Notes: generated by a model not told the origin, from the letters alone. Shown: positions 1 to 64,000, counted from the first letter of the stretch. The stretch is 64,000 nucleotides of DNA from Candidatus Nezhaarchaeota archaeon (GCA_025059375.1 JANXDO010000004.1:124001-188000); one strand, 5' to 3'. A program made the numbers and translations.

Positions 1-551
1 AGTGCAAGCTTAGATAAGAAGTATATGAATGGAGCGTCCATACCAGACCTAACAGCAATTAATATGTTTTGAGGATTGCCTATGGGAGTCATCACTGAGC
101 CTATAGTCAATGAAAACATTAATATGAGGAACATTACCTTGGGGCTCACCCCAGCAGTTCTAGCTATCACGTATGCTATTGGTGGTCCAATTAGAGCGAC
201 AGTATCATTGACCATGAAGGCAGCAGTAATCCCAAAGAGAAAGGCAGACAAGTAGAGAATGGAGTAGATACTTTTAGCTTTTGAGAGAGCCCATTGCGCT
301 ATAGCAGCTAAAAGACCTGAGCTCTCAGCTAGGCTCACAATGCTGAAGAAGCCCACTAGTAGTAGTATGACATTAAGATCAATGCTGTAAGCTATAGCTT
401 CAATAGGTTCAAGACCCGAGACTACAACAATGAAGGATGCAAAGGCCATTATACCCCAGATAGGCATCTTAGGCTTCCTACTTCGAAGAATCAAAGAAGC
501 GATGAGATAAACCACTATACCAAGACCTACAAGGAACTCGTAGCTTGGCAT
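1..551 (-). CDS. ArsB/NhaD-type anion or Na+/H+ permease, N-terminal part (cut by window edge)
   Basis: The reverse strand from an ATG at 551 stays open to base 1, giving about 183 residues of a polytopic membrane protein. Seen: a hydrophobic N-terminal helix, a short basic linker (LRSRKPKMP), then several helices with the motifs AFMVNDTVALIGPPI and SVMTPIGNPQN. These two re-entrant-loop-like motifs are typical of the ArsB/NhaD/CitM ion transporter superfamily, which moves arsenite, citrate or sodium across the membrane. The C-terminal half lies outside the window, so the substrate cannot be told. It sits downstream of a broken membrane-protein gene on the same strand. The superfamily call is firm; the substrate is unknown. 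Confidence 0.85.
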   Translation of the reverse strand, partial: MPSYEFLVGLGIVVYLIASLILRSRKPKMPIWGIMAFASFIVVVSGLEPIEAIAYSIDLNVILLLVGFFSIVSLAESSGLLAAIAQWALSKAKSIYSILYLSAFLFGITAAFMVNDTVALIGPPIAYVIARTAGVSPKVMFLILMFSLTIGSVMTPIGNPQNILIAVRSGMDAPFIYFLSKLA

Positions 552-758
552 CAATTCGCATCCGCACCGCTCGCACCATTACTAGCATCCGCTGAACCCT
601 GCCACACTTAAACCCAGAATTTAAGGTTTTTCTCGATAATTTTACTATGAGAGAAGCCTTCAAACCTATGTAAGCTCCTCTTATCCCTTCATCTAGAGGG
701 CGAAAGCTAGATGTCCTTGGAGGAAAAAAGAGATTGCTATTGAAGAGATGAATGCATT

Positions 759-1408
759 TTATGCTGAGGTAGACGAAGTTAGGGAGAGGTATAAGTGTAC
801 TGCTGAAACTGTGAACATTGCGTTTATAAGCCAAGTTATTATCGTACTAATGTACGGCCCAACTACCGGAATCATAGAAAAGCCAAATGTGAATATTGCT
901 CCCACAATTATCACTATAATGATATATATCAATACCTCACCGAGATTCTTAACGACGAAGTTGAATGTCTTCATAGCTCCTTCTATTGCACCTGCCCCCT
1001 CTATCATTACCACCACGACTATGAATATTGCTACTGGAAGTAGCAATATAGTAATAGCACATAGAGCTGCTATTATCGCAACAATAATTAATGTACTAAT
1101 TCTACTAATTACGAGGTTCAAGCTTCCTTTAAGGTCCACTGGACGGTTTTTGATGATATTGTTGGCCATATCAACAAGCATGCAGCTATGAAACCTAGAA
1201 TAGAAGCTATAAGGTAGCCAAGAAAGCTTATGTATGGGTTTGGTGCAACAACGATGTAAGTTTCAACAATATACCGTTCTGGTAATAGTCCTGCCAGAAC
1301 CCCAAAGAATAACTGTACAATTATGGGGACCGCGTACGGGACGAGCAAAATGGTATTCTTTATTACGATTTCTGGTCCCTTCAAGATACTTTCGATGGCC
1401 TTACTCAT
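759..1408 (-). pseudogene. Multi-pass membrane protein, interrupted by a frameshift near 1165-1181
   Basis: Two overlapping minus-strand frames form one protein. The first (1408 to 1118) begins MSKAIESILKG and has two hydrophobic helices ending near GFIAAC. The second (1181 to 759) starts MLVDMANNIIKNRPVDLKG and carries three or four more helices. Joined at GFIAAC/MLVDMANN they read as a single membrane protein of about 210 residues with alternating helices and Gly/Pro-rich loops. It resembles uncharacterised archaeal integral membrane proteins; no function can be given. No long homopolymer lies at the junction, so a sequencing slip is possible but not obvious. Alternatively these are two overlapping genes, but the second lacks a natural amphipathic N-terminus. 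Confidence 0.6.
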
Positions 1409-1409
1409 G

Positions 1410-1439
1410 ATTTAAATGAGGTTTTTTCTTCATTTAAAT
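1410..1439. promoter_or_regulatory. Inverted repeat over the start region of the minus-strand membrane gene
   Basis: Two perfect 10-bp arms, ATTTAAATGA (1410-1419) and TCATTTAAAT (1430-1439), lie 10 bp apart immediately upstream of the ATG at 1408. On the minus strand the far arm could also serve as an AT-rich TATA element. A regulator operator overlapping the core promoter is inferred from position and symmetry only. Confidence 0.4.
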
Positions 1440-1728
1440 GTTTCTGTCGACCAAGTAGAAAACAGACCTCAGTGCAATAAACCTAAATAATTGTAAGGAT
1501 CTTGATTGAATGCTTAGTGGGTTGACTGCTGTTGGTAACAACCCCCCATGAGTGATGAGACCCTAGGCTAAGTTTAGTTACCTTCTTAGGTATCCATTTA
1601 TGGTCTTCATTAAGTGAAAACTACCAATTCCACGAAATTGAGCTTAAGACGGCCCAAAACCTCCAACAAGTGGCTCATTTTTGCGTTATACTTAAGGACT
1701 AAGCTTCAAGCTATTTTCTAGAGGATAC
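1440..1728. other. Intergenic region without a recognisable gene
   Basis: Apart from the inverted repeat at its left edge, I see no credible reading frame or RNA. A C-box-like GTGATGA occurs at about 1550 but no D box follows within 60 bases. GAGG at 1721-1724 is the likely ribosome-binding site of the next gene. Confidence 0.5.
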
Positions 1729-2529
1729 TTGACTAAGCTTATAATTGAAAGACTAGGTGTGCTAAGTGAAGCTGAAGTAGAGAGCTCACTGAGCATACTG
1801 AGAAGATTCTATAACACTATTAATGATCCACCTCCTCTCGTCTATGTGCTTATAGTTGGCAATAGATCATCCTTCCTCTCATTACTCACAACATTACATC
1901 AAACATACTGCGTTCAAAACGTCCAAAGCTATGAGAATTTTGAGGCAGCTCACAATGCCTATACAGGAGCCCCTCAAATCATCATATGCCTTGAATCTCT
2001 TAGAAAATTGTCACATAAGGTGGCTGAAGGCATCTTACTCCATGAAGCAGCTCACACAGTTCTTCACGGCTTTCTCGAAGCTTACTTAGCCCCCATCAAC
2101 CTAATACATGAAGCAGCTAAGCTAATAGGGTTGGAGCAAGCAGCTAATTTAGTCTATGCAGTAGCAATGGCCGTTAAGGACTATGAAGCCTCCAAACTGC
2201 TCGTCGATTTAGGTTTAAGAGCCGAGGCTAAGATGTACGCTTTACATTTACTTTCTAAAACCAAGGATCTCGAAGAAGAGTGGAAAATTTCACTTAGATT
2301 AAACTTAGCATTACTCCACCTAGCTGAACTACTTAAACCTCTATGTTGTGCCATACCAATCCTACCCGACCCTGAAGTTCATGAAGCCATCGATACACTT
2401 ACATCCCACTTGCCACTCACAGTTAAATGTAGACTACGAGGTTTAATTGAAGACCCTAGATGGGTTGATGAAAAATCGCTTTGGGAGAAAATTAAGTCAT
2501 TACTATTATCATTAGCTACGATACTGTAG
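1729..2529 (+). CDS. Uncharacterised protein with an HEXXH zinc-peptidase-like motif
   Basis: 266 residues from a TTG start with GAGG about 5 bases upstream. The key feature is LLHEAAHTVLHG, with H105-E106-x-x-H109 as in gluzincin or minigluzincin-type metallopeptidases. A later acidic stretch (KDYEASKLLVDLG, around residues 155-170) could give the third zinc ligand. There is no signal peptide or clear membrane helix, so it is probably cytosolic. The rest is largely helical and I do not recognise a named family. It is the only gene between two unrelated minus- and plus-strand units. Peptidase activity is inferred from the motif alone; an enzymatically dead homologue is possible. Confidence 0.6.
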   Translation: MTKLIIERLGVLSEAEVESSLSILRRFYNTINDPPPLVYVLIVGNRSSFLSLLTTLHQTYCVQNVQSYENFEAAHNAYTGAPQIIICLESLRKLSHKVAEGILLHEAAHTVLHGFLEAYLAPINLIHEAAKLIGLEQAANLVYAVAMAVKDYEASKLLVDLGLRAEAKMYALHLLSKTKDLEEEWKISLRLNLALLHLAELLKPLCCAIPILPDPEVHEAIDTLTSHLPLTVKCRLRGLIEDPRWVDEKSLWEKIKSLLLSLATIL

Positions 2530-2870
2530 GCGACTTAGAGAAAATGAGGGACAACGCTCTCTACATCTTACCTTTACCTTACAATCAACGCGAACATTTA
2601 AGCAATGTTAAAACAGTTTAGAGAATTAGAAGTGAGTGGATCTCGTAGGTTTACTCAATAAGAAAATGATACTTAATCTTTACAGCATCAGAGATGACAT
2701 TATTACAAGCATGGAGCGCTCTTAAGGTAAGCTCACATCAAGAGGTTCAGCGGACATTAACCATCACGGTAAGGTGTAGAAGCCTCAAGAGAACTGCGCT
2801 CCGCATTAAGAATGGTGAGCGTCAACCTTTTAATTTCCATTTACTCTTAACCCCCCTTAGTTAGTATAGT
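2530..2870. other. Intergenic region without a recognisable gene
   Basis: Three-frame reading on both strands shows only short, stop-rich frames. No tRNA-like or C/D-box-like structure was found. The right end holds the upstream region of the BtpA-family gene. Confidence 0.5.
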
Positions 2871-3731
2871 ATGGTGCTCTCAATGCCGCTGAAGCAGATT
2901 ATAGGTGTAATTCATCTACCAAGACTACCTAGTGTTTCCGTTAAGCCTGAAGCCCCCCTTGAGCAAATAGTGGAGCAAGCTACTAAGGAAGCTGAAATGC
3001 TCGAAAGACTCAACTATAGTGGCGTACTAATTGAGAATTATGGTGACGCACCTTACAGGAAGAGGGTAAGAGATCCATTAACGTTGACGTCGATGTCAGT
3101 CATCGTGAGGGAGGTCGTTAAATCTACAAGACTCAAGGTTGGAATTAACCTACTTAGGAATTCTGGAAGGGAAGCATATAGCATGGCTGCAGCTACTGGT
3201 GCCAAGTTTGTAAGGATCAATACCCTCATAGAGACAATAGTTTCAGACTCAGGAGTGATAGAACCTGAAGCACCTAGATTAAAAGCTCTCAGGATAAATT
3301 ATCCAGGTATAGAGATCTATGCTGACATCCTCGTAAAGCACGCATTGAGTCTAACAGCATCTCTAGGAACAATAGAAACCATGAGCTCACTCCTAAGCAG
3401 ATCAATCAGCAAGACACCAGTAGAAGACTATCTAAGAGCACTAATAACGGATTACATTGAAAGAGGCGGTGCGAACGTACTTATAGTTACCGGGCTGAGG
3501 ACAGGTGAGTTACCACCATTAGAGTTGGTCAAGCTCATGAAGAAGTACTCCACAGTACCAGTACTCGTAGGAAGCGGTATCACACCCAAAAACATAAGGG
3601 AAGTACTTAAGTGGTGCGACGGAGTGATAGTTGGATCATACATTAAGAAGGAGGGCAAAGCAGGAAATCCATTAGATCCATTGAGGGCTGAGATCTTAAT
3701 TAAAAGAATTGAGGAGCATCAAGTCGAATAG
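2871..3731 (+). CDS. BtpA/SgcQ family TIM-barrel protein
   Basis: 286 residues; the start is ATG 2871, or the nearby ATG at 2883. The sequence opens with IIGVIHLPRLP, followed by GVLIENYGDAPY, GAKFVRINTLIE, IYADILVKHA and near the end VLVGSGITPKNIREVL and DGVIVGSYIKKEGK. This order of barrel strands is the BtpA family signature; the last two match a phosphate-binding GSG...GT/S pattern. The cyanobacterial member affects photosystem I accumulation, but archaeal members have no settled function and probably act on a phosphorylated small molecule. It stands alone, ahead of a DUF401 membrane protein. Family call firm, role unknown. Confidence 0.85.
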   Translation: MVLSMPLKQIIGVIHLPRLPSVSVKPEAPLEQIVEQATKEAEMLERLNYSGVLIENYGDAPYRKRVRDPLTLTSMSVIVREVVKSTRLKVGINLLRNSGREAYSMAAATGAKFVRINTLIETIVSDSGVIEPEAPRLKALRINYPGIEIYADILVKHALSLTASLGTIETMSSLLSRSISKTPVEDYLRALITDYIERGGANVLIVTGLRTGELPPLELVKLMKKYSTVPVLVGSGITPKNIREVLKWCDGVIVGSYIKKEGKAGNPLDPLRAEILIKRIEEHQVE

Positions 3732-3836
3732 AGGTGAAGTGAGAGTAGCTAACCGATATTCTTAAAGGGGTGGGGCCTTCAAGGAATTAGTACTTAATGC
3801 CCTTAGGAGAGCTCATGACTCTTGGAGGATCATTAA

Positions 3837-5090
3837 ATGCTTTTAGACCCAATTCTATCGCTAATACTAGCATTCACCCTTCTAGGCCTACTCTTCTACA
3901 AGCGGGTGAGCGTGGGCATCATATTAATCATAGTACCATCATTCTTAGCACTGCTAACACTTGACTTAAGAGATGCTTTAAGCTTGCTATACGCAACAAT
4001 AAATCCATTTAGTGAGAACGGCTTATTCGCTGCATTAATCATACTATCAACCTTCTTCATAGCTTGGCTCAGCTTCCTCTATGAAGATTCTGGAGAAATA
4101 AGAAAACTAAGTAATAGTCTAAATAGCCTCATCAAAAGACCTAACTTCCTCTTAACAGTATCTCCAGCGGTTATGAGTTTCCTTCCAATAGCTGGTGGTG
4201 CTCTGCTATCAGCTCCACTTGTAAGCTCACTTATTAAGAACTCAAATGTGAGCTTAGAAAAAGGAAGTTACATAAACCTATGGTTTAGACACATACTGGT
4301 TCCAGTATACCCACTAGGTCAAGCCGTAATACTCACTTCGGCCTTAACAGGGATACCGCTCTTAACAGTGATCCTACTCCAAGTCCCAATCATAACAACA
4401 ATGATAATTGTGGGCTACCTATTTGGCTTAAGAGGAAATGTATGCATGAGATCCGCTGAAATCGAGTTTGGATGTAATCGCAACGCTACAATGCTTTTCA
4501 TTAAGTCCTTCATGCCAATACTCCTCGCAATAACAGTAGCGGTCACTTTAAATGCTCTATTGAAGGGCTTAATATACCAAGGAGTAAGCCTCCTCATAGC
4601 ATCACTGCTAGGTTTAGTCACACTTATAGTAGTCTCACCACAAGCTCTAAGGGCATTGCGATCCTCTCTATCGAGGTATGGGATATACGATATAACGCTA
4701 GCAGTGTATGGAGCCTTCCTATTTCAAAACGTTATGGCTAAAGCTGATGTACCAGCAGCACTTAAACCATTAACATTAAGTGATGTGGGAGTTTTATCGC
4801 TATTAGCGCTAATCCCCTTCATCATGAGCTTCTTAATGGGCTCTATAATGGGCTCGGTAACTATATCCATATCAATGCTCACTGACGTTATAACTTTCAC
4901 TCCGAAGGTCGTAATGCTCCTATACACTGGTGCAAATTTAGGATACTTAATATCGCCAGTTCACCTTTGCTTGGTCTTCACGTTGAGATACTTCAATGTA
5001 ACAATACAAGGAGTTTATAGATACGCGATCCCATCAACGATCATAACGTACCTAATAGCATTGCTACTATTCACCCTTTTACCCACCTAA
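3837..5090 (+). CDS. DUF401 family integral membrane protein (possible permease)
   Basis: 417 residues, almost entirely hydrophobic, with roughly ten or more membrane helices. Recognisable stretches are FLPIAGGALLSAPLV, RHILVPVYPLGQAVILTS and LMGSIMGSVTISISML, the last near the C-terminus. The two-half organisation with Gly/Ser-rich re-entrant segments fits the DUF401 group within the ion transporter superfamily. The substrate is not known. It follows the btpA-like gene by about 100 bp on the same strand and may be co-transcribed. Start ATG 3837 follows GGAGGATC closely, giving good ribosome-binding support. Confidence 0.75.
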   Translation: MLLDPILSLILAFTLLGLLFYKRVSVGIILIIVPSFLALLTLDLRDALSLLYATINPFSENGLFAALIILSTFFIAWLSFLYEDSGEIRKLSNSLNSLIKRPNFLLTVSPAVMSFLPIAGGALLSAPLVSSLIKNSNVSLEKGSYINLWFRHILVPVYPLGQAVILTSALTGIPLLTVILLQVPIITTMIIVGYLFGLRGNVCMRSAEIEFGCNRNATMLFIKSFMPILLAITVAVTLNALLKGLIYQGVSLLIASLLGLVTLIVVSPQALRALRSSLSRYGIYDITLAVYGAFLFQNVMAKADVPAALKPLTLSDVGVLSLLALIPFIMSFLMGSIMGSVTISISMLTDVITFTPKVVMLLYTGANLGYLISPVHLCLVFTLRYFNVTIQGVYRYAIPSTIITYLIALLLFTLLPT

Positions 5091-5348
5091 GGGTTTAAAC
5101 TGCTACAATAACTCCTTACCAACTAAAACGTGAAGGTGAGCCTTCTTAGGTATCCACACGCTACTAAAGCAGTAATTAGCGTAAGTGATGTTGTTCAATG
5201 ATGTATAAGCTTTACTTCCTGTCACATTAAATGAGTATGTAATAATCTAACTCCATAGTGAGACCTAAACAACCGGCTAAACCGCGGTTAACATCCTCAC
5301 ATCATTAATGGATTAGAGCTCAGGATACTGTATGTTATGAGAAGTCAT

Positions 5349-5936
5349 CTACACAATGAAGTAATCCATTACTAAGGGGGTTATATAAACCTCAATGACT
5401 GCCGCCATCATTAGTAGTGGTACAGTAATCTTAAAGTAAGCCTTAACGCATCCCTTTAAGGTGCCCTTGACGTCAAGAACCCTTCTCTTAATCCTCCCAT
5501 AAACAGTTAAACCTACCCTAATACCCAAGGCAGAACTGATTAAGAGGGCCGGAATCTCAAGAACTCCATGAGGCAAGATGCTTGCAAGCGTTAATGCAAC
5601 CCCGAAATCCTCAATGGCTACAGAGCATGTTAACCCAATGAGTAGACCATTAAGAAAGACGAATATTACTGGCGGGATGCCGATGAAAAGACCTAGCAGA
5701 ACCCCTAAGATCAGTGTCTTGAGAAAATTGTTAACAAAGATCATTATTGCAAGCATGTAAGCAGGAAGCTCAATAAAAGGACGAAAGTACTCAATAACCT
5801 CCTCAAACACACTTCTAGGTGAAGGAACAAGCCAAAAGCCGGCCGCTATGCCAAGAACAAAGATCATAAAGCAGAGCGCAATAAGCTTAACAGAAACCTC
5901 ATTGGACATGAACCATGACCTCCAAGACATGGACAT
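5349..5936 (-). CDS. SpoIIM family (stage II sporulation M-like) membrane protein
   Basis: 195 residues with about five membrane helices. The diagnostic stretch is FVNNFLKTLILGVLLGLFIGIPP followed by NGLLIGL and ILPHGVLEIPALLIS, shared by archaeal and bacterial SpoIIM-like proteins. Archaea do not sporulate; the family is thought to act in membrane remodelling or envelope processes, but no archaeal function is established. Two Met codons (residues 1 and 3) compete as start, and ATG at about residue 10 is also possible. It is flanked by intergenic DNA on both sides, so it is probably a single-gene unit. Confidence 0.85.
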   Translation of the reverse strand: MSMSWRSWFMSNEVSVKLIALCFMIFVLGIAAGFWLVPSPRSVFEEVIEYFRPFIELPAYMLAIMIFVNNFLKTLILGVLLGLFIGIPPVIFVFLNGLLIGLTCSVAIEDFGVALTLASILPHGVLEIPALLISSALGIRVGLTVYGRIKRRVLDVKGTLKGCVKAYFKITVPLLMMAAVIEVYITPLVMDYFIV

Positions 5937-6329
5937 TAATAACGCTCACAACACTAATGATTACTAGGTGTAGGAGTATATAGAGAGTTCGCTGGACAAG
6001 TCAAGGAGTAATCCCTCACCATCATTAACTGGAAAATTTACTAAGATATAGTTACGCCCCGATCCCATGGAGCCCCCTACAATTTAAAAGATGTTTAGAA
6101 TCGTTGATTAGAAAGAATGCCGACGCTCATTAACGTGGGTCACGAACATACTACGACTCATCGTTCTAAGATCCCCCTTACTCCCTCCATCATAACTAAA
6201 TAATGGAACAACTTGTCAAGCTCACCAAAATCATGTGAGCCTCTATTTGAATTCAAGTTGTTTACACTTCATCGGTGAAAAGGTAAACTTCAACCTCAAA
6301 AAAAGAGTACGAACTTATGCCTAGAGAGC
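5937..6329. other. Intergenic region without a recognisable gene
   Basis: About 390 bases between the SpoIIM-like gene and the 3' end of tRNA-Ser. Frames are short on both strands. I see no second tRNA, no att-like duplication of the tRNA end, and no strong hairpin. Confidence 0.5.
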
Positions 6330-6431
6330 TGGCGCCGGGAGCGGGATTCGAACCCGCGAGGCCCAGAGGGCCACAGGCTTAATGGGCTCAATCCTCTCCA
6401 GGCCTGCCCCCTACCACTAGGGTATCCCGGC
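6330..6431 (-). tRNA. tRNA-Ser(GGA) with a 16-nt anticodon-loop intron; CCA encoded
   Basis: The acceptor stem pairs GCCGGGA with TCCCGGC, followed by discriminator G and an encoded CCA. The anticodon stem CAGGC/GCCTG encloses 23 loop bases: a normal 7-base loop carrying GGA plus 16 extra. The long variable arm GGCCC-TCT-GGGCC makes it class II, and GGA assigns serine. The T arm is GCGGG-TTCGAAT-CCCGC. The intron is placed at the canonical 37/38 site, 6380-6395. The splicing fold has T33-A, G34-C, G35-C pairs and one C-T mismatch in the central helix. It lies 32 bases beyond the 3' end of cbf5. Confidence 0.92.
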
Positions 6432-6463
6432 TCCTGTGAAGTGATGGATTACATCCCCTTTTA

Positions 6464-7470
6464 TTACCCTTTCTCTAAATGCTTAGATGTCTTCCAGAGC
6501 CTTGGGTATGTTCCAGGCTTCATTATGATCCTTAGGGGCTTAGCTACAATCCCTCCATCAGCCTCTAAAATGTCTTTAGCACTCATCAATGCCTTACCTA
6601 AAGCTACAAGCTCTCCTTTCAACGTCATTATAGCAACATGCTCTCCTCTACCAACATTGTCCGTCAAGTGTAGCACGCCTGGTGCCGCTAATGGTGCTCC
6701 ATGGCATATTGCATCTACGGCTGAATCCCTAATGTATATCTTGGGCATATCTCTAATAGCGTACTCTACTGGAAGTACGACTCTCCTCAGGAGGCTCTCA
6801 TCACCAAACTCCTTCCACGCTATGACTGCCTCGTGTAGTTCGTGCATTGTAACTAATCCCTCATTCTCTGTAAAGGGTCCTGTCTGTATCCTTCTAAGTT
6901 CAGCCATGTGAGCTCCTACACCCAATACCTCACCTATATCATGACAGAGCTTCCTAATGTAAGTCCCAGCCTCACAATGAACAGTCATAAGTACAAGCCT
7001 TCCTTTAACTTCATGAACATCAATCGAGTATATCCTCCTTATCCTTAACCTCCTTTCAACTGATGCCTTCAATGGAGGCCTTTGATATATTGGACCTACA
7101 AACTCTTGGCATACGCTTCTTACTCTATCCTCTGAAACCTCCCCGTGAAGTGCCATTACGCATACATAGGTTTTGTCTGCGTGAATGACATACCGCAATA
7201 CATTTCGTGCCCTACCAAGAGCTATAGGTAGCACGCCTGTAACTCTTGGATCTTCCCGCCCACTCATTAGGGCTCTAGGGTCCCGCCGTGACCGGCTTTA
7301 CTCAAGCCAAGGAGCTTTTTAACCCATGATGTAACTTCATGACTTGTAGGACCAGGAGGTTTATCCAAGTTTATTATGCCCAGCTCTAAGTGCAGCTCTA
7401 TGGACCTCTGATCTGGTGGGCAACCATAGCTGTAATCTGTTGTATCCTCAGCTTTAATCAGTATACCCAA
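6464..7470 (-). CDS. cbf5: H/ACA RNP pseudouridine synthase Cbf5 (dyskerin/TruB family), intron-containing
   Basis: Coding exons are 7470-7275 and 7251-6464; the product is 327 residues, normal for archaeal Cbf5. Exon 1 starts at TTG 7470 and carries GIINLDKPPGPTSHEVTSW and KAGHGGTL. Exon 2 resumes with the catalytic Asp in DPRVTGVLPIALGRA. The C-terminal PUA domain (AICHGAPLAAPGVLHL, GELVALGKA) binds H/ACA guide RNA. Cbf5 with Nop10, L7Ae and Gar1 isomerises uridines in rRNA and tRNA. Without removing 23 bases the frame stops two codons after GTL, just before the catalytic Asp. The gene ends the ribosomal/secretion operon, as is usual in Crenarchaeota. Confidence 0.93.
7252..7274 (-). other. 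Predicted 23-nt bulge-helix-bulge intron in cbf5 mRNA
   Basis: On the minus strand the exon 1 end reads ACC CTA G and exon 2 begins AT CCA, restoring Thr-Leu-Asp-Pro. The intron forms a GCCC/GGGC stem with an 8-base loop. This is followed by a central helix CCCT/GGGA (two C-G, one T-G, one C-A mismatch), two AGA bulges each cut as AG|A, and an outer GGA/TCC stem. This geometry is the substrate of the archaeal tRNA splicing endonuclease. Introns at this position of cbf5 are known in Crenarchaeota. The boundaries are inferred from pairing and frame; an alternative shift of one or two bases gives the same protein but a poorer fold. Confidence 0.85.
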
Positions 7471-7504
7471 GAAGCTTCACCAGAGAAGATATGTGTGTAG
7501 GGGT

Positions 7505-7798
7505 TTATGGGGGTGTCGGGGCTACCTTCTCTCTCATGAACTCCAATTTACCTTCCTTCTCGAGAACTGCTTTAACCTCCTCATCACTTGCACCTTTAGA
7601 AATACTTATTTTCTCTTGTGTTGGTACTAGATGCTTAACGTTGGCCCTCTTTCTCTTAATTCCCGTTACTTCTTTAGGTCCTGTCACTAGAACAAAGTTT
7701 TCATCTATTACGTCAACTATTACACATTTTCTTCCAGCTAGCCTACCTGCATTCTTAACGCATATCCTACCTACCTCTATGGCTGGCAAAGCTATCAC
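7505..7798 (-). CDS. rpl14e: 50S ribosomal protein eL14 (L14e)
   Basis: 97 residues: an SH3-like KOW-type barrel opening [29 protein letters not shown], then [24 protein letters not shown]. This is the archaeal eL14 pattern, and the protein binds 23S rRNA in the large subunit. The start ATG overlaps the stop of the upstream cmk gene by four bases, so the two are translationally coupled. The C-terminus [17 protein letters not shown] is a short helical tail. Neighbouring genes are standard for this operon. Confidence 0.95.
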
Positions 7799-8343
7799 CT
7801 CGAAGCTTGTTGTTCTCTGAATTTCGAAATAAGAGTTTTTAGTGTTTCGAGTATGACCTCTCTTGAGAGCCTAGCAGTATTAAATATTACGTCAAATATG
7901 GAGAGATCATCAAGGTCAAAGCCGTATATTTGTTTGGCCCTAACTTTATTGCTCTCTTCTCTGGCTTTAAGTTCTCTCAAAGCCTCCTCATAGGAGAGAC
8001 CATCTCTCTTTGCTACTCTAACTACTCGTACTTCCAGTGGGGCTGTGAAGAATATCTTTAAGTCGGCTATGTCTTCAAGAATCCAGGCAGCTAAATGTCC
8101 TTCAATAACTACATTACCCTTCTTCGCCTCATTTAATGCCCTCTCATCGACCATCCTATCTATCTCAAAATCCTTCTCAGCAAGCTTGTGAAGCTCTAAC
8201 AAGCTCAGCCCCCTCCCTTCAGCTAGCTGCCTAAATAGCTCTCCTGAAGATACATGCTTCAAGTTAAAGAAGCATGCAACCTCCCTAGCGTAAGTGGTCT
8301 TACCTGCACCAGGCTTACCACTAATTGCAATAACCAAGCCCAT
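7795..8343 (-). CDS. cmk: Cytidylate kinase (CMP kinase), archaeal type
   Basis: 182 residues. The P-loop [15 protein letters not shown] (residues 8-22) is followed by [16 protein letters not shown], typical for the NMP-binding region. Next come [12 protein letters not shown] and then [15 protein letters not shown], the lid with basic residues. The enzyme phosphorylates CMP/dCMP with ATP. Archaeal Cmk is short and regularly lies between eL34 and eL14, as here. It starts at ATG 8343 and overlaps eL14 by four bases. Confidence 0.93.
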
Positions 8344-8428
8344 TAGCTCACCAACTTAAGAACTCTTTCGACTCATGAAATTCACTTGAGAGTGACAACA
8401 TGGATTATAGTTTCAAGTAAACTAGAAG

Positions 8429-8719
8429 CTACATATTACCGACTCTATGTGTAATATTCCCCCTTATGACTGTGCGCAGCAACCCCTCTCTCAAGCATTT
8501 TGAGCATAGATAACCTCCATAGGGTCTTTCGGGCCTCTTAGAGCTCTTAGACAGCTTCCTCATTTTGACCTTTGGTAGGGCCGGTGTTCCATGAAGCTCC
8601 CCATGACACCAAGCACACTTAGCCTTACTTCTCTCATACTCTATAGGTCTCCACACAAGCCTTCCACCCGGTGTCCTCACAAGCTTATGAGGCTTCCCCC
8701 TTAAGCCAACTCTAACCAT
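8429..8719 (-). CDS. rpl34e: 50S ribosomal protein eL34 (L34e)
   Basis: 96 residues, very basic. The zinc-binding cysteines CAWCHG and CSKC are visible, with the N-terminal LRGKPHKLVRTPGGRLVWRP and a RPYGGYLCSKCLREGLL tail, all eL34 hallmarks. It acts in the large ribosomal subunit. It follows the EMC3-like gene by 11 bases in the same operon. Confidence 0.95.
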   Translation of the reverse strand: MVRVGLRGKPHKLVRTPGGRLVWRPIEYERSKAKCAWCHGELHGTPALPKVKMRKLSKSSKRPERPYGGYLCSKCLREGLLRTVIRGNITHRVGNM

Positions 8720-8730
8720 AAGTGGTCACC

Positions 8731-9237
8731 TTAATCCGAAGATTGAAAGTCCACTTTTAAAACTCTTTGCATTATTGGATAAAATCCGCTATATGTTATT
8801 AGGTACCAAATCCAGAATGGTATAGGTGAGCCGATTAAGGGGAGATAAGCGACTGGCTTATCAAATACGCCCATGAATATCCAGTATAAGACTATTAGCG
8901 GTATTGTGTAGGCTAGAGCTGGCTTCATGGTTTGAATAGTGTACTTTGCCTGAAGCTTATCCATATATGGCTTTCTTTTCATAAGCTTCTCGACAGTCTT
9001 TAAGTCCCTCTCTCTATGAGCTTTAAGAATTTCCTTTCTCCACCTGCTTAGCTCTTGTGCTTGCTGCCTTAAAACCTTGACGTCCAACATGAGCCTCTGA
9101 GCTCCGGTAGCTATTACGCTAACAGCTAGCGCTAGGAGCAGCACGAATATTGTGTTAAAAGGAGGTAAACTAACAAATGGTCCCAACACGCTTCTAAGCC
9201 ACTCCACTAATCCTTCATACCAGCTCACACCAAACAC
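8731..9237 (-). CDS. EMC3/TMCO1 family (DUF106) membrane insertase-like protein
   Basis: 168 residues: an N-terminal helix around 20-45 (FNTIFVLLLALAVSVIATGA), then a charged coiled-coil of about 50 residues (KVLRQQAQELSRWRKEIL), then two further helices with YTIPLIVLYWIFMGVFD. This layout is the Oxa1/YidC-related archaeal DUF106 family, thought to help insert membrane proteins alongside SecYE. Placement directly after secY, four bases apart, supports that role. In many archaea adk lies between the two; it is absent here. Confidence 0.92.
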   Translation of the reverse strand: MFGVSWYEGLVEWLRSVLGPFVSLPPFNTIFVLLLALAVSVIATGAQRLMLDVKVLRQQAQELSRWRKEILKAHRERDLKTVEKLMKRKPYMDKLQAKYTIQTMKPALAYTIPLIVLYWIFMGVFDKPVAYLPLIGSPIPFWIWYLITYSGFYPIMQRVLKVDFQSSD

Positions 9238-9240
9238 CTC

Positions 9241-10596
9241 CTATTCAGCACCTAAGAACTGCCTTAACATGGGGTACATCTCTAACGCTCTCTCTCGAAT
9301 AAGCATTTGATAGTATTGGTAGAGTATACCTACAAGTAATAATATTCCTATACCACCACCTAAAACACCAAAGACGTCCCCAATAGCAGCTATGAGGGCT
9401 ACTATCACACCACTAACCCAAGTCAAGGTCTGAATGTACTTAGCAAGATATTGCTCTATAACAGAGGGTGCGCTCCTAAATCCAGGTATCTGAAGACCAG
9501 ATCTTACTATCTGCTCTGCCTGCCTCTTAGCTGACATACCTGACGCCTCAACCCATGCTAATGCTAGTAGAGCACATGTTGAACAAAGTAAAAGTACGTA
9601 TCCTAGAGCGTGGAAAGGATTCTGGATGACGCCGATAAGGCTTTGAGGTGGCGTGAATACGGCATTGACACCCATGATGAATGGATTTCCAGTTAACTGA
9701 GCAAGCATGTGAACATTGGCAGCTATGACACCAAAGAATATTACTGGAATGTTTGAGACATATAAGAGCTTTAAGGGAGTCTTCGCCTTAAAGCCTCCAT
9801 ATTTTGAATAAACTATTGGGACTTCGACCCTCATACTCTCCATGTACACGATGATAACGAACACGACTACCATTACTATAAACCCTGTAAGGGTTGGAAG
9901 CCAAGGAGCTTCAGGGGAGCCGATAAAGAGACTCCACATGTCCTTGCCACTCATAGCATAGGATATCAAAGCAATGAAAATACCTAGGGGGCTACCATCC
10001 TCGCGAAGTGGAAGTGGGCTGAAGCAGAACCAAAATATGTGTTGAGCAACACCAGCTGCTATGAAGAGACTTACTCCACTACCTATACCCCAACCTTTGC
10101 TAATAAGCTCATCCATAAGCATCAACATAATGGTCGCAGCAAAGAGCTGAATGAAGATAATTATTGGAGTTAGAGGGGTACCTATGAACCTATAAGCTAA
10201 AGCTGAGCCTGCAGCTTGAATTGCAGTAACAAGAACTGTTAAAACCTTCTGAGCACTTGTAAAGAGAGCTCTATCACGTGGATCCGTCATATCCAGCTTT
10301 ATGAGCCTTGTTCCAACTAAGATCTGCATTATTAAGCCAGCAGTTACTATCGGTCCTATACCAAGCTCAAGGAGTGTACCTTGCTTAGCAGCGAATATTA
10401 TATTGAATATTGTCTGTTGGAATGATGGGTCCCCCCTAGGTATACCATATAGAGGCACCTGTCCCATTATCAGGAAGATTGTAAGGATAAGGGCAGTCCA
10501 TAGAATCCTCTCTCCAAACCCAACCTTCCTAATGGGCTTCTGAACCTTCGGGACGAACCTCGCAATGCCTTCTATGATGCTCCTCGCGTCGACCAT
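9241..10596 (-). CDS. secY: Protein translocase subunit SecY
   Basis: 451 residues with ten membrane helices. Seen: the N-terminal IARFVPKVQKPIRKVGFGER, the plug-region GIPRGDPSFQQTIFNIIFAAKQGTLLELGIGP, MRVEVPIVYSKYGG in the large cytoplasmic loop, and the C-terminal QQ-type tail with YPMLRQFLG. SecY is the channel of the Sec61/SecYEG translocon in the cytoplasmic membrane. It is transcribed just after uL15 (15-base gap), as in most archaea. Confidence 0.96.
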   Translation of the reverse strand: MVDARSIIEGIARFVPKVQKPIRKVGFGERILWTALILTIFLIMGQVPLYGIPRGDPSFQQTIFNIIFAAKQGTLLELGIGPIVTAGLIMQILVGTRLIKLDMTDPRDRALFTSAQKVLTVLVTAIQAAGSALAYRFIGTPLTPIIIFIQLFAATIMLMLMDELISKGWGIGSGVSLFIAAGVAQHIFWFCFSPLPLREDGSPLGIFIALISYAMSGKDMWSLFIGSPEAPWLPTLTGFIVMVVVFVIIVYMESMRVEVPIVYSKYGGFKAKTPLKLLYVSNIPVIFFGVIAANVHMLAQLTGNPFIMGVNAVFTPPQSLIGVIQNPFHALGYVLLLCSTCALLALAWVEASGMSAKRQAEQIVRSGLQIPGFRSAPSVIEQYLAKYIQTLTWVSGVIVALIAAIGDVFGVLGGGIGILLLVGILYQYYQMLIRERALEMYPMLRQFLGAE

Positions 10597-10611
10597 TACA
10601 CTCTACCTTAC

Positions 10612-11061
10612 TTAAAGACTTTCCATCACGACTTTCCCGCCCGATGCCTCAATCTTCTCTTTTGCCTTCTCAGTTATCAGTGGTGTTACAACGCAAAGAG
10701 GTTTAGTAACCTTACCCTCACCTAAGACCTTGCTGTAACCTAGTTCACGCACATTGATTACGTAGAGCCCCTCACTAACCTTTGCAAGCCCTGCTTCAAC
10801 CAACTTATCTACCATCTCACTTAGCTCTCCAACATTTATTGTTCTTGGAGCCTTGAGGAGACACTTAGGCCTGTTAAAACCCTTCTTTCCAAAGTAGTCG
10901 GGCATGTACTTAATGATGTAGGTCCACTTATGCTTATGCAGTCCTGAGCCCCTCCTACCACCCTTACCTCCATGCTTCCTATGCTGCCCCGTCCTACCCC
11001 AACCACAAACTCTAGATCCCCTCATCTTCCTGCTCTTCTTCTCCTTGCGCTTCGTGATCAT
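10612..11061 (-). CDS. rpl15: 50S ribosomal protein uL15
   Basis: 149 residues. It opens with a basic arm containing KKSRKMRGSRVCGWGRTGQHRKHGGKGGRRG, followed by HKHKWTYIIKYMPDYFGKKGF and the C-terminal globular part with LGEGKVTKPLCVVTPLITEKAKEKIEASGG. This is archaeal uL15, which binds 23S rRNA. It is the first gene of this operon in the window: the usual upstream L30-S5-L18 genes are missing and an Hsp20 gene lies 45 bases upstream on the same strand. Confidence 0.95.
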   Translation of the reverse strand: MITKRKEKKSRKMRGSRVCGWGRTGQHRKHGGKGGRRGSGLHKHKWTYIIKYMPDYFGKKGFNRPKCLLKAPRTINVGELSEMVDKLVEAGLAKVSEGLYVINVRELGYSKVLGEGKVTKPLCVVTPLITEKAKEKIEASGGKVVMESL

Positions 11062-11106
11062 AGTGAACGCCTTGCACAGCCACTCTAGGACCTTGAGTTG
11101 AGAGTA

Positions 11107-11631
11107 CTAATCGACTGTTATACTTTTCCCTCTCTTCTCCACCTTCTCTAGTACTACTTCAAGCACACCGTTTCTGTAAGTCGCCTTAGCACCATCAGAG
11201 CTCACTTTAGCTGGAAGATCGACCTCCTTGTAGTACCTCTTCTTGGGGCCGTCGACTGAGATTATTAGCTTATTGTCATCACTCAACCTAACCTTAATAT
11301 CCTCCTTATTAACACCAGGTATTTCAGCACAAACCTTAATTACATCCTTCTCCTCAAAGACATCAACAAGAGGCTCCATCTCCTCCCTCACTATTGGCCC
11401 CCTCGATGATGGCTTAACATTACCGAACTCTCTCACGATAGGCTTACCATCAGGTCCCATCGTCACACTAAAGCCATAAATAAAGGACTGAGCTCCACCC
11501 TTCCTAGAAATCTCCTCAAACTCTCTCATTACATCCTCGAATATTCGATCGATATCTTCAAACTCCCTAAAAAACATATCCCAAAAGCTTCTTCTCCTCC
11601 TACCAAACCAACCCTCACTCATACTAAGCAC
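11107..11631 (-). CDS. Small heat-shock protein Hsp20 (alpha-crystallin family)
   Basis: 174 residues. An N-terminal arm rich in Phe, Arg and acidic residues (WDMFFREFEDIDRIFEDVMREFEE) precedes the alpha-crystallin domain at about 85-165. That domain includes DVIKVCAEIPGVNKEDIKVRL and the closing YRNGVLEVVLEK. A C-terminal I-x-V (SITVD) anchors neighbouring subunits in oligomers. The protein is an ATP-independent holdase. Its position directly upstream of rpl15 on the same strand is unusual. The start may be Met1 or Met4. Confidence 0.93.
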   Translation of the reverse strand: MLSMSEGWFGRRRRSFWDMFFREFEDIDRIFEDVMREFEEISRKGGAQSFIYGFSVTMGPDGKPIVREFGNVKPSSRGPIVREEMEPLVDVFEEKDVIKVCAEIPGVNKEDIKVRLSDDNKLIISVDGPKKRYYKEVDLPAKVSSDGAKATYRNGVLEVVLEKVEKRGKSITVD

Positions 11632-11729
11632 CTAACAAGAACATGTAAATAAGGAATAAAAATTTAACCATGAAGCTACCCCTTCAAAGCAAAACTTAAA
11701 CTATACCTCGAGATAGAAGCTTTCAGAAA

Positions 11730-11807
11730 GCGGCCGTCGTCTAGCCTGGAATAGGACACAGGCCTCCCGAGCCTGTGACCCGGGTTCAAATCCCGGCGGC
11801 CGCACCA
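11730..11807 (+). tRNA. tRNA-Gly(CCC), CCA encoded
   Basis: Acceptor GCGGCCG/CGGCCGC, discriminator A and an encoded CCA. The anticodon stem CAGGC/GCCTG holds loop CTCCCGA with anticodon CCC. The T arm is CCGGG-TTCAAAT-CCCGG. There is no intron. It is divergent from hsp20, whose start lies 99 bases away. Confidence 0.95.
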
Positions 11808-12094
11808 CCCCTCATCAACTCTCGGCTATTAATTGACCTTGAGGGCTTAGCTAAGACCTTAAGGCACGAGAAGACCTAACCTCCTAAACCTGTAAGCCAC
11901 GGGGACGTCATGTAGGCCTTAGAACCATGCTGCGTACGACCCAATTGAACGTGAAACATAATGAGTAGCTGGGGTTAAAAGCGTATTCTAGCTAACCGTA
12001 GCCTCTAATTTTGTAGCAAGCCTATTCACAAATGGGCTTATAAGTGGTAGTCAAAGAAATTAAGGTGATTAAGACCTAGCGTTGAGGTACCACT

Positions 12095-12949
12095 ATGATT
12101 AATAAGTTGACTAAGGTAGCCTCACTAGTGCTAATTCTGTCATCAGCACTAATCTACTCAAACAACATTATTACATGCTGTGCTGAGGGTTTCGATGTTG
12201 AGAGAGCATTCCTGACAGTATACGGCGATGGAGTGGTTCACGTGAACATTAAATTGAGGGTTAATGAGGATGAACCAGCTATAACGTTGCCACTACTTGG
12301 ACCCTTAGAAAGGGTTAGTAATGTACTTGCCGTGGACGAGGATAGTAGCGTCCTATACCATGAGGTTAATGAAGATGGCACGATAACAATTTACACTCTA
12401 GGCTCAACCAGAGTAACATTGACGTATGACACCGACGGGCTTACAGCTAAGGTGTTTGGACTATGGATGATAAACTTCACATCTCCGTTTCCACTAACTC
12501 TGATATTGCCCGAGGATGCGACCATCCTCTATTTAAACGACATACCGCAGGCCATAAGGTCCAGAGATGGTCGTGTCGAGCTAGATTTAGGTCCAGGAAG
12601 TTGGGAGATAAGTTATGAGCTACCAATTCGACCACCTACACCGACATTAACCCCTCTAAGACTCGAGTACGTGATCATCATTGGAGTTGTCATTACGATA
12701 CTCACGGTTACCATGTTAACCATTCGCTTTAAACTATCTAAAAGAAGGGCCATGATCTTAAGAAACGAGGAGGCGGAAATAATAAGGTACATCAAGGAGA
12801 GAGGTGGAAGAGCTCTTGAAGCTGAACTTAGAGAAAAGTTTCCGCACATACCGAAGACGACTATGTGGCGTATGATAAGGCGCTTAGAGAGGAATGGGCT
12901 CGTTCGAGTGAGGAAGGTTGGTCTTCAAAACCTCGTTGAATTGACTTGA
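12095..12949 (+). CDS. Membrane-anchored winged-helix regulator with extracytoplasmic domain
   Basis: 284 residues in three parts. Residues 1-30 are a signal peptide or anchor (KVASLVLILSSALIYS). Residues 30-185 form a beta-rich outside domain. A membrane helix at about 190-213 (YVIIIGVVITILTVTMLTI) is followed by a cytoplasmic winged helix (EEAEIIRYIKERGGRALEA ... KTTMWRMIRRLERNGLVRVRK). This layout is common in archaea for putative membrane-bound transcription regulators that sense an outside signal. The outside domain is not recognised. The next gene encodes a large secreted protein on the same strand about 75 bases on, a likely partner or target. Confidence 0.75.
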   Translation: MINKLTKVASLVLILSSALIYSNNIITCCAEGFDVERAFLTVYGDGVVHVNIKLRVNEDEPAITLPLLGPLERVSNVLAVDEDSSVLYHEVNEDGTITIYTLGSTRVTLTYDTDGLTAKVFGLWMINFTSPFPLTLILPEDATILYLNDIPQAIRSRDGRVELDLGPGSWEISYELPIRPPTPTLTPLRLEYVIIIGVVITILTVTMLTIRFKLSKRRAMILRNEEAEIIRYIKERGGRALEAELREKFPHIPKTTMWRMIRRLERNGLVRVRKVGLQNLVELT

Positions 12950-13024
12950 AACTTCCTTGAAACGCAGCGTTTCAAGTCTCTCCTTATCTACAACTGATAC
13001 TCCACATATCTTAGGTGGCGCGGT

Positions 13025-14614
13025 GTGAGATCTAAGTCTCTAAGCTTAATCTTAGTAGCCTCGACGGTAGTCCTGGCAATCTTAATTCTCCACTCATCAG
13101 CCCACGCGAGCGCAGCAGGAGATTATGAGAGGGCGAGCGCAATAATCAGGATCGTCGAGAAAGCTGAAGCTAGGGTTAAGACTTTAGCATCAAATGTTCA
13201 GTCAAACACTACCATGATTACGATTATTAGGAACACAGGTCTTGAAGATGAGTTCAGCAGTGCACTCACCTTAATTAACGAGGGGTCAGAGTTTCTCGCC
13301 TCAGCTAAGGAGCATCTATCAGCTGGAAACTATAGCAAATCTATAGCAGATGCATTTAAGGCCATGAAGCTGTTTAAAGAGGCCTTCAAGGCAATACACC
13401 AAGTTCTAGAGCAAGCTGACCTCATAGATGTTGAAGGGCTCGCACTTCAAGCTCAAGGTCTTTTAGTAGCAGCTCAAAAAGCACTTGAAAGAGTAGAGTA
13501 CATTAGAAGCCTACCAAACGCATCAGAGGTGAATGACCTTCTAAATCAAGCTGAAAACCTGCTTAAATCAATAGAGCAGCTTCTAGCTAGAGGCGACATC
13601 TCTGAAGCAGCTCGAACACTAGCTGAAGCTAAGCAGTTAATAGCTCAAGCTTTCAGTACTTTAAACTCAAAAGCTATGGAGAAGCTCGAAGAAAGGGCTC
13701 AAAAGTACCTTGATAAGATAGAGAAATTATACGCACGCATATCCAACGCATCCAACGAGACACGCGAAGTCATCCAAGAAGCCTTTAACCAAGCTAGAGA
13801 GAGATTAATGGAGATCATAAGGGCAGCAACAAAGGGGAAAGTCCTCGAATACCTCAAAGACTTCATCGATGAAGTCAAGCAACTTCGCGAAGAGTATAAA
13901 GCAGTAAAACAAGTGGTTAAACGATACCAACCCACTAAGACGAACATCAGCGACATACTCAAAAACTTAGAGCAGTACAAGGGTAAAACAGTGATAGTGT
14001 CAGGTAAGTATTGTGGTCAACAGCAACCTAAAAATCTCCCTGGACCAGCTGCTCAACCACCGCCAGGAAACTGGTGGATAATTGCTGACGAGACTGGCTG
14101 GATGTACGTCCTCGATCGTCAACTACTGAGGACGCCTCGTGTTAAAGTTCTTGAAAATCTCATGGAGGAAGTGATGGTTGTAGGTGTTGTGAGGGTTGAA
14201 GTCGATACGACATACATCGATGCAAAGCTGACCCTACTTAAAGCACCAAAAGAACCACCCAAAGAACCTCCTAAAGAAACCTCAACAACCATCAATATAA
14301 GCGTTGAAGTACAACATCAGAATAAACGCACCACAATAATAAAGGTTAAGGTTACGAATGCTGGAGGCGATGTAGTGGTCTTCCCGAACGGTGCATATGG
14401 AATAACCATTGAAAGAAGCGTTAATGGGGAATGGATCTTCTACTACTCACCACCGTCAATACAAGTCTTAGTCGAATTAGATCCAGGTGAGAGTAAGAGG
14501 TTAACCTTACAACTGTTTAAGCCACCAAGCGGCAAATACAGGGTAGTAGCTACAGGTTGGATTAAGGATAGCCGGCTACCCGTTCAAGCAACGGCTGAGT
14601 TCACGATTCCATAA
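13025..14614 (+). CDS. Secreted coiled-coil protein with OB-like and BsuPI/Ig-like C-terminal domains
   Basis: 529 residues from GTG 13025, with AGGTGGCG just upstream. Residues 1-30 are a signal peptide (LSLILVASTVVLAILIL). Residues 35-300 are helical, with Ala/Leu/Glu-rich repeats such as LINEGSEFLASAKEHLSAGNY and LLARGDISEAARTLAEAKQL that suggest TPR- or coiled-coil-like packing. Residues 310-400 look like an OB-like barrel (VIVSGKYCG ... GNWWIIADETGWMYVLD). A Pro/Glu-rich linker (PKEPPKEPPKE) leads to a final beta domain resembling BsuPI-type inhibitors (GITIERSVNGEWIFYYSPP). Domain identities are by eye; the function is unknown. It is probably cell-surface. Confidence 0.7.
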   Translation: MRSKSLSLILVASTVVLAILILHSSAHASAAGDYERASAIIRIVEKAEARVKTLASNVQSNTTMITIIRNTGLEDEFSSALTLINEGSEFLASAKEHLSAGNYSKSIADAFKAMKLFKEAFKAIHQVLEQADLIDVEGLALQAQGLLVAAQKALERVEYIRSLPNASEVNDLLNQAENLLKSIEQLLARGDISEAARTLAEAKQLIAQAFSTLNSKAMEKLEERAQKYLDKIEKLYARISNASNETREVIQEAFNQARERLMEIIRAATKGKVLEYLKDFIDEVKQLREEYKAVKQVVKRYQPTKTNISDILKNLEQYKGKTVIVSGKYCGQQQPKNLPGPAAQPPPGNWWIIADETGWMYVLDRQLLRTPRVKVLENLMEEVMVVGVVRVEVDTTYIDAKLTLLKAPKEPPKEPPKETSTTINISVEVQHQNKRTTIIKVKVTNAGGDVVVFPNGAYGITIERSVNGEWIFYYSPPSIQVLVELDPGESKRLTLQLFKPPSGKYRVVATGWIKDSRLPVQATAEFTIP

Positions 14615-14784
14615 CAACCACCCTCTTCCTCTTTTAGCTTATCAGTTCAATATACGTGAAGTATTGACACGGTTGTTAACCCACGGCCGAAATCTTGATT
14701 TTGTACGATGAAGTACATCGACCCTTATCTCCACCTTAAATTTTTATCTTATTTTTCCTAACTGTTACTGGGGGTTGGTCGGTC

Positions 14785-15705
14785 TTGACTATTTCTAGTA
14801 AGGTCTATGACTCAATAATCATTGGTGCTGGTCCAGCCGGAATTACTGCAGCCGTGTATGCTGCTAGAAAGAAGATGGACTTCCTGGTCCTCACCGTCAA
14901 TATTGGTGGTCAAGTAACTTACGCTTCTCAAGTTGAGAACTACACGGGTTTCCAATACATTAGAGGTGAGGAGTTAGCCTCAAAATTCTATGAGCACTTG
15001 AAACAACACAAGTTTGACTTAAAAATGGAGGAAGTTAAGAAGGTTAAACCATACGATGATGTATTCATCGTTGAAACGGACTACGCTAAGTACCTTGGTA
15101 AGACAGTCATAGTTGCAACTGGTAGAAGACCTAGAGAACTCAAGGTTCCTGGCGAAAGGGAGTTTAAGAATAGAGGCGTAACGTATTGCGCTACATGTGA
15201 TGCACCACTATTCGAGGATATGGACGTAGCGGTTGTTGGTGGTGGAAACTCAGGCCTTGAAGCTGTACTACAATTAATAAAGATAGCAAAGAAGATCTAC
15301 TTGATAGAGATAGCACCTAGCCTCAAAGCCGATCCGATACTAATTGAGAGAGCCCTAGCCTCAGATAAAGTTGAGGTTTTAACGAGCACGAAAGTTCTTG
15401 AGATAACTGGTGAAAAGACCGTCAACGGCATAAAAGTTGAGAGAGCTAGTGAGGTAAAGCTACTGCCAGTTCAAGGGGTCTTCATAGAAATCGGCTCCAT
15501 ACCTAACTCTGAGATAGTCGATTTTGTTGAGAAGAATCAGTGGGGTGAAATAATTGTGAACTGTGCTTGTGAGACAAGCTATCCTGGACTATTCGCAGCT
15601 GGAGATGTAACTAACGTTCCTGAGAAGCAAATAATAATTGCAGCTGGAGAGGGATGTAAAGCAGCTCTCTCAGCCTTTCGATATCTCTCAAGGAGAAAAG
15701 GCTAA
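14785..15705 (+). CDS. trxB: Thioredoxin reductase family flavoprotein
   Basis: 306 residues from TTG 14785. The FAD-binding GAGPAGITAAVYAARKK (residues 14-30), the redox pair CATC (135-138) and the second dinucleotide fold GGGNSGLEA (about 152-160) are present. The C-terminal GLFAAGDVTNVPEKQIIIAAGEG closes the FAD domain. It would reduce thioredoxin. The NADPH 2'-phosphate motif HRRxxxR is replaced by IEIAPSLKADP, so NADPH may not be its donor. It ends 23 bases from a convergent thioredoxin gene, a likely partner. Start choice is supported by the tight N-terminus; no alternative Met precedes the Gly-rich motif. Confidence 0.92.
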   Translation: MTISSKVYDSIIIGAGPAGITAAVYAARKKMDFLVLTVNIGGQVTYASQVENYTGFQYIRGEELASKFYEHLKQHKFDLKMEEVKKVKPYDDVFIVETDYAKYLGKTVIVATGRRPRELKVPGEREFKNRGVTYCATCDAPLFEDMDVAVVGGGNSGLEAVLQLIKIAKKIYLIEIAPSLKADPILIERALASDKVEVLTSTKVLEITGEKTVNGIKVERASEVKLLPVQGVFIEIGSIPNSEIVDFVEKNQWGEIIVNCACETSYPGLFAAGDVTNVPEKQIIIAAGEGCKAALSAFRYLSRRKG

Positions 15706-15727
15706 GCTCGAGGACCTCGGTGTCGCA

Positions 15728-16102
15728 TTACTCCAACTTCGTACTCTGCCTCACACATTCTTTATAATGCTCAATGAAGTCATCAATCACATGCTTCAAG
15801 TAGCTCTTAGGGACGAAGCCAACTATTGAGCCTAAGTGTCTACCATCACAGTAGAATGCAATTGTGGGCGTCCCCATAACTCCATTCCTCATAGCTATCT
15901 CCCTATTTTTACGACTCCTCAGGATATTGAATCTAACAAACTTCACTCTACCTTTATACTCCTCAGCAACCTCCTCAAAAACAGGATTTAGCATGATACA
16001 CCATGGACACCTTTCATGCCAGAAATCGACTACAGTCAATATGTCCGATTTAAGAACCTCCTCCTCCCATCTATCTGCATCAACATCAACTACACTCGAC
16101 AA
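15728..16102 (-). CDS. Thioredoxin with CPWC active site
   Basis: 124 residues. The thioredoxin fold shows VVDFWHERCPWCIML with C32-P-W-C35, then VKFVRFNILRSRKNREIAMRNGVMGTPTIAFY with the conserved cis-Pro after GVMGT. The CPWC pair differs from the common CGPC. There is no signal peptide, so it is cytosolic. It is convergent with the thioredoxin reductase gene and probably its electron acceptor. Confidence 0.93.
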   Translation of the reverse strand: MSSVVDVDADRWEEEVLKSDILTVVDFWHERCPWCIMLNPVFEEVAEEYKGRVKFVRFNILRSRKNREIAMRNGVMGTPTIAFYCDGRHLGSIVGFVPKSYLKHVIDDFIEHYKECVRQSTKLE

Positions 16103-16249
16103 GTCTCCATCACCACTTAATGAATTAAGGAAATTATTGAATTTAAGCCTTTTCAGATTAAGTTAAGAGTTACTCTAAATACTCATGATAATCTATCTTA
16201 AACATTGCGCCTCCTTAGCTAGCTTAAAGGTCATATTTATCTTCAACTC

Positions 16250-16843
16250 TCAACCTCTAATCAGTCTACTGCCTAGTAGCCCAATCTTCTTAAGCCTCTC
16301 AATAGCCTTTACGTATGCAACTTCAACAGCCTCTTTTGGGCTTCTAACGAATTCCATCTTCACTATCTTTCTATGATCCAAGAAGCCGTCGGGGAACATG
16401 CTCCTCAACTTTGATGCAAGCATCCCTGAAGTCTCCAATACGACTACTGGTATTGCCATGTTGTAAGCCATTGCCAGCTCGTTAAAGGTGCCAGCACCAC
16501 CAGCTACTAAAATTATGGAATCACTACTTCTAACAACTATGTTACTCCTAACAGAGTACGTCATTCCGGTCCTAATCTCAATAGTATTGTATTGGTGCTT
16601 TAATGGGTGGTTGTAATCGAGCTCTTCAAGCTCATAGGAGAGCACACCAACACAGATGCCATTTAGCTTACTTACCTCCTCAGCCAGTACTTTCATAAGC
16701 CCTCCATCACCACCTGTAACAACTATGCATTTCTTGGCAACAAGCTCTCTAGCAAGTTCTCTAACCATCTCCTCCACGCTCTCATCAACAGCATCGAAGG
16801 TCGTTATGACGCCAATTTGAACACGCCTCAAGGACCTCACCAA
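16250..16843 (-). CDS. LOG family protein (Rossmann-like, TIGR00725-type)
   Basis: 197 residues. Motifs VVTGGDGGLMKVLAEEV and ILVAGGAGTFNELAMAY correspond to the LOG signature (PGGxGTxxE), with GGAGTFNE as the phosphoribosyl/nucleotide-binding loop. Plant and bacterial LOG enzymes release cytokinin-like bases from nucleotide monophosphates. Archaeal members are mostly untested and may bind other nucleotide ligands. It stands alone on the minus strand next to an epimerase gene 63 bases upstream. Confidence 0.85.
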   Translation of the reverse strand: MVRSLRRVQIGVITTFDAVDESVEEMVRELARELVAKKCIVVTGGDGGLMKVLAEEVSKLNGICVGVLSYELEELDYNHPLKHQYNTIEIRTGMTYSVRSNIVVRSSDSIILVAGGAGTFNELAMAYNMAIPVVVLETSGMLASKLRSMFPDGFLDHRKIVKMEFVRSPKEAVEVAYVKAIERLKKIGLLGSRLIRG

Positions 16844-16906
16844 GCATTAAGCCACACCAAGGTAAGTATGATTAGTTAATAGCTAACGCTATATGTTTAC
16901 CGGTCA

Positions 16907-17830
16907 TCAAGTCATGACCCTTCGATAGTACTCTACAAGACGAGGCAGTACATCCTTAACTTCATACCGCGGATTGAACTTCAATAAACTTCTTGGCTTG
17001 CTCATGTCTGCTAGTGTGTGATAGACATAGTTTGTTATTGGATTCTCCCTATATGCTAGCTTAATCTTCAATCCTTGAGACTCAACAAGCTTAGCCATGT
17101 CATTAAATGTATAGACCCTCCCAGAACCAACATTAAAAACTTCAAATTTAGCCTCACTGGTATAGTCCTTGAAGTCCATAGCCTTCAAGTTAGCTTCAAC
17201 CACGTCCTTTACGTAAATGAGGTCTCGGCTTTGCTTTCCATCGCCATAAATTACGAACTGCTGACCTTTAAGTGCAGACCAAAGCATCTGAGTTATAACG
17301 TTTGCATATCCACCTTTATGCTCCTCTCTCTCACCAAAGACGCTGAAGTACCTTAAAGCCACACTTTCAACGCCGTACAGGTGAGCATAGAGCCTACACA
17401 ATCTTTCACAGTAAAGCCTAGCCTCAGTATAGTAGTCGGTAACCTTAATCTCCATGTCCTCTCTCCAGGGTAGGGGGTTACCGTTATAAATACTGGAAGT
17501 CGATGCAAGCACCACCTTAGCCTTAAACTTTTTAGCATACTCCAGCACACTTATCATACCCCTAATTGCTTTACTGACAAGGTATGGATCCTGCTTATAC
17601 ATGGGGCTACTTGAGGGGATACCATTGTGAAAAACAACATCAAACTTCTCGTTGAAAGAAGCTACCATCTCCGCATCACCTATCACAAACTTCGCGTCTA
17701 AGCCCCTTATGTTATCGGGTCTCCCAAGAGACAAGTCATCGAGAACCGTAACATTAAAACCTCTCTTAACAAGCTCCTCAGCTATGTGGCTACCAATGAA
17801 GCCGCATCCACCAGTCACGAGAACTCTCAT
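16907..17830 (-). CDS. NAD-dependent nucleotide-sugar epimerase/dehydratase (extended SDR)
   Basis: 307 residues. Seen: the Rossmann motif VTGGCGFIGSHIAEEL at the N-terminus, VLDDLSLGRPDNI, VVLASTSSIYNG with the catalytic Ser/Thr, and ALRYFSVFGEREEHKGGYAN plus VIYGDGKQSRDLIYVKDVV in the substrate half. The usual YxxxK reads Y-T-E-A-R here: the catalytic Lys codon is AGG (Arg). It probably epimerises UDP-hexoses for glycans. The Arg may be a subfamily trait rather than a loss. The promoter region 17850-17890 is AT-rich. Confidence 0.88.
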   Translation of the reverse strand: MRVLVTGGCGFIGSHIAEELVKRGFNVTVLDDLSLGRPDNIRGLDAKFVIGDAEMVASFNEKFDVVFHNGIPSSSPMYKQDPYLVSKAIRGMISVLEYAKKFKAKVVLASTSSIYNGNPLPWREDMEIKVTDYYTEARLYCERLCRLYAHLYGVESVALRYFSVFGEREEHKGGYANVITQMLWSALKGQQFVIYGDGKQSRDLIYVKDVVEANLKAMDFKDYTSEAKFEVFNVGSGRVYTFNDMAKLVESQGLKIKLAYRENPITNYVYHTLADMSKPRSLLKFNPRYEVKDVLPRLVEYYRRVMT

Positions 17831-17939
17831 AGCCTTAAACCTCCTAAGTGAAATTTCACAACTTAAGTTAAATTAAATTGGTGACTATAAAAAGTTATAA
17901 TTAATTAAGATTAGGATGCCCTACTATTGAAGCTAAGCT

Positions 17940-19145
17940 TTAATGCTTAATAGCCCTCTCTCCAAGCCTTCTCCCAAGCTCCCTACAGAGTTTAAAGTCT
18001 TCTTTTGTTGGAGATACCCCAGCTGCTATGATTGGCTCAATAATTGTGTTGCCCTTAGATGCTAACTCGTCAGCTACAATCTTGTGCATGTTGGAGCTCC
18101 ACCCGTAGGCCATGAAGATCCCTACGCTCCGATTCTTCACCTTCTTTAGCGTCAACAGATCTATTAAAGCCTTAGATGCTGGGTGTACAGCTCCATCGTA
18201 AGTTGAGAAGCCTATGGCTATACATGGCGCATCTATAACCTCCTTTAATACGTAGCTTAAGTGGGTCCTAGCAGCGTCAATCACTATAGGCTTAACACCC
18301 TCCTCCTCAACGCCCGCAGCTACTTCGTTAGCCATCCTCTTTACGCTCCCATACATGGAGCAATACGCGATAACAACTTTAGCCTCAAAGAGAGGCTTAC
18401 TCCAGTTAGCATAGAGCTCAATTATTCTAGCCGGGTTACTTCTGTATATGGGTCCATGACTTGGAGCTACGATCCTAACGTCGAGGTTCAAGCTCTTAAC
18501 CTTATCGATCGCCTTCAAGACAAAACTTGAGACTGGAGCAACAATGTTTGAGAAGTATCTCTTAGCTTCACTTAAATAAAGGTCAGCTTCAACCTCATCA
18601 TCGAATAGCTTGCCTCTTAGAGCCCCAAATGAACCAAAAGCATCACAACTAAAGAGCACACCACCCTCAACAAGGTACGTCATCATGGTCTCAGGCCAGT
18701 GAAGCCAAGGAGTCTGAATGAACTTGAGGACCTTACCACCAAGGTCTATGGCGTCCCCATCCTTCACCGTTAGACACCTCTTAATCTCGCCATAGAAGTT
18801 TCTAGCTAGCTTCAAGGCCATCATGGTCCCAACAACAGTTACGTCAGGGTAGACCTCGAGGATGACTGGCAGCGATCCACTATGATCCTGCTCCAAGTGG
18901 TTCAGCACCACGTAGTCCAGCTTCCTGGAACCAAGCACCTTGACTACATTATCCATTAAGTACCTTGAAAACCTAGAGTCAACAGTGTCTATTAAAGCAC
19001 TCCCCTCTGAACCAGTTACGAGGTAGCTGTTATATGAAATACCGTGAGGTAAAGGCCAAATAGACTCGAAGATGTCCAGTTCAAGATCGTCTACACCAAC
19101 GTAGAAGACCCCATCAACAATACCTCTAGCAGCCAAACTAGACAC
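17940..19145 (-). CDS. Flavodiiron protein (A-type; O2/NO reductase)
   Basis: 401 residues. The N-terminal metallo-beta-lactamase domain carries the di-iron ligands HLEQDHSGSLP (H-x-E-x-D), followed by LHWPETMMTYL and CDAFGSFG, then PSHGPIY. The C-terminal flavodoxin domain begins VVIAYCSMYGSVKRMANEVA (FMN loop) with GFSTYDGAVHPASK. Flavodiiron proteins reduce O2 to water or NO to N2O in anaerobes. Length and order match the simplest class. It fits the redox-stress neighbourhood. Confidence 0.94.
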   Translation of the reverse strand: MSSLAARGIVDGVFYVGVDDLELDIFESIWPLPHGISYNSYLVTGSEGSALIDTVDSRFSRYLMDNVVKVLGSRKLDYVVLNHLEQDHSGSLPVILEVYPDVTVVGTMMALKLARNFYGEIKRCLTVKDGDAIDLGGKVLKFIQTPWLHWPETMMTYLVEGGVLFSCDAFGSFGALRGKLFDDEVEADLYLSEAKRYFSNIVAPVSSFVLKAIDKVKSLNLDVRIVAPSHGPIYRSNPARIIELYANWSKPLFEAKVVIAYCSMYGSVKRMANEVAAGVEEEGVKPIVIDAARTHLSYVLKEVIDAPCIAIGFSTYDGAVHPASKALIDLLTLKKVKNRSVGIFMAYGWSSNMHKIVADELASKGNTIIEPIIAAGVSPTKEDFKLCRELGRRLGERAIKH

Positions 19146-19455
19146 CTCCTAAGCTCTACCACAGAACAATTAAATCCTTCTCGCGAGAAATCAGCCCCAC
19201 CAAGCAAAAACATAACTTCGAGGATACCACATCACTAACAACCTAGACAGCAAGCAATACGAGGGGCTCACATGAGGGTTCAAGGAGGTGAAGAAGCACA
19301 TTAATGAACACAAAGCTACAAGCACAGAGCCGCTTAAAAGCATGTAGCATATAGAACTACCCTTACGCTTCTAACTGAGATAGCCTAGAAACAATCAACC
19401 TTGAAACTTCGAACAATAAAACACTTTTTATACTTCTCAGCAAAGTAATGAGACA
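19146..19455. other. Intergenic region; only a short stop-rich frame
   Basis: About 310 bases between the flavodiiron gene and tRNA-Glu. A short plus-strand frame (about 19280-19343) encodes a Lys/Glu-rich tail ending LKSM, but it lacks length and a clear start. The right end carries an AT-rich stretch (ACTTTTTATACTTC) about 25 bases upstream of the tRNA, a plausible TATA box. Confidence 0.4.
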
Positions 19456-19530
19456 GCCCCCGTAGTATAGCCCGGTCAAGTATGCAGGCCTCTCGAGCCT
19501 GCGGCCCGGGTTCAAATCCCGGCGGGGGCA
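19456..19530 (+). tRNA. tRNA-Glu(CTC)
   Basis: Acceptor GCCCCCG/CGGGGGC with discriminator A. The CCA is not encoded (TAA follows). The anticodon stem CAGGC/GCCTG encloses CTCTCGA, anticodon CTC. The T arm is CCGGG-TTCAAAT-CCCGG. No intron. A TTTTTATA element precedes it. Confidence 0.94.
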
Positions 19531-19566
19531 TAACATCCTACTCTTAATAAAATCCGTACCAACAAG

Positions 19567-19677
19567 TTGACCATCATTAAGACTGAAGTTTCCACCTGGA
19601 AGGATGAAGATGCACGACTTATACATCTAATGGAGGAGCACTACAAGAGGGGCAAGATTAGAAGTCGTGAATCATAA
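19567..19677 (+). CDS. Short orphan ORF, possible gene remnant beside tRNA-Glu
   Basis: 36 codons from TTG 19567 to TAA. The translation has a protein-like, charged helical segment (WKDEDARLIHLMEEHYKRG) ending KIRSRES. The frame is also open upstream to 19534. The ending looks cut off compared with small archaeal proteins containing a similar MExHYKxGKI segment, as far as I recall. It could be the tail of a decayed gene or a real micro-protein. No ribosome-binding site is visible. Confidence 0.25.
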   Translation: MTIIKTEVSTWKDEDARLIHLMEEHYKRGKIRSRES

Positions 19678-19761
19678 TAATCAGAGCGAAGAGTTTCGCT
19701 AAGGCTTTGTGCTCAGTTAAGATCAAAAACTTACTCCCCCTCGTGTATCTCGGGGAGCAAA

Positions 19762-21015
19762 TTGAAGATAGCGTTCGTAACTATGGAGTATCCACCTAAC
19801 GTTTATGGTGGATTAGGTGTCTACTCTGGAGAGATAACGACTCGTCTCGCTAAACTTGGTCATGAGGTTCACGTATTCTCCATGAGCACTAAAAACTCAC
19901 TAAACACCTTCCACGATGAAAGGATTTTCATATATAGATTAAAGCCCGTAAACGCCACCTCAGCACTCAAGGTGCTAGTAAATGAAGAGTTGAGATCTTG
20001 GGGTCCTGGCTTTAGGTACTTTAACGATATATTCATGTACAGCGTAGCATCAGCCCTCAACATAATTAAGGAGGTGGAGGAGAGCAAGACGAGATTTGAC
20101 GTTGTTGCAGTTCACGACTGGCTATCAGCAATGACAGGCTTAATAGTTAAAGATGAACTAAGCGACATGCCACTAGTCTTCCACGTACACTCTACAGAGA
20201 GAGGTAGAAACTTTGGAGGTGGATCATGCACAGTCTCAGCTCTAGAACTTCTATGTGCCAGTAGGGCGGACGCAATAATTACGGTTTCTAATGCCATGAA
20301 GGACGAAGACTTAATCCCTCAAGGCTTCCCTCTCGAGAAGATCCATGTAGTCTGGAATGGTGTTGACCCTCAAAAGTTCTCACCCTCGCGACCCTCAAGG
20401 ACTATGACTAATGAGATAAGAGCTAAGTACGCTAAACCTGGTGGACCCCTAATACTCTTCATAGGGAGGCTAGTCAAGGTAAAGGGCGTAGACAAGTTAA
20501 TAGAAGCCATGCCACACATAATTAGAGAACATCCGGACAGCAGATTACTAGTGATAGGTCAAGGAGACCTCTACGATCACTTAGTTCAATTAGCAAAGGA
20601 GCTGAATGTAGCTGGTCACATAAGCTTCATAAACAGGTTTCTAAGTGATGAGGAGAAGGTAGCGTACTACGCAGCTTGCGACGTAGCTGTCTTCCCAAGC
20701 CTGTACGAACCATTCGGCATAGTAGCCCTAGAAGCAATGTCAATGGAAAAGCCAGTAGTAGTTGGTGCTAGAGGCTGTAGTGGGCTTCGAGATATCGTAG
20801 TGCCATCAGGCCCTAACCAGTGCGGCGTGCACATAAACCCCCACGACCCCAAGGACATCGCATGGGGAGTAAACGCTGTACTGTCAACTAAAGACAGGGG
20901 GAGGTGGATGGGGGTTAACGGTAGGAGGAGGGTCATTGAGAACTTCACGTGGGATCACACAACATTGAGAACGTTGAGGGTCTACGAGGAAGTAGTGAAG
21001 AGATCTGGCTCATGA
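19762..21015 (+). CDS. Glycogen synthase-like GT-B glycosyltransferase (GT4/GT5)
   Basis: 417 residues from TTG 19762 with GGGGAG just upstream. The N-terminal half has FVTMEYPPNVYGGLGVYSGEI, the sugar-nucleotide/glucan-binding loop typical of glycogen synthases, then HDWLSAMTGL and VFHVHSTERG. The C-terminal half has LFIGRLVKVKGVDKLIEA and PSLYEPFGIVALEAMS, the nucleotide-binding E-x7-E motif. It probably transfers glucose from ADP- or UDP-glucose to alpha-glucan. A second GT of the same type lies at 25-26 kb. Confidence 0.88.
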   Translation: MKIAFVTMEYPPNVYGGLGVYSGEITTRLAKLGHEVHVFSMSTKNSLNTFHDERIFIYRLKPVNATSALKVLVNEELRSWGPGFRYFNDIFMYSVASALNIIKEVEESKTRFDVVAVHDWLSAMTGLIVKDELSDMPLVFHVHSTERGRNFGGGSCTVSALELLCASRADAIITVSNAMKDEDLIPQGFPLEKIHVVWNGVDPQKFSPSRPSRTMTNEIRAKYAKPGGPLILFIGRLVKVKGVDKLIEAMPHIIREHPDSRLLVIGQGDLYDHLVQLAKELNVAGHISFINRFLSDEEKVAYYAACDVAVFPSLYEPFGIVALEAMSMEKPVVVGARGCSGLRDIVVPSGPNQCGVHINPHDPKDIAWGVNAVLSTKDRGRWMGVNGRRRVIENFTWDHTTLRTLRVYEEVVKRSGS

Positions 21016-21446
21016 CGAGCTTGGACGCTGGACTACGAGTAGACGATCCATCAAGATGAACGTCTGGCTTAATGAGTTATGCATTGATCACAAACTTAGC
21101 ATGGTTTCAGCCCATTAGAGCAAGCTCTAAATGAAGGTAGCATGGCTCCTAGAGTCATAATAACAAAGAACCGAGGGGCTCACAAACATCGCCTCATGCG
21201 ATAACAGGTCTAGAAATTTTATACCCTCAACCGAAACCTTCTTAGAGTGGGTCGAGTGATCCATTGTTGCGTGGATCCTATCGTCGTGGCATGAATCAGC
21301 CAGCTTGGACGAGTAAGGCGTGATGAGCAGGTGGTCAAGTGCTGAGGCATTACCAAGGCCTGAGAGGATTAAGTGGGAAATCGTGGGAGGATGGTACTTA
21401 GGCAAGCCTTATAGTGCCCCTACGATATATAATATGGGGCTTTGAG
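21016..21446. other. Intergenic region, 430 bases, no convincing gene
   Basis: A minus-strand frame exists here but its translation is rich in His/Ser and looks non-coding. A C-box-like GTGATGA at 21320 followed by CTGA at 21342 and 21360 was considered and set aside. The right end holds GATATATAAT (about 21424), a probable TATA box for the TlpA-like gene. Confidence 0.45.
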
Positions 21447-21998
21447 ATGAAGCGGCAGGGGATCATTATTGGGGCAGTGATCGTAGTTACCGTTGCCGTT
21501 GTGGTTGGCTGGCTCTTGAGTTCAATGTTCCTTTACGAGGGTCTTAAGGAGACAACGAAACAGGAGGCAAAGCCCCCTAGAGGTCCTAGGGCCCCCGACT
21601 TCTCCTTAATGGACCTTAATGGCACCGTCTTCAAATTGAGCGACTTTAGGGGTAAGGTCGTCGTCCTAGACTTCATGGCTACGTGGTGTGAACCTTGTAG
21701 ACGGCAGATACCCTACCTAAACGTAGTAAAGGAGAGATACGGAGACCTCGTAGCCATAGTTTCCATAGTCATCAACCCCATTTCGAGTGAGGCTATCAAG
21801 GAGTTCCTAAGGGGGTACCCATACGCCAAGTGGATATGGGTCATAGATACTGCTAATGTGTGGCGAATCTACAACGTCTCTGCGATACCAACGCTGTTCA
21901 TAATTGATCGAGAGGGCAACATTAGGTTCAAGCACATAGGTCTAACGGAACCGTCAGTACTAATAGAGGAGATAGACAAGATATTAAAGGAAGGTTGA
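21447..21998 (+). CDS. TlpA/ResA-like membrane-anchored thioredoxin
   Basis: 183 residues from ATG 21447, chosen over the upstream GTG 21414 because the N-terminus then reads MKRQG followed directly by a single helix (IIIGAVIVVTVAVVVGWLL). The thioredoxin domain faces outside: GPRAPDFSLMDLNGTVFKLSDFRGKVVVLDFMATWCEPC with the CEPC redox pair, then VSAIPTLFIIDREG. Such proteins reduce extracytoplasmic disulfides, for instance in cytochrome c maturation. The next gene, eight bases on, encodes CcdA, which would feed it electrons. Confidence 0.93.
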   Translation: MKRQGIIIGAVIVVTVAVVVGWLLSSMFLYEGLKETTKQEAKPPRGPRAPDFSLMDLNGTVFKLSDFRGKVVVLDFMATWCEPCRRQIPYLNVVKERYGDLVAIVSIVINPISSEAIKEFLRGYPYAKWIWVIDTANVWRIYNVSAIPTLFIIDREGNIRFKHIGLTEPSVLIEEIDKILKEG

Positions 21999-22005
21999 CC
22001 TCACA

Positions 22006-22668
22006 GTGCCTCTAGATCTCCTTGAGTTGGTGCTGGTCTTCACGGCTGGCCTGTTGACCCTCTTCTCTCCATGCAGCTTCCCACTACTCCCCGGCTACAT
22101 ATCCTACTACTTAGGATCTAATGCACCGCTCACTAGGGCTTACACTGTTGGATTGGCATGCGCATTAGGCATAATTGCAGTATTCTTAGCGATTGGAGTA
22201 GCCGTTTCCATGCTTGGTGACTTAGCTTCAAAACACATACCGTTCTTACAAGCTATAGCTGGAGTAGCCATAATTATCATGGGCGCCACGATGATCGCCC
22301 AAATCAAGCTCCCAACAATCTCAGTGAAGTCAAAAGCTCCGAGAATGAGGAACTTAGCTGGAGTCTTCAGCTATGGCGTAATATACGGTTTAGTAGCTTC
22401 GGGCTGTTCAGCTCCAATATTCCTATCAATCATGCTCTACGCGTTCGCCTCGGGAGGCATGCTCTACGGCATGATCGTCTTCATCACTTACGCTATGGGT
22501 GTGGGGCTCCCAATCATCGCCATATCCATTTTAACGGCGAAAGCTAAGGAAGCATTACTTAGAAGAATTGTAAAGAGAACGCTATTACTGCAACTTGTTG
22601 GCAGCCTAATCCTCATAACCATAGGGATATACTTGATATCCTCTTATCTCTATCCATTCACGCTCTAA
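22006..22668 (+). CDS. ccdA: CcdA/DsbD-like transmembrane thiol-disulfide exchanger
   Basis: 220 residues from GTG 22006, six helices. The conserved FSPCSFPLLPGYISYYLG in helix 1 and VASGCSAPIFLSI in helix 4 hold the two redox cysteines. CcdA carries electrons from cytoplasmic thioredoxin to outside acceptors such as the TlpA-like protein encoded upstream. The pair forms a two-gene operon. No cytochrome c genes are visible nearby, so the final target is unknown. Confidence 0.93.
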   Translation: MPLDLLELVLVFTAGLLTLFSPCSFPLLPGYISYYLGSNAPLTRAYTVGLACALGIIAVFLAIGVAVSMLGDLASKHIPFLQAIAGVAIIIMGATMIAQIKLPTISVKSKAPRMRNLAGVFSYGVIYGLVASGCSAPIFLSIMLYAFASGGMLYGMIVFITYAMGVGLPIIAISILTAKAKEALLRRIVKRTLLLQLVGSLILITIGIYLISSYLYPFTL

Positions 22669-22731
22669 TCTTCAATCATTGTAAAGTATTCGATGAAAAC
22701 TTTAGCTTAGCGGCTAATTAGAGGTTATGCT

Positions 22732-23073
22732 CTAATGCCTTTCAAGATGACCTTCAAGTGATGAAAGGTCTACCTCCAGCTCAGAGTTAAGTCTCCTTAA
22801 TTTTATCTTCTTGAGAGGTTTTTCAGAGACATTGTTTAATGGCTTACCGCTCTTAATGTCGAATTTTGCATAGTGAAAGCCGCAGATTAGCGTCCAACCA
22901 TCTATTGTCCCAAGGAATAGTGGATAGCCCATATGTGGGCAACGATTATCGTAGGCATAAAAATCACCATCAATATTCACTATTAAAATCTCAAAACCTC
23001 TTACCTTCACTAACTTCATTCCGCCTCTTGGCACATCATTTACACTACAAACTCTAGCGTAGCCACCCTTCAT
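22732..23073 (-). CDS. Rieske-type [2Fe-2S] ferredoxin
   Basis: 113 residues. Rieske ligands are C45-P-H47 in NRCPHMGYPLF and C64-x-x-H67 in LICGFHYAKFD, with 16 residues between. The length and lack of a signal peptide match small soluble NirD/biphenyl-dioxygenase-type Rieske ferredoxins, which carry single electrons in the cytoplasm. The partner oxygenase or reductase is not seen. It is convergent with ccdA and lies beside a Dps-like ferritin gene on the same strand. Confidence 0.92.
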   Translation of the reverse strand: MKGGYARVCSVNDVPRGGMKLVKVRGFEILIVNIDGDFYAYDNRCPHMGYPLFLGTIDGWTLICGFHYAKFDIKSGKPLNNVSEKPLKKIKLRRLNSELEVDLSSLEGHLERH

Positions 23074-23137
23074 CTCAACCCCTCAAGATGAAAGTCGACT
23101 ATAAAAAATAGAGGAGTTAGTGTGCCTAAGAGCTCTA

Positions 23138-23717
23138 CTACTCTATATGCCTGAACTTTTGTGTATATGGACCCTCTCCAGGCTTTCTGCGCCTGAAATG
23201 ACCTGAAGACCTTCCTTCAAGAAGCTCTTGGAACCAGGCCTCATGTTCCACCTCTTCGTGTAGTATAGCCAGCGATAAATCGTATGTTCTATGGTCCTTA
23301 CCAAAAGTCATATTACATAATTTCTGTGTAGACCCTTATTGCACACCTCTCAGCTTCCAGCAAAACCTTAAGTATAGCTTTCAAATCACTTGGATCCTCT
23401 GGCAAGTAAGCTGGTGCGCAAGCAGCATTATCGTGTAGCTCCTTAAGATCCTTATACAGCTCACCTCCAAGCTCGTATATGCGTGGCACAAGTGCTTCAA
23501 AGTGAAGTCTATCTTCAAGCCTAGCATCCTCCACTATCTCCTTTATTGCTTCACCCTCTAAGCCAGTGCAATGCATTCTAAGCAAAGTGTAGTAGTAATA
23601 AGTCGTGAACTCAACGGCAGCAGCTCTTTTTAGCTCGTCTATCAAGAGCTCAACATCAACGCCAGCTTTCTCAACAGTCTCTCTGCCAACGTTAGTGGAA
23701 TACCTTTTGCTTGACAT
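23138..23717 (-). pseudogene. Dps-like ferritin (DPSL), split by a one-base frameshift
   Basis: The first frame (23717 to 23313, 134 aa) contains [22 protein letters not shown] and [22 protein letters not shown], ferritin-like metal-binding helices, and ends RVYTEIM. In the next frame, 23311 to 23138 continues [27 protein letters not shown]. Dropping one A near 23317-23320 restores [15 protein letters not shown], including the Cys expected in thioferritin/DPSL proteins. The whole protein of about 192 residues would oxidise iron with peroxide and store it. Sequencing error, recent mutation or recoding are all possible. The frame length (3n+1) confirms a single-base difference. Confidence 0.8.
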
Positions 23718-23944
23718 AATCTTTCTTTTTCATACTTTTCTAACTTAAAGTCAGCGCGTCTTCTCTTACTGCTGAACTATCTATCGCTTGCCGCAAACAC
23801 AGCTTTACTTACATTAAGCTTTCCCTCTTATTATGATGCACCAGCACCCTACAACTTAAGCTGCATCTTAAATGCGAGCTAACCTGGATTAAGATAGACC
23901 TAACTGTGAACACAGCTCTCCTGAAGTGACCGGCAAGTTTACTG

Positions 23945-24697
23945 TTACTCGAACATGGAGTCTAAGAGCATCATCACTATGAAGCCCAATAATAAGCCAA
24001 ACGTAGCTTCTCTGCCAAACCCTTTTGCATGGCTCTCTGGCACCATCTCATCAATGACTACAAAGAGCATGGCTCCAGCGGCAAATGCTAACCCCCATGG
24101 GAGGAGAGAGTGTGAGATGGAGACTAAAGATGACCCAACCAACCCACCTAGTGGCTCAACAAGACCGGTGAGAGTAGCATAGGTGATAGCTCTGTAGGTA
24201 CTGTATCCCTCTCTTAGAAGTGGGAGAGCCACAGCTAGCCCCTCAGGCATATTCTGTATCCCTATTGCCGTTGATGTGATAAACCCCAACGTCACGTCAG
24301 CAGTGCCAAAGCTCGTGCCAACAGCTAAACCCTCTGGAAAGTTGTGGATCGTCATAGCTGCTATCATCAACCAAACGTACGGTAGCCTTGACGGGGGCCC
24401 CTCTGTACCTGCTACCGGATGGAAGTGTGGGACAAATCGATCTATGAAGTGAACTGCTAGTGCACCAATTCCAAAGCTCATAACTGGTATTAATGGTCCA
24501 CCAAGCTCCACTGCAGGTATGAGTAAGCTAAAGACTGTTGCAGCTAACATAACCCCAGCCGCAAATCCTAACAAGACGTCAGATGTGCTATTTGAGATCC
24601 TCTTTACAAATAGTGTTGGTAATGCTCCAACACCCGTAGCTAAACCAGCTAAGAGACTTGCAACAAACCCTGTTAAAAGTAGATCCATTGACATCAA
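23945..24697 (-). CDS. ZIP family divalent metal transporter (GufA-like)
   Basis: 250 residues, about eight helices. The signatures HNFPEGLAVGTSFG and QNMPEGLAVALPL are the paired metal-site helices of ZIP transporters. A histidine-containing loop (FVPHFHPVAG) lies before the first of them. ZIP proteins import Zn, Fe or Mn into the cytoplasm. Position next to a ferritin-like gene suggests iron or zinc supply, but that is inference. Confidence 0.93.
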   Translation of the reverse strand: MMSMDLLLTGFVASLLAGLATGVGALPTLFVKRISNSTSDVLLGFAAGVMLAATVFSLLIPAVELGGPLIPVMSFGIGALAVHFIDRFVPHFHPVAGTEGPPSRLPYVWLMIAAMTIHNFPEGLAVGTSFGTADVTLGFITSTAIGIQNMPEGLAVALPLLREGYSTYRAITYATLTGLVEPLGGLVGSSLVSISHSLLPWGLAFAAGAMLFVVIDEMVPESHAKGFGREATFGLLLGFIVMMLLDSMFE

Positions 24698-25011
24698 CCC
24701 TTCTCATCACACCATAATGCTCCACATACCCTTCACACACCTAAAACATGTTTCTGATACAATTAACCCTGTAGACTTAACAGCTCTATCCTCATGCCAC
24801 CTCACGTTTTTCAATGATTTGTAATGTCGTTAGCTGCATACCTTTATCGTTAAAGAATTAATACCTATAGAATCAATGAAACTCCAGCTTTTATAGATAA
24901 CTTCAATCCTCTCGTGCCCACTATCAGGTATAATGATGAGGGTTGTAGGGCTCTACTTATCTAAGCTTCACGTATTAACACCCCATCAATTGCAACTTCA
25001 TCGGAACGCTT
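24698..25011. other. Intergenic region with a plus-strand TATA-like stretch
   Basis: About 310 bases. The element GCTTTTATAGATAAC near 24888 and an ATGATG at 24932 could start a 34-codon frame running into the 3' end of the glycosyltransferase gene. The translation has no recognisable features, so no gene is called. Confidence 0.35.
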
Positions 25012-26223
25012 TCATCTCGTTAAACACTTTTTAGGTTTCCAGGGAGAGTTTAAGTACTCTTGTAGGACTTTATGATATACCTCAAGTGTTTTCTCACCTA
25101 TGACATCCCATGAATACACTTCTCGCGCTCTTCTCGCGCCATTCTCACCCATTCTCTTTGCGATATCGGGGTTACCAATTAAGTACTCTAGTGCTGAACT
25201 TAATGCATTCACATCACCGACAGGCACCTTCAACCCATTAAAGCCATCAACGACTATCTCTGACAATCCACCCACGTCTGATACAATGAGAGGCTTCCCA
25301 GCCGACATTGCTTCAAGAGCTACTATGCCAAAGGGCTCGTACAGGCTTGGGAAGACAGCTACATCACTAACCATGTAAAGCCTAGTAAGCTCGATATCCT
25401 CAATGAAGCCGGTAAAATAGAACTTGTGCTTAAAGCCACTTCTATCAACCTTATTCATGAGTTCTTTACGCATTGGTCCCTCACCTACAATTACAACCTT
25501 CAAGTCTTGCCTCCGTGAAAGCAGTTGAAGAGTTGCGTCAATGAGTGTGTGCGGTCCCTTCTCATACACTATCCTCCCAACGAAAAGCACTATCTTCTCC
25601 CAATCTTCTGCATACTTCCTCCTAAACTCGTGAAGATTTGTGAATGTAGGGATACTTATGGGATTAACACCATTAGGTATAACAACGACTTTATCGTCGG
25701 GCACGCTCAATGACCTCCTCAACTCGCTCTTCATATAGTTGCTACACACTATCACCTTCCAACTCTCATACGTCAACCACCACTCCATATCGTGAATGTG
25801 CCTTTGCAGCACGTCTCGTATAAGTCCACCCCTCCTCCCATACTCTGTTGAGTGCATCGTTGATATTAACGGTCTTCTAAGTATGTGCTTAAGTGCTATG
25901 CCAGCCGTTGCTGTGAGCCAATCATGAGCATGAATTATTGAGAAGTCTCCACCTTCTTCGAGCGCAGCCTCCACCATATTTAAATTGAACTGGTGAACCC
26001 ATGAAGGAAAGTCGCTGGAGTGAAAACCATAACTCATGACCCTTATAACCTTCAAGTTCTTTTCATGCTCAATTGCTGGGACCTCAGGGTAATCGAGGGT
26101 GACTACTGTCACGTCGACATCATGTTGTGCTAGAGCTCTTGAAATCCAGTATACGTGACGAGCCAATCCTCCTATGATCCTTGGGGGGTACTCCCAGCTG
26201 AGCATCAACACTCTCATCTTCAT
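25012..26223 (-). CDS. GT4-type glycosyltransferase, probable glycogen synthase
   Basis: 403 residues. N-terminal LMLSWEYPPRIIGGLARHVYWI, then HAHDWLTATAGIALKHI and STMHSTEYGRRGG. The C-terminal domain has LFVGRIVYEKGPHTLIDA and PSLYEPFGIVALEAMSAGKPLIVSDVGG with the E-x7-E motif. It is very like the enzyme at 19.8 kb. Its start overlaps the stop of the upstream half-glycosyltransferase by four bases (ATGA), so translation is coupled. Being last in the glycan operon, it probably makes alpha-1,4-glucan. Confidence 0.9.
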   Translation of the reverse strand: MKMRVLMLSWEYPPRIIGGLARHVYWISRALAQHDVDVTVVTLDYPEVPAIEHEKNLKVIRVMSYGFHSSDFPSWVHQFNLNMVEAALEEGGDFSIIHAHDWLTATAGIALKHILRRPLISTMHSTEYGRRGGLIRDVLQRHIHDMEWWLTYESWKVIVCSNYMKSELRRSLSVPDDKVVVIPNGVNPISIPTFTNLHEFRRKYAEDWEKIVLFVGRIVYEKGPHTLIDATLQLLSRRQDLKVVIVGEGPMRKELMNKVDRSGFKHKFYFTGFIEDIELTRLYMVSDVAVFPSLYEPFGIVALEAMSAGKPLIVSDVGGLSEIVVDGFNGLKVPVGDVNALSSALEYLIGNPDIAKRMGENGARRAREVYSWDVIGEKTLEVYHKVLQEYLNSPWKPKKCLTR

Positions 26224-26804
26224 CTTAAGAACTCCTCGACGATGATGGAAATATCCTTAGAACTTGCTGCAATCTTGACCCTAGCGTCGGGCAGCCTATA
26301 GTTACGAAGTATTCTAAGAAAGGCCTCGTTTGTCCTTGCAATGACCAAGTCTGAGCGATACAGAGATTGTATCTCTAAGCCGCGTACGCTTAAGCTTAGA
26401 AGGCTCTTCTCGGAGGTCCTCATGTCCTCAACACTATGTACTGAAGTTACCATTGGCTTGCCTATGAACTTCTTCATAAAATAGCCAAGCACAGCTCCGC
26501 TCCACTCGTATGACAATATTAATTTAACTTTACAAGGATCGTAAACCTCATGAATTATTGTTGAAAAGACCCTAGAGAAGTCGGCTAAGGCGGATAGTAC
26601 GCTTGTCACTATATTCGTGTTGTTCTTCATTGTTATCGCAACCGGCTGGTAAATGATGCCATTGCTCTTAAACCCCTCATCTGAGTGCCATGGATAAAGC
26701 ACTATTACCTCGTGACCTCTCCTTACAAGCTCTATGGCATCCTCTTTTACGAGAGAGCCTACTACATCGTCTATGTGCCACGTCGCCGCGAGTATCAATA
26801 ACAA
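26220..26804 (-). CDS. Half-length glycosyltransferase (GT-B N-terminal domain only)
   Basis: 194 residues resembling just the acceptor-binding half of GT4 enzymes: LLILAATWHIDDVVGSLVKEDAIELVRRGHEVIVL, then SYEWSGAVLGYFMKK and VTSVHSVEDMRTSEKS. The C-terminal nucleotide-binding half and its E-x7-E motif are absent, yet both ends look natural (start and ATGA coupling to the next gene). It cannot be a complete catalyst by itself. It may pair with the downstream full enzyme as a regulatory or glucan-binding subunit; that is inference. Confidence 0.7.
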   Translation of the reverse strand: MLLILAATWHIDDVVGSLVKEDAIELVRRGHEVIVLYPWHSDEGFKSNGIIYQPVAITMKNNTNIVTSVLSALADFSRVFSTIIHEVYDPCKVKLILSYEWSGAVLGYFMKKFIGKPMVTSVHSVEDMRTSEKSLLSLSVRGLEIQSLYRSDLVIARTNEAFLRILRNYRLPDARVKIAASSKDISIIVEEFLR

Positions 26805-26819
26805 GCACCTGTCACTATA

Positions 26820-27065
26820 CTAGCTACTAATCGAAAGAGCAGATAGAACCCCCTTATAAGTGAGATAGAAGCGCCCATTCTCTTCAATAACGTATCCGAG
26901 CTCTTTGCAGCACCTCAAGAGCTCACTAACTTCACCTTCACTCATTGGTTGAGCATGCCTAGCAACCTCATTGATATCAACAGCTGTATCACCACTTACA
27001 GCAGACAAGAAGTGCATGACTGCTAAAACCCTGTGCACCCTCACCACATCCTCATGCCTCACCAT
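26820..27065 (-). CDS. Small winged-helix-like protein in the glycan operon
   Basis: 81 residues. The pattern VHRVLAVMHFLSAVSG ... DINEVARHAQPMSEGEVSELLRCCKELGYVIEENGRFYLTYKG reads as a helix-turn-helix followed by a two-strand wing. It lacks other domains. It is six bases from the debranching enzyme gene and 15 from the half-GT, so it is co-transcribed with them. A local regulator of the glycogen operon is a fair inference; a protein-protein role is also possible. Confidence 0.65.
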   Translation of the reverse strand: MVRHEDVVRVHRVLAVMHFLSAVSGDTAVDINEVARHAQPMSEGEVSELLRCCKELGYVIEENGRFYLTYKGVLSALSISS

Positions 27066-27071
27066 GAACGC

Positions 27072-29099
27072 TTACCTCAACAAGAAGTACTCTATGTAGG
27101 GGTCACACCAATGACTCCAGTACTGCGCATAATTCTTGACCGGCACCGGGTTAAGAGAGACTTCACCTACGTAATTCGGGTTCATGCCTACAGGCAGACT
27201 AAAGAGCTCATTGCTATAGCCTATTGCACCCTCAGAAACCATGTGGTCGAGATTATTAATCAGCACTCCATGCGGATCTAAGTTGATGGCCCTCATGACC
27301 TCTATGAGGTAGGGGGTATCTCGAGGCCACACAACAGGTCCGTGGTACTCCAAGTCTCCTAGGTATGGTTTCTCCTCCATCCTTCTAGCAACCACACCAA
27401 ATATCTCCCAAGAACCCCCCAAACTCACTAACCTCCTCTTCACGATGATCCTCTCCACGTCACTCCAAATGCTTGATAAGTCGCTGTGGTAGACTATGTT
27501 TTTAAGCAGTGCGACTGCAGTTACACCAGCTGAACTTGGAGTCTTATCTATTAGCTTGCTACTGGGGTCCATGGTCAGAGGGGGGAGACCACTACTCGAG
27601 TAAAAACACTTCCTATAACCATCAATTAGCTCGACCTTAAGCTCGTGGAGCTCAGTGTCAGCCTTGATCCCAGCAGCGTGCATAGCCTTTAGTAAGGCAT
27701 CCAAACCCTCTATGAAGAGGGCATTGACTTCAACTAGAGCGAAGAGACCTTGAGGTTGAACTTTGTCGAGCCAATCTAGTGGCAATCTGACTGGCCACTC
27801 TATACCATCGACTTTATGGACGACATCAATCCATGACGAGTTAGCTTTGCAGAGAATGAGTCCATCACGAACTACACAACCGGAAAAGCCCTCTTCAGCC
27901 CTCATGAGCTTGCAAGCCATCAACATGAGCTTTGAGCCCTCCTTCAAAAGCCTTCTCTCACCTGTAAGTGAGTACAGATTTGCGATTACACTCATCAACT
28001 GGGGAAAGGCATCGCTTGAGTACCCTCCTTCATGTATAAGGGTCTTAAAACCTTTAAATTCGTGAACTATAGACATCAATTTTCTGATGAGCTCCACGAG
28101 CCACTTTGAGAGACCTAAAACGTTCGTATAGGTCAATAAGTTCCATCGCAAGCCCTCGAAGAGATCTCTGGTCCATATTCTCTTAAACCACATTGCCCCA
28201 GCTTCAGGGGCTAACGTGGAATCTAAAGGTACACCAAAGCTTAACAGTCTATCAACTCTTAGAACTATTGCGTTAATCACTTTGACTGGTAACCCCTTAG
28301 CCTTCTTTTTAAGCCCGCCATGCAATCTCTTCAACCTTCCCTTAACCCCGTAGTCTATCCTCCTAAAGCTTATCATCAACGGCACCTCAATATCTAGGAA
28401 ACCTTGCTCACACCTCAATGCTATGGGCACTCTAACCCTACGGACATGCCTTATGAAGAACACCTTACCATCCTGTATTGTTCTAAACCCATCACCTAAC
28501 TTGTATACCCAGTCAAAAACCGCATTAACCTCATAGACGTCATCGAAACCCTTCAAATAAAGTCTTAATGGGAAATGCTCACCCTCCACAACCATAACTT
28601 TATCTCTAACAGCAATACTGAGGGCATGCTCAACACTGGTTGTCATGTCGTAGAAAGCGAAGATGGGAGCAAATATTGATGGTCTGGACGCCGAAACTCT
28701 AAAGAAACCGCCTCTCCTTCCAAGCCCTATAGATATCGATACACTATATTCCTCACCCCTATCGTCAACATAAATGTAGCGCGCCCTTCTTCTTCCAACT
28801 TTAACCAGAACCAATTCAAGGTTGCTAGCAGTTAAGGGCCTATAGTAGACTGCATCAAGAACCTTATACAATGCACCATCAATAGGACCTACAAGCAAAC
28901 CCTGCCAAGAGAAGTCCCTATTACCACCATGTAGAACCCCTATGGGGGTCACTATTGGAGCATTGAAGCTGGAAGTTGAGTACTCAAGCAAAACATCTCT
29001 CAATAAAATCTGTCTGTTCCTCGCATAATCCCAATCAACCTCTTCACCCGCTTCAACCTCACATAGAACCTCGCCCTTAGCGTACTTTAACTCAACCAC
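27072..29099 (-). CDS. Glycogen debranching enzyme (amylo-alpha-1,6-glucosidase type)
   Basis: 675 residues. The N-terminal beta-rich region (LLEYSTSSFNAPIVTPIGVLHGGNRDF) is followed by a helical (alpha/alpha)6-barrel. The barrel includes GAMWFKRIWTRDLFEGLRWN (catalytic acid region) and GPVVWPRDTPYLIEVMRAIN. This is the archaeal GDE_C-type enzyme, which hydrolyses alpha-1,6 branch points. It is second in the minus-strand operon after the GH57 gene (40-base gap). Family call firm; branch specificity not shown. Confidence 0.85.
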   Translation of the reverse strand: MVELKYAKGEVLCEVEAGEEVDWDYARNRQILLRDVLLEYSTSSFNAPIVTPIGVLHGGNRDFSWQGLLVGPIDGALYKVLDAVYYRPLTASNLELVLVKVGRRRARYIYVDDRGEEYSVSISIGLGRRGGFFRVSASRPSIFAPIFAFYDMTTSVEHALSIAVRDKVMVVEGEHFPLRLYLKGFDDVYEVNAVFDWVYKLGDGFRTIQDGKVFFIRHVRRVRVPIALRCEQGFLDIEVPLMISFRRIDYGVKGRLKRLHGGLKKKAKGLPVKVINAIVLRVDRLLSFGVPLDSTLAPEAGAMWFKRIWTRDLFEGLRWNLLTYTNVLGLSKWLVELIRKLMSIVHEFKGFKTLIHEGGYSSDAFPQLMSVIANLYSLTGERRLLKEGSKLMLMACKLMRAEEGFSGCVVRDGLILCKANSSWIDVVHKVDGIEWPVRLPLDWLDKVQPQGLFALVEVNALFIEGLDALLKAMHAAGIKADTELHELKVELIDGYRKCFYSSSGLPPLTMDPSSKLIDKTPSSAGVTAVALLKNIVYHSDLSSIWSDVERIIVKRRLVSLGGSWEIFGVVARRMEEKPYLGDLEYHGPVVWPRDTPYLIEVMRAINLDPHGVLINNLDHMVSEGAIGYSNELFSLPVGMNPNYVGEVSLNPVPVKNYAQYWSHWCDPYIEYFLLR

Positions 29100-29139
29100 T
29101 TCTCCTCGCTTTAACAGTGTTCATGTAAGCGTATAAGCA

Positions 29140-30642
29140 TTAATGTGATTGCTGTCTTCTTGTGTCCTCTAGCACCTTAATTGTAGCTTCGAGAATTGAA
29201 TCATACCCCTCCCTTATACTTAAGTTTATTGACTCTGCGAGGTCGGTCCAAAGCAATACCTCTCTAATCCACCTCTGCAGGTAGCCATTAACTATATGAA
29301 CCTCGGAAACCACCCTATCTATCGACTTTAAGGCCTCCAGTAGCTCACTTAAGCTCCTCACTTCATATACAACTTTTCCATTCCACACAAACTTAAAGGC
29401 ATGTTTAGGTGTCGTCTTAAGCCTCCATGCATACCTCTCTACACCCTTTAAGTACTCCTCCATAACCCTCTCGTACAACACCATAAGCAGCGAAATGTAG
29501 CTAGTAAATGCTTCTAGAGGCTTCTTGACTGGACTAAAGTAAAGGTGCACCTCACCTGAAGACCCCCTCTTCGACGACATGTAATAGAAACTGTCACTTA
29601 CACCAAATAATCTCCAATCCCTCAGATATCTACCCCCAACAGCCTTTGCATACATTCCAAGCTCCTCATAAAGCTCCAAGGCCTTAACCTGAAGGTCTGA
29701 GCCAGCCCAAGCACTAACATCCTTCTCAATGTCAGCCCAACTGACCGTGTTCCAAGGAGGGACATCATACACGTCCACCGGCTTATACCTCCCGATGGCT
29801 TCCGATATAGTCATAGCCTCTATGCCCCTAGCCTTAATCTCTAGGGGGAGCCATCGTAGGAACTCTAGTATTCCAGTTTCCGGCCGGTGATGCTCTCCAA
29901 AGGTCTCAAAGTCCATTGCTATGAACACTACATCGCCCGCGCTCTTAAGTATCCAGTCAGCATATTTGTCGGCTGTCAATGGATATTGATCCCATGTGGC
30001 GTTTGAAAATCTAAATGCAACATCATCGCTTAAACGGTAGTTCCTCAATAACAGTTTCAAGTCACAGCCATAAGCTGAGTAGACGTAATTTGGATTTCTC
30101 CAAGCAAGTATCCTCTCAACACCCTCCGTGACGCAAGCCTTAAAGCCCATACTCCAAAGTGCATTGCCTATATCGTTGTTATAAATGAATTCAGTAGATT
30201 CTGCAGTCTTAGGATTGAAGCCTAGAATCTCTGATGTAGCCTCTGCACACATATTAATTTGCTCCTTGAACTCATCTAGACATGGAAGTATGGGAGAGAT
30301 GCTGTGATAATAGGTTTGAGCTACAATCTCCATGCCCCCAGCCTCAATCGCCTTACGTATAAGGTCCACAACGTCACTACAATATCTAAGCGCTTGTTCC
30401 ATCCAAATACCGCTCACGCTCAATGAAACTTTGAAGTCCTGCACCTTAAGGTGCTCTAAAAGTATTTGTAGGGCCGGTTTATAACAGTTTAAACAAACTC
30501 TTTTAAAGACGTCTTCATTAAGCTGTTCATCGTAAACAGCATCAATACCGTGGGTTAATAAGTCACTTAAACACACCGTAGTACGTGGTCTAATTCTCAC
30601 CGGTTGATGAAGCTTAAACATGAAAACTACGCTTCTAACCAT
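29140..30642 (-). CDS. GH57 family alpha-amylase/glucanotransferase
   Basis: 500 residues. The GH57 conserved regions are visible: FKLHQPVRIR (motif with HQP), MEIVAQTYYHSISP, AESTEFIYNND with the likely nucleophile Glu, and FIAMDFETFGEHH with the acid Asp. The C-terminal part is helical. GH57 enzymes cleave or transfer alpha-1,4-glucans, typical of thermophiles. It is first in the five-gene operon and divergent from a phosphorylase gene. No signal peptide, so it acts on internal glycogen. Confidence 0.92.
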   Translation of the reverse strand: MVRSVVFMFKLHQPVRIRPRTTVCLSDLLTHGIDAVYDEQLNEDVFKRVCLNCYKPALQILLEHLKVQDFKVSLSVSGIWMEQALRYCSDVVDLIRKAIEAGGMEIVAQTYYHSISPILPCLDEFKEQINMCAEATSEILGFNPKTAESTEFIYNNDIGNALWSMGFKACVTEGVERILAWRNPNYVYSAYGCDLKLLLRNYRLSDDVAFRFSNATWDQYPLTADKYADWILKSAGDVVFIAMDFETFGEHHRPETGILEFLRWLPLEIKARGIEAMTISEAIGRYKPVDVYDVPPWNTVSWADIEKDVSAWAGSDLQVKALELYEELGMYAKAVGGRYLRDWRLFGVSDSFYYMSSKRGSSGEVHLYFSPVKKPLEAFTSYISLLMVLYERVMEEYLKGVERYAWRLKTTPKHAFKFVWNGKVVYEVRSLSELLEALKSIDRVVSEVHIVNGYLQRWIREVLLWTDLAESINLSIREGYDSILEATIKVLEDTRRQQSH

Positions 30643-30742
30643 AAGCGATTAGTTTCAGTTCGATGTGGAAGGGGATATAAGTTTTTAGAGGGAGCTCAAA
30701 AATAGAAAAGTCAAATAGACTCCGTGTAGGAGATACCTTGGA

Positions 30743-32302
30743 ATGTCAATTAATCAGCAGCACGAGCGATTAATCATAAGCATAACACCAGACTTAGCAG
30801 TGGATGGTGGGTATAACTACGCTGGCGGCTTAGGAGTGCTTGAAGGGGATAAGTTTCATGCCGCCTCAAAGCTTAAGTTACGATACTTAGTATTCTCACT
30901 TCTTTATAGAAATGGCTATGTAGATTACACTTTCGATGAAGAGGGTAAGCCAATCCCACAACCACAACCACAACCTAGAGAATTCATAGATAAGTTAAGG
31001 TGCTGCGATGAGTTTAAGCTTAAGCTTAAGGGAGAGATCGTGCGCGTCAAGGCTTTCGAGCTGTCTGAAGGAAAAGCTAAAGCCATATTCTTTAGTGCTG
31101 AAGAACCAGAATGGGCTACAAAGCTAACTGATAGACTTTACATAGAGAGCTCAGCTGAAGAACGCTTCTACAAGTACACTCTACTCGCTAAAGCCTCGGA
31201 AACTTACATACGAAGAGCCATACCCCTCGACGACATAGAGTATATAGATCTTCAAGAAGCCTATGCTGCTATGTTGCCACTGTCCTTAAGAATACCAGGC
31301 AAGTATAGGTTAGTGATACATACCGCTGGTCCTTGGGGTCACCCAACATTCTCTCGAGAACTCTTCAAGGGGGAGTATGGATATCTATTCGTGGACCAAG
31401 ACATAGTCCTAACAGAGATAGGACTTTCAGCATCAAAACAGGCCTTTGCAGTTTCAGCAAAACACCTTGACATAATATTAAAGGTCTTTCCCCATCATAG
31501 CGAAAAGCTGACGTACGTGACTAATGGCATAAACCTAGATAGGTGGATGGATAAAGAGCTTAGAAGGGAGTACGAGAATCACGAGTTAACTCTCGACAGA
31601 TTTGTAAATGCTAGGCTTAGGCTTAAGAATGCTTTGATTGATCTTCTTAGAGGCTACAAGGACATAGACTATGAGGATAAATTCATAGTTTTATGGTCTA
31701 GGAGAGTAGTAGCATACAAGAGACCTGACTTCCCAGTGAGGCTAATACTTGATGCTAAAGACCTACCAGTAATATTTGTACTTGGTGGTAAAGCGCACCC
31801 CCATGATGGTAAGGGGCTAGAGTACATGAAGTTATTCATGAAGCTTCATAGAGAAATTGATAACGTAGTATACATACCGAATTACACGAGAGACATAGCT
31901 GCAACACTACTGGGTGGAGCAGATCTTCTCTTATTCACACCATTTTCAGGGTGGGAGGCATGCGGCACTAGCTACATGAAGGCAGCTGTAAACGGAGTTC
32001 CAACATTATCGTCGAGAGATGGAGGGGTACTGGAATTCTTAGTGGATGGCATAAATGGTTGGCTTTTTGGTGAGGACATTAGAACCCTAATAGATTATTA
32101 CTCTCCAGAAGCCCAGAAAATCAATGAGAGGGAGTACGCGCAGTTCCGCGACCTCTTCTTTTCAATACATGAACTATATAGAAGCAACCCCGAAGGATAC
32201 TACAAAGTAGGATCAAATGCTCTAAGAACCTTCGTTGCACGAGCGAACATGGAGAGAGTCATTAAAGAATACTATCCAGGCCTCGTAAAGCCACTGGTAT
32301 AA
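30743..32302 (+). CDS. Alpha-glucan phosphorylase (GT35-like, short archaeal form)
   Basis: 519 residues from ATG 30743, with TAGGAGATACC upstream. Motifs GGYNYAGGLGVLEGDKFHAAS near the N-terminus, LWSRRVVAYKRPDFP and the C-terminal GWEACGTSYMKAAVNGVPTL match GT35. The Lys in SYMKAAVNG is at the position of the pyridoxal-phosphate lysine of glycogen phosphorylases. The protein is far shorter than the 800-residue classical enzymes, as in other archaea. It would release glucose-1-phosphate from glycogen using phosphate. Divergent from the GH57 operon across 100 bases. Confidence 0.85.
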   Translation: MSINQQHERLIISITPDLAVDGGYNYAGGLGVLEGDKFHAASKLKLRYLVFSLLYRNGYVDYTFDEEGKPIPQPQPQPREFIDKLRCCDEFKLKLKGEIVRVKAFELSEGKAKAIFFSAEEPEWATKLTDRLYIESSAEERFYKYTLLAKASETYIRRAIPLDDIEYIDLQEAYAAMLPLSLRIPGKYRLVIHTAGPWGHPTFSRELFKGEYGYLFVDQDIVLTEIGLSASKQAFAVSAKHLDIILKVFPHHSEKLTYVTNGINLDRWMDKELRREYENHELTLDRFVNARLRLKNALIDLLRGYKDIDYEDKFIVLWSRRVVAYKRPDFPVRLILDAKDLPVIFVLGGKAHPHDGKGLEYMKLFMKLHREIDNVVYIPNYTRDIAATLLGGADLLLFTPFSGWEACGTSYMKAAVNGVPTLSSRDGGVLEFLVDGINGWLFGEDIRTLIDYYSPEAQKINEREYAQFRDLFFSIHELYRSNPEGYYKVGSNALRTFVARANMERVIKEYYPGLVKPLV

Positions 32303-32410
32303 CAGGTTCCTCAAAACCTAGGTATGCTACTTTAACGCATAAAATGCTAGCAACACAACACACCTCAATGTAGTCGGTCATGACGATAGTACTTAGAGAG
32401 AAGCGCGAAA

Positions 32411-32420
32411 GGTTTATAGC
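32411..32420 (+). promoter_or_regulatory. TATA box for the KE micropeptide
   Basis: GGTTTATAGC lies about 36 bases upstream of the ATG at 32455, giving an expected transcript start near 32440. A GGGGA sequence at 32444-32448 could serve as ribosome-binding site. Confidence 0.55.
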
Positions 32421-32454
32421 TCTTCTAAATCCCCCAAAATATCGGGGAACGTAG

Positions 32455-32514
32455 ATGTCCAAGAAGAAGGAGGAAAAGAAGGAAGAGAAGAAGGAAGAGA
32501 AAAAGAAAAAGTAG
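32455..32514 (+). CDS. 19-residue Lys/Glu-rich micropeptide
   Basis: ATG 32455 to TAG 32514 encodes Met-Ser-Lys-Lys-Lys followed by three Glu-Glu-Lys-Lys-type repeats and a Lys tail. It has its own TATA box, a purine-rich leader and a T-rich stretch about 35 bases downstream (TCCTCCTTAATTTTTAG), so it looks like an independent transcription unit. The alternating charges predict a single stable helix. The coding strand from 32461 to 32511 is purine-only, so a structural DNA role is an alternative. Function unknown. Confidence 0.5.
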   Translation: MSKKKEEKKEEKKEEKKKK

Positions 32515-32698
32515 CAGCACCCCTATTAAGGGATTAATTACATCGTCCTCCTTAATTTTTAGTTTAAGGGCTCTAAGAAGTTTATAATTCCTTCTTTATG
32601 CCCTCCCCTATCTGCTAAAGGAAACATACAATGCTTTTTCCATGCCCCCTATCGCCACTCTTTTTAAAGTATTACCTATTATTGTCAGTATGGTTATT

Positions 32699-33040
32699 AT
32701 GAGTATTAAGAAGAAGATTCCCAAGAGCGACATTTTTAGCATGGATTTCAGTGACGTATGGTCTCTAATAACCACACTTTTCTCGAGACCCGTAGAGCTA
32801 TCATCGCTCACCGGTAAATCAACTTTCACTGCTTGGGTTGATGGTGACGCCATGTTCGTTAAACTGAGCCCCTCAGGCAGCGTCCGCGTGATTACAAAGA
32901 AGGTCTTCGAGAAGTGTTGGAAGATATCTTTGGAAATGGCTAGCAAGGGCGAAGATCCGTTCCAACCAGCTTGGTTCTACAAGACAACCAATGGTACGTA
33001 TATAGCTAGAGTATTCAAGTATGTAATCGAAGGGGTCTAA
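32699..33040 (+). CDS. Hypothetical protein, 113 residues
   Basis: The start is placed at ATG 32699 because an apparent TATA element (CTTTTTAAAGT, about 32660-32670) lies inside the longer frame that begins at 32642. The product contains STFTAWVDGDAMFVKLSPSGSVRVITKKVFEKCWK and YKTTNGTYIARVFKYV, a compact beta-plus-helix fold with protein-like composition. A minus-strand frame over the same bases is less plausible. Convergent with the ABC permease gene (two-base gap). I do not recognise the family. Confidence 0.55.
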   Translation: MSIKKKIPKSDIFSMDFSDVWSLITTLFSRPVELSSLTGKSTFTAWVDGDAMFVKLSPSGSVRVITKKVFEKCWKISLEMASKGEDPFQPAWFYKTTNGTYIARVFKYVIEGV

Positions 33041-33042
33041 CG

Positions 33043-33804
33043 CTACTTCTCCCTCCACCTCATTTTTGATAGTGATAAAAGTATGAAGACTACGTTGTAA
33101 CCTATTAAGGAAATTACTGATGCTGTAACGGCTGAGGTCTCTGGATGAGCCAACCCGCCCACATAGTGTAGTATTATTGCTGCAGCCCCCGTTGGAGCCA
33201 GAGCTCCAACCCAGTGTACCTCGCTGGGAAGCAGCGTCACTGGATAGTAAACTGGTGGAACTACGCTTAACAATATCGATAGTATCGTTGCTAGTGGCCA
33301 CACGTGTCTCAACCGTCTAAATAGGGTTGATGCGGCGAAGCCCATGAAGGAAGTGGAGGTCCATAAAAGAATTGAACACAAGGTTAAAGCTATTGAGAAC
33401 CAGAGCGTAAGCATCCCAATAACCCCCATCAACACTATGAACAGTATCAAACCAGGAATAGTAAATACTAATACTGAAAGCGAGAGTCCAATTATGTAGC
33501 TCACAGGTCTTATTGGTGTTGCAACAAGCAGGTCCTGATACTTAAGGTAAATCCTGTAGAAGGCAGCATCTCCAAGGATTGCTATGCCATTGCCCGCTAT
33601 TACCATTATGACACCGCCTATCAGGGCGTACATCATTGTAGCAGCCCCGCCATAGATCGTTAGGAAGAAGAGGAGAGTCAATGGCATTAGCAGGTAGGAC
33701 ACTATCCACAAGGGAACCCTCCTTACAGCTAAAACACCGTTAATCCAAGCTATTACGAACATTGCAGTTACCTGCCTACTAACCCCCCTCCTCAATTCTC
33801 TCAC
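33043..33804 (-). CDS. ABC-2 type transporter permease
   Basis: 253 residues, six helices. Seen: WIVSYLLMPLTLLFFLTIYGG, the ABC-2 segment FYRIYLKYQDLLVATPIRPVSYIIG, and LSVVPPVYYPVTLLP in the last extracellular loop. It overlaps the upstream ATPase gene by 26 bases and forms an exporter with it. The substrate (drug, lipid or polysaccharide) is unknown. Confidence 0.88.
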   Translation of the reverse strand: MRELRRGVSRQVTAMFVIAWINGVLAVRRVPLWIVSYLLMPLTLLFFLTIYGGAATMMYALIGGVIMVIAGNGIAILGDAAFYRIYLKYQDLLVATPIRPVSYIIGLSLSVLVFTIPGLILFIVLMGVIGMLTLWFSIALTLCSILLWTSTSFMGFAASTLFRRLRHVWPLATILSILLSVVPPVYYPVTLLPSEVHWVGALAPTGAAAIILHYVGGLAHPETSAVTASVISLIGYNVVFILLSLSKMRWREK

Positions 33805-34684
33805 CCGTCATTTTAATGAAGAGATCCTCAAGGCCTGTGGACTTGACGGTCACGTCGTAACCCCTCTTAATAGCCATCTTGAGAACTTCCTCCGCTTCAC
33901 CCTCATTAACATAGAATATCGTTATGCCTTTAAGCCTGAGCGCATCATAGCCGTCAATGTTTAAGTCACCGTAAACTTCAACCTTAAAACCGCTTCCAAC
34001 AGCCTTAAGCGCATCATTCACTGGTCCAATGAACATGACTCTTCCATCATGGATCAGGACAACATCGTCAGCTAAGCTCTCAGCTTCATCCATGTAATGG
34101 GTCGTCAAAAGCACAGCCTCACTATTCTTTTTAGCCTCCCTCAAAATCCTCCAAACACTTCTTCTAGCTAAAGGATCTAGACCAGTAGTTGGTTCATCAA
34201 GAAACAGCACCTCAGCACCTGAAGCTAAAACCGCTGCCACCATAACCCTCCTCTTCAAACCGCCAGAAAGCTCACCTATCATAACATTCGCGTAAGTGTC
34301 AAGCTCAAGTAGCTCAAGAAACTCACGAGCCCTACTCTTAGCCTCACCCCTCTCATAACCCCTTATCATCAGATACGAGTACACAAACTCAAAGGGCGTG
34401 AGGAGGTCCATGGGCATACCCTCCTGCGGAACCATAGCAATAACCTCCCTCACGCTCCAAGGATCAGAGAGGACATCAAAACCCATAACCTCAACAGTAC
34501 CACTAGTCGGTAATAGTTGAGTAGAAGCTATTCTAATCCAAGTAGTCTTGCCAGCACCGTTCCTACCAATGAGAGCAACAAGCCTACCTCTCTCAACACT
34601 AAACGATACACCCCTCAAAGCTATAACTCCATTACCATACCTCTTCCATACCCCCTTAGAAACAATGGCGTTCATGGCGATCAC
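33779..34684 (-). CDS. ABC transporter ATP-binding protein (ABC-2 exporter)
   Basis: 301 residues. Walker A GRNGAGKTTWIRIAS, Q-loop MVPQEGMPMDLL, signature ELSGGLKRRVMVAA, Walker B VLFLDEPTTGLDP and switch His in LLTTHYMDEAE are all present. The C-terminal extension (FKVEVYGDLNIDGYDALRLKG) is typical of DRA/CcmA-type exporters. It is first of a two-gene operon with the permease. tRNA-Leu starts 55 bases away in the opposite direction. Confidence 0.94.
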   Translation of the reverse strand: MIAMNAIVSKGVWKRYGNGVIALRGVSFSVERGRLVALIGRNGAGKTTWIRIASTQLLPTSGTVEVMGFDVLSDPWSVREVIAMVPQEGMPMDLLTPFEFVYSYLMIRGYERGEAKSRAREFLELLELDTYANVMIGELSGGLKRRVMVAAVLASGAEVLFLDEPTTGLDPLARRSVWRILREAKKNSEAVLLTTHYMDEAESLADDVVLIHDGRVMFIGPVNDALKAVGSGFKVEVYGDLNIDGYDALRLKGITIFYVNEGEAEEVLKMAIKRGYDVTVKSTGLEDLFIKMTGERIEEGG

Positions 34685-34739
34685 GCAAAAACCAATTAAA
34701 ACAAAAATAAATACTATTCGTTGTAGAAGCAGAAGTTGA

Positions 34740-34827
34740 GCGGGGGTGGCCGAGTCAGGTCAAAGGCGCAGGGCTTAGGACCCTGTGGCGTAGGCCTGCG
34801 TGGGTTCAAATCCCACCCCCCGCACCA
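34740..34827 (+). tRNA. tRNA-Leu(TAG), CCA encoded
   Basis: Acceptor GCGGGGG/CCCCCGC, discriminator A, then encoded CCA. Anticodon stem CAGGG/CCCTG with loop CTTAGGA, anticodon TAG. The long variable arm TGGCGTAGGCCTGC makes it class II. T arm GTGGG-TTCAAAT-CCCAC. No intron. Confidence 0.95.
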
Positions 34828-34881
34828 TTTCCAAACCCATAACCGCATTGGATTCGTTTATGACTGATTAGGAGAGGTGAT

Positions 34882-34937
34882 AGGGGAGCACGGTTGAGCG
34901 TAAGCTTAAGATTCTTAAGTCGTTAAGTTGCTCCCCT
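34882..34937. repeat. Long hairpin downstream of tRNA-Leu
   Basis: AGGGGAGCA (34882-34890) pairs perfectly with TGCTCCCCT (34929-34937). Inside the 38-base loop CTTAAG-ATT-CTTAAG forms a second small hairpin. The two-tier fold could be a structured RNA or a terminator-like element; no RNA family was recognised. Confidence 0.45.
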
Positions 34938-35141
34938 AAGGGGATGATCCAGGTTCTTCCTAAGAGTCTGGCGTAAAAGATTAAGACATAGCCCTGAAGA
35001 CAATTAGATGGTATGCAGCGTTCTTTGGGTTAAGGGTTGAGAAGCCTAGTTTAAGGCTTATGATAACACCAACGCCTTTATCCGGAGATGGTTAAGTAGT
35101 TTATTTATAATTCGAGAAGCATTAAGCTCAGGGCTGTTGTT

Positions 35142-35264
35142 ATGATTGCAGTAGAAACCGATGCCTCTGCATCAGAAATCCTTAACATGTGTAATGATGG
35201 AACATTAAGGGGGACCATAGTGATTAAGGGGTTGAGAAACATAGATCGTGCACACACCACATAA
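35142..35264 (+). CDS. Short ORF, 40 residues, uncertain
   Basis: ATG 35142 to TAA 35264; the product begins MIAVETDASASEILNM and includes GTLRGTIVIKGLRN. A TATA-like TTTATTTATAA lies about 40 bases upstream, and the frame is open for another 14 codons upstream of the ATG. Composition is protein-like but no family is recognised. A decayed fragment is equally likely. Confidence 0.25.
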   Translation: MIAVETDASASEILNMCNDGTLRGTIVIKGLRNIDRAHTT

Positions 35265-35587
35265 GCGATGAACTAGTTATGCTTTATTCCAATTGCCCAG
35301 AAATGACGATAGATTTTAGGATATCCTGATGACAAACATGCCCAGCACCATCGCTCGCTCATGTACTTTCAAATGGCCATTTAAGCAGCTGAGAAAATGG
35401 GCTGTATCTTGGCTAAGCGCTCAATGGATTAATCCGTGATGGAAGCAACAAACCACTTAACCAATCCAAGTCGTTGATGGTTCAGCAAATCGAATGGTCA
35501 TTTGTGACCATAGTAATGGCTGTAGTTGTGCGTGAATGAAGCCTTTAAATATTGAAAGGGAAAGAGACGTTGCATGTGGTGTAGAGC

Positions 35588-35896
35588 GTGACTGAAAACA
35601 GATGTTACTATTGTGGTAAAGTAATTGAAAGAGAGGAGGATATGATTATGAAGAATGTATCGCTTGGCTACTTTAGGTCGGAGCGAAAACCATTCCACAG
35701 ACAATGCTGGAGAAGATATCATAGTATCAAAATTAAAAAGGACATCATAGCCTATGTGGCTCTTGTCATTGTTGCGTTTATGATATTCGGTGTTTGGTTG
35801 TTCCTACTAACCGGCCTTATGGGAATAATCGCATTTATTCTTTGTGTTGTTGTCCTAATAATGCTAGGGGTTGCATATTATCGCATTGAAGAATGA
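35588..35896 (+). CDS. Small zinc-finger membrane protein
   Basis: 102 residues from GTG 35588. The N-terminal MTENRCYYCGKVIEREEDM and KPFHRQCWRRYH give a C-x2-C ... H-x2-C treble-clef-like zinc site. Two membrane helices follow (IIAYVALVIVAFMIFGVWLFLL and IIAFILCVVVLIML). Similar zinc-plus-two-helix proteins occur in many archaea without known role. It is probably a cytoplasmic-facing metal site on the membrane. Confidence 0.7.
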   Translation: MTENRCYYCGKVIEREEDMIMKNVSLGYFRSERKPFHRQCWRRYHSIKIKKDIIAYVALVIVAFMIFGVWLFLLTGLMGIIAFILCVVVLIMLGVAYYRIEE

Positions 35897-36066
35897 AAGT
35901 GTGTAATTATGATGGAGAACTCTTATGGGTGAAGGGGAAGGAGAAAAAGACTGTAAGCATTGCGGAGCACTTAGTGTTAATGGTAGGTTTAAATCTAACC
36001 CCATGCTACAACTCTACCTTTAAACATGACTTGCTGCTCAAGCCACTTCACGGAAGCTCCAATAAC

Positions 36067-36840
36067 TTAGTTAAGGATTATGTGACTATAATCCATGAAC
36101 CTCCCCCGGCAAGGGTTACCTCTACAATATAGAATTCTAGATCTATTCAGTTCATTTGACACGACCACTATCGTTGAAGACGACATGTGCCACCTTCCAC
36201 CACTATGATAGCATATGGACCCTCTTCCAACCTCACTTCCATGGTCTGAAGCTATCAGCTTAAGCTTCTCTATGAGGTCATCTATGCTTGTCGGCTCTAA
36301 TCTTGAAACGAGCTCTACAGCTCTCCTTCTCCTCATATCCACATATCTAAGCAAGCTCTGAGGAATTTTCTCTCTATCCATCCACTCCCTAACCATTAGG
36401 CTTGTAACGACATGAAAACCTGGACTTAAGGGTTCCACCTCCATCCTTTCGTCATGGATCACGTGGTACGCTCTCCTTGAACTCGCTAGTATGAAGTTGC
36501 CCCTCTTGTATTCCCCTCTTATAAGTTCTCTCTCAAGGTGATTGAGAGCCTCATCAACCCCTGAAAACGATGACAGTATGTCTATTAAGAGGAGCCCCCT
36601 ACTCTTATAGCGTGCCCTATAAGCTCCAAGTGTGCGCTGATCCGTTACTGCCGCGAAAAGCCCTTTCTCATTAAATCCAATCCAAGTCCCCCTTAAAGGG
36701 TCTACGGGGTGATAGACCTTGAACCTCCCAATAGCAACTCTTGGAGCCTCCTCTCTAAAGCCTACTGGAACGTACCTGTTGTGCACAGCTATTACTGGGA
36801 AGTCTTTGAGGAAGTTATATAGGAGTATGAGGGTACACAT
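36067..36840 (-). CDS. TANGO2/NRDE (DUF833) family protein
   Basis: 257 residues. It begins MCTLILLYN, with Cys2 as the expected N-terminal nucleophile after Met removal, as in the NRDE/TANGO2 group of the Ntn-hydrolase type. The region GTWIGFNEKGLFAAVTDQR is the family hallmark (N-x-x-G-L-x-A-x-x-N/D). Human TANGO2 is linked to lipid or heme handling; archaeal function is unknown. A duplicated TATA-like element lies upstream. A short plus-strand frame overlapping its 3' end was not accepted. Confidence 0.88.
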   Translation of the reverse strand: MCTLILLYNFLKDFPVIAVHNRYVPVGFREEAPRVAIGRFKVYHPVDPLRGTWIGFNEKGLFAAVTDQRTLGAYRARYKSRGLLLIDILSSFSGVDEALNHLERELIRGEYKRGNFILASSRRAYHVIHDERMEVEPLSPGFHVVTSLMVREWMDREKIPQSLLRYVDMRRRRAVELVSRLEPTSIDDLIEKLKLIASDHGSEVGRGSICYHSGGRWHMSSSTIVVVSNELNRSRILYCRGNPCRGRFMDYSHIILN

Positions 36841-36871
36841 TACATAGTTCTGTTGCCTTAACCCCTATTTC

Positions 36872-36905
36872 TCTTTTAAGTATATTAATCTTTTAAGTAT
36901 ATTAA
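36872..36905 (-). promoter_or_regulatory. Perfect 17-bp tandem duplication of a TATA-like promoter element
   Basis: TCTTTTAAGTATATTAA is repeated exactly twice, head to tail. On the minus strand each copy carries TTAATATACTTAAAAG, a TATA-box-like sequence 32 to 65 bases upstream of the TANGO2-like start. The nearer copy is well placed as the core promoter. Confidence 0.6.
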
Positions 36906-37075
36906 AGCTGATTTTACACTCTTAAATTGAGGTCTACTACCCCCTCCTTGTGCTGCGCTAAGTCCTTGATGAACTTATAAACTTCACCTGCTACACTACG
37001 TTGGCTGTTGATGGTCATGGAGACTACGCCTCACAAAACACATATTAAAGGTAGATACTATGCTTGCGGCTGTGA

Positions 37076-37801
37076 GTGATGGATGTAGTGTCTCAAGTTG
37101 ATATTGCACCTACAATAGCCAAGATACTCAGCTTTCCGTTTGAATGTGAAGGTAAGCCGATAGAACCTATTGTAGCCTATGCAAGTGATTCTAGAAGCGT
37201 GTACTTAGTCATAGTTGATAGCCTTGGGTTTGAGGAGTACTTGAACTATAAACGTTACTTGCCGTACATCTCGTCAATGGAGTCTCAAGGTCTCTTATTA
37301 CGCTGCTTAAGCTATAGCCACTTAACAACCCCATCCATAGCCACAATACTCTGCGGCTTGAGACCCGAGGTTCATAGGATAATGAGAACGGAGGATGCAT
37401 ACATGAGGGTAATTAGATGCATGCCAGAAACAGCTCATGAACACGGTCTTAGGGTTGCTATTGTAATGGAGGAGTATGGAGCACTATCATTTCAAGGCTT
37501 AGTGGACGCTGTTGAACCTATACCTGATAAACCTAATGCATTAAGTTTCGATGAAGAGGCGTGCAGGAGAGCCATGAACATAGCGAGGGAAATAGATCCA
37601 GACCTAATGGTAGTACACTTCAGGTCCCTAGACAAACTTGGCTTTAAACCTGAACCCCTAAACCACTTGGACTCATTGTTGAGGAGCTTATCATCACTAA
37701 GAAGGGATCTACTGATGCTGGTCTGTGGCGACCATCCACCACACTATAGAACTGATGAAAATCACGTGGCACTAGTAGCCTTTAAGCCTAATGTGATTTA
37801 A
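37076..37801 (+). CDS. Alkaline phosphatase superfamily protein (phosphodiesterase/sulfatase-like)
   Basis: 241 residues from GTG 37076 (or ATG 37079). Metal-site motifs are VYLVIVDSLGFEEYL (first Asp), SHLTTPSIATILCGLRPEVH (nucleophile Thr region: T-T-P-S) and LVCGDHPPHYRTDENHVALVAF with Asp-His and His ligands. This set is the alkaline phosphatase superfamily core, in a short form. Family members cleave phosphate mono- or diesters or rearrange phosphosugars. The substrate is unknown. It starts with DVVSQVDIAPTIAKIL, a segment often seen near the C-terminus of such enzymes, so the domain may be circularly arranged. Confidence 0.78.
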   Translation: MMDVVSQVDIAPTIAKILSFPFECEGKPIEPIVAYASDSRSVYLVIVDSLGFEEYLNYKRYLPYISSMESQGLLLRCLSYSHLTTPSIATILCGLRPEVHRIMRTEDAYMRVIRCMPETAHEHGLRVAIVMEEYGALSFQGLVDAVEPIPDKPNALSFDEEACRRAMNIAREIDPDLMVVHFRSLDKLGFKPEPLNHLDSLLRSLSSLRRDLLMLVCGDHPPHYRTDENHVALVAFKPNVI

Positions 37802-38004
37802 AGCAAATCAAGATGAACATCAAAGATGCCTCCATAGGCTAGTAGACATGGATGCATCATTAGCACAACTCTGCAGTAAATTGATGATGAAGCTGAACGC
37901 CACATGCTGATACGACATGGCTACCACTTAGCGACTTTCATGGGTTGTGCTCGTACGGTAAAGCTAAAATACCTTGATGTGTAATCCTTAATCTGTGAGG
38001 TTTA

Positions 38005-38643
38005 ATGACTGAGAAGCAGGCTAGTTCCATTATGGAGACCTCTAAAGCCATCACCAAGACAGTCATCTACGTAATCCTATACGTAGTCTCATCAGCACTA
38101 CTCCAATACATATTTACAGGGCTCCTACCATCACTACGCATATACATAGCAGAATACGCAGTTTACGCACAGATACTCCTAGCTTTAGCATTTGGTTACC
38201 TCATAGTTAACGGGGTAGCCAGCATATTTTACTGGTCAATGAGAACTAGGTATGATCACTCAACAGCAGCTGCCATTAGGAACGTTGTGAAGATTATAGG
38301 TGTAGGAGCACTAGTAGCTTCAATAGCAGGTGGTGTTGCTGGAGGGGCAGCTGGAGTAGCTCTCGGCGGCTTTCTAGGCATGGTAGTAGGATTCGCCTCT
38401 CAACAAGTTCTAGGACAAGCAATAGCAGGATTATTCTTGCTCATAGCTAGACCATTCAAGATAGGAGATCACGTTGTAGCAGCAGGTGAAGAAGGAATTG
38501 TTAACGACGTAGCCACCCTCTTTACTAGAATAGTTAAGTCTGATGGCAATGAGGTGCTAATACCAAACACTTCAATCATTGGAGGAAAAATATACTTGAA
38601 ACCCAAGCAAACTCAAGCCAGCTCCCACAAACCATCAACATGA
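38005..38643 (+). CDS. Short MscS-type mechanosensitive channel
   Basis: 212 residues. Two N-terminal helices are followed by the pore helix GGVAGGAAGVALGGFLGMVVGFASQQVLGQAIAGLFLL, rich in Gly/Ala as in MscS TM3. Next is the beta domain FKIGDHVVAAGEEGIVNDVATLFTRIVKSDGNEVLIPNTSII. The usual C-terminal alpha/beta cage is missing, giving a minimal channel. MscS channels release solutes on hypo-osmotic shock. The stop is clean, so this short form may be natural. Confidence 0.88.
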   Translation: MTEKQASSIMETSKAITKTVIYVILYVVSSALLQYIFTGLLPSLRIYIAEYAVYAQILLALAFGYLIVNGVASIFYWSMRTRYDHSTAAAIRNVVKIIGVGALVASIAGGVAGGAAGVALGGFLGMVVGFASQQVLGQAIAGLFLLIARPFKIGDHVVAAGEEGIVNDVATLFTRIVKSDGNEVLIPNTSIIGGKIYLKPKQTQASSHKPST

Positions 38644-38668
38644 ACGCTGAGGAATCAGGCATTTAAGA

Positions 38669-39829
38669 TTATGGAGCTAAGTAGCTTATCGCCGTCGATC
38701 CCTCCATCACCTCTAATTCTTCTCCAAGAAACGACTTTAACCATTGAAGCGCTACTTGGGGGCTTGGAGCATGTTTAGGTGGATGCTTAAAGTAGTATGC
38801 GCATATTTCGGGTATGGGGCCGTTAAGCCCCCTATCCATGGCCACTTTCGCTAACCTAATCACGTCTATCATAGCTCCAGCAAACATAGACTTATCATCG
38901 ACCTTAAGCTTGACGTCAAGCTCCACGCCGAAGTTGGCGAAGCTCAACCCTCTAATGTATATGTAGCATACCTTAGTATTCCCTAGAAAAGGCACATAGT
39001 CGCTGGGTCCAATCCTAACGCAACCACTACTCTCTAAGTCAAAGCCTTCTGGAACTATACTTGTTACAGCTCTCGTCTTACTTATTCTCTTACTCTTGAG
39101 CCTATCCTCAACAGTCATGTTCAGGAAGTCAGTGTTACCACCGATATTCAATTGATAAGTCTCAAGTATCTTAACCCCCCTATCTCTGAATAGTGAGACT
39201 AATGCTGTGTGAAGTATCGTCGCCCCAAGCTGACCCTTAATGTCATCTCCAAGTAATGGCAGTCTAGCCTCACGATACCTATTAGGCCAATAACCACTGG
39301 GGTCACTAGCTATGAAGACGGGTATACCATTCACAAACGCAGCTCCAGCCTCAACAGTAGCTTCAGCATAGAATCTAGTTGCCTCCTCACTTCCAACTGG
39401 AAGTAAGTTAACAACTACTTCAGCGCCGGAGCCCTTAATCTCGTCAACAACATAGTCCAAGCTAACATCCATGCTGTGAGGCTTAAAGCAGTCAACCATG
39501 TGAGGAGCAACACCATCAAGGACAGGTCCAGGCTTAACCTCAACACCAAGCTTAGGCACGTCAGCAAACCTACCAGTGATATTTGGATAAGCAAAAATAG
39601 CTTCACTTAAATCCTTACCAATTTTCTCCACAGACACGTCAAAAGCAGCTACAAACTCTATATCACCAACATGATAGCCTCCAAGCTTAGTATGAAGAAG
39701 CCCGGGCACCTCAGCATCATCATCGACACTCCTGTAGTAGTACACTCCCTGCACAAGAGCTGAAGCACAATTACCCACACCTATTAGAGCAACCCTAACA
39801 TTACCCACGAAAGTCACCCGCATATTCAC
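38669..39829 (-). CDS. ino1: Myo-inositol-1-phosphate synthase
   Basis: 386 residues. NAD-binding VRVALIGVGNCASALVQGVYYY at the N-terminus, then GDIEFVAAFDVSVEKIGKDL, VVNLLPVGSE, PLLGDDIKGQLGATILH, the conserved GNTDFLNM and then DDKSMFAGAMIDVIRLAK. It converts glucose-6-phosphate to L-myo-inositol-1-phosphate for inositol phospholipids and, in hyperthermophiles, di-myo-inositol phosphate. The size fits archaeal and actinobacterial enzymes. Divergent from the PadR gene, sharing a 59-base AT-rich promoter. Confidence 0.94.
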   Translation of the reverse strand: MNMRVTFVGNVRVALIGVGNCASALVQGVYYYRSVDDDAEVPGLLHTKLGGYHVGDIEFVAAFDVSVEKIGKDLSEAIFAYPNITGRFADVPKLGVEVKPGPVLDGVAPHMVDCFKPHSMDVSLDYVVDEIKGSGAEVVVNLLPVGSEEATRFYAEATVEAGAAFVNGIPVFIASDPSGYWPNRYREARLPLLGDDIKGQLGATILHTALVSLFRDRGVKILETYQLNIGGNTDFLNMTVEDRLKSKRISKTRAVTSIVPEGFDLESSGCVRIGPSDYVPFLGNTKVCYIYIRGLSFANFGVELDVKLKVDDKSMFAGAMIDVIRLAKVAMDRGLNGPIPEICAYYFKHPPKHAPSPQVALQWLKSFLGEELEVMEGSTAISYLAP

Positions 39830-39888
39830 TGGCGTAAATATACTAACAACTTATATTCAAGCAGATAAATATATTTTCTCCGAAAACA

Positions 39889-40203
39889 ATGACAGAATCG
39901 AAAGCCCTACGAAGATTAAGAGACAAACTAACAAAAGAGAACCTCTGGCTCTACATAATAAGGGAGCTAGCAGAGAAGCCCATGTACGCATACCAAGTCA
40001 AGGTTACCTTGAAGGAGAAGTACAACATCGATGCAGCCACCGTAACCGTATATACAGTCCTATACAGGATGGAGAGGGAGGGGCTAATAACTAAGGTTAA
40101 GGTTAATGAGGACAAGCTATACAAGCCAACGGATGAAGGGTTAAAGCAATTTGAGATGGGTCTCACGCTCATAAGTGAAGTCATGGAGAAGCTACGTAGA
40201 TAA
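39889..40203 (+). CDS. PadR family transcriptional regulator
   Basis: 104 residues. The winged helix is ENLWLYIIRELAEKPMYAYQVKVTLKEKYNIDAATVTVYTVLYRMEREGLITKVK, with the Y-x-Y-x-V-K and TVYTVLYRMEREG core of PadR proteins, followed by a short C-terminal dimerisation helix. PadR regulators often repress genes for phenolic or multidrug handling. It lies 118 bases upstream of the transhydroxylase-like operon on the same strand and divergent from ino1, so either could be its target. Confidence 0.9.
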   Translation: MTESKALRRLRDKLTKENLWLYIIRELAEKPMYAYQVKVTLKEKYNIDAATVTVYTVLYRMEREGLITKVKVNEDKLYKPTDEGLKQFEMGLTLISEVMEKLRR

Positions 40204-40321
40204 CTCATAGCCTTAGAGCTTAATTAAGCTAATGCGCCCCCTACTTAGTTTTAAAGACAAGCTTTTTAAGTGCACTTAGAAAGTAAATAACCACTTATAC
40301 TCTAGAAGGGGTCTACACCGT

Positions 40322-42955
40322 ATGTGTGTGGAAAGAGTGGAAAGAAGCGATGAAATGAAGATATGCTACATAAGCCACGGGCTCGGTGGCGTTGGAAGCT
40401 CAGCAGAACCTCTTGAAGCTCACGTTAAAAACGGTAAGATAATAAGGATTAGACCTGTTTACTTCAAGGGTGTTAGACTATACGAGATAAGAGCGAGGGG
40501 TAAGGTCTTCACTCAACCACCAAAAAGCTTACCATACTGGGTTAGCTTAGCATACAAGAAGCGAACATTCTCACCAAATAGAGTCCTATACCCACTAAAG
40601 AGAGTAGACTTTGATCCCAATGCCCCCCCAGAAAGAAGAAACACGCAGAATAGAGGTAAGAGCCCCTTCGTGAGGATATCGTGGGAGGAGGCAATAGACA
40701 TAATCGTTAAGGAGCTTAAGAGAATCAAGGAGAAGTACGGCTTGAGAGCTGTTCTAGTTCAAGATGACGGTCACGGTCAATGTGGCTTCATACAGACCCC
40801 CCACGGCATACACCATGAGCTATTCCGCTACCTAGGAGAGTGGACAATGCAGGTAAGGAACCCGGATAGCTGGGAGGGCTGGTACTGGGGTGCAAAGCAC
40901 GTATGGGGTATGGAAGGGCTACATGCAGGACTACCTCATCAAGACGCAATATTCGACGATATACTCGAGAACTGTGAAGTGCTCATCTTCACAGGCTGCG
41001 ATCCCGAGACAACTGTAGCTGGATTTGCAGGACAAATAGGCTCAGTAATGTGCAACTGGATAAAAGAAGCTGGAATAAAGATAATAGCTATAGCGCCAGA
41101 CTGCAACTTCGCCACAGCCATTCACGCTGACAAGTGGATACCAATAAGACCCAATACCGATGCAGCCCTCTACCTGGCAATAGCTTACGTCTGGATAAAG
41201 GAGGGGACCTACGACAAGAAATTCCTAGAGACTCATACAATAGGGTTCGAGGAGTTTAAGAGGTACGTGATTGGTGAGGAGGACGGGGTACCTAAGACCC
41301 CTGAATGGGCCGAGAGGATCACAGGGGTCCCAGCTAGAATTATAAAGGCTCTAGCTAGAGTATGGGCAAAGAAGAGGACATCAATAGCAAACTTCTTTGG
41401 AGGACCCAAAATAAGAGGACCATACTCACACGAACCTGCAAGGCTAGAGGTCATAGTTTTAGCAATGCAAGGGCTCGGTAAACCTGGAAGACAATTCTTG
41501 AGAGGATTCTACATGGCTGCTACCGGAAAGAGGATTGCACCAATACCACAATACCCAGACATTACTGGGACATTCGTCGGCAACCCGCTAGCTAGATACA
41601 CCGTTACATGTGCTGACGCACCCTACATAGTCCCCAAGGTCCTGGTACACGAAGCAATACTTAACCCACCAATAACTTGGTATGGCACTGGGGCGATAGC
41701 CGACACCAGAGAGAATCAATTCCGTAAATACGTATTTCCACCACCAGGTCATCCAGGGATACGAGCAATATGGAACGCAAATTGCTGCTACATAACCTGC
41801 TGGAACAAGAAGGTTCTAGATGCCTATAGAAGCCCCAACATAGAGTTCGTGGTAGCTATAACACCATGGCTTGAAAACGAGGCCATATACGCCGACATAA
41901 TACTACCAGCTCAAACGATACTGGAACACGAAGACATGATACTCTCAACTAGATCAGCTGTGAGCGCAGTCACCTATCAAGATAAGTGTATTGAACCATT
42001 AGGTGAATCAAAGAGCGACTACGAGATAGCACGCTTAATAGCAGAGAAGATGGGTATAGGAGATAAATTCCCACCACCAGAGCAACTCATGAAGCAGCTG
42101 TATGAGAGAATGTGGCCAAAAGTCAAGTATGGAATAAGCTGGGAAGAATTCAAGAACAAGAGGAAGATTGTGGTTGCCGATCACCCAACGTGGGAGGAGT
42201 GGAAGAGAATACAGAAGGATATAGAGGCTAAGTACGGCTTGACCTGGGGCTCAAGACCAGGGTTGACGTGGTTCTACGAGCTACCAGAAGGTAAGGGGCT
42301 AGAAACTCCAACAGGAAAGCTAGAGATAGTATCAACAGGCTTAGCTAAGCACTTCCCAGACGATGCTGAGAGACCATCAATGCCACGCTGGATATCATAT
42401 GGTGAAACTCATCAAGAGAGCCTATTCCACCCAAGAGCCAAGAAGTACCCATTAATCCTAATGTCGAATCACCCAAGGTGGAGGTTCCACGCTCAAGGCG
42501 ACGACGTAACTTGGATCAGAGAAATACCTACAGCAAAGATTAAGGGTCCAGATGGCTACTACTATGAGCCCGTATGGATACACCCAATGGATGCAGCTAA
42601 GAGAGGAATAAAGCATGGCGATATAGTTAGAGTATACAATGAGAGAGGGTCAGTACTATGCGCAGCTTACGTGACTGAGAGGATAATACCTGGAGCTGTC
42701 CACGTGCACCATGGATCCAGAGCTGACTTAATATCAATAGATCCACTAATAGATAGAGGAGGAGCCATAGACCTAATAGTCCCTGAGAAGCCGACATCAA
42801 AGAACACTGTAGGTCAAGTATGTAGTGGAGTCCTAGTTGAAGTGGAGAAAGTAGACATATTCGAGCTTATGAAGCAGTACCCCGAATCATTTAAGAGAAT
42901 GTTGCACCCCGATGTTGGGGTATGTCGCGACACCTGGATTAAGGAGGTGGCATGA
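40322..42955 (+). CDS. Molybdopterin oxidoreductase, transhydroxylase-like catalytic subunit
   Basis: 877 residues of the DMSO reductase family without the usual N-terminal Fe-S cysteines. NPDSWEGWYWGAKHVWG (about 180-196) matches the active-site stretch of pyrogallol-phloroglucinol transhydroxylase, where the Ser binds the metal and the Asp is catalytic. Other family segments are IFTGCDPETTVAGFAG, LPAQTILEHEDM, PTGKLEIVST and LILMSNHPRWRFHAQGDD (pterin-binding). There is no Tat signal, so it is cytoplasmic. The size is nearly the same as the bacterial enzyme as I recall it. ATG 40355 is a possible alternative start. The substrate is inferred to be a hydroxylated aromatic or similar compound; not proven. 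Confidence 0.82.
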   Translation: MCVERVERSDEMKICYISHGLGGVGSSAEPLEAHVKNGKIIRIRPVYFKGVRLYEIRARGKVFTQPPKSLPYWVSLAYKKRTFSPNRVLYPLKRVDFDPNAPPERRNTQNRGKSPFVRISWEEAIDIIVKELKRIKEKYGLRAVLVQDDGHGQCGFIQTPHGIHHELFRYLGEWTMQVRNPDSWEGWYWGAKHVWGMEGLHAGLPHQDAIFDDILENCEVLIFTGCDPETTVAGFAGQIGSVMCNWIKEAGIKIIAIAPDCNFATAIHADKWIPIRPNTDAALYLAIAYVWIKEGTYDKKFLETHTIGFEEFKRYVIGEEDGVPKTPEWAERITGVPARIIKALARVWAKKRTSIANFFGGPKIRGPYSHEPARLEVIVLAMQGLGKPGRQFLRGFYMAATGKRIAPIPQYPDITGTFVGNPLARYTVTCADAPYIVPKVLVHEAILNPPITWYGTGAIADTRENQFRKYVFPPPGHPGIRAIWNANCCYITCWNKKVLDAYRSPNIEFVVAITPWLENEAIYADIILPAQTILEHEDMILSTRSAVSAVTYQDKCIEPLGESKSDYEIARLIAEKMGIGDKFPPPEQLMKQLYERMWPKVKYGISWEEFKNKRKIVVADHPTWEEWKRIQKDIEAKYGLTWGSRPGLTWFYELPEGKGLETPTGKLEIVSTGLAKHFPDDAERPSMPRWISYGETHQESLFHPRAKKYPLILMSNHPRWRFHAQGDDVTWIREIPTAKIKGPDGYYYEPVWIHPMDAAKRGIKHGDIVRVYNERGSVLCAAYVTERIIPGAVHVHHGSRADLISIDPLIDRGGAIDLIVPEKPTSKNTVGQVCSGVLVEVEKVDIFELMKQYPESFKRMLHPDVGVCRDTWIKEVA

Positions 42956-42956
42956 A

Positions 42957-43835
42957 GTGGGCAAGGTCTTCGTTATAGACATCTCTAAATGCAATGGATG
43001 CTACGATTGTCAAATAGCGTGCAAGGACGAGCATGTCGACAATGACTGGAGCCCATACACTAAACCTCAACCAGATACAGGACACTTCTGGCTTAAGATA
43101 TTTGAGTTTGAGAGGGGCACGATACCCAAGGTAAAGGTAACATACATACCACGCATATGCATGCACTGCGATAATGCTCCATGCATCAATGCCTGCCCGA
43201 TAGGTGCAATAGTAAAGAGGCAGGATGGCATAGTCCTAATAGATCCGCAGAAGTGTAATGGATGTAGAAAATGCATTCCAGCCTGTCCATATCAAGCGAT
43301 ATACTTCAATGACGCCCTCAACATAGCTCAAAAATGCACTGCATGTGCTCACTTAGTTGACGGTAAGGATCCATACATTAAGATTCCAAGATGCGTTGAC
43401 ATATGCCCACACGACGCCATAAAGTTCGGAGATGAAGAAGAGCTTAAAGAGCTAATAGCAAAAGCTGAAACTTTAAATCCAGAATTTGAGGGCAAGAGAC
43501 CATTCGCGATAAGCACATCAGAGAACAAGTACAAACCTAGAGTCTACTACCTAAACCTCCCAAGACCATTCATAGCTGGAGCAGTTTACGATCCCGACGT
43601 TGATGAGTGCGTCGAGGGGGCAAAGGTAACAGCTATAGACGAGCAAACAGGAAAGAAGTGTAAGACTGAAACAGATGAGTTTGGAGACTTCTGGTTTAAA
43701 GAGCTTGAATGGAACCATAGCTACACCATTAAGATAGAGAAAGAGGGCTACGAAACGTGGATACTTGATGGAGTAAGAACGGAAAAGGATGTCAATCTGG
43801 GAGACATACCAATAATAAGAAAAGCAAGAAAATAA
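42957..43835 (+). CDS. Fe-S subunit with transthyretin-like C-terminal domain
   Basis: 292 residues from GTG 42957, preceded by AAGGAGGTGG at ideal spacing; the longer frame from 42912 lies inside the upstream gene. Four Cys sets for [4Fe-4S] clusters are seen: CNGCYDCQIAC, CMHCDNAPCINAC, CNGCRKCIPAC and CTAC ... CVDIC. After residue about 205 a beta domain begins (AGAVYDPDVDECVEGAKVTA ... EFGDFWFKELEWNHSY), a carboxypeptidase-regulatory/transthyretin-like fold. This layout is that of the transhydroxylase small subunit. It carries electrons to or from the Mo/W subunit encoded one base upstream. Confidence 0.86.
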   Translation: MGKVFVIDISKCNGCYDCQIACKDEHVDNDWSPYTKPQPDTGHFWLKIFEFERGTIPKVKVTYIPRICMHCDNAPCINACPIGAIVKRQDGIVLIDPQKCNGCRKCIPACPYQAIYFNDALNIAQKCTACAHLVDGKDPYIKIPRCVDICPHDAIKFGDEEELKELIAKAETLNPEFEGKRPFAISTSENKYKPRVYYLNLPRPFIAGAVYDPDVDECVEGAKVTAIDEQTGKKCKTETDEFGDFWFKELEWNHSYTIKIEKEGYETWILDGVRTEKDVNLGDIPIIRKARK

Positions 43836-43851
43836 GCTTAAACATAATCAC

Positions 43852-43877
43852 ATCTTTTTAAGAGATCTTTTTAAGAG
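43852..43877 (+). promoter_or_regulatory. 13-bp tandem duplication of a TATA-like element
   Basis: ATCTTTTTAAGAG occurs twice in direct tandem, 17 bases after the stop of the Fe-S subunit gene. It may be a doubled promoter element for the GlcD-like gene or a T-rich terminator of the operon before it; both are inferences. Confidence 0.4.
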
Positions 43878-44047
43878 AGCCCTCACCACCCAATCCATCC
43901 AATTATCGATTGCACAAAACTAAACCGCGGCATCAACCGTCATCGTGATTTACCTAGCACCAGCAAGTTAAACACGCCAAAGCTGATCTTCTACACAAAC
44001 AAAATAAAGCTTCTATGCTGCAATTGTCATTTAAGAGGTTGTCTCAC

Positions 44048-45436
44048 ATGAAGCCATCTCCTGAGGATAAGATTGAAGATCTTAGGGGCATAGTAGGTCC
44101 AGAGAACGTTATTGATAGCAAGCCAGCTCTCCTCATATATGCTAGGGATGCTAGCCCAATGAGGGGGAAGATACCACTAGCAGTTGTAAGGCCCTCAACA
44201 ACTGAAGAAGTTCAGAGGATCGTCATGTGGGCTAACGAGACTAGAACACCAATATACCCTAGAAGTAGTGGTACAAGCTTGTGGGGCGCTGTCCCAGTTG
44301 TTGATGGCAGCGTCGTAGTTGACTTAGCTAAAATGAATAGGGTCATAAGAATAGATGAGAGGAACCTCCTCTGCATAGTTGAACCAGCAATCACGTTCGG
44401 TGAGCTTGAAGCGATCCTAGCTAAAAGAGGCTTTAAGTTCATAATGAGCCCCGAGAACGGTATGGGTGCAACTGTTGGAGGGAACTTTGCAAGTCATGGA
44501 ACTGGCTGGGGCGCAGGCCCCAACTCATCAAATCAAGGAGAATGCGTGTTGGGGTGCAAAGTTGTCCTCCCAACAGGTGAAATATTAACAACTGGCAGCA
44601 TGGCAAATCCCAACTCTCACGGACCATTCTATCGCTATGCCCTAGGCAACGACTTAACAGGTCTATTCTGTGGGTCCGAGGGAACCCTAGGCATAATAAC
44701 AGAGCTAGCCCTCAAGATAGAGGAAGCAAGCGGTGCACTTGGCTTCGCAACGTTTGGATACGATAGTCTAGAAGCTCTTGGAGAGGCAGTGTATAGAGTT
44801 AGGAGGATGAGGATACCAACAATATACGCCTACATATCCACTAGCTGGACCCTAAACATGCTCTTCCCAGAGAAAGCACCTTGGCAACACACAATAAAGT
44901 TCGTGATAGAAGCAAACAACAAGGACATCTTGAACATCGAGCTCAACAGGCTCATGGAGGCCGCGGGCAAAGATGGAACATACCTAGGACCTCAACTCGC
45001 TGAGGAAACGTGGAGAGAGAGGTATAGATGGGTCGGCCTCTTCGGCTATAAACTCGGAATGAGAGCTGCACTACCAATGCACATACCGATAGGAGAAGTA
45101 GGACCCTACTTAAGGGAGATAGAGAAGATATCCCGCGACATCAAGGATAAGTACGGATTAAAGGTTGGTGCTGGAGGATTCGTTTGTGATAGAAGCGTAG
45201 TGGTCATAGTTGTAACCTACTTCAATCCAAGCAGCAAGCAGGAAAGCGAATTAGCATTAAAAGCTTGGCATGAAATCAAGAATAAGCTCCTAGAGCTTGG
45301 AGCATGCCCCTATAGAATGGGAGCCTTATGGGCCGATCAAATGCCAAAATTTGGAGAGTACTACAAGCTACTAAAGAAGTTGAAGAAGCTACTAGACCCC
45401 AATAACATCATGTCCCCGGGCATAATGGGCCTATGA
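44048..45436 (+). CDS. FAD-linked oxidase, GlcD/D-lactate dehydrogenase-like
   Basis: 462 residues from ATG 44048 (GAGG 9 bases upstream); ATG 44015 is an alternative. The FAD-binding PCMH domain is IYARDASPMRGKIPLAVVRPSTTEEVQRIV, YPRSSGTSLWGA, ENGMGATVGGNFASHGTGWGA and CGSEGTLGIITELALKI. The C-terminal FAD-oxidase cap ends DPNNIMSPGIMGL, a family hallmark. It oxidises 2-hydroxy acids such as D-lactate or glycolate. The next gene encodes its Fe-S partner. Confidence 0.92.
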   Translation: MKPSPEDKIEDLRGIVGPENVIDSKPALLIYARDASPMRGKIPLAVVRPSTTEEVQRIVMWANETRTPIYPRSSGTSLWGAVPVVDGSVVVDLAKMNRVIRIDERNLLCIVEPAITFGELEAILAKRGFKFIMSPENGMGATVGGNFASHGTGWGAGPNSSNQGECVLGCKVVLPTGEILTTGSMANPNSHGPFYRYALGNDLTGLFCGSEGTLGIITELALKIEEASGALGFATFGYDSLEALGEAVYRVRRMRIPTIYAYISTSWTLNMLFPEKAPWQHTIKFVIEANNKDILNIELNRLMEAAGKDGTYLGPQLAEETWRERYRWVGLFGYKLGMRAALPMHIPIGEVGPYLREIEKISRDIKDKYGLKVGAGGFVCDRSVVVIVVTYFNPSSKQESELALKAWHEIKNKLLELGACPYRMGALWADQMPKFGEYYKLLKKLKKLLDPNNIMSPGIMGL

Positions 45437-45445
45437 GGTGGAAGC

Positions 45446-46648
45446 ATGGTAATCTTAGAGAATTACGCCAAGCAAATCTATAGGTGTGCTAGATGTGGAT
45501 GGTGTAGAACCTCGGTCTTTGCGGATCAAGGGATACAGAAGATATGCCCAATATACGAGTACCACCCTAAGGGGCCTTGGGAGTTCTTCACAGCTAGAGG
45601 CAGACTCGCCATAGCTCAAGGCCTCCTCGAAGGCGAGATAGACGTTACAAGAGACCTAGTCGAGATAATTTATAGTTGCACAACGTGCGGTGCATGCCAC
45701 GAGATATGTGTCATACACTTCCCAGTGGTCATGAAGGTTTCAAGCGTAGATGAGCTGGACCAGGTAAAGGTCTTTGAGGCTATGCGAGCTGAAGTATTCA
45801 AGAGGGCTCCTGAAATGCTCCTCGAACCACATCGCCGTATAGCGGAGAGGATATCAACGCATAGGAACCCATACGGTGAACCTCACGAAAAGCGATTTAC
45901 ATGGCTTCCAGCAGTCTACAGTCTCCCTAAACAAGGGGGCATCGTCTACTTTACGGGCTGCACATCACCCTACAGGCACCCCGAGATATGTGAGAGCACG
46001 ATTAAGGTCTTAAACAAGGCTGGAATAACCCCAGCCATAATCGATGAGTGGTGCTGTGGATCTGTCCTACTGAGAACCGGTCAATGGGATTACGTGAAGA
46101 CTCTTGCTGAGCACAACCTTGAGGAACTTAAAAGATCTAAAGCCAAGAAGATCATTGCTTCATGCGCAGGCTGCTATAGAACCCTAAAGCTCGATTACCC
46201 AGAGCTCTTAGGAAGTAAATGGGACTTTGAGGTACTCCACGTAACCGAGCTCATCTGGGATTTAATTGAGAGAGGTAGGCTATCAATCTCAGGGCGCTTG
46301 AATCAGAAAGTAACATACCACGATCCATGCCACCTCGGTAGGCACGGTGGAGTCTACGACCCCCCAAGAAACATAATAGAAAGCATCCCAGGCATAGAAT
46401 TCGTTGAGATGAAGCCAACAAAGCAATATGCAATATGTTGTGGTGGAGGTGGAGGCGTAAAATCCGGCTTCAATGAGCTGGCCTTAAGGATAGGGCTAAC
46501 AACAGTTAATAGGGCTAAGGAAACTGATGCAGACATCTTAATCTCTGCGTGTCCATTCTGTAAACGTAACATAGTTGAAGCCATAGAGCTGTCTAGAGCA
46601 GACATAAAGTTTCACGATATAACTGAAGTATTAGCTAAGGTCGTTTAG
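45446..46648 (+). CDS. GlcF/HdrD-like Fe-S oxidoreductase with CCG domains
   Basis: 400 residues, with GAGGTGG upstream of ATG 45446. Two [4Fe-4S] sites are CARCGWC ... CP and CTTCGACHEIC. Two CCG domains follow: DEWCCGSVLL with ASCAGCYRTLK, and ICCGGGGGVKSGF with SACPFCKRN. It is the electron-accepting subunit for the GlcD-like flavoprotein, passing electrons on to quinone, ferredoxin or a heterodisulfide-type carrier. The genes are nine bases apart. Confidence 0.92.
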   Translation: MVILENYAKQIYRCARCGWCRTSVFADQGIQKICPIYEYHPKGPWEFFTARGRLAIAQGLLEGEIDVTRDLVEIIYSCTTCGACHEICVIHFPVVMKVSSVDELDQVKVFEAMRAEVFKRAPEMLLEPHRRIAERISTHRNPYGEPHEKRFTWLPAVYSLPKQGGIVYFTGCTSPYRHPEICESTIKVLNKAGITPAIIDEWCCGSVLLRTGQWDYVKTLAEHNLEELKRSKAKKIIASCAGCYRTLKLDYPELLGSKWDFEVLHVTELIWDLIERGRLSISGRLNQKVTYHDPCHLGRHGGVYDPPRNIIESIPGIEFVEMKPTKQYAICCGGGGGVKSGFNELALRIGLTTVNRAKETDADILISACPFCKRNIVEAIELSRADIKFHDITEVLAKVV

Positions 46649-46684
46649 AACACCTCATTAGTGCTTGAAAGTTGAGCCGTTATA

Positions 46685-48019
46685 CTAAGACATCAAGTAC
46701 GGGTAAACTTCTCCGCCATGATGAATGATCCCCACTTTAGCATCAAGGCCATGTTCAGCAATAGATGTTTGAAGCGCCTCTAAAACACCGTCAGCATGTT
46801 TAAACCCCAATATCCTCTTCTCCTCAATGCTCAATCTCTTAGATACGCATATACACTTACTTCTAGCTAAACACCTTTTATGCATGAAGAGTCCACTCAA
46901 GCCAACAAGATCCTCTTCACGACCCTCTCTTAATACCCTCTCAACCTCCTCAATACCCCTCTCGCTGTACTTCTCAAAGACCTTGTGGTGGGTGGGTGAT
47001 ATTCCATCAGGACAATCAGTGTAGAGGATCACAATACCGCCATGCCTAACCCCAAATTGAGCATGAACTAAGCCCTTCATGGCCTGCCAGTAGTCTATCA
47101 ACGCTGGGTAGGAGTTGACTATAACTATGTCCGCCAACTCGGGAATACCTCTCCTATAAATGCCCTCAGCGACCTTTACACCCTCTCTAAATGCTGCCCT
47201 CATATCGCCTGCAACGACCTTAACCACTTCACCTCCACGATTAAGAACAACGTTTACTATAAAGTCCAGCCCAACAACCTCAGCTACATCCTCCATCTCT
47301 CGCCTAACCACATTATCAGGGTCCCCCAGGAGCCTTTCAGGTCCAATTAATGCTGCAAGGACATGAGTACGAGCTGTAGTCACCTCACCACACACTCCAG
47401 GCTGAATTATCTTAGCCCCCCCACCATAGCCAGAGCATAGATGTGGAACTATACAGCCAACGCCTATAACTAAGTCAGCCTCATACACCAACTTATTGAC
47501 GTAGACAGGTATACCGCTAGCTGTATCACCAACGTAAACAAGCTTCCCTGAATCCATCCACTCATGATTAAAAACCTCAACCCTCCTAACAACATCCAAG
47601 CCAACGCACTTGACAATCTCCTCCTTAGTTAAGTACCTGTGAGTTCCTAGAGCTATTACAACCTTAATGCGAGAATCTGGAATTCCAGCATAATTAAGCT
47701 CATTAAGTAGCACCGGAACTATCCTATCCCTTGGAGTAGCTCTCGTGATATCATCAACCACTACAACCACATTCATACCTGGCTTAGCAATCTCTCTAAG
47801 AGGTCTAGAACCTATTGGATCCCTCACAGCCTCCACAACAGCCCTAACCACATCATCTACACCTGGGACATCTCTAGGCGCAACCTCATACACTACATTA
47901 CCACCATACCTCCGCTTAACCGCCTCAATCTCTGAAAGCCACTCCTCAAGAAATCTAGACGGCTCAAGTAAGCCCATAACTAAAATCACATCCTCTAACT
48001 CTAGTGCAACATACCTCAT
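46685..48019 (-). CDS. larA: LarA family (lactate racemase-like) protein
   Basis: 444 residues. The start is ATG 48019: a TATA box at 48041-48047 is 22 bases upstream, so a leaderless transcript is likely, and the longer TTG frame lies upstream of that promoter. Motifs include VVVDDITRATPRDRIVPV, ALGTHRYLTKEEI, FNHEWMDSGKLVYVG and VPHLCSGYGGGAKIIQPGV, holding the His and Lys residues that carry the nickel-pincer cofactor. LarA interconverts 2-hydroxy acid stereoisomers. It is convergent with the GlcF-like gene. The cofactor genes larB, larC and larE are not in the window. Confidence 0.9.
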   Translation of the reverse strand: MRYVALELEDVILVMGLLEPSRFLEEWLSEIEAVKRRYGGNVVYEVAPRDVPGVDDVVRAVVEAVRDPIGSRPLREIAKPGMNVVVVVDDITRATPRDRIVPVLLNELNYAGIPDSRIKVVIALGTHRYLTKEEIVKCVGLDVVRRVEVFNHEWMDSGKLVYVGDTASGIPVYVNKLVYEADLVIGVGCIVPHLCSGYGGGAKIIQPGVCGEVTTARTHVLAALIGPERLLGDPDNVVRREMEDVAEVVGLDFIVNVVLNRGGEVVKVVAGDMRAAFREGVKVAEGIYRRGIPELADIVIVNSYPALIDYWQAMKGLVHAQFGVRHGGIVILYTDCPDGISPTHHKVFEKYSERGIEEVERVLREGREEDLVGLSGLFMHKRCLARSKCICVSKRLSIEEKRILGFKHADGVLEALQTSIAEHGLDAKVGIIHHGGEVYPYLMS

Positions 48020-48040
48020 TAATGTTCCCAGAGAAGAACG

Positions 48041-48047
48041 ATTTAAA
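48041..48047 (-). promoter_or_regulatory. TATA box of the LarA-family gene
   Basis: TTTAAAT on the minus strand within GGCTTTAAATCG lies 22 bases upstream of ATG 48019, the normal archaeal spacing to a transcript start at or next to the start codon. Confidence 0.55.
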
Positions 48048-48061
48048 GCCCCCAACCCCAA

Positions 48062-48369
48062 TAGTAGCGAGGCCCATCAGTCTAGAATCTTAAGTTAAGT
48101 AGTTAACAGACTTAGTTGAGAGCTCGATTATATTGAAAACCTTAAGCTGAAATTTAAACGTTAACTCCTCTACTAAGGATGGGAAGCAATGCAAGCTACA
48201 AAATCGTAGAGTCACTAGAACGTTGACTTAGCATGTAGATAGATCTATTTAAGCCCACAGCCCTCACCCTTACACATGAAGAACTTATAGATTTAAAGCG
48301 AAGACTACGATAACTAAACTTATAAATGGTTATTGTCTGCTTCTGTGTGTAGCACGGGTGGCTTTTTAA
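48062..48369. other. Intergenic region with a plus-strand promoter
   Basis: About 300 bases without a gene. ACTTATAAATGG near 48314 is a good TATA box for the TackOD1 gene, whose TTG start is at 48370. Other AT-rich stretches, such as TCTATTTAAGCC near 48246, are possible further promoters. Confidence 0.5.
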
Positions 48370-49365
48370 TTGTCTGACTCGATAAATTTATTGAAGACTG
48401 AGAGTATTCAAAAAGTAGTTAATACATTAAAGAGCATTGGAGTGGATAGGATAGAGCCAACAATCGAATTTAATGAAGGTGTTAGATATCCAATCCTCGA
48501 TAAAATAGTTGGTTCCCCTAAAGATGTTATGGAAGCTCTCCTCATACTACATGAATCCAACATATTAAGCTCTGAACTTGTGGATAACATTATTGTATGC
48601 CCATTTTGTCAATCTCATAAGCTCATGATTAGGGGGCGCTGCCCTTCATGCAATTCATCAAAACTTATTAGGAATAGAATGCTGGAGCACTTAGCATGCG
48701 GGCACGTAGACTTCGAGGAGGAGTTTCGAGTTGACGGGAAGCTCATATGCCCAAAGTGTAGAAAGCCACTTGAAGGACTCGATGTGGATTACAGGATATT
48801 TAGCTTCGTTTACAAGTGCTTAAAGTGCGAAATGATCTTCTCAAAACCAAAAATGGAGTACTTATGTAGCAATGAACACCTATTCGACGACAACAACCTC
48901 TCACTATACAAAGTAATCGCCTTCAAGGTCAGCCCCGAAAAGATAAGCCTAATCGAGAAGCTCGCATTAGATCTCAAGGCAATACTCAAGCCACTAATAG
49001 ACGAAGGCTTCACAGTAAAGATCCCCGCAATCATTCAAGGTAGATCCGGAGTCAAACACGACTTCTCCTTCGCCGTCTGGCACAACAATAATAGCTCACC
49101 AATCGCTGTAGGATTTCTTCAAACACCTCCAAGAGCCACCTCATCAATAGACGTCCTAGCATTCTGGGCCAAGACAAGCGATGTGGGGGTTGAACACAAA
49201 GTTATGATAACGTTTAGTGGTATTGACGAAGAGGCTAAAAACCTAGCGAGAGTGTACAACATAGAGGTCATAGAGGGCATAGATGAACGAGAAGTAGCGA
49301 ATAAAATTAAAGATCAATTAGCCAAGAAGATCAAGGAGGAATCTAAAAGAAGGAGCACAACATAG
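48370..49365 (+). CDS. TackOD1 zinc-ribbon protein with a nuclease-fold-like C-terminal domain
   Basis: 331 residues from TTG 48370. Residues 75-185 hold zinc cysteines in CPFCQSHKLMIRGRCPSCNS, HLACGHVDFEEEF, CPKCRKPL and CLKCEMIF. This is the thaumarchaeal output domain TackOD1 seen in archaeal signalling proteins. Residues 195-320 resemble the Mrr-type restriction-endonuclease fold: GRSGVKHDFSFAVW, SPIAVGFLQ and KVMITFSGIDEEAKNLARVYNIEVIEG. The usual catalytic Lys pair is not evident (GFLQT), so it is probably a binding domain. It precedes the pilus genes on the same strand, and a regulatory role for them is inferred. Confidence 0.72.
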   Translation: MSDSINLLKTESIQKVVNTLKSIGVDRIEPTIEFNEGVRYPILDKIVGSPKDVMEALLILHESNILSSELVDNIIVCPFCQSHKLMIRGRCPSCNSSKLIRNRMLEHLACGHVDFEEEFRVDGKLICPKCRKPLEGLDVDYRIFSFVYKCLKCEMIFSKPKMEYLCSNEHLFDDNNLSLYKVIAFKVSPEKISLIEKLALDLKAILKPLIDEGFTVKIPAIIQGRSGVKHDFSFAVWHNNNSSPIAVGFLQTPPRATSSIDVLAFWAKTSDVGVEHKVMITFSGIDEEAKNLARVYNIEVIEGIDEREVANKIKDQLAKKIKEESKRRSTT

Positions 49366-49430
49366 ATCAATTAAACCACGACAAGCAACCTTTATACTAG
49401 GTAATACGAGCACATGAAAATAAGAAAACT

Positions 49431-49440
49431 CTTTATATAG
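49431..49440 (+). promoter_or_regulatory. TATA box of the pilin operon
   Basis: CTTTATATAG is a strong archaeal TATA box; the transcript should start near 49460-49465, leaving a leader with the ribosome-binding site GGAGGGG at 49474-49480. A second TATA-like CTATAAATAT at 49451 may be an alternative. Confidence 0.7.
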
Positions 49441-49486
49441 AAGACCTTGACTATAAATATTCGGTTACCTATTGGAGGGGCATAAA

Positions 49487-50068
49487 GTGACCAAAAAAAT
49501 AATTAAAAATAATAAAGCTATAAGCCCAGTCATAGCAACCATAATAATTGTTGCAGTAGCAATAGTATTGTCAATAGCAGTCGCATACTGGATGATGGGC
49601 GTAACGACAACGCTAACAAGGTACGAGAAACTAGAATTCATATCAGCATACCCCATTAAAGCCAACTATATAAATTGGACTGGTGATAAACATGCTAATG
49701 TTCCAGTATTTAATATAACCATTGTCGTGAAGAATACTGGTACGTCGCCTGCAACTGTGACTAAGTTCTTCTTAAATGGGGTTCCGGATGACTACATAAA
49801 TGTAACGTCACAAAGATTCCTTAACTATACTGCACACAATGTCTCGTGCGGCCTCATAGTTGAATTCTATGATGATACTCAAGCTAGGCTTTTCAATTTC
49901 ACTAGTACCACCGTCACCATAGCTCCAGGAGAAACGCGTATGTTCAAGATCATAATCGCGGAGAATGCGCTTATTGGCATTGGCAGAGCTGTGTCGGGTG
50001 TCTCATTGGAGATAGTTATTCACACTGCTGCTGGATATGAGTACCCGAAGATCGTAGTCCTACCATAG
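49487..50068 (+). CDS. Archaeal type IV pilin-like protein (major pilin candidate)
   Basis: 193 residues from GTG 49487, six bases after GGAGGGG; the earlier TTG 49472 lies before that site and was rejected. The class III signal is MTKKIIKNNKA then ISPVIATIIIVAVAIVLSIAVAYW, with cleavage expected before ISPV. The rest is a beta-rich domain with several N-x-S/T sites (NWTG, NVTS, NFTS), likely N-glycosylated. It is followed by a T-rich terminator and hairpin, suggesting higher expression than the downstream genes. Most likely the main pilus subunit. Confidence 0.88.
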   Translation: MTKKIIKNNKAISPVIATIIIVAVAIVLSIAVAYWMMGVTTTLTRYEKLEFISAYPIKANYINWTGDKHANVPVFNITIVVKNTGTSPATVTKFFLNGVPDDYINVTSQRFLNYTAHNVSCGLIVEFYDDTQARLFNFTSTTVTIAPGETRMFKIIIAENALIGIGRAVSGVSLEIVIHTAAGYEYPKIVVLP

Positions 50069-50076
50069 CCCTCACA

Positions 50077-50121
50077 TTTTTTAGTGAAGTTTTTATCCTT
50101 GATCCTCTAATTTTTTAGAGG
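50077..50121 (+). terminator. T-rich terminator and hairpin between pilin and ATPase genes
   Basis: T6 (50077-50082) and T5 (50090-50094) tracts are followed by a hairpin CCTCTAA-TTTT-TTAGAGG (50104-50121). Archaeal polymerase stops at T-tracts, so partial termination here would raise pilin output over the machinery genes. The hairpin may also shield the leader of the ATPase gene. Confidence 0.6.
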
Positions 50122-50139
50122 CGGCTTAGAGGGTTTAGC

Positions 50140-51720
50140 GTGAGGTTGCGTGAGGCTTTTAGATCCCTATTCTCTAAAGGTAAGGTTGTTTCCACTCCAC
50201 CACCAGTTGCCGTATTCTCTAAGCTCCCCGAGGATGCTGAGGTTATCGATTCTTATGATGTCCACCCTCCATTCTCAAGGGTGATAATAGCATCCCTTCC
50301 AGAGCTCGGTGGCGAGGAGGCTTACTTCGTTGAGGAGGTTGAGCTCCTACCCGAGGAGCGCGCCATACTGGACAAGCTCATTGACATAATGGGCGTCGAG
50401 GTGGAGCCTCCAGAGGAGGGCGTAGACCCGTACAAGCACGTTGAGGCTGAAGCCTCTCGATTGGCCAGGAAGTACGGCTTGACCAAGCACCTTAAGCGCT
50501 TAGGCGAGGCCTCTTGGCCGAAAATACTCTACTACCTCAAGAGAGACTTTGTGGGATTTGGTCCATTGCACGTCATAATGAGTGATAGGATGATCGAGGA
50601 CATATCCGTTAACGGCCTCAACATACCGATCTACGTTTGGCACAGGAAGTACGAGAGCATGCCAACTAACGTCAGCATAGTCGACGAAAAGACTCTCGAC
50701 AACATCTTAGTAAAGCTCGCGCACCTCGCTCAGAGGCACATATCGACAGCATTCCCAATACTCGACGCAATGCTTCCGACCAAGGACAGGCTCGCAGCAA
50801 CATTTAGGTACGAGGTCTCGCCCAAGGGTAGCACGTTCTGCATAAGGAGGTTTAGGGAGGAGCCATTCTCCATAGTGGACTTGATAGAGCTCGGGACGAT
50901 GGATGAGATGCTAGCTGCCTACTTCTGGCTGATGGTTGAGCACAGGATGACGGTGATGGTCATAGGCGGGACCGGTGCGGGAAAGACTACGACGCTCAAC
51001 GTCCTAGTGAGCTTGGTTAAGCCGTCTATGAAGCTGGTGACTGTTGAGGAGATACCCGAGCTAATGATACCACACAGCAATTGGGTCCAGTTGGTCAGTA
51101 GGATGAGTTATGGGCTGGGTGCTCTAAAGATTGGCGAGATATCTCTATTCGATCTAGTCAAGGTCTCCTTAAGGTATAGACCAGACTACATAATAGTGGG
51201 TGAGATTAGGGGCGAGGAAGCCTTCGTTCTATTTCAAGCGATGGCTACTGGTCACGGCGGCTTAACAACCCTTCACGCTGAGAGCTTGGAGCACGCGGTT
51301 AAAAGGTTAACTAGCCCGCCTATGAATATAGCTGAAAGCTATATACCACTAATAAACGTTGCAGTGATTCAGGAGAGAGTTCAACTCCCGAAGCCAAGAG
51401 CAGGATTAACCTTTGGTAGGAGGATAAGGGAAGTCTACGAGATAATTGATTATGGTAGGTACGAGAGGATATCGTCTTGGAACCCATTAACGGACACGTT
51501 CATCCACGACTTTACGAGGAGCGAGATGCTCAATAGGATAGCCTTAAAGTATGGCATAGAAATGGAGAGCGTCCTAGAAGAGCTCTCCAGAAGAGCACTA
51601 CTACTCCGCGACTTACTGGTACGTGGAGTCAAGAAGAACGTTGACGTCAGGAGAGAGATAACTAGATACCACCTGCTCAACCCGTTCCCAGCCATTGCCA
51701 TAGGGAGGAGGGCTGGCTAG
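50140..51720 (+). CDS. Type IV pilus/type II secretion ATPase (GspE/ArlI family)
   Basis: 526 residues from GTG 50140. Walker A is GGTGAGKTTTLNVLVSLV. VEEIPELMIPHSNW holds the Asp/Glu box, GEIRGEEAFVLFQAMATGHGGLTTLHAES contains Walker B and the His box, and PKGSTFCIRRFREEPFS is the Arg-rich finger. These are the marks of archaeal secretion ATPases that drive pilin assembly at the inner face of the membrane. The N-terminal 130 residues bind the platform protein. It is two bases from the platform gene. Confidence 0.94.
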   Translation: MRLREAFRSLFSKGKVVSTPPPVAVFSKLPEDAEVIDSYDVHPPFSRVIIASLPELGGEEAYFVEEVELLPEERAILDKLIDIMGVEVEPPEEGVDPYKHVEAEASRLARKYGLTKHLKRLGEASWPKILYYLKRDFVGFGPLHVIMSDRMIEDISVNGLNIPIYVWHRKYESMPTNVSIVDEKTLDNILVKLAHLAQRHISTAFPILDAMLPTKDRLAATFRYEVSPKGSTFCIRRFREEPFSIVDLIELGTMDEMLAAYFWLMVEHRMTVMVIGGTGAGKTTTLNVLVSLVKPSMKLVTVEEIPELMIPHSNWVQLVSRMSYGLGALKIGEISLFDLVKVSLRYRPDYIIVGEIRGEEAFVLFQAMATGHGGLTTLHAESLEHAVKRLTSPPMNIAESYIPLINVAVIQERVQLPKPRAGLTFGRRIREVYEIIDYGRYERISSWNPLTDTFIHDFTRSEMLNRIALKYGIEMESVLEELSRRALLLRDLLVRGVKKNVDVRREITRYHLLNPFPAIAIGRRAG

Positions 51721-51722
51721 GC

Positions 51723-53474
51723 ATGGCATCCTTAACGGGCACAGCTTACCAAAACTTCTGGTGGCTATCAAACGCCCTCATGAAGCTCCTATATCGTGGC
51801 AGACCATCAAAGCTCAGAGACACCCTCGAAGCTGCTGGAATAAAGGTACATCCAGAAGCATACCTATCGGTGGTGGGGCTTTTCTTCTTAATGTCCGTGG
51901 TGGCATCAGCCATCATTGCATGGCTCACAGGCCTTCTTCCAGTCCTAGTAACCCCCATGGTAGTCCTCTTAATAGGCTACATCATCCCGAGCATAAAAGC
52001 TCAGGATAGGGCTGCGAAGCTGGACATGGAGGCACCATTCATGGCAGCCTACGTGAGCGTTATGGCTACTGGAGGCCTCTCACCCTACTCGAGCTTAAGG
52101 AGGTTGGGGAAGTGTGAGCTCCTACCCCACACATCCAAGGTTGCTAGAGAGATAGAGCTCGATGTACAGTTGAAGGGTATGGCGCCAATAGCAGCAATGG
52201 AGAGGTCTGCAGAGAGGGTACCATCGAGGGAGTATAGAGACTTCCTCATGGGCTACATATCAACGCTAAGGGCTGGTGGAGACGTAATACACTACCTCTT
52301 AACAAGAACGGAGACAATGTTTAGAGACCTAGCAGCTAAGATTAGGATATTTGGAGAGCGTGCTGCAATACTCCTAGAGTCTTACGTAGCAGTATTGATC
52401 CTTGGGACTCTCGGCATAAGCGTGCTGTACCTAGTCTCCATAGCGTTTCAAGGCATCTGGCAATTAGGCTTCACTGTTGGGAACTTCCTACTATACTCGT
52501 ACATCCTAGTGCCAGTAATCTCAGTAATCTTCATATACCTGTCAGAGATGTCGAGCTTTCAAGAACCAGTCTATGAGACAGCACCATACAAGGTCTTCGC
52601 TGCATCACTGCCAATAATGATATTCTTAATGCTCATAACAATCCTCCCATACCTCATGCCTGAACTCTCGTTAATGCCATTGATTAGGGAATTCAAGAAC
52701 TTCCTATCACACTTAAGAGCGCTGCTGAACCTAGAGCGCGGATTGGAGCCAGCTATAGGGATGAGCTTGGTCCTGATACTTGGGACGATCCCATCAGCTA
52801 TAGCTCACAGCTACTACAGCCGTCGGAGAGGGAGTAAGATCGTTAAGGAGGTAACAAACTTTCTCAGAGACTTAACTGAAGTGAGGAAGACGGGGGCTTC
52901 ACCAGAAGCTTGTATAACCCAGTTATCATCGAGACCTTACGGGGTTTTCAGCAAGTACCTAAGCGTAGTTGCTAGACAAATTCGATGGGGTCAACCGATA
53001 AGAGTCATATACGAGTCCTTAAAGAGGAAGATAAGCTCTTGGCTAGCCTTAATTAACCTCTACCTCTTAGTTGATGCGATAGAGGTTGGTGGAGGTAGCC
53101 CAGAAACTCTTGAGACTCTCACAAGGTTTGGTGAGATGCAAGCATCACTCGAAAAGGAGAAGATGGCGGCCCTCCGCCCACTAATAATAATGCCCTACAT
53201 GGGCGCTGCAATAATGATATTCTCAACACTCATAATGGTGAGCTTCATGCGCTCAGCAAGCATGGCAATAGCTCGCTCACCAATGCAGTTCATACAGATA
53301 TTGACGGTAATAGTGCCAGCGCTAGTCTTTCAATCCTACCTAATGGGCTTAGTAACTGGAAAAATAAGCGCTGGATGTACTTCAGCAGGCTTTATGCATG
53401 CTATAATGCTTACATTAATAGCGCTACTATCAATAATCCTCGTGCAGTACATCGGCCTCATACTCTTCCTCTAA
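51723..53474 (+). CDS. TadC/ArlJ-type pilus assembly membrane platform
   Basis: 583 residues with two T2SSF-like domains and about nine helices. Each domain has the cytoplasmic helical stretch: MEAPFMAAYVSVMATGGLSPYSSLRRLGK in the first, VTNFLRDLTEVRKTGASPEACITQL in the second. The C-terminal region (MPYMGAAIMIFSTLIMVSF) is membrane. It is the inner-membrane platform that works with the ATPase. The ATG overlaps nothing and follows the ATPase stop by two bases. Confidence 0.92.
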   Translation: MASLTGTAYQNFWWLSNALMKLLYRGRPSKLRDTLEAAGIKVHPEAYLSVVGLFFLMSVVASAIIAWLTGLLPVLVTPMVVLLIGYIIPSIKAQDRAAKLDMEAPFMAAYVSVMATGGLSPYSSLRRLGKCELLPHTSKVAREIELDVQLKGMAPIAAMERSAERVPSREYRDFLMGYISTLRAGGDVIHYLLTRTETMFRDLAAKIRIFGERAAILLESYVAVLILGTLGISVLYLVSIAFQGIWQLGFTVGNFLLYSYILVPVISVIFIYLSEMSSFQEPVYETAPYKVFAASLPIMIFLMLITILPYLMPELSLMPLIREFKNFLSHLRALLNLERGLEPAIGMSLVLILGTIPSAIAHSYYSRRRGSKIVKEVTNFLRDLTEVRKTGASPEACITQLSSRPYGVFSKYLSVVARQIRWGQPIRVIYESLKRKISSWLALINLYLLVDAIEVGGGSPETLETLTRFGEMQASLEKEKMAALRPLIIMPYMGAAIMIFSTLIMVSFMRSASMAIARSPMQFIQILTVIVPALVFQSYLMGLVTGKISAGCTSAGFMHAIMLTLIALLSIILVQYIGLILFL

Positions 53475-53528
53475 GCAAAACAATATGAGGAACTATAAGT
53501 AAAGATAGTGTGGGGAAGCAATTAAGCC

Positions 53529-54290
53529 TTGATTTGCTTTAAGATCCCTCACGGCAAGCCCCTAAATAGGAGGGGTATTTCACCGGCCGTGTCAACAGCT
53601 ATCATAACCACGGTACTGCTAATACTCCTCGCTATAGCATCTGCCTTTGCAATAAACATGCTTGAAATTCAAGCACAAAACATAGAGTTTGAGCAGGCCA
53701 AGACAACAATGCTAATACTCGATAAAACAATAATTGACGTATCCCTAAGACGTGGAGCAGCTAGCACAATAGCTTTCAACCAAAGGAGCGGTGGAATAGG
53801 CATATATGAAGGAGAGAAAATGAGCATGACAATTTCATGTGGCAACTTAAGCTGGAATAGGACGATAACCCCCTACATCATTAAGTACCGTGGGGGAAGC
53901 ATGGTCTCAGCTGTGGAGGTTAATTTAACGGATCCGGGTGGATTAATAGTTAATGACCCATCAAAGCCATTAGGTTACGTTAGAATTGAAGTCGAAGATG
54001 GCGCATGGATAGTGCTAGATTACAATAGAGTGAGAGTTACCATTAATAAGAGGCTTGGAACGATGGATGTATACTTCATTCGCTTAAAGCCAGGAGTTTT
54101 CGCTGATTCTGATACCGTTACTGTCAGGGCTCAAAATAAGGGCATAAACATGGAGACCATGCAGCTCGGGTCAAGTGCTCATGCACATATCTATGTCAGG
54201 GTTGGCGGTCATGAAGGTGCATTCACATCAGATGTAGCCATATCCACTATTAACGTGATAGAGGTCATTATAGAGGTCTCGATAACTTGA
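53529..54290 (+). CDS. Pilin-like secreted protein with class III signal
   Basis: 253 residues from TTG 53529. The N-terminus FKIPHGKPLNRRG precedes ISPAVSTAIITTVLLILLAIASAFAI, a class III signal with cleavage before ISPA. The outside part is beta-rich with glycosylation sites (NLSWNRT, NLTDP) and includes LIVNDPSKPLGYVRIEVEDGAWIVLDYNRVRVTI. It is the first of five small secreted proteins after the platform gene, probably minor pilins. Confidence 0.8.
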   Translation: MICFKIPHGKPLNRRGISPAVSTAIITTVLLILLAIASAFAINMLEIQAQNIEFEQAKTTMLILDKTIIDVSLRRGAASTIAFNQRSGGIGIYEGEKMSMTISCGNLSWNRTITPYIIKYRGGSMVSAVEVNLTDPGGLIVNDPSKPLGYVRIEVEDGAWIVLDYNRVRVTINKRLGTMDVYFIRLKPGVFADSDTVTVRAQNKGINMETMQLGSSAHAHIYVRVGGHEGAFTSDVAISTINVIEVIIEVSIT

Positions 54291-54291
54291 G

Positions 54292-54831
54292 GTGCTAAAC
54301 TTGGTTCATGTATCTATTGAACACGTAATTGGAACTGTTGCCTTGATAGGCTTAGTAGTAGCTGTTGCGTTATCATACCAAATAACTGCTGGATACCTTG
54401 AGGAGAATACGATAAGGAGCCAGCTGAGACAGATGGCAGAGTACGTATCAATGAGCATAGCGAACATAGTTAGCTTAATGGAGTTCACATATGGAGCTCT
54501 CTCAAGTGGAACAGTCTCAAAGAGTTTAAACTTGCCAGCAACGATAGGTGGTGAGCCTTATAACATAACCATAATCGAGAAGAGTGGAGGGTACTATGTT
54601 CACGTAACCATGATTAAAAGAGCCCACTTGCATGCTGAATCATCAATACCAGTAAGCCCAACAAGAAGGCTGCAAGTCTTCACTGGTGAAGAAGAATTGC
54701 AGATAATACTGCACGATGAGAGCATTGAGCCTAGAGCCTGGGTTTGTGGAGGACCATACGCCGTAGTTTGGTGTCAAAAGGAGATTGATGGTGTGGTCTA
54801 TATCGGCTTGGGGGTGCGTAGAGGAGGTTAA
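54292..54831 (+). CDS. Pilin-like membrane-anchored secreted protein
   Basis: 179 residues from GTG 54292, overlapping nothing and one base after the previous stop. The single N-terminal helix is HVIGTVALIGLVVAVALSYQITAGYLEE, followed by a charged amphipathic segment (RSQLRQMAEYVSMSIANIV) and a small beta domain with LQVFTGEEELQIILHDE. It resembles archaeal minor-pilin-like proteins. No signal-peptidase site is clear. It belongs to the pilus operon. Confidence 0.72.
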   Translation: MLNLVHVSIEHVIGTVALIGLVVAVALSYQITAGYLEENTIRSQLRQMAEYVSMSIANIVSLMEFTYGALSSGTVSKSLNLPATIGGEPYNITIIEKSGGYYVHVTMIKRAHLHAESSIPVSPTRRLQVFTGEEELQIILHDESIEPRAWVCGGPYAVVWCQKEIDGVVYIGLGVRRGG

Positions 54832-54838
54832 TTGATGG

Positions 54839-55873
54839 ATGAAGGCTTACGAGTACATATTTGCGGCAATAGTGATGGTTGCGATATTGATGGTAGCCGT
54901 GCACTTAACCAGCATGCTGCCACAGCTCTACATGAGTATATCTGAAGTAGAGCAAGTGAAGATGGCTGCGCAGAAAGTAATGACTCAAATAATTCTAAGC
55001 CCAGGGGATCCAGAAGACTGGGGAGGCAACATAACCGTAAAAGCAGAGGACATGACATCCTTCGGCTTAGCTGTAAGTACGGTCTACACTAGAGACGTCT
55101 TCATTCTAGATCCAGACAAAGTTCAGAGACTAAGTCAAAGAATTCCAGCTGACCTCTTCATACCACCACACGCAGTTAAGATGCTGCTAAACCTTGGCTT
55201 TGAATACGACATAAGGATGGACTTCATACCAGCACTAACTGTTACCATAAATCGAACAAGTCCAAATAATATTATGATTAACGTGTCCCTAGAGCAAGGT
55301 ATACCAGCTCGAAACGCTAAAGTGACCATTGGAGCAATACTCATCGAAGGTGAAGCCATTAGAATCGTAGATTACAAAGGCGTAACCGATGGAAATGGAC
55401 ACTACAACTTGAGACTAAATGTCTCCACCCCACTACTCTTAGTAGTAGCAGATTATCATGGAGTAGTGAGGGTCGTGGTAAAAGCTCTAGGTGACGTAGT
55501 GGCAGCAAACTTTATCGGCAACTCACTAATAGTTGGTCGAGCCTACCAAGTAAGCAAGATCTATCAAGTATTCATCATAAGGCACCTCGATGGATCATTC
55601 AACATCTCCCACATACGCTGTGAAAACTTCACCAAGACCACTGCCGTCAACTACGATGCATACACTATGAGTAGCATTGAACCAAATACCATCCTAATAG
55701 TCGCATTGACCGGAGATGGACGACTAGTAGCTGCATGGAAGGATGTACCAGAGAGCTATAGCACCACAACCGGCGAGACCTACTCACCCTTAGCTTACAC
55801 ACTTGAACGAAATGTTAAGATCGAGCTATCTATGTACACGTTCAGGTTAAAGATATGGAGAACCTCGCTATGA
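54839..55873 (+). CDS. Pilin-like protein with Ig/carboxypeptidase-regulatory-like domain
   Basis: 344 residues. The N-terminal helix YIFAAIVMVAILMVAVHLTSML is followed by the heptad-like SISEVEQVKMAAQKVMTQIIL. A beta domain at about 140-220 (IMINVSLEQGIPARNAKVTIGA ... KGVTDGNGHYNLRLNVS) resembles repeat folds used for cell-surface adhesion. Several N-x-T/S sites suggest glycosylation. Probably a tip or adhesin-type minor pilin; inference from context. Confidence 0.7.
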   Translation: MKAYEYIFAAIVMVAILMVAVHLTSMLPQLYMSISEVEQVKMAAQKVMTQIILSPGDPEDWGGNITVKAEDMTSFGLAVSTVYTRDVFILDPDKVQRLSQRIPADLFIPPHAVKMLLNLGFEYDIRMDFIPALTVTINRTSPNNIMINVSLEQGIPARNAKVTIGAILIEGEAIRIVDYKGVTDGNGHYNLRLNVSTPLLLVVADYHGVVRVVVKALGDVVAANFIGNSLIVGRAYQVSKIYQVFIIRHLDGSFNISHIRCENFTKTTAVNYDAYTMSSIEPNTILIVALTGDGRLVAAWKDVPESYSTTTGETYSPLAYTLERNVKIELSMYTFRLKIWRTSL

Positions 55874-56328
55874 AGTCGAACTCAAAGTTAGGACAAGTAA
55901 GGGTGATAGAGGCAGTCGTAGCCTCAATAATAATGCTAATAATGCTTACAGCAGCCTTCTCCATGCTCTTCTCGTCAGAGAAGTTCTTTAAGCAAGAAGT
56001 TGTTGACTTGAATCGATTAGCATACAACGTCCTACACTACTTGCTAGAATCTAATGTAGTTGAGGAGGCAGTGAGTGAAGAGGGAGCAGTCAACGAACTA
56101 AAGTTGATGAATGTTGTCGAGAGCTTGATACCTCAAAACGTACTATTCAATTTAACCATCTGGGAGCATGAAGTAAATCGATGGAACTTAATCGCCAGCA
56201 TTCACAACACTCCACTCGAAGTCTTTGAAAAAGCAAGTGAGATTGCCTCAGCTGGAGTAACGTACACTTCGAGGAGTGGAAAAATACTCTACTTAAACCT
56301 TATCCTCGTGCGAACTGGGTTAACGTGA
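55870..56328 (+). CDS. Pilin-like protein, 152 residues
   Basis: The start is ATG 55870, overlapping the previous stop as ATGA, rather than the upstream ATG 55855. The product begins MKSNSKLGQVRVIEAVVASIIMLIMLTAAFSMLF, a short polar head and a single helix with V-I-E at the pilin Glu5-like position. The remainder is a small beta/alpha domain with HEVNRWNLIASIHNTPLE. Likely a minor pilin or initiator in the pilus tip complex. Confidence 0.7.
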   Translation: MKSNSKLGQVRVIEAVVASIIMLIMLTAAFSMLFSSEKFFKQEVVDLNRLAYNVLHYLLESNVVEEAVSEEGAVNELKLMNVVESLIPQNVLFNLTIWEHEVNRWNLIASIHNTPLEVFEKASEIASAGVTYTSRSGKILYLNLILVRTGLT

Positions 56329-56347
56329 CCTTCTTCAATCTACCACC

Positions 56348-57694
56348 ATGATCAACACGCTAGGAATATATAGCGAGCTGACTACACTTTTATTGGCTAT
56401 TGCTAGACAAATCAGATGGTTTACCATGAACGGACTTAAATCTAATAGGCGAGGTCAATTCATAATCATTGCGGCCCTCATAATGGCAGGCTTAATGCTC
56501 TCTCTAGTACTATCAATAAGCAAGTTAAGTACGAGTAGGCTTGAATTAGGTTACGAACCTGTGGACGAAACGGCCTTAGCAATAGCAGGTGACTTTGAAA
56601 GGTGCTTAGTGAGAGCATTAGCTACCGCAACAAAGAGGTATAGTGAGACTTGGAATAAGACGTTAGCTGTAACAAGTGGAGAGGAGGTTATAAAGAACTG
56701 GATTAAAGCAACTTTAGAGTCCTATAGCGGCTTCGGCTTAACGATCACCTTAAACCCTGAAAATGAAACAGACATTGGCAGAAACATAGATTGGTGGATC
56801 GATTGGAGTGGAAAACAAGGTAAAAGTGCAGTCTATGCGACCTTCGACATGGACATCGGGACCTATGGCCTAAAGAACCTAGCCGTAATACTACGAAAAG
56901 CATTACGGCTTAACATATTAAACGCCACATCAACAGACAAAACCCTAAACATAACATTCCAAGTCTACTTAAGCGATGAGAGGCATTACTTCCTACCAAT
57001 ACAATACATTACACCAAGCAACTTAAAGCTGCTTGTAAATAGAACCGAGAGTATTAGCTATGAGATTTTAGAGCTCAAATATCTAGGTCAAGGCAATTAC
57101 AGAGCCCTAATCAACTTTACAAGCCCAATTCCAGGAGGAATCAATGTAATCACGTTAATGGTCACCACCAACGATGGGGTAAAGGTTGCAGCAAGCCTAG
57201 AATATAGAGAGTATAGACCTGATGAGTGGCGAGTTTTCTATATTATGTGGGAGAGAGGTAAGGAGCATTTCGTTTTAGTGCGTCATGAGCCGGAGGAGCA
57301 CCACATAGTTCTGAGCCATGCCAAGACAAATAAACGGGGAAATTCGACTGAGATAACCCCAACATTACGCCTCGGCGATAATGTGACCATAATCCTATAC
57401 GTTACAGCTCGTGGGAACGCGTCCAAAGTTCTTAATGTAACCCTAGGAATATATGACGCTAATGGCACCTACTATAGAATTGGTAGTGTCAACATCACCA
57501 TAGCTGGTCACACCAATACACCCATATCTTACACTATAAGGTTAACACCAGAAATACAATACATACCTTCAGGTAGCAGATTAACCTTAAACTTTACACT
57601 AACCATTGAGAAGGACCCTAGTGGTAGGGGGGATGACAGGGGTGGAGGCGCCTTACATATACATTGTGGTCCTTCAAGGATAATACTTTGGTGA
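56348..57694 (+). CDS. Pilin-like large secreted protein
   Basis: 448 residues from ATG 56348; ATG 56426 is an alternative that would place the signal at the very N-terminus. The anchor is NRRGQFIIIAALIMAGLMLSLVLSI, which in other archaeal pilus loci marks a pilin-like protein. A long beta-rich outside region follows, with many N-x-T/S sites (NETD, NATS, NVTL, NFTL). The C-terminal IEKDPSGRGDDRGGG is a flexible tail. Last gene of the pilus operon. Confidence 0.72.
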   Translation: MINTLGIYSELTTLLLAIARQIRWFTMNGLKSNRRGQFIIIAALIMAGLMLSLVLSISKLSTSRLELGYEPVDETALAIAGDFERCLVRALATATKRYSETWNKTLAVTSGEEVIKNWIKATLESYSGFGLTITLNPENETDIGRNIDWWIDWSGKQGKSAVYATFDMDIGTYGLKNLAVILRKALRLNILNATSTDKTLNITFQVYLSDERHYFLPIQYITPSNLKLLVNRTESISYEILELKYLGQGNYRALINFTSPIPGGINVITLMVTTNDGVKVAASLEYREYRPDEWRVFYIMWERGKEHFVLVRHEPEEHHIVLSHAKTNKRGNSTEITPTLRLGDNVTIILYVTARGNASKVLNVTLGIYDANGTYYRIGSVNITIAGHTNTPISYTIRLTPEIQYIPSGSRLTLNFTLTIEKDPSGRGDDRGGGALHIHCGPSRIILW

Positions 57695-57830
57695 TGCGAA
57701 GAGGCTACATTCAGTACATTAATTAAAACTCTTGTGCATGTGCCATGGAACCCCATACATCGATTCGTGTAGAGCAGGTATTACCAGGTTTTAAATACTT
57801 TAATCAAAAGCAGTATAGTAGGGTAGGAAA

Positions 57831-58238
57831 TTGTCATCTACGACTAAATTCGATGATCCCTCTACTTCTCCCAATAAAGATGAAGCCCTCATAATTAAAA
57901 CCTTCAGTGAGATTATTCAAAGAGCCCTTCAATCTTCGTTTGGAGAGTCTGCAAGCAAAGCTATTATCTTCATCCTTAAAGAAGCTCTAAAGGAGGGTCC
58001 ATGTGAAGCTTTCTGGAGGAACCCAAGAACCGTCTACAGTACAATGATTGATGTCTTCGGTAATGGCACAAAAGTTTTAATCAACGCTTTAATAGCAGAT
58101 ATTAGTCGAAGGTGTGGAGTGGAAATGAGGCCTGAACACTTAATAAAGCTAATAGAAAGTGGCGATCAAAGCTCCATAGAAGAGATACGCTCAATTATTA
58201 GAAAGATTTGTCAGCTTTATGGAGGAGAGAGAATGTGA
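57831..58238 (+). CDS. Small helical protein, NitrOD5-like signalling output domain
   Basis: 135 residues from TTG 57831, with a TATA box GTTTTAAATACTT at about 57788. The helical pattern IIQRALQSSFGESASKAIIFILKEAL ... VYSTMIDVFGNGTKVLINALI resembles the Nitrososphaera output domain NitrOD5, as I recall it from archaeal signalling surveys. It has no enzyme motif. The end overlaps the KaiC-like gene by four bases, so the two are probably partners. Family call moderate. Confidence 0.55.
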   Translation: MSSTTKFDDPSTSPNKDEALIIKTFSEIIQRALQSSFGESASKAIIFILKEALKEGPCEAFWRNPRTVYSTMIDVFGNGTKVLINALIADISRRCGVEMRPEHLIKLIESGDQSSIEEIRSIIRKICQLYGGERM

Positions 58239-59677
58239 GCTCTACAGAGGTTGATAAAACTCCAACAGGAATAAGTGGCTTAGATGAAATCCTTGATGGC
58301 GGCTTTCCAAGAGGTAGCCTAATAGTTCTAGTTGGAAGTCCAGGAACAGGTAAAACAATATTCTCGGCTTGCTTTCTCTATAATGGCGCGCTAAACTATG
58401 GTGAGAAAGGAGTATATGTTAGCTTTGCTGAAGGTAGACAAGTATTTTTTAGGAATATGTGCGGCTTAAAACTGGACTTTGAAGAACTTGAGAGAAGAGG
58501 TGACTTCCTATTCATGGACATGTTAACGGTAAGGGAGGAAGCAGTTTCAACAATCTTAGAGGCAATACTGAGAGAAGTAAGTGAAATTGGAGCTAAACGT
58601 TTAGTTATAGATTCATTCTCAGCTATGGCGCAAGCCCTAAAAGATCCGAATGAAGTTAGAGTCATCTTACACACCATTTTAAGCAAGGTTTCAAGGTTCT
58701 TAGGATGCACTACACTGCTTATTGTTGAAGTTCCCTACGGAGAGAATAGATTTGGCTTAGGCATAGAGGAGTTCGTAGCAGATGGAATAATCCAATTTAG
58801 AAGAGACAAGTATGAGGGGGGAAGGTTCCTTAGAGCTCTGGAAATACTAAAGATGAGAGGTGCACCAATTCAAGAGGCTAACGTCATCTTCACCCTTAAA
58901 GATGGCTTCAAAGCTTTCACACCATTTAGACCTAAAACGATTAGAAAGCCAAGTAGATTCCAGCCTCAGCCAACAATAGAAACATTCTTCTCAACAGGCT
59001 CACCAAGTCTCGATGAAATTCTTGAAGGAGGATACCCAAGAGGTGCGACAGTTCTAATCGAGACTGATGAGCACGTCTCACTAGAACAGTACTCCCTACT
59101 CATCACTCCAACAATGTGGAACTTTCTCGTTCAAGGAAGAGGTGTAATTATCATCCCCTCACCTGGCGTTAACCCAGGCACTATATTGAGAGAGATCGAG
59201 GAGGGAGGCTTAACTAGAGACGAGATAAGTAATCTCCTGAGGATCTGCATTAAAGAGTATCCAGGTATCAGCTCTGAACCCTACCTAATAGCACTTGGAG
59301 GTGAAGATGCATCAAAAGACTACACTAAGTACCTACAAGCTGAAGTCGAGCTAATGGCTAAAACCGGTCAACCAGTACTAAACGTTATAGGAGTGAACTC
59401 TCTCGTTGACATCTACGGGTTGAAGGAGGCCCTCTCAACCATAGGGATCAATGTTGCAAGAACGAGAGAGATGAAAGGCCTAAACATACTACTACTTAGG
59501 CCAGGTTACTCAGAACTTGCTAGAATCTTAGGCGTAATTGCAGATATACATTTAAAGGTTGTACGTGAATATGGAGCTGTACTCGTATACGGCATAAAGC
59601 CTAGGACACCTCTATACGCACTTGAAATCGACTCATCTAGAGGATACTGCCTACCAAAATTAACGCAAATAGTATAA
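58235..59677 (+). CDS. KaiC-like RecA-superfamily ATPase with a degenerate second domain
   Basis: 480 residues from GTG 58235 (overlap GTGA with the previous stop; the longer frame from 58208 is unlikely). Domain 1: TPTGISGLDEILDGGFPRGSL, Walker A VGSPGTGKTIFSACFL, Walker B AKRLVIDSFSAM. Domain 2 (from about residue 258) repeats the entry STGSPSLDEILEGGYPRGATV but the P-loop is replaced by ETDEHVSLEQ, so it cannot bind ATP normally. KaiC-like proteins act as ATP-driven signalling switches in archaea, including control of archaella. Control of the neighbouring pilus is inferred. Confidence 0.85.
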   Translation: MSSTEVDKTPTGISGLDEILDGGFPRGSLIVLVGSPGTGKTIFSACFLYNGALNYGEKGVYVSFAEGRQVFFRNMCGLKLDFEELERRGDFLFMDMLTVREEAVSTILEAILREVSEIGAKRLVIDSFSAMAQALKDPNEVRVILHTILSKVSRFLGCTTLLIVEVPYGENRFGLGIEEFVADGIIQFRRDKYEGGRFLRALEILKMRGAPIQEANVIFTLKDGFKAFTPFRPKTIRKPSRFQPQPTIETFFSTGSPSLDEILEGGYPRGATVLIETDEHVSLEQYSLLITPTMWNFLVQGRGVIIIPSPGVNPGTILREIEEGGLTRDEISNLLRICIKEYPGISSEPYLIALGGEDASKDYTKYLQAEVELMAKTGQPVLNVIGVNSLVDIYGLKEALSTIGINVARTREMKGLNILLLRPGYSELARILGVIADIHLKVVREYGAVLVYGIKPRTPLYALEIDSSRGYCLPKLTQIV

Positions 59678-59733
59678 TCAATTAAAAGAGACATCAAACC
59701 TATTTAAAGCCCTCAAACAGCACATCACCAGAT

Positions 59734-60021
59734 TCAATCACCTTGCTTCTTAACTTCACTACCACCCTCAATCTTCTTAAGCTCACCCTCAATCTCCTTC
59801 TCTATCTCCTCTATTGGCTTTGGTGGGGGTGTTGTAGCGAGAGTATAACCTATCCAGCCTATTATCGCAAACACAGCAATAACAGCTATAGCACCAGTAA
59901 GCTTAAGAACAAAGATATCAGCCCCAGCCATAGGTGGGAAGAATACAAGCCACACATAAATGGCTACTATCAAAACTGAAATAATTAAGAGACCCGCACC
60001 GACAACCTGATCCCTACTCAT
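59734..60021 (-). CDS. Small two-helix membrane protein, unknown
   Basis: 95 residues. Two helices (VVGAGLLIISVLIVAIYVWLVFF and LKLTGAIAVIAVFAIIGWIGYTLA) precede a cytoplasmic tail TPPPKPIEEIEKEIEGELKKIEGG. Similar small proteins are widespread in TACK archaea, but no function is known to me. It starts at ATG 60021 and is convergent with the KaiC-like gene (56-base gap). Confidence 0.7.
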   Translation of the reverse strand: MSRDQVVGAGLLIISVLIVAIYVWLVFFPPMAGADIFVLKLTGAIAVIAVFAIIGWIGYTLATTPPPKPIEEIEKEIEGELKKIEGGSEVKKQGD

Positions 60022-60234
60022 AACACCACCTCAATTAAAGCTACCGCCAAAAAGTGAGATCATCATGTGCTTATAAGCTTTGCCTTTAAGCAACCATCTC
60101 AACAAATCGAGGTTAAGGGCCTCTAAGCATCGACCATCCACCCTTAAACTTAAAATAATTTGCTATGAAGAATTAGAGTAAGGTTAAACTCAACATTAAA
60201 CCTTAAACTAAAACTCCATGTCAACTACTTAATC

Positions 60235-60455
60235 ACCACCTGACTCATTACCTTACTCATAGCTTAAAATGGCTCTAACAAGAGGATGAACGACCATCTT
60301 AGAGAACGCGTTAGTCAAACTAGTGAAGTGGGATCATTAACCTCTACAATTAGCGAAGCAGAGTATACTCTACTTGAAGCATTAAAGTCAACATTAACAT
60401 CGTGCCTCTCACTACACACCTCAAGCCATGGAGAACTAATGTCGCTATCAGCACG
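60235..60455 (-). pseudogene. Decayed partial copy of the flippase gene
   Basis: The stretch at 60262-60316 aligns closely with the 3' end of the flippase gene at 61636-61695 (shared GCT-TAACAAGAGG and TCTTAGAG blocks). The stretch at 60348-60400 matches 61849-61900 almost base for base (AGTATACTCTACTTGAAGC and ATTAAAGTC). About 130 bases between the two blocks are missing. No reading frame is kept on the minus strand. It is a relic of a second flippase copy, reached by reading both loci side by side; the outer limits are approximate. Confidence 0.75.
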
Positions 60456-60561
60456 TCTTCAACAACGAGATCAGGATCAATCTACTATTACATTCATCCT
60501 CATTCAAGGGGAAGCCTTTTATACCATCACTCCGGCTATGCCTACACGAGGTTATCAGAAA

Positions 60562-61491
60562 ATGCACCTTAGACCCCTCATAACAGTCATCTATGAGAGA
60601 GCTTGGGACATCTTTTGGAACATAACTCGAAACATTATTTGGAATAGTGTTATCTACATTATGCTTGGTAAAGAATGGTCTACTAAGTACAAGTACTATC
60701 ATGATAGACTTGAACCACTTTTCAAATTGCTTCGCTATTTACTTGTTTGGCTTAGAGGATTTACGGTGATGCGAATTGGAAAGTTAGCTCTTCTAATAAA
60801 GTCTCATTGGGGGACCATATTAACGCCCCCCGAGGTCGATGCTATGGTGTGGCTAATACGAGAGATTTATTTTGACCAAGTTTATGATGGGTTTTACCGT
60901 CTAGGGGGCGATGATGTTGTCGTTGATGTGGGAGCTCATGTTGGCTTGTTTACTTTAAAGGTAGCTGGAAAAGTTAAGAGAGTGATTGCAGTAGAACCAC
61001 ATCCACTTAATTATGGACTCCTTAAATTAAACATAACATTAAACAATTTAAGAAACGTTATACCCATAAAAGTAGCACTATCAAATTACACCGGGAAAGC
61101 CAAACTATACCAGGGAAGCTCCATAACCCATACTTTGGGGTGTCAACACTTTAAGTCAGAGCCTGACGAAGCACTTGATGTTGATGTTGAGACTTTAGAC
61201 TCACTTCTAGATAAGCTTGGGGTGAGTAGGGTGACCTTCATCAAAATAGATGTAGAGGGTTCTGAGCTAGAGGTTCTTAAAGGCTCAGAGAAAGTGTTAA
61301 CCGTAAATAAACAGTTGTTTCTAGCAATAGCTGCTTACCATTATCCTGAGGAGCTTTCTGAAGTTGCGAGCTTCCTACAAGCTAGAGGTTTTAAAGTATT
61401 CTCTAACTCTAATAGAGCCTATGTCTACGCTTTTAAACCTCATACTCCTCCGCGCGTATCACTTGGTGAGCGCCTCATAGAGGCGCTTTAA
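60562..61491 (+). CDS. FkbM family S-adenosylmethionine methyltransferase
   Basis: 309 residues from ATG 60562, with GAGG 9 bases upstream. The open frame extends to 60286, but its first 92 codons run antisense over the flippase relic, so that part is not coding. The SAM-binding site is DDVVVDVGAHVGLFTLKVAG, followed by VIAVEPHPLNYGLLKLNI and VTFIKIDVEGSELEVLKG, the FkbM motifs. FkbM enzymes O-methylate sugars or polyketides. Next to a flippase, it probably modifies surface glycans. Confidence 0.88.
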   Translation: MHLRPLITVIYERAWDIFWNITRNIIWNSVIYIMLGKEWSTKYKYYHDRLEPLFKLLRYLLVWLRGFTVMRIGKLALLIKSHWGTILTPPEVDAMVWLIREIYFDQVYDGFYRLGGDDVVVDVGAHVGLFTLKVAGKVKRVIAVEPHPLNYGLLKLNITLNNLRNVIPIKVALSNYTGKAKLYQGSSITHTLGCQHFKSEPDEALDVDVETLDSLLDKLGVSRVTFIKIDVEGSELEVLKGSEKVLTVNKQLFLAIAAYHYPEELSEVASFLQARGFKVFSNSNRAYVYAFKPHTPPRVSLGERLIEAL

Positions 61492-61585
61492 GCGGCTTAA
61501 AGCACAATCTTAAGGGCATACTCTCGAGGATTTGCATAAACCTCCATACCCTCTCAAGAGTTAGATCCCTCTAATACTCTAGTTC

Positions 61586-63214
61586 TCAAAGATCCTGACC
61601 CCTTGAACCCATCAACCTAATTATCTTATATTCGTATCTTGAAATGGCTTTAACAAGAGGGCGAATAATCGTTATCTTAGAGTACATGCGAGTCAAATTT
61701 TCAAGATCCCAGCTCGTTAAGACTCCAAGAATTGGAGCTACCGTTAGATAAGCTACTAAGTAGACTGAGGCACACATTGCAAGATTAATGATGCTCGGTA
61801 GTGGTGAGTATAGTGAGACTGGAATTATTGGTGTTACAGCAATTAGTGAAGCAAAGTATACTCTACTTGAAGCATTAAAGTCTACCTTAACATTGTACTT
61901 CTTAATAGCACATCTTAAACCGTAAAGAACTGAAACCCCTGTAGCGATTATTATTGCTATCAGTAAACCCTCAACCTTAAGATTGGCCGTTAATGGTACG
62001 GACAGAGCTGCAAAGAGGACTGCGTGAAGTATTGCTATCTTAAGGTTCATCGTCGAATCTCCAATACCGGCGAAGAAGCTATCCAAAACTGTTGAGCCCA
62101 AACCAGCAAGAAGGTATATCATAACATATGTGGACAAGTATAGAGGTGCGTAATGATAGCTCTCACCAAATAATGCATGCACGAGACTCCTCGACATGGC
62201 AGCGACGAAAACAACAGACGGGACAATAAGCATCGAGGCGTACTTCACTGAGAGGGTAAACATGGTCTTCGCCTCATCCCCATAACCCAACTTAGAGAAG
62301 CCTGGGAAGAGAGATGTTGCCACAGGTGTCGAGATGAGGGTTATGAGGACTGCAAGGTTTAGAGCAACTCCAAAGTTTCCAATCAACTCATTAGCGACAA
62401 AGTGAGCTAAAACAATACCTCGAAAGGTCAGAATGAAGCTATATAGGACTCCGGTCAAGTGTAGCGGGAAGCCGTAGGACATCATGCTTACTAAAACCCC
62501 CCTGGACCCACCTTCAAAGCTTGTACCTGCTTTCCAATAATCCTCCTTAATCTGCCTATAACAATGATAGACTAGGACCAAGCTCAAAGCAGCCCCAGCA
62601 ATATATGCTAAAACGTTTCCAACCACTGCACCAAGTATGCCAAAACCCATAATTAACAACATTGGACCTAACACCGCTCTAAATGCTTGGCGAACAACAT
62701 CAATCATAGCATACTTCTTAATCTCTCCAAAACCTAAGAGGGTGCTGCCTGCAACTGTTGAAATGGGTTGAGCCAGAGCCAGGATTAACATCATCGCTAC
62801 TAAGTGAGCCATCTCGGGTCTATTGATAAGCAAGCTTGTAAGTTGCTTAACGAAGACGAGGCCCATCGTGAAGATAACAAATGAGATGACCAGGCTAAAG
62901 GTCAAGCTGGCTCTAAGTAGCCTTACCACTTTGCCGCTCTCTCCTCTAGACATATGTAATGCTATGAAGCGTGTCAAGGCTCGGCTTACACCATAATCTG
63001 TAAGCAGCATTAAGAAGCCCGGAACAACAAATGTTAGAGAGTAGATACCATAGAGCTCTGGACCTAATAGGCTGGCTATGGTAATCCCACATATAGCTGA
63101 TAGTGCCGTCGCTAAAACTCCACCCCAGAATAGGTGAAAACTCCCACCAATAACCTCCCCTACAACAGACATCAAGAACCTGCTTCTATCCACGGATGCA
63201 CTACTTGACGACAT
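61586..63214 (-). CDS. Polysaccharide biosynthesis flippase (MOP superfamily, Wzx-like)
   Basis: 542 residues with 12-14 helices. The opening LFWGGVLATALSAICGITIASLLGPELYGIYSL is the standard Wzx/RfbX start, with LTDYGVSRALTRFIA and VGNVLAYIAGAALSLVLVYH in the middle. It moves lipid-linked oligosaccharides across the membrane for glycoprotein or surface glycan assembly. A decayed second copy of its 3' part lies at 60.2-60.5 kb. It is convergent with the FkbM gene. Confidence 0.92.
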   Translation of the reverse strand: MSSSSASVDRSRFLMSVVGEVIGGSFHLFWGGVLATALSAICGITIASLLGPELYGIYSLTFVVPGFLMLLTDYGVSRALTRFIALHMSRGESGKVVRLLRASLTFSLVISFVIFTMGLVFVKQLTSLLINRPEMAHLVAMMLILALAQPISTVAGSTLLGFGEIKKYAMIDVVRQAFRAVLGPMLLIMGFGILGAVVGNVLAYIAGAALSLVLVYHCYRQIKEDYWKAGTSFEGGSRGVLVSMMSYGFPLHLTGVLYSFILTFRGIVLAHFVANELIGNFGVALNLAVLITLISTPVATSLFPGFSKLGYGDEAKTMFTLSVKYASMLIVPSVVFVAAMSRSLVHALFGESYHYAPLYLSTYVMIYLLAGLGSTVLDSFFAGIGDSTMNLKIAILHAVLFAALSVPLTANLKVEGLLIAIIIATGVSVLYGLRCAIKKYNVKVDFNASSRVYFASLIAVTPIIPVSLYSPLPSIINLAMCASVYLVAYLTVAPILGVLTSWDLENLTRMYSKITIIRPLVKAISRYEYKIIRLMGSRGQDL

Positions 63215-63695
63215 GACCTACAGCTAAAAGTTAGCAGTTAATAACCTCTTTAAGCCTTTCAGCCTTCAAATTCTTCTTAGGAATCATAGCAACTGCCTTT
63301 CATACGGAAAGTTGCTTAAAAGATGAGGGATGGAGCTGCTAAGGTCAAGGATACTAGTATAAACCGAGTTAAGGGAACTTAACACTAAGCTTGCCTTACA
63401 CCTTTAGGTTATATTTAATCCCTCATGCTCAAAGCAACCTTGAATAATAAACTCAAAACGATTAAGTAGGTTAAGGCTAAGACGCCCATAAAGATAACCA
63501 AGCATGGATGAAGCCTAAGAGCTCATCGCATAAAACTTAAACAAATATATTTACCCATACCCTTGCTTTGAGCAACATGAAGCTGCCCCCAATGGAGCAA
63601 TCATAAAGTTATACGCGCTGCTTAGCGTAGCATCGCTGAAAAGATCGTTAAAAGTAGATTCTGAATAGGGTAAGCTAGAAAAGGTTGAAACATCC
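63215..63695. other. Intergenic region, 480 bases, no gene seen
   Basis: Frames on both strands are short. The stretch near 63540 (ACAAATATATTTACCC) is TATA-like but has no good frame after it. No tRNA-like, C/D-box or repeat structure was recognised. Confidence 0.5.
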
Positions 63696-63992
63696 CTACG
63701 GTGGCGCACCTACGATTTCTCGTAGAACCTCTTCGCTCAAAAACACATCAATCTTCCTCCACTTAACTCCAAACTCATCTAACACTTTAAGGATGTCTCC
63801 AGCAGCTTCGCTAGAAGTCAGGATGCAACTTTCACCTAGCTTTGTTCCGCCCGACTTCGCAATGAGACCTCCTTTACCCTTCCTATAAAGGCTGTATAGA
63901 ACCCTCATTTTATCCTTATTGCTTAAGCCTGACATGTCGTAAAAGATTAGGGTGTAAGGTTTCAATTTTAAGGGCTTTAGAAAGACCTCCAT
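63696..63992 (-). CDS. Hypothetical protein near window edge
   Basis: 98 residues from ATG 63992; the frame stays open toward the window end, so the true start could lie outside. The sequence has LIFYDMSGLSNKDKMRVLYSLYRKGKGG, then SGGTKLGESCILTSSEAAGDILKVLDEFGVKW, an alternating alpha/beta pattern with a basic first half. I do not recognise the family. A small nucleic-acid-binding protein would fit the composition, but that is speculation. Confidence 0.55.
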   Translation of the reverse strand: MEVFLKPLKLKPYTLIFYDMSGLSNKDKMRVLYSLYRKGKGGLIAKSGGTKLGESCILTSSEAAGDILKVLDEFGVKWRKIDVFLSEEVLREIVGAPP

Positions 63993-64000
63993 TGGAAGCT

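Follow-up and report, generated by a model that had tools for sequence, protein, structure and literature searches.

The 64,000-nucleotide window analysed here is part of contig 4 of a Candidatus Nezhaarchaeota genome (1.47 Mb, 96% complete). At positions 40322-43835, where the first-pass annotation had placed the large and small subunit genes of a pyrogallol-phloroglucinol transhydroxylase-like enzyme, we found both reading frames exactly as described, overlapping by 44 bases; their products are referred to as P0001 and P0002. The nearest named relative of P0001 is from Candidatus Nezhaarchaeota isolate JZ-3_D_bin_91, with 82% identity in this gene. The two genes, the codons discussed below and the neighbouring genes are:

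39889..40203, plus strand: PadR-type regulator (Pfam), from its position only a possible local regulator.
40322..42955, plus strand: P0001, catalytic subunit, 877 aa, AthL/RhL family clade A, with a predicted Ser-ligated Mo/W-bisPGD (Pfam, phmmer, Foldseek, trees).
40772..40774, plus strand: codon for His151 in the motif GHGQ, corresponding to AthL His144 (alignments).
40859..40882, plus strand: codons for NPDSWEGW (residues 180-187), in which Asp182 corresponds to AthL Asp174, Ser183, the predicted metal ligand, to Ser175 and Trp184 to Trp176 (motif position, conservation).
41552..41554, plus strand: codon for Tyr411 in IPQYPD, an uncertain candidate counterpart of AthL Tyr404 in FPGYAE (spacing after GKPG, PxYx[ED] pattern).
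42912..43835, plus strand: P0002, small ferredoxin-like subunit, 307 aa, with four [4Fe-4S] Cys sets and a C-terminal transthyretin-like domain at about residues 218-303 (Pfam, phmmer, alignment, model).
44015..45436, plus strand: FAD_binding_4 flavoprotein, 473 aa, similar to GlcD, D-lactate dehydrogenase and VAO (profiles, sequence matches); its link to the enzyme is suggested by position.
45446..46648, plus strand: CCG-domain Fe-S partner, TfrB/GlcF-like, 400 aa, starting 9 bases after the flavoprotein (profile matches).
46685..48061, minus strand: LarA-type nickel-pincer 2-hydroxyacid racemase, malate-racemase-like, convergent and of uncertain functional link (family matches; also nearby in the related locus L033).

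Further downstream of the enzyme, the genes at 49472-57694, identified by inspection of the sequence as those for a secretion ATPase, a membrane protein and pilin-like proteins, resemble an archaeal cluster for a type IV pilus or for secretion.

Domains, folds and clusters of the two subunits

Pfam matches of P0001 (PF00384, PF01568 and PF21423) included the molybdopterin domains and, with a score barely over the cut-off, the AhtL-like domain 1 model. As the first-pass annotation had stated, the large subunit lacks the N-terminal Fe-S cluster: the first 110 residues contain only Cys2 and Cys15, and the Molybdop_Fe4S4 profile did not match. In phmmer searches against solved structures, the best match of P0001 was AthL (4v4c_A; E 3.8e-140, 471 bits, with the next enzyme at 241 bits) and that of P0002 was AthS (E 2.5e-53, 184 bits, with the next match at 119 bits), values that exclude a chance likeness. 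The AlphaFold model of P0001 (pLDDT 87, pTM 0.90) likewise had AthL as its best Foldseek match (E 1.9e-72, TM 0.84). His151, Asp182, Ser183 and Trp184 were invariant in an alignment of 31 sequences, which bears out the earlier assignment of Ser and Asp in NPDSWEGW to the metal-ligand and catalytic positions of AthL. Since no twin-Arg pair was present in the first 40 residues of P0001, the enzyme is taken to be cytoplasmic.

After AthL, the best matches of P0001 by both sequence and structure were MtsZ, DorA and TorA, enzymes with the same Ser ligand, as would be expected if P0001/P0002 reduced S- or N-oxides in the manner of DMSO and TMAO reductases. We consider such an activity very improbable, given that these scores are half those to AthL, that P0001 falls under the NCBIfam cut-offs for DorA, TorA and BisC, and that S/N-oxide reductases formed the outgroup with 100% support in both trees described below, their rows missing both the NPDSWEGW motif and His151.

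The 16 cluster Cys of P0002 fall into four sets (27/30/33/37, 83/86/91/95, 115/118/121/125 and 142/145/161/165). With the usual Cys pairing in such subunits, Cys 95, 115, 118 and 121 hold one cluster. The corresponding residues in AthS are G, A, K and L, so AthS has one cluster fewer than P0002; the first-pass annotation was thus correct in setting three clusters in the bacterial enzyme against four here. The C-terminal domain matched CarboxypepD_reg (PF13620, 1.2e-10), a transthyretin-like family, in addition to the ferredoxin domains found by Pfam. The AlphaFold model of P0002 was weaker than that of P0001 (pLDDT 63), with a confident C-terminal domain that matched the transthyretin-like structure 5aq0 (target-normalised TM 0.79), and AthS was the best match of the whole chain.

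Two clades and the residues that separate them

The main alignment comprised 110 large-subunit sequences plus an outgroup of three proteins, drawn from 80 named loci, archaeal genomes and plasmid records. The resulting tree divided the large subunits, with full support for each clade, into clade B (AthL and 15 others) and clade A. Besides P0001, clade A holds 93 sequences; these come from TACK archaea, Chloroflexota (RBG Chloroflexi and Dehalococcoidia proteins among them), Desulfobacterota, Actinomycetota, Bacillota, Pseudomonadota, Myxococcota and Acidobacteriota. A second, slower tree with a site-mixture model (37 rows) gave the same split, and joining P0001 and its two closest kin to AthL was rejected (AU p 2.6e-6). 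Phylogeny therefore groups P0001 with AthL apart from the outgroup but outside the AthL clade; judged from sequence, P0001 is a member of clade A, sister to clade B. No clade-A protein with an assayed activity came up in a literature search that took in few subscription journals.

The residue patterns follow the same division. AthL His144, Ser175 and Trp176 are kept in both clades, as is Asp174 in all rows except the clade-B protein L032. His145, Tyr152, Tyr404 and the loop residue Tyr560 are common to all 16 clade-B rows and Trp147 to nearly all, while neither His145 nor Tyr560 occurs in any clade-A row. P0001, which has the counterparts of His144, Asp174, Ser175 and Trp176, lacks His145, Trp147, Tyr152 and the Tyr560 loop, some of which presumably line the substrate pocket. 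The status of Tyr404 is less clear. The P0001 subclade has PxYx[ED] at the place and spacing of FPGYAE in AthL, so that Tyr411 is a possible counterpart, although this segment was unaligned in the larger alignment and the P0001 model has low confidence at 399-402.

The small subunits differ in a similar way. The four Cys corresponding to P0002 Cys 95, 115, 118 and 121 are absent in 11 of 11 clade-B small subunits, AthS included. In clade A, Cys95, Cys115 and Cys121 are kept in 60 of 67 and Cys118 in 54 of 67. The cluster absent in AthS is also missing from clade-A small subunits of Sporomusa, Gordonibacter and Coriobacteria (L062, L071, L109, L110 and L112), in a loss apparently independent of that in AthS. 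Because the clade-A exceptions include this group, the fourth cluster has been lost more than once, and cluster number by itself does not separate reactions. The transthyretin-like tail, which had been put forward as a hallmark of the transhydroxylase, is present as claimed; however, it is general in clade-A small subunits and missing from the clade-B subunits of this genome (G000) and of G121, and is thus not diagnostic of AthL/AthS.

These comparisons bear on whether P0001/P0002 is a genuine pyrogallol-phloroglucinol transhydroxylase, moving hydroxyls between phenols without net redox. AthL and AthS are the best matches, the metal ligand, catalytic Asp and His are kept, and the candidate Tyr411 resembles Tyr404 in motif and spacing. 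Nevertheless, the position in the sister clade, the four missing AthL elements, the additional cluster in P0002 and the presence of a far closer AthL ortholog in the same genome (described below) make this identity improbable. The designation as transhydroxylase-like therefore holds for the family, AthL/AthS being the nearest solved relatives by sequence and fold, and is not borne out for the specific enzyme.

Gene neighbourhoods and a second pair in the same genome

The flavoprotein downstream of P0002 can be aligned over its full length with D-lactate dehydrogenase, although its sequence matches favoured neither phenols nor hydroxyacids as substrates. Its counterpart in the related locus L033 is 80% identical; the complete set of molybdopterin (MopB), FeS, flavoprotein, CCG and LarA genes recurs there. 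Such conservation, together with the LarA family match, would be expected if P0001/P0002 formed a unit with these proteins and acted on a 2-hydroxyacid or some other oxygenated, non-aromatic compound, and the neighbours in the window, GlcD-like flavoprotein and LarA, fit 2-hydroxyacids as much as aromatics, which counts against an aromatic substrate. We regard a 2-hydroxyacid enzyme as unlikely all the same, if somewhat less so than a transhydroxylase. A gap of 179 bases separates P0001/P0002 from the flavoprotein/CCG pair, close orthologs in G121 and G316 are without such a neighbourhood, and the fold and kept residues of P0001 are those of a phenol-transforming enzyme.

FAD and CCG pairs lie beside clade-A genes in the window, in L033, in L124 (from G316) and in two Dehalococcoidales loci (L055 and L073). 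The G316 ortholog of P0001 (78% identical) is followed by genes for a PF04199 cyclase, an SDR, a thiolase, an OB-fold protein, an enoyl-CoA hydratase and a CoA-transferase; the PDB match names of this SDR show no special likeness to phloroglucinol reductase. A cyclase and an SDR are also near clade-A genes in L038 and L101, cyclases of this kind being present at only 6 of 91 loci, and Hdr-like and other MopB redox genes are near those in L123 and L127. Overall, the context of the window gene and its relatives is consistent with ring compounds and names no substrate. In the two Dehalococcoidales loci (L055:1-18529 and L073), the clade-A gene was seen together with two flavoprotein/CCG sets, an HpaB-type enzyme and a UbiX-like flavoprotein, in what looks like a putative aromatic degradation cluster.

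P0001 was at first read as the AthL ortholog of this genome, a reading overturned by a paralog search. A second pair, at G000:C2:20328-22907 and following (L010:8328-10910, large subunit; L010:10876-11487, small subunit), has a large subunit that matches AthL over nearly its full length at 1006 bits, compared to 471 bits for P0001, and keeps the AthL-clade residues; its small subunit is of the three-cluster type without a transthyretin-like domain. As far as sequence can tell, this pair is the true AthL/AthS ortholog of the genome. It is flanked by MFS transporters, and the same transporter family is found near clade-A genes of sulfate reducers. In a 398-genome sample of the phylum, orthologs of clade B were detected in G000, G121, G316 (two copies) and G100; nine genomes encode clade-A proteins, with the G100 match counted as clade B. 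In G121 (C1; L027 / L125:8850-12107), AthL and AthS share a single open frame of 1086 aa, which reflects either fused genes or an error of assembly.

In Clostridium scatologenes, the phloroglucinol route involves an SDR reductase, a hydrolase of the 'cyclase' family, a 3-hydroxyacyl-CoA-dehydrogenase-like (3HCDH) enzyme and a BKACE-type enzyme (PMC10470551). A BKACE protein encoded elsewhere in the genome of the window (L118:9023-9970; G000:C2:326026-326967) scored 450 bits against a curated cut-off of 430 for 3,5-dioxohexanoate:acetyl-CoA acetone transferase, the only such match among the 398 genomes, and adjoins two putative CoA-transferase subunits (named by reading the sequence). The genome also encodes 3HCDH proteins and two cyclases; a search for a solved relative of the cyclase found none. 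No SDR was detected in this genome, which thus lacks a phloroglucinol reductase of the known kind. A full pyrogallol-to-acetate route was considered, with AthLS, the 3,5-dioxohexanoate-cleaving enzyme and cyclases present, and rejected for want of the SDR; by known enzymes, the predicted route is incomplete.

The related archaeon G316 (loci L144, L145 and L146 on contigs C5 and C4) has two AthLS copies. One lies ~11 kb from genes for an SDR, a BKACE protein, a 3HCDH protein, two CoA-transferase-like subunits (~80% identical to those encoded in the genome of the window) and an acetoacetate-CoA ligase; the BKACE protein is under the phloroglucinol-enzyme cut-off, while the ligase is over its own. 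The other copy has a cyclase directly upstream. The AthLS locus of G316 is a good candidate for an archaeal pyrogallol/phloroglucinol route, though one that would concern the paralog and not the window gene.

Proposed function and comparison with known systems

Based on the position of P0001 in the sister clade, the missing clade-B residues and the fourth cluster kept in P0002, we propose a redox-linked aromatic hydroxylase or dehydroxylase. More specifically, we favour, with a probability only slightly better than even (about 0.55), a Mo- or W-bis(pyranopterin) enzyme for which hydroxylated aromatics or similar ring compounds would be the substrates, a hydroxyl group being added or removed with net redox change; of the possibilities raised in the first-pass annotation, a related dehydroxylase or a new substrate is our best guess. 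In such an enzyme, Ser183 would bind the metal, Asp182 and His151 (perhaps with Tyr411) would handle protons at the substrate, and the four [4Fe-4S] clusters of P0002 would pass net electrons between the metal and an external partner. A transhydroxylase, by contrast, would have no need of the unbroken four-cluster wire, which probably serves net electron transfer. Several points weigh against the proposal: apart from the neighbours in the window and the repeated loss of the fourth cluster within clade A, the genome has no SDR, cyclase genes are rare near clade A, and the literature searched gave no assayed clade-A enzyme. P0001/P0002 is a securely placed member of a known family, on a sister branch that differs in residues near the active site, and its cluster set is intact; what we infer from this is the function, namely an aromatic substrate, a net redox reaction and its direction, and a link with the flavoprotein/Fe-S pair downstream.

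Several TACK archaeal lineages carry genes of the AthL branch and of its sister, whereas a 2023 survey of the superfamily assigned none of its 285 RhL/PgtL matches to Archaea and argued that RhL/PgtL reactions arose only after land plants (PMC10100899). 'Pyrogallol hydroxytransferase' genes of Chloroflexi were named by similarity, and the passages on them draw no line between clade A and the AthL clade (PMC3971608, PMC4959651). Should the chemistry of the sister branch prove distinct, this name would be wrong for many genes of sediment Chloroflexi, sulfate reducers and Actinobacteria that now bear it, and if the archaeal AthLS and phloroglucinol genes work, archaea would break down polyphenols without oxygen. 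A broader and more tentative proposal, which we think less likely than not, is that clade A comprises unrecognised, widespread redox-active aromatic hydroxylases and dehydroxylases, lumped by annotation with pyrogallol transhydroxylase, which in thermophilic TACK archaea would stand alongside a genuine AthLS and a partial phloroglucinol route in an undescribed anaerobic polyphenol metabolism.

Among known systems, catechol dehydroxylases act on phenols and form, with acetylene hydratase, a clade of the same superfamily separate from AthL (PMC7028382); acetylene hydratase (2e7z) is a far weaker match to P0001 than AthL by sequence (E 2.1e-21 compared to 3.8e-140) and by fold. Resorcinol hydroxylase RhL/RhS, compared by its published description, is Ser-ligated and cytoplasmic, as P0001/P0002 is predicted to be. 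It is grouped with PgtL and catalyzes a net redox hydroxylation of a phenol (PMC10100899), a reaction that would fit an intact cluster wire. P0001 belongs to the RhL/PgtL family in the broad sense, being Ser-ligated, without an N-terminal cluster and placed with AthL apart from S/N-oxide reductases. AthL/AthS of Pelobacter acidigallici (PgtL, PDB 4v4c) shares with P0001/P0002 the fold, the lack of an N-terminal cluster, the Ser ligand, the Asp-Ser-Trp motif, the His144 counterpart and a small ferredoxin-like subunit with a transthyretin-like domain. It differs in its clade, in having His145, Trp147, Tyr152 and the Tyr560 loop, and in lacking the fourth [4Fe-4S] cluster that P0002 keeps.
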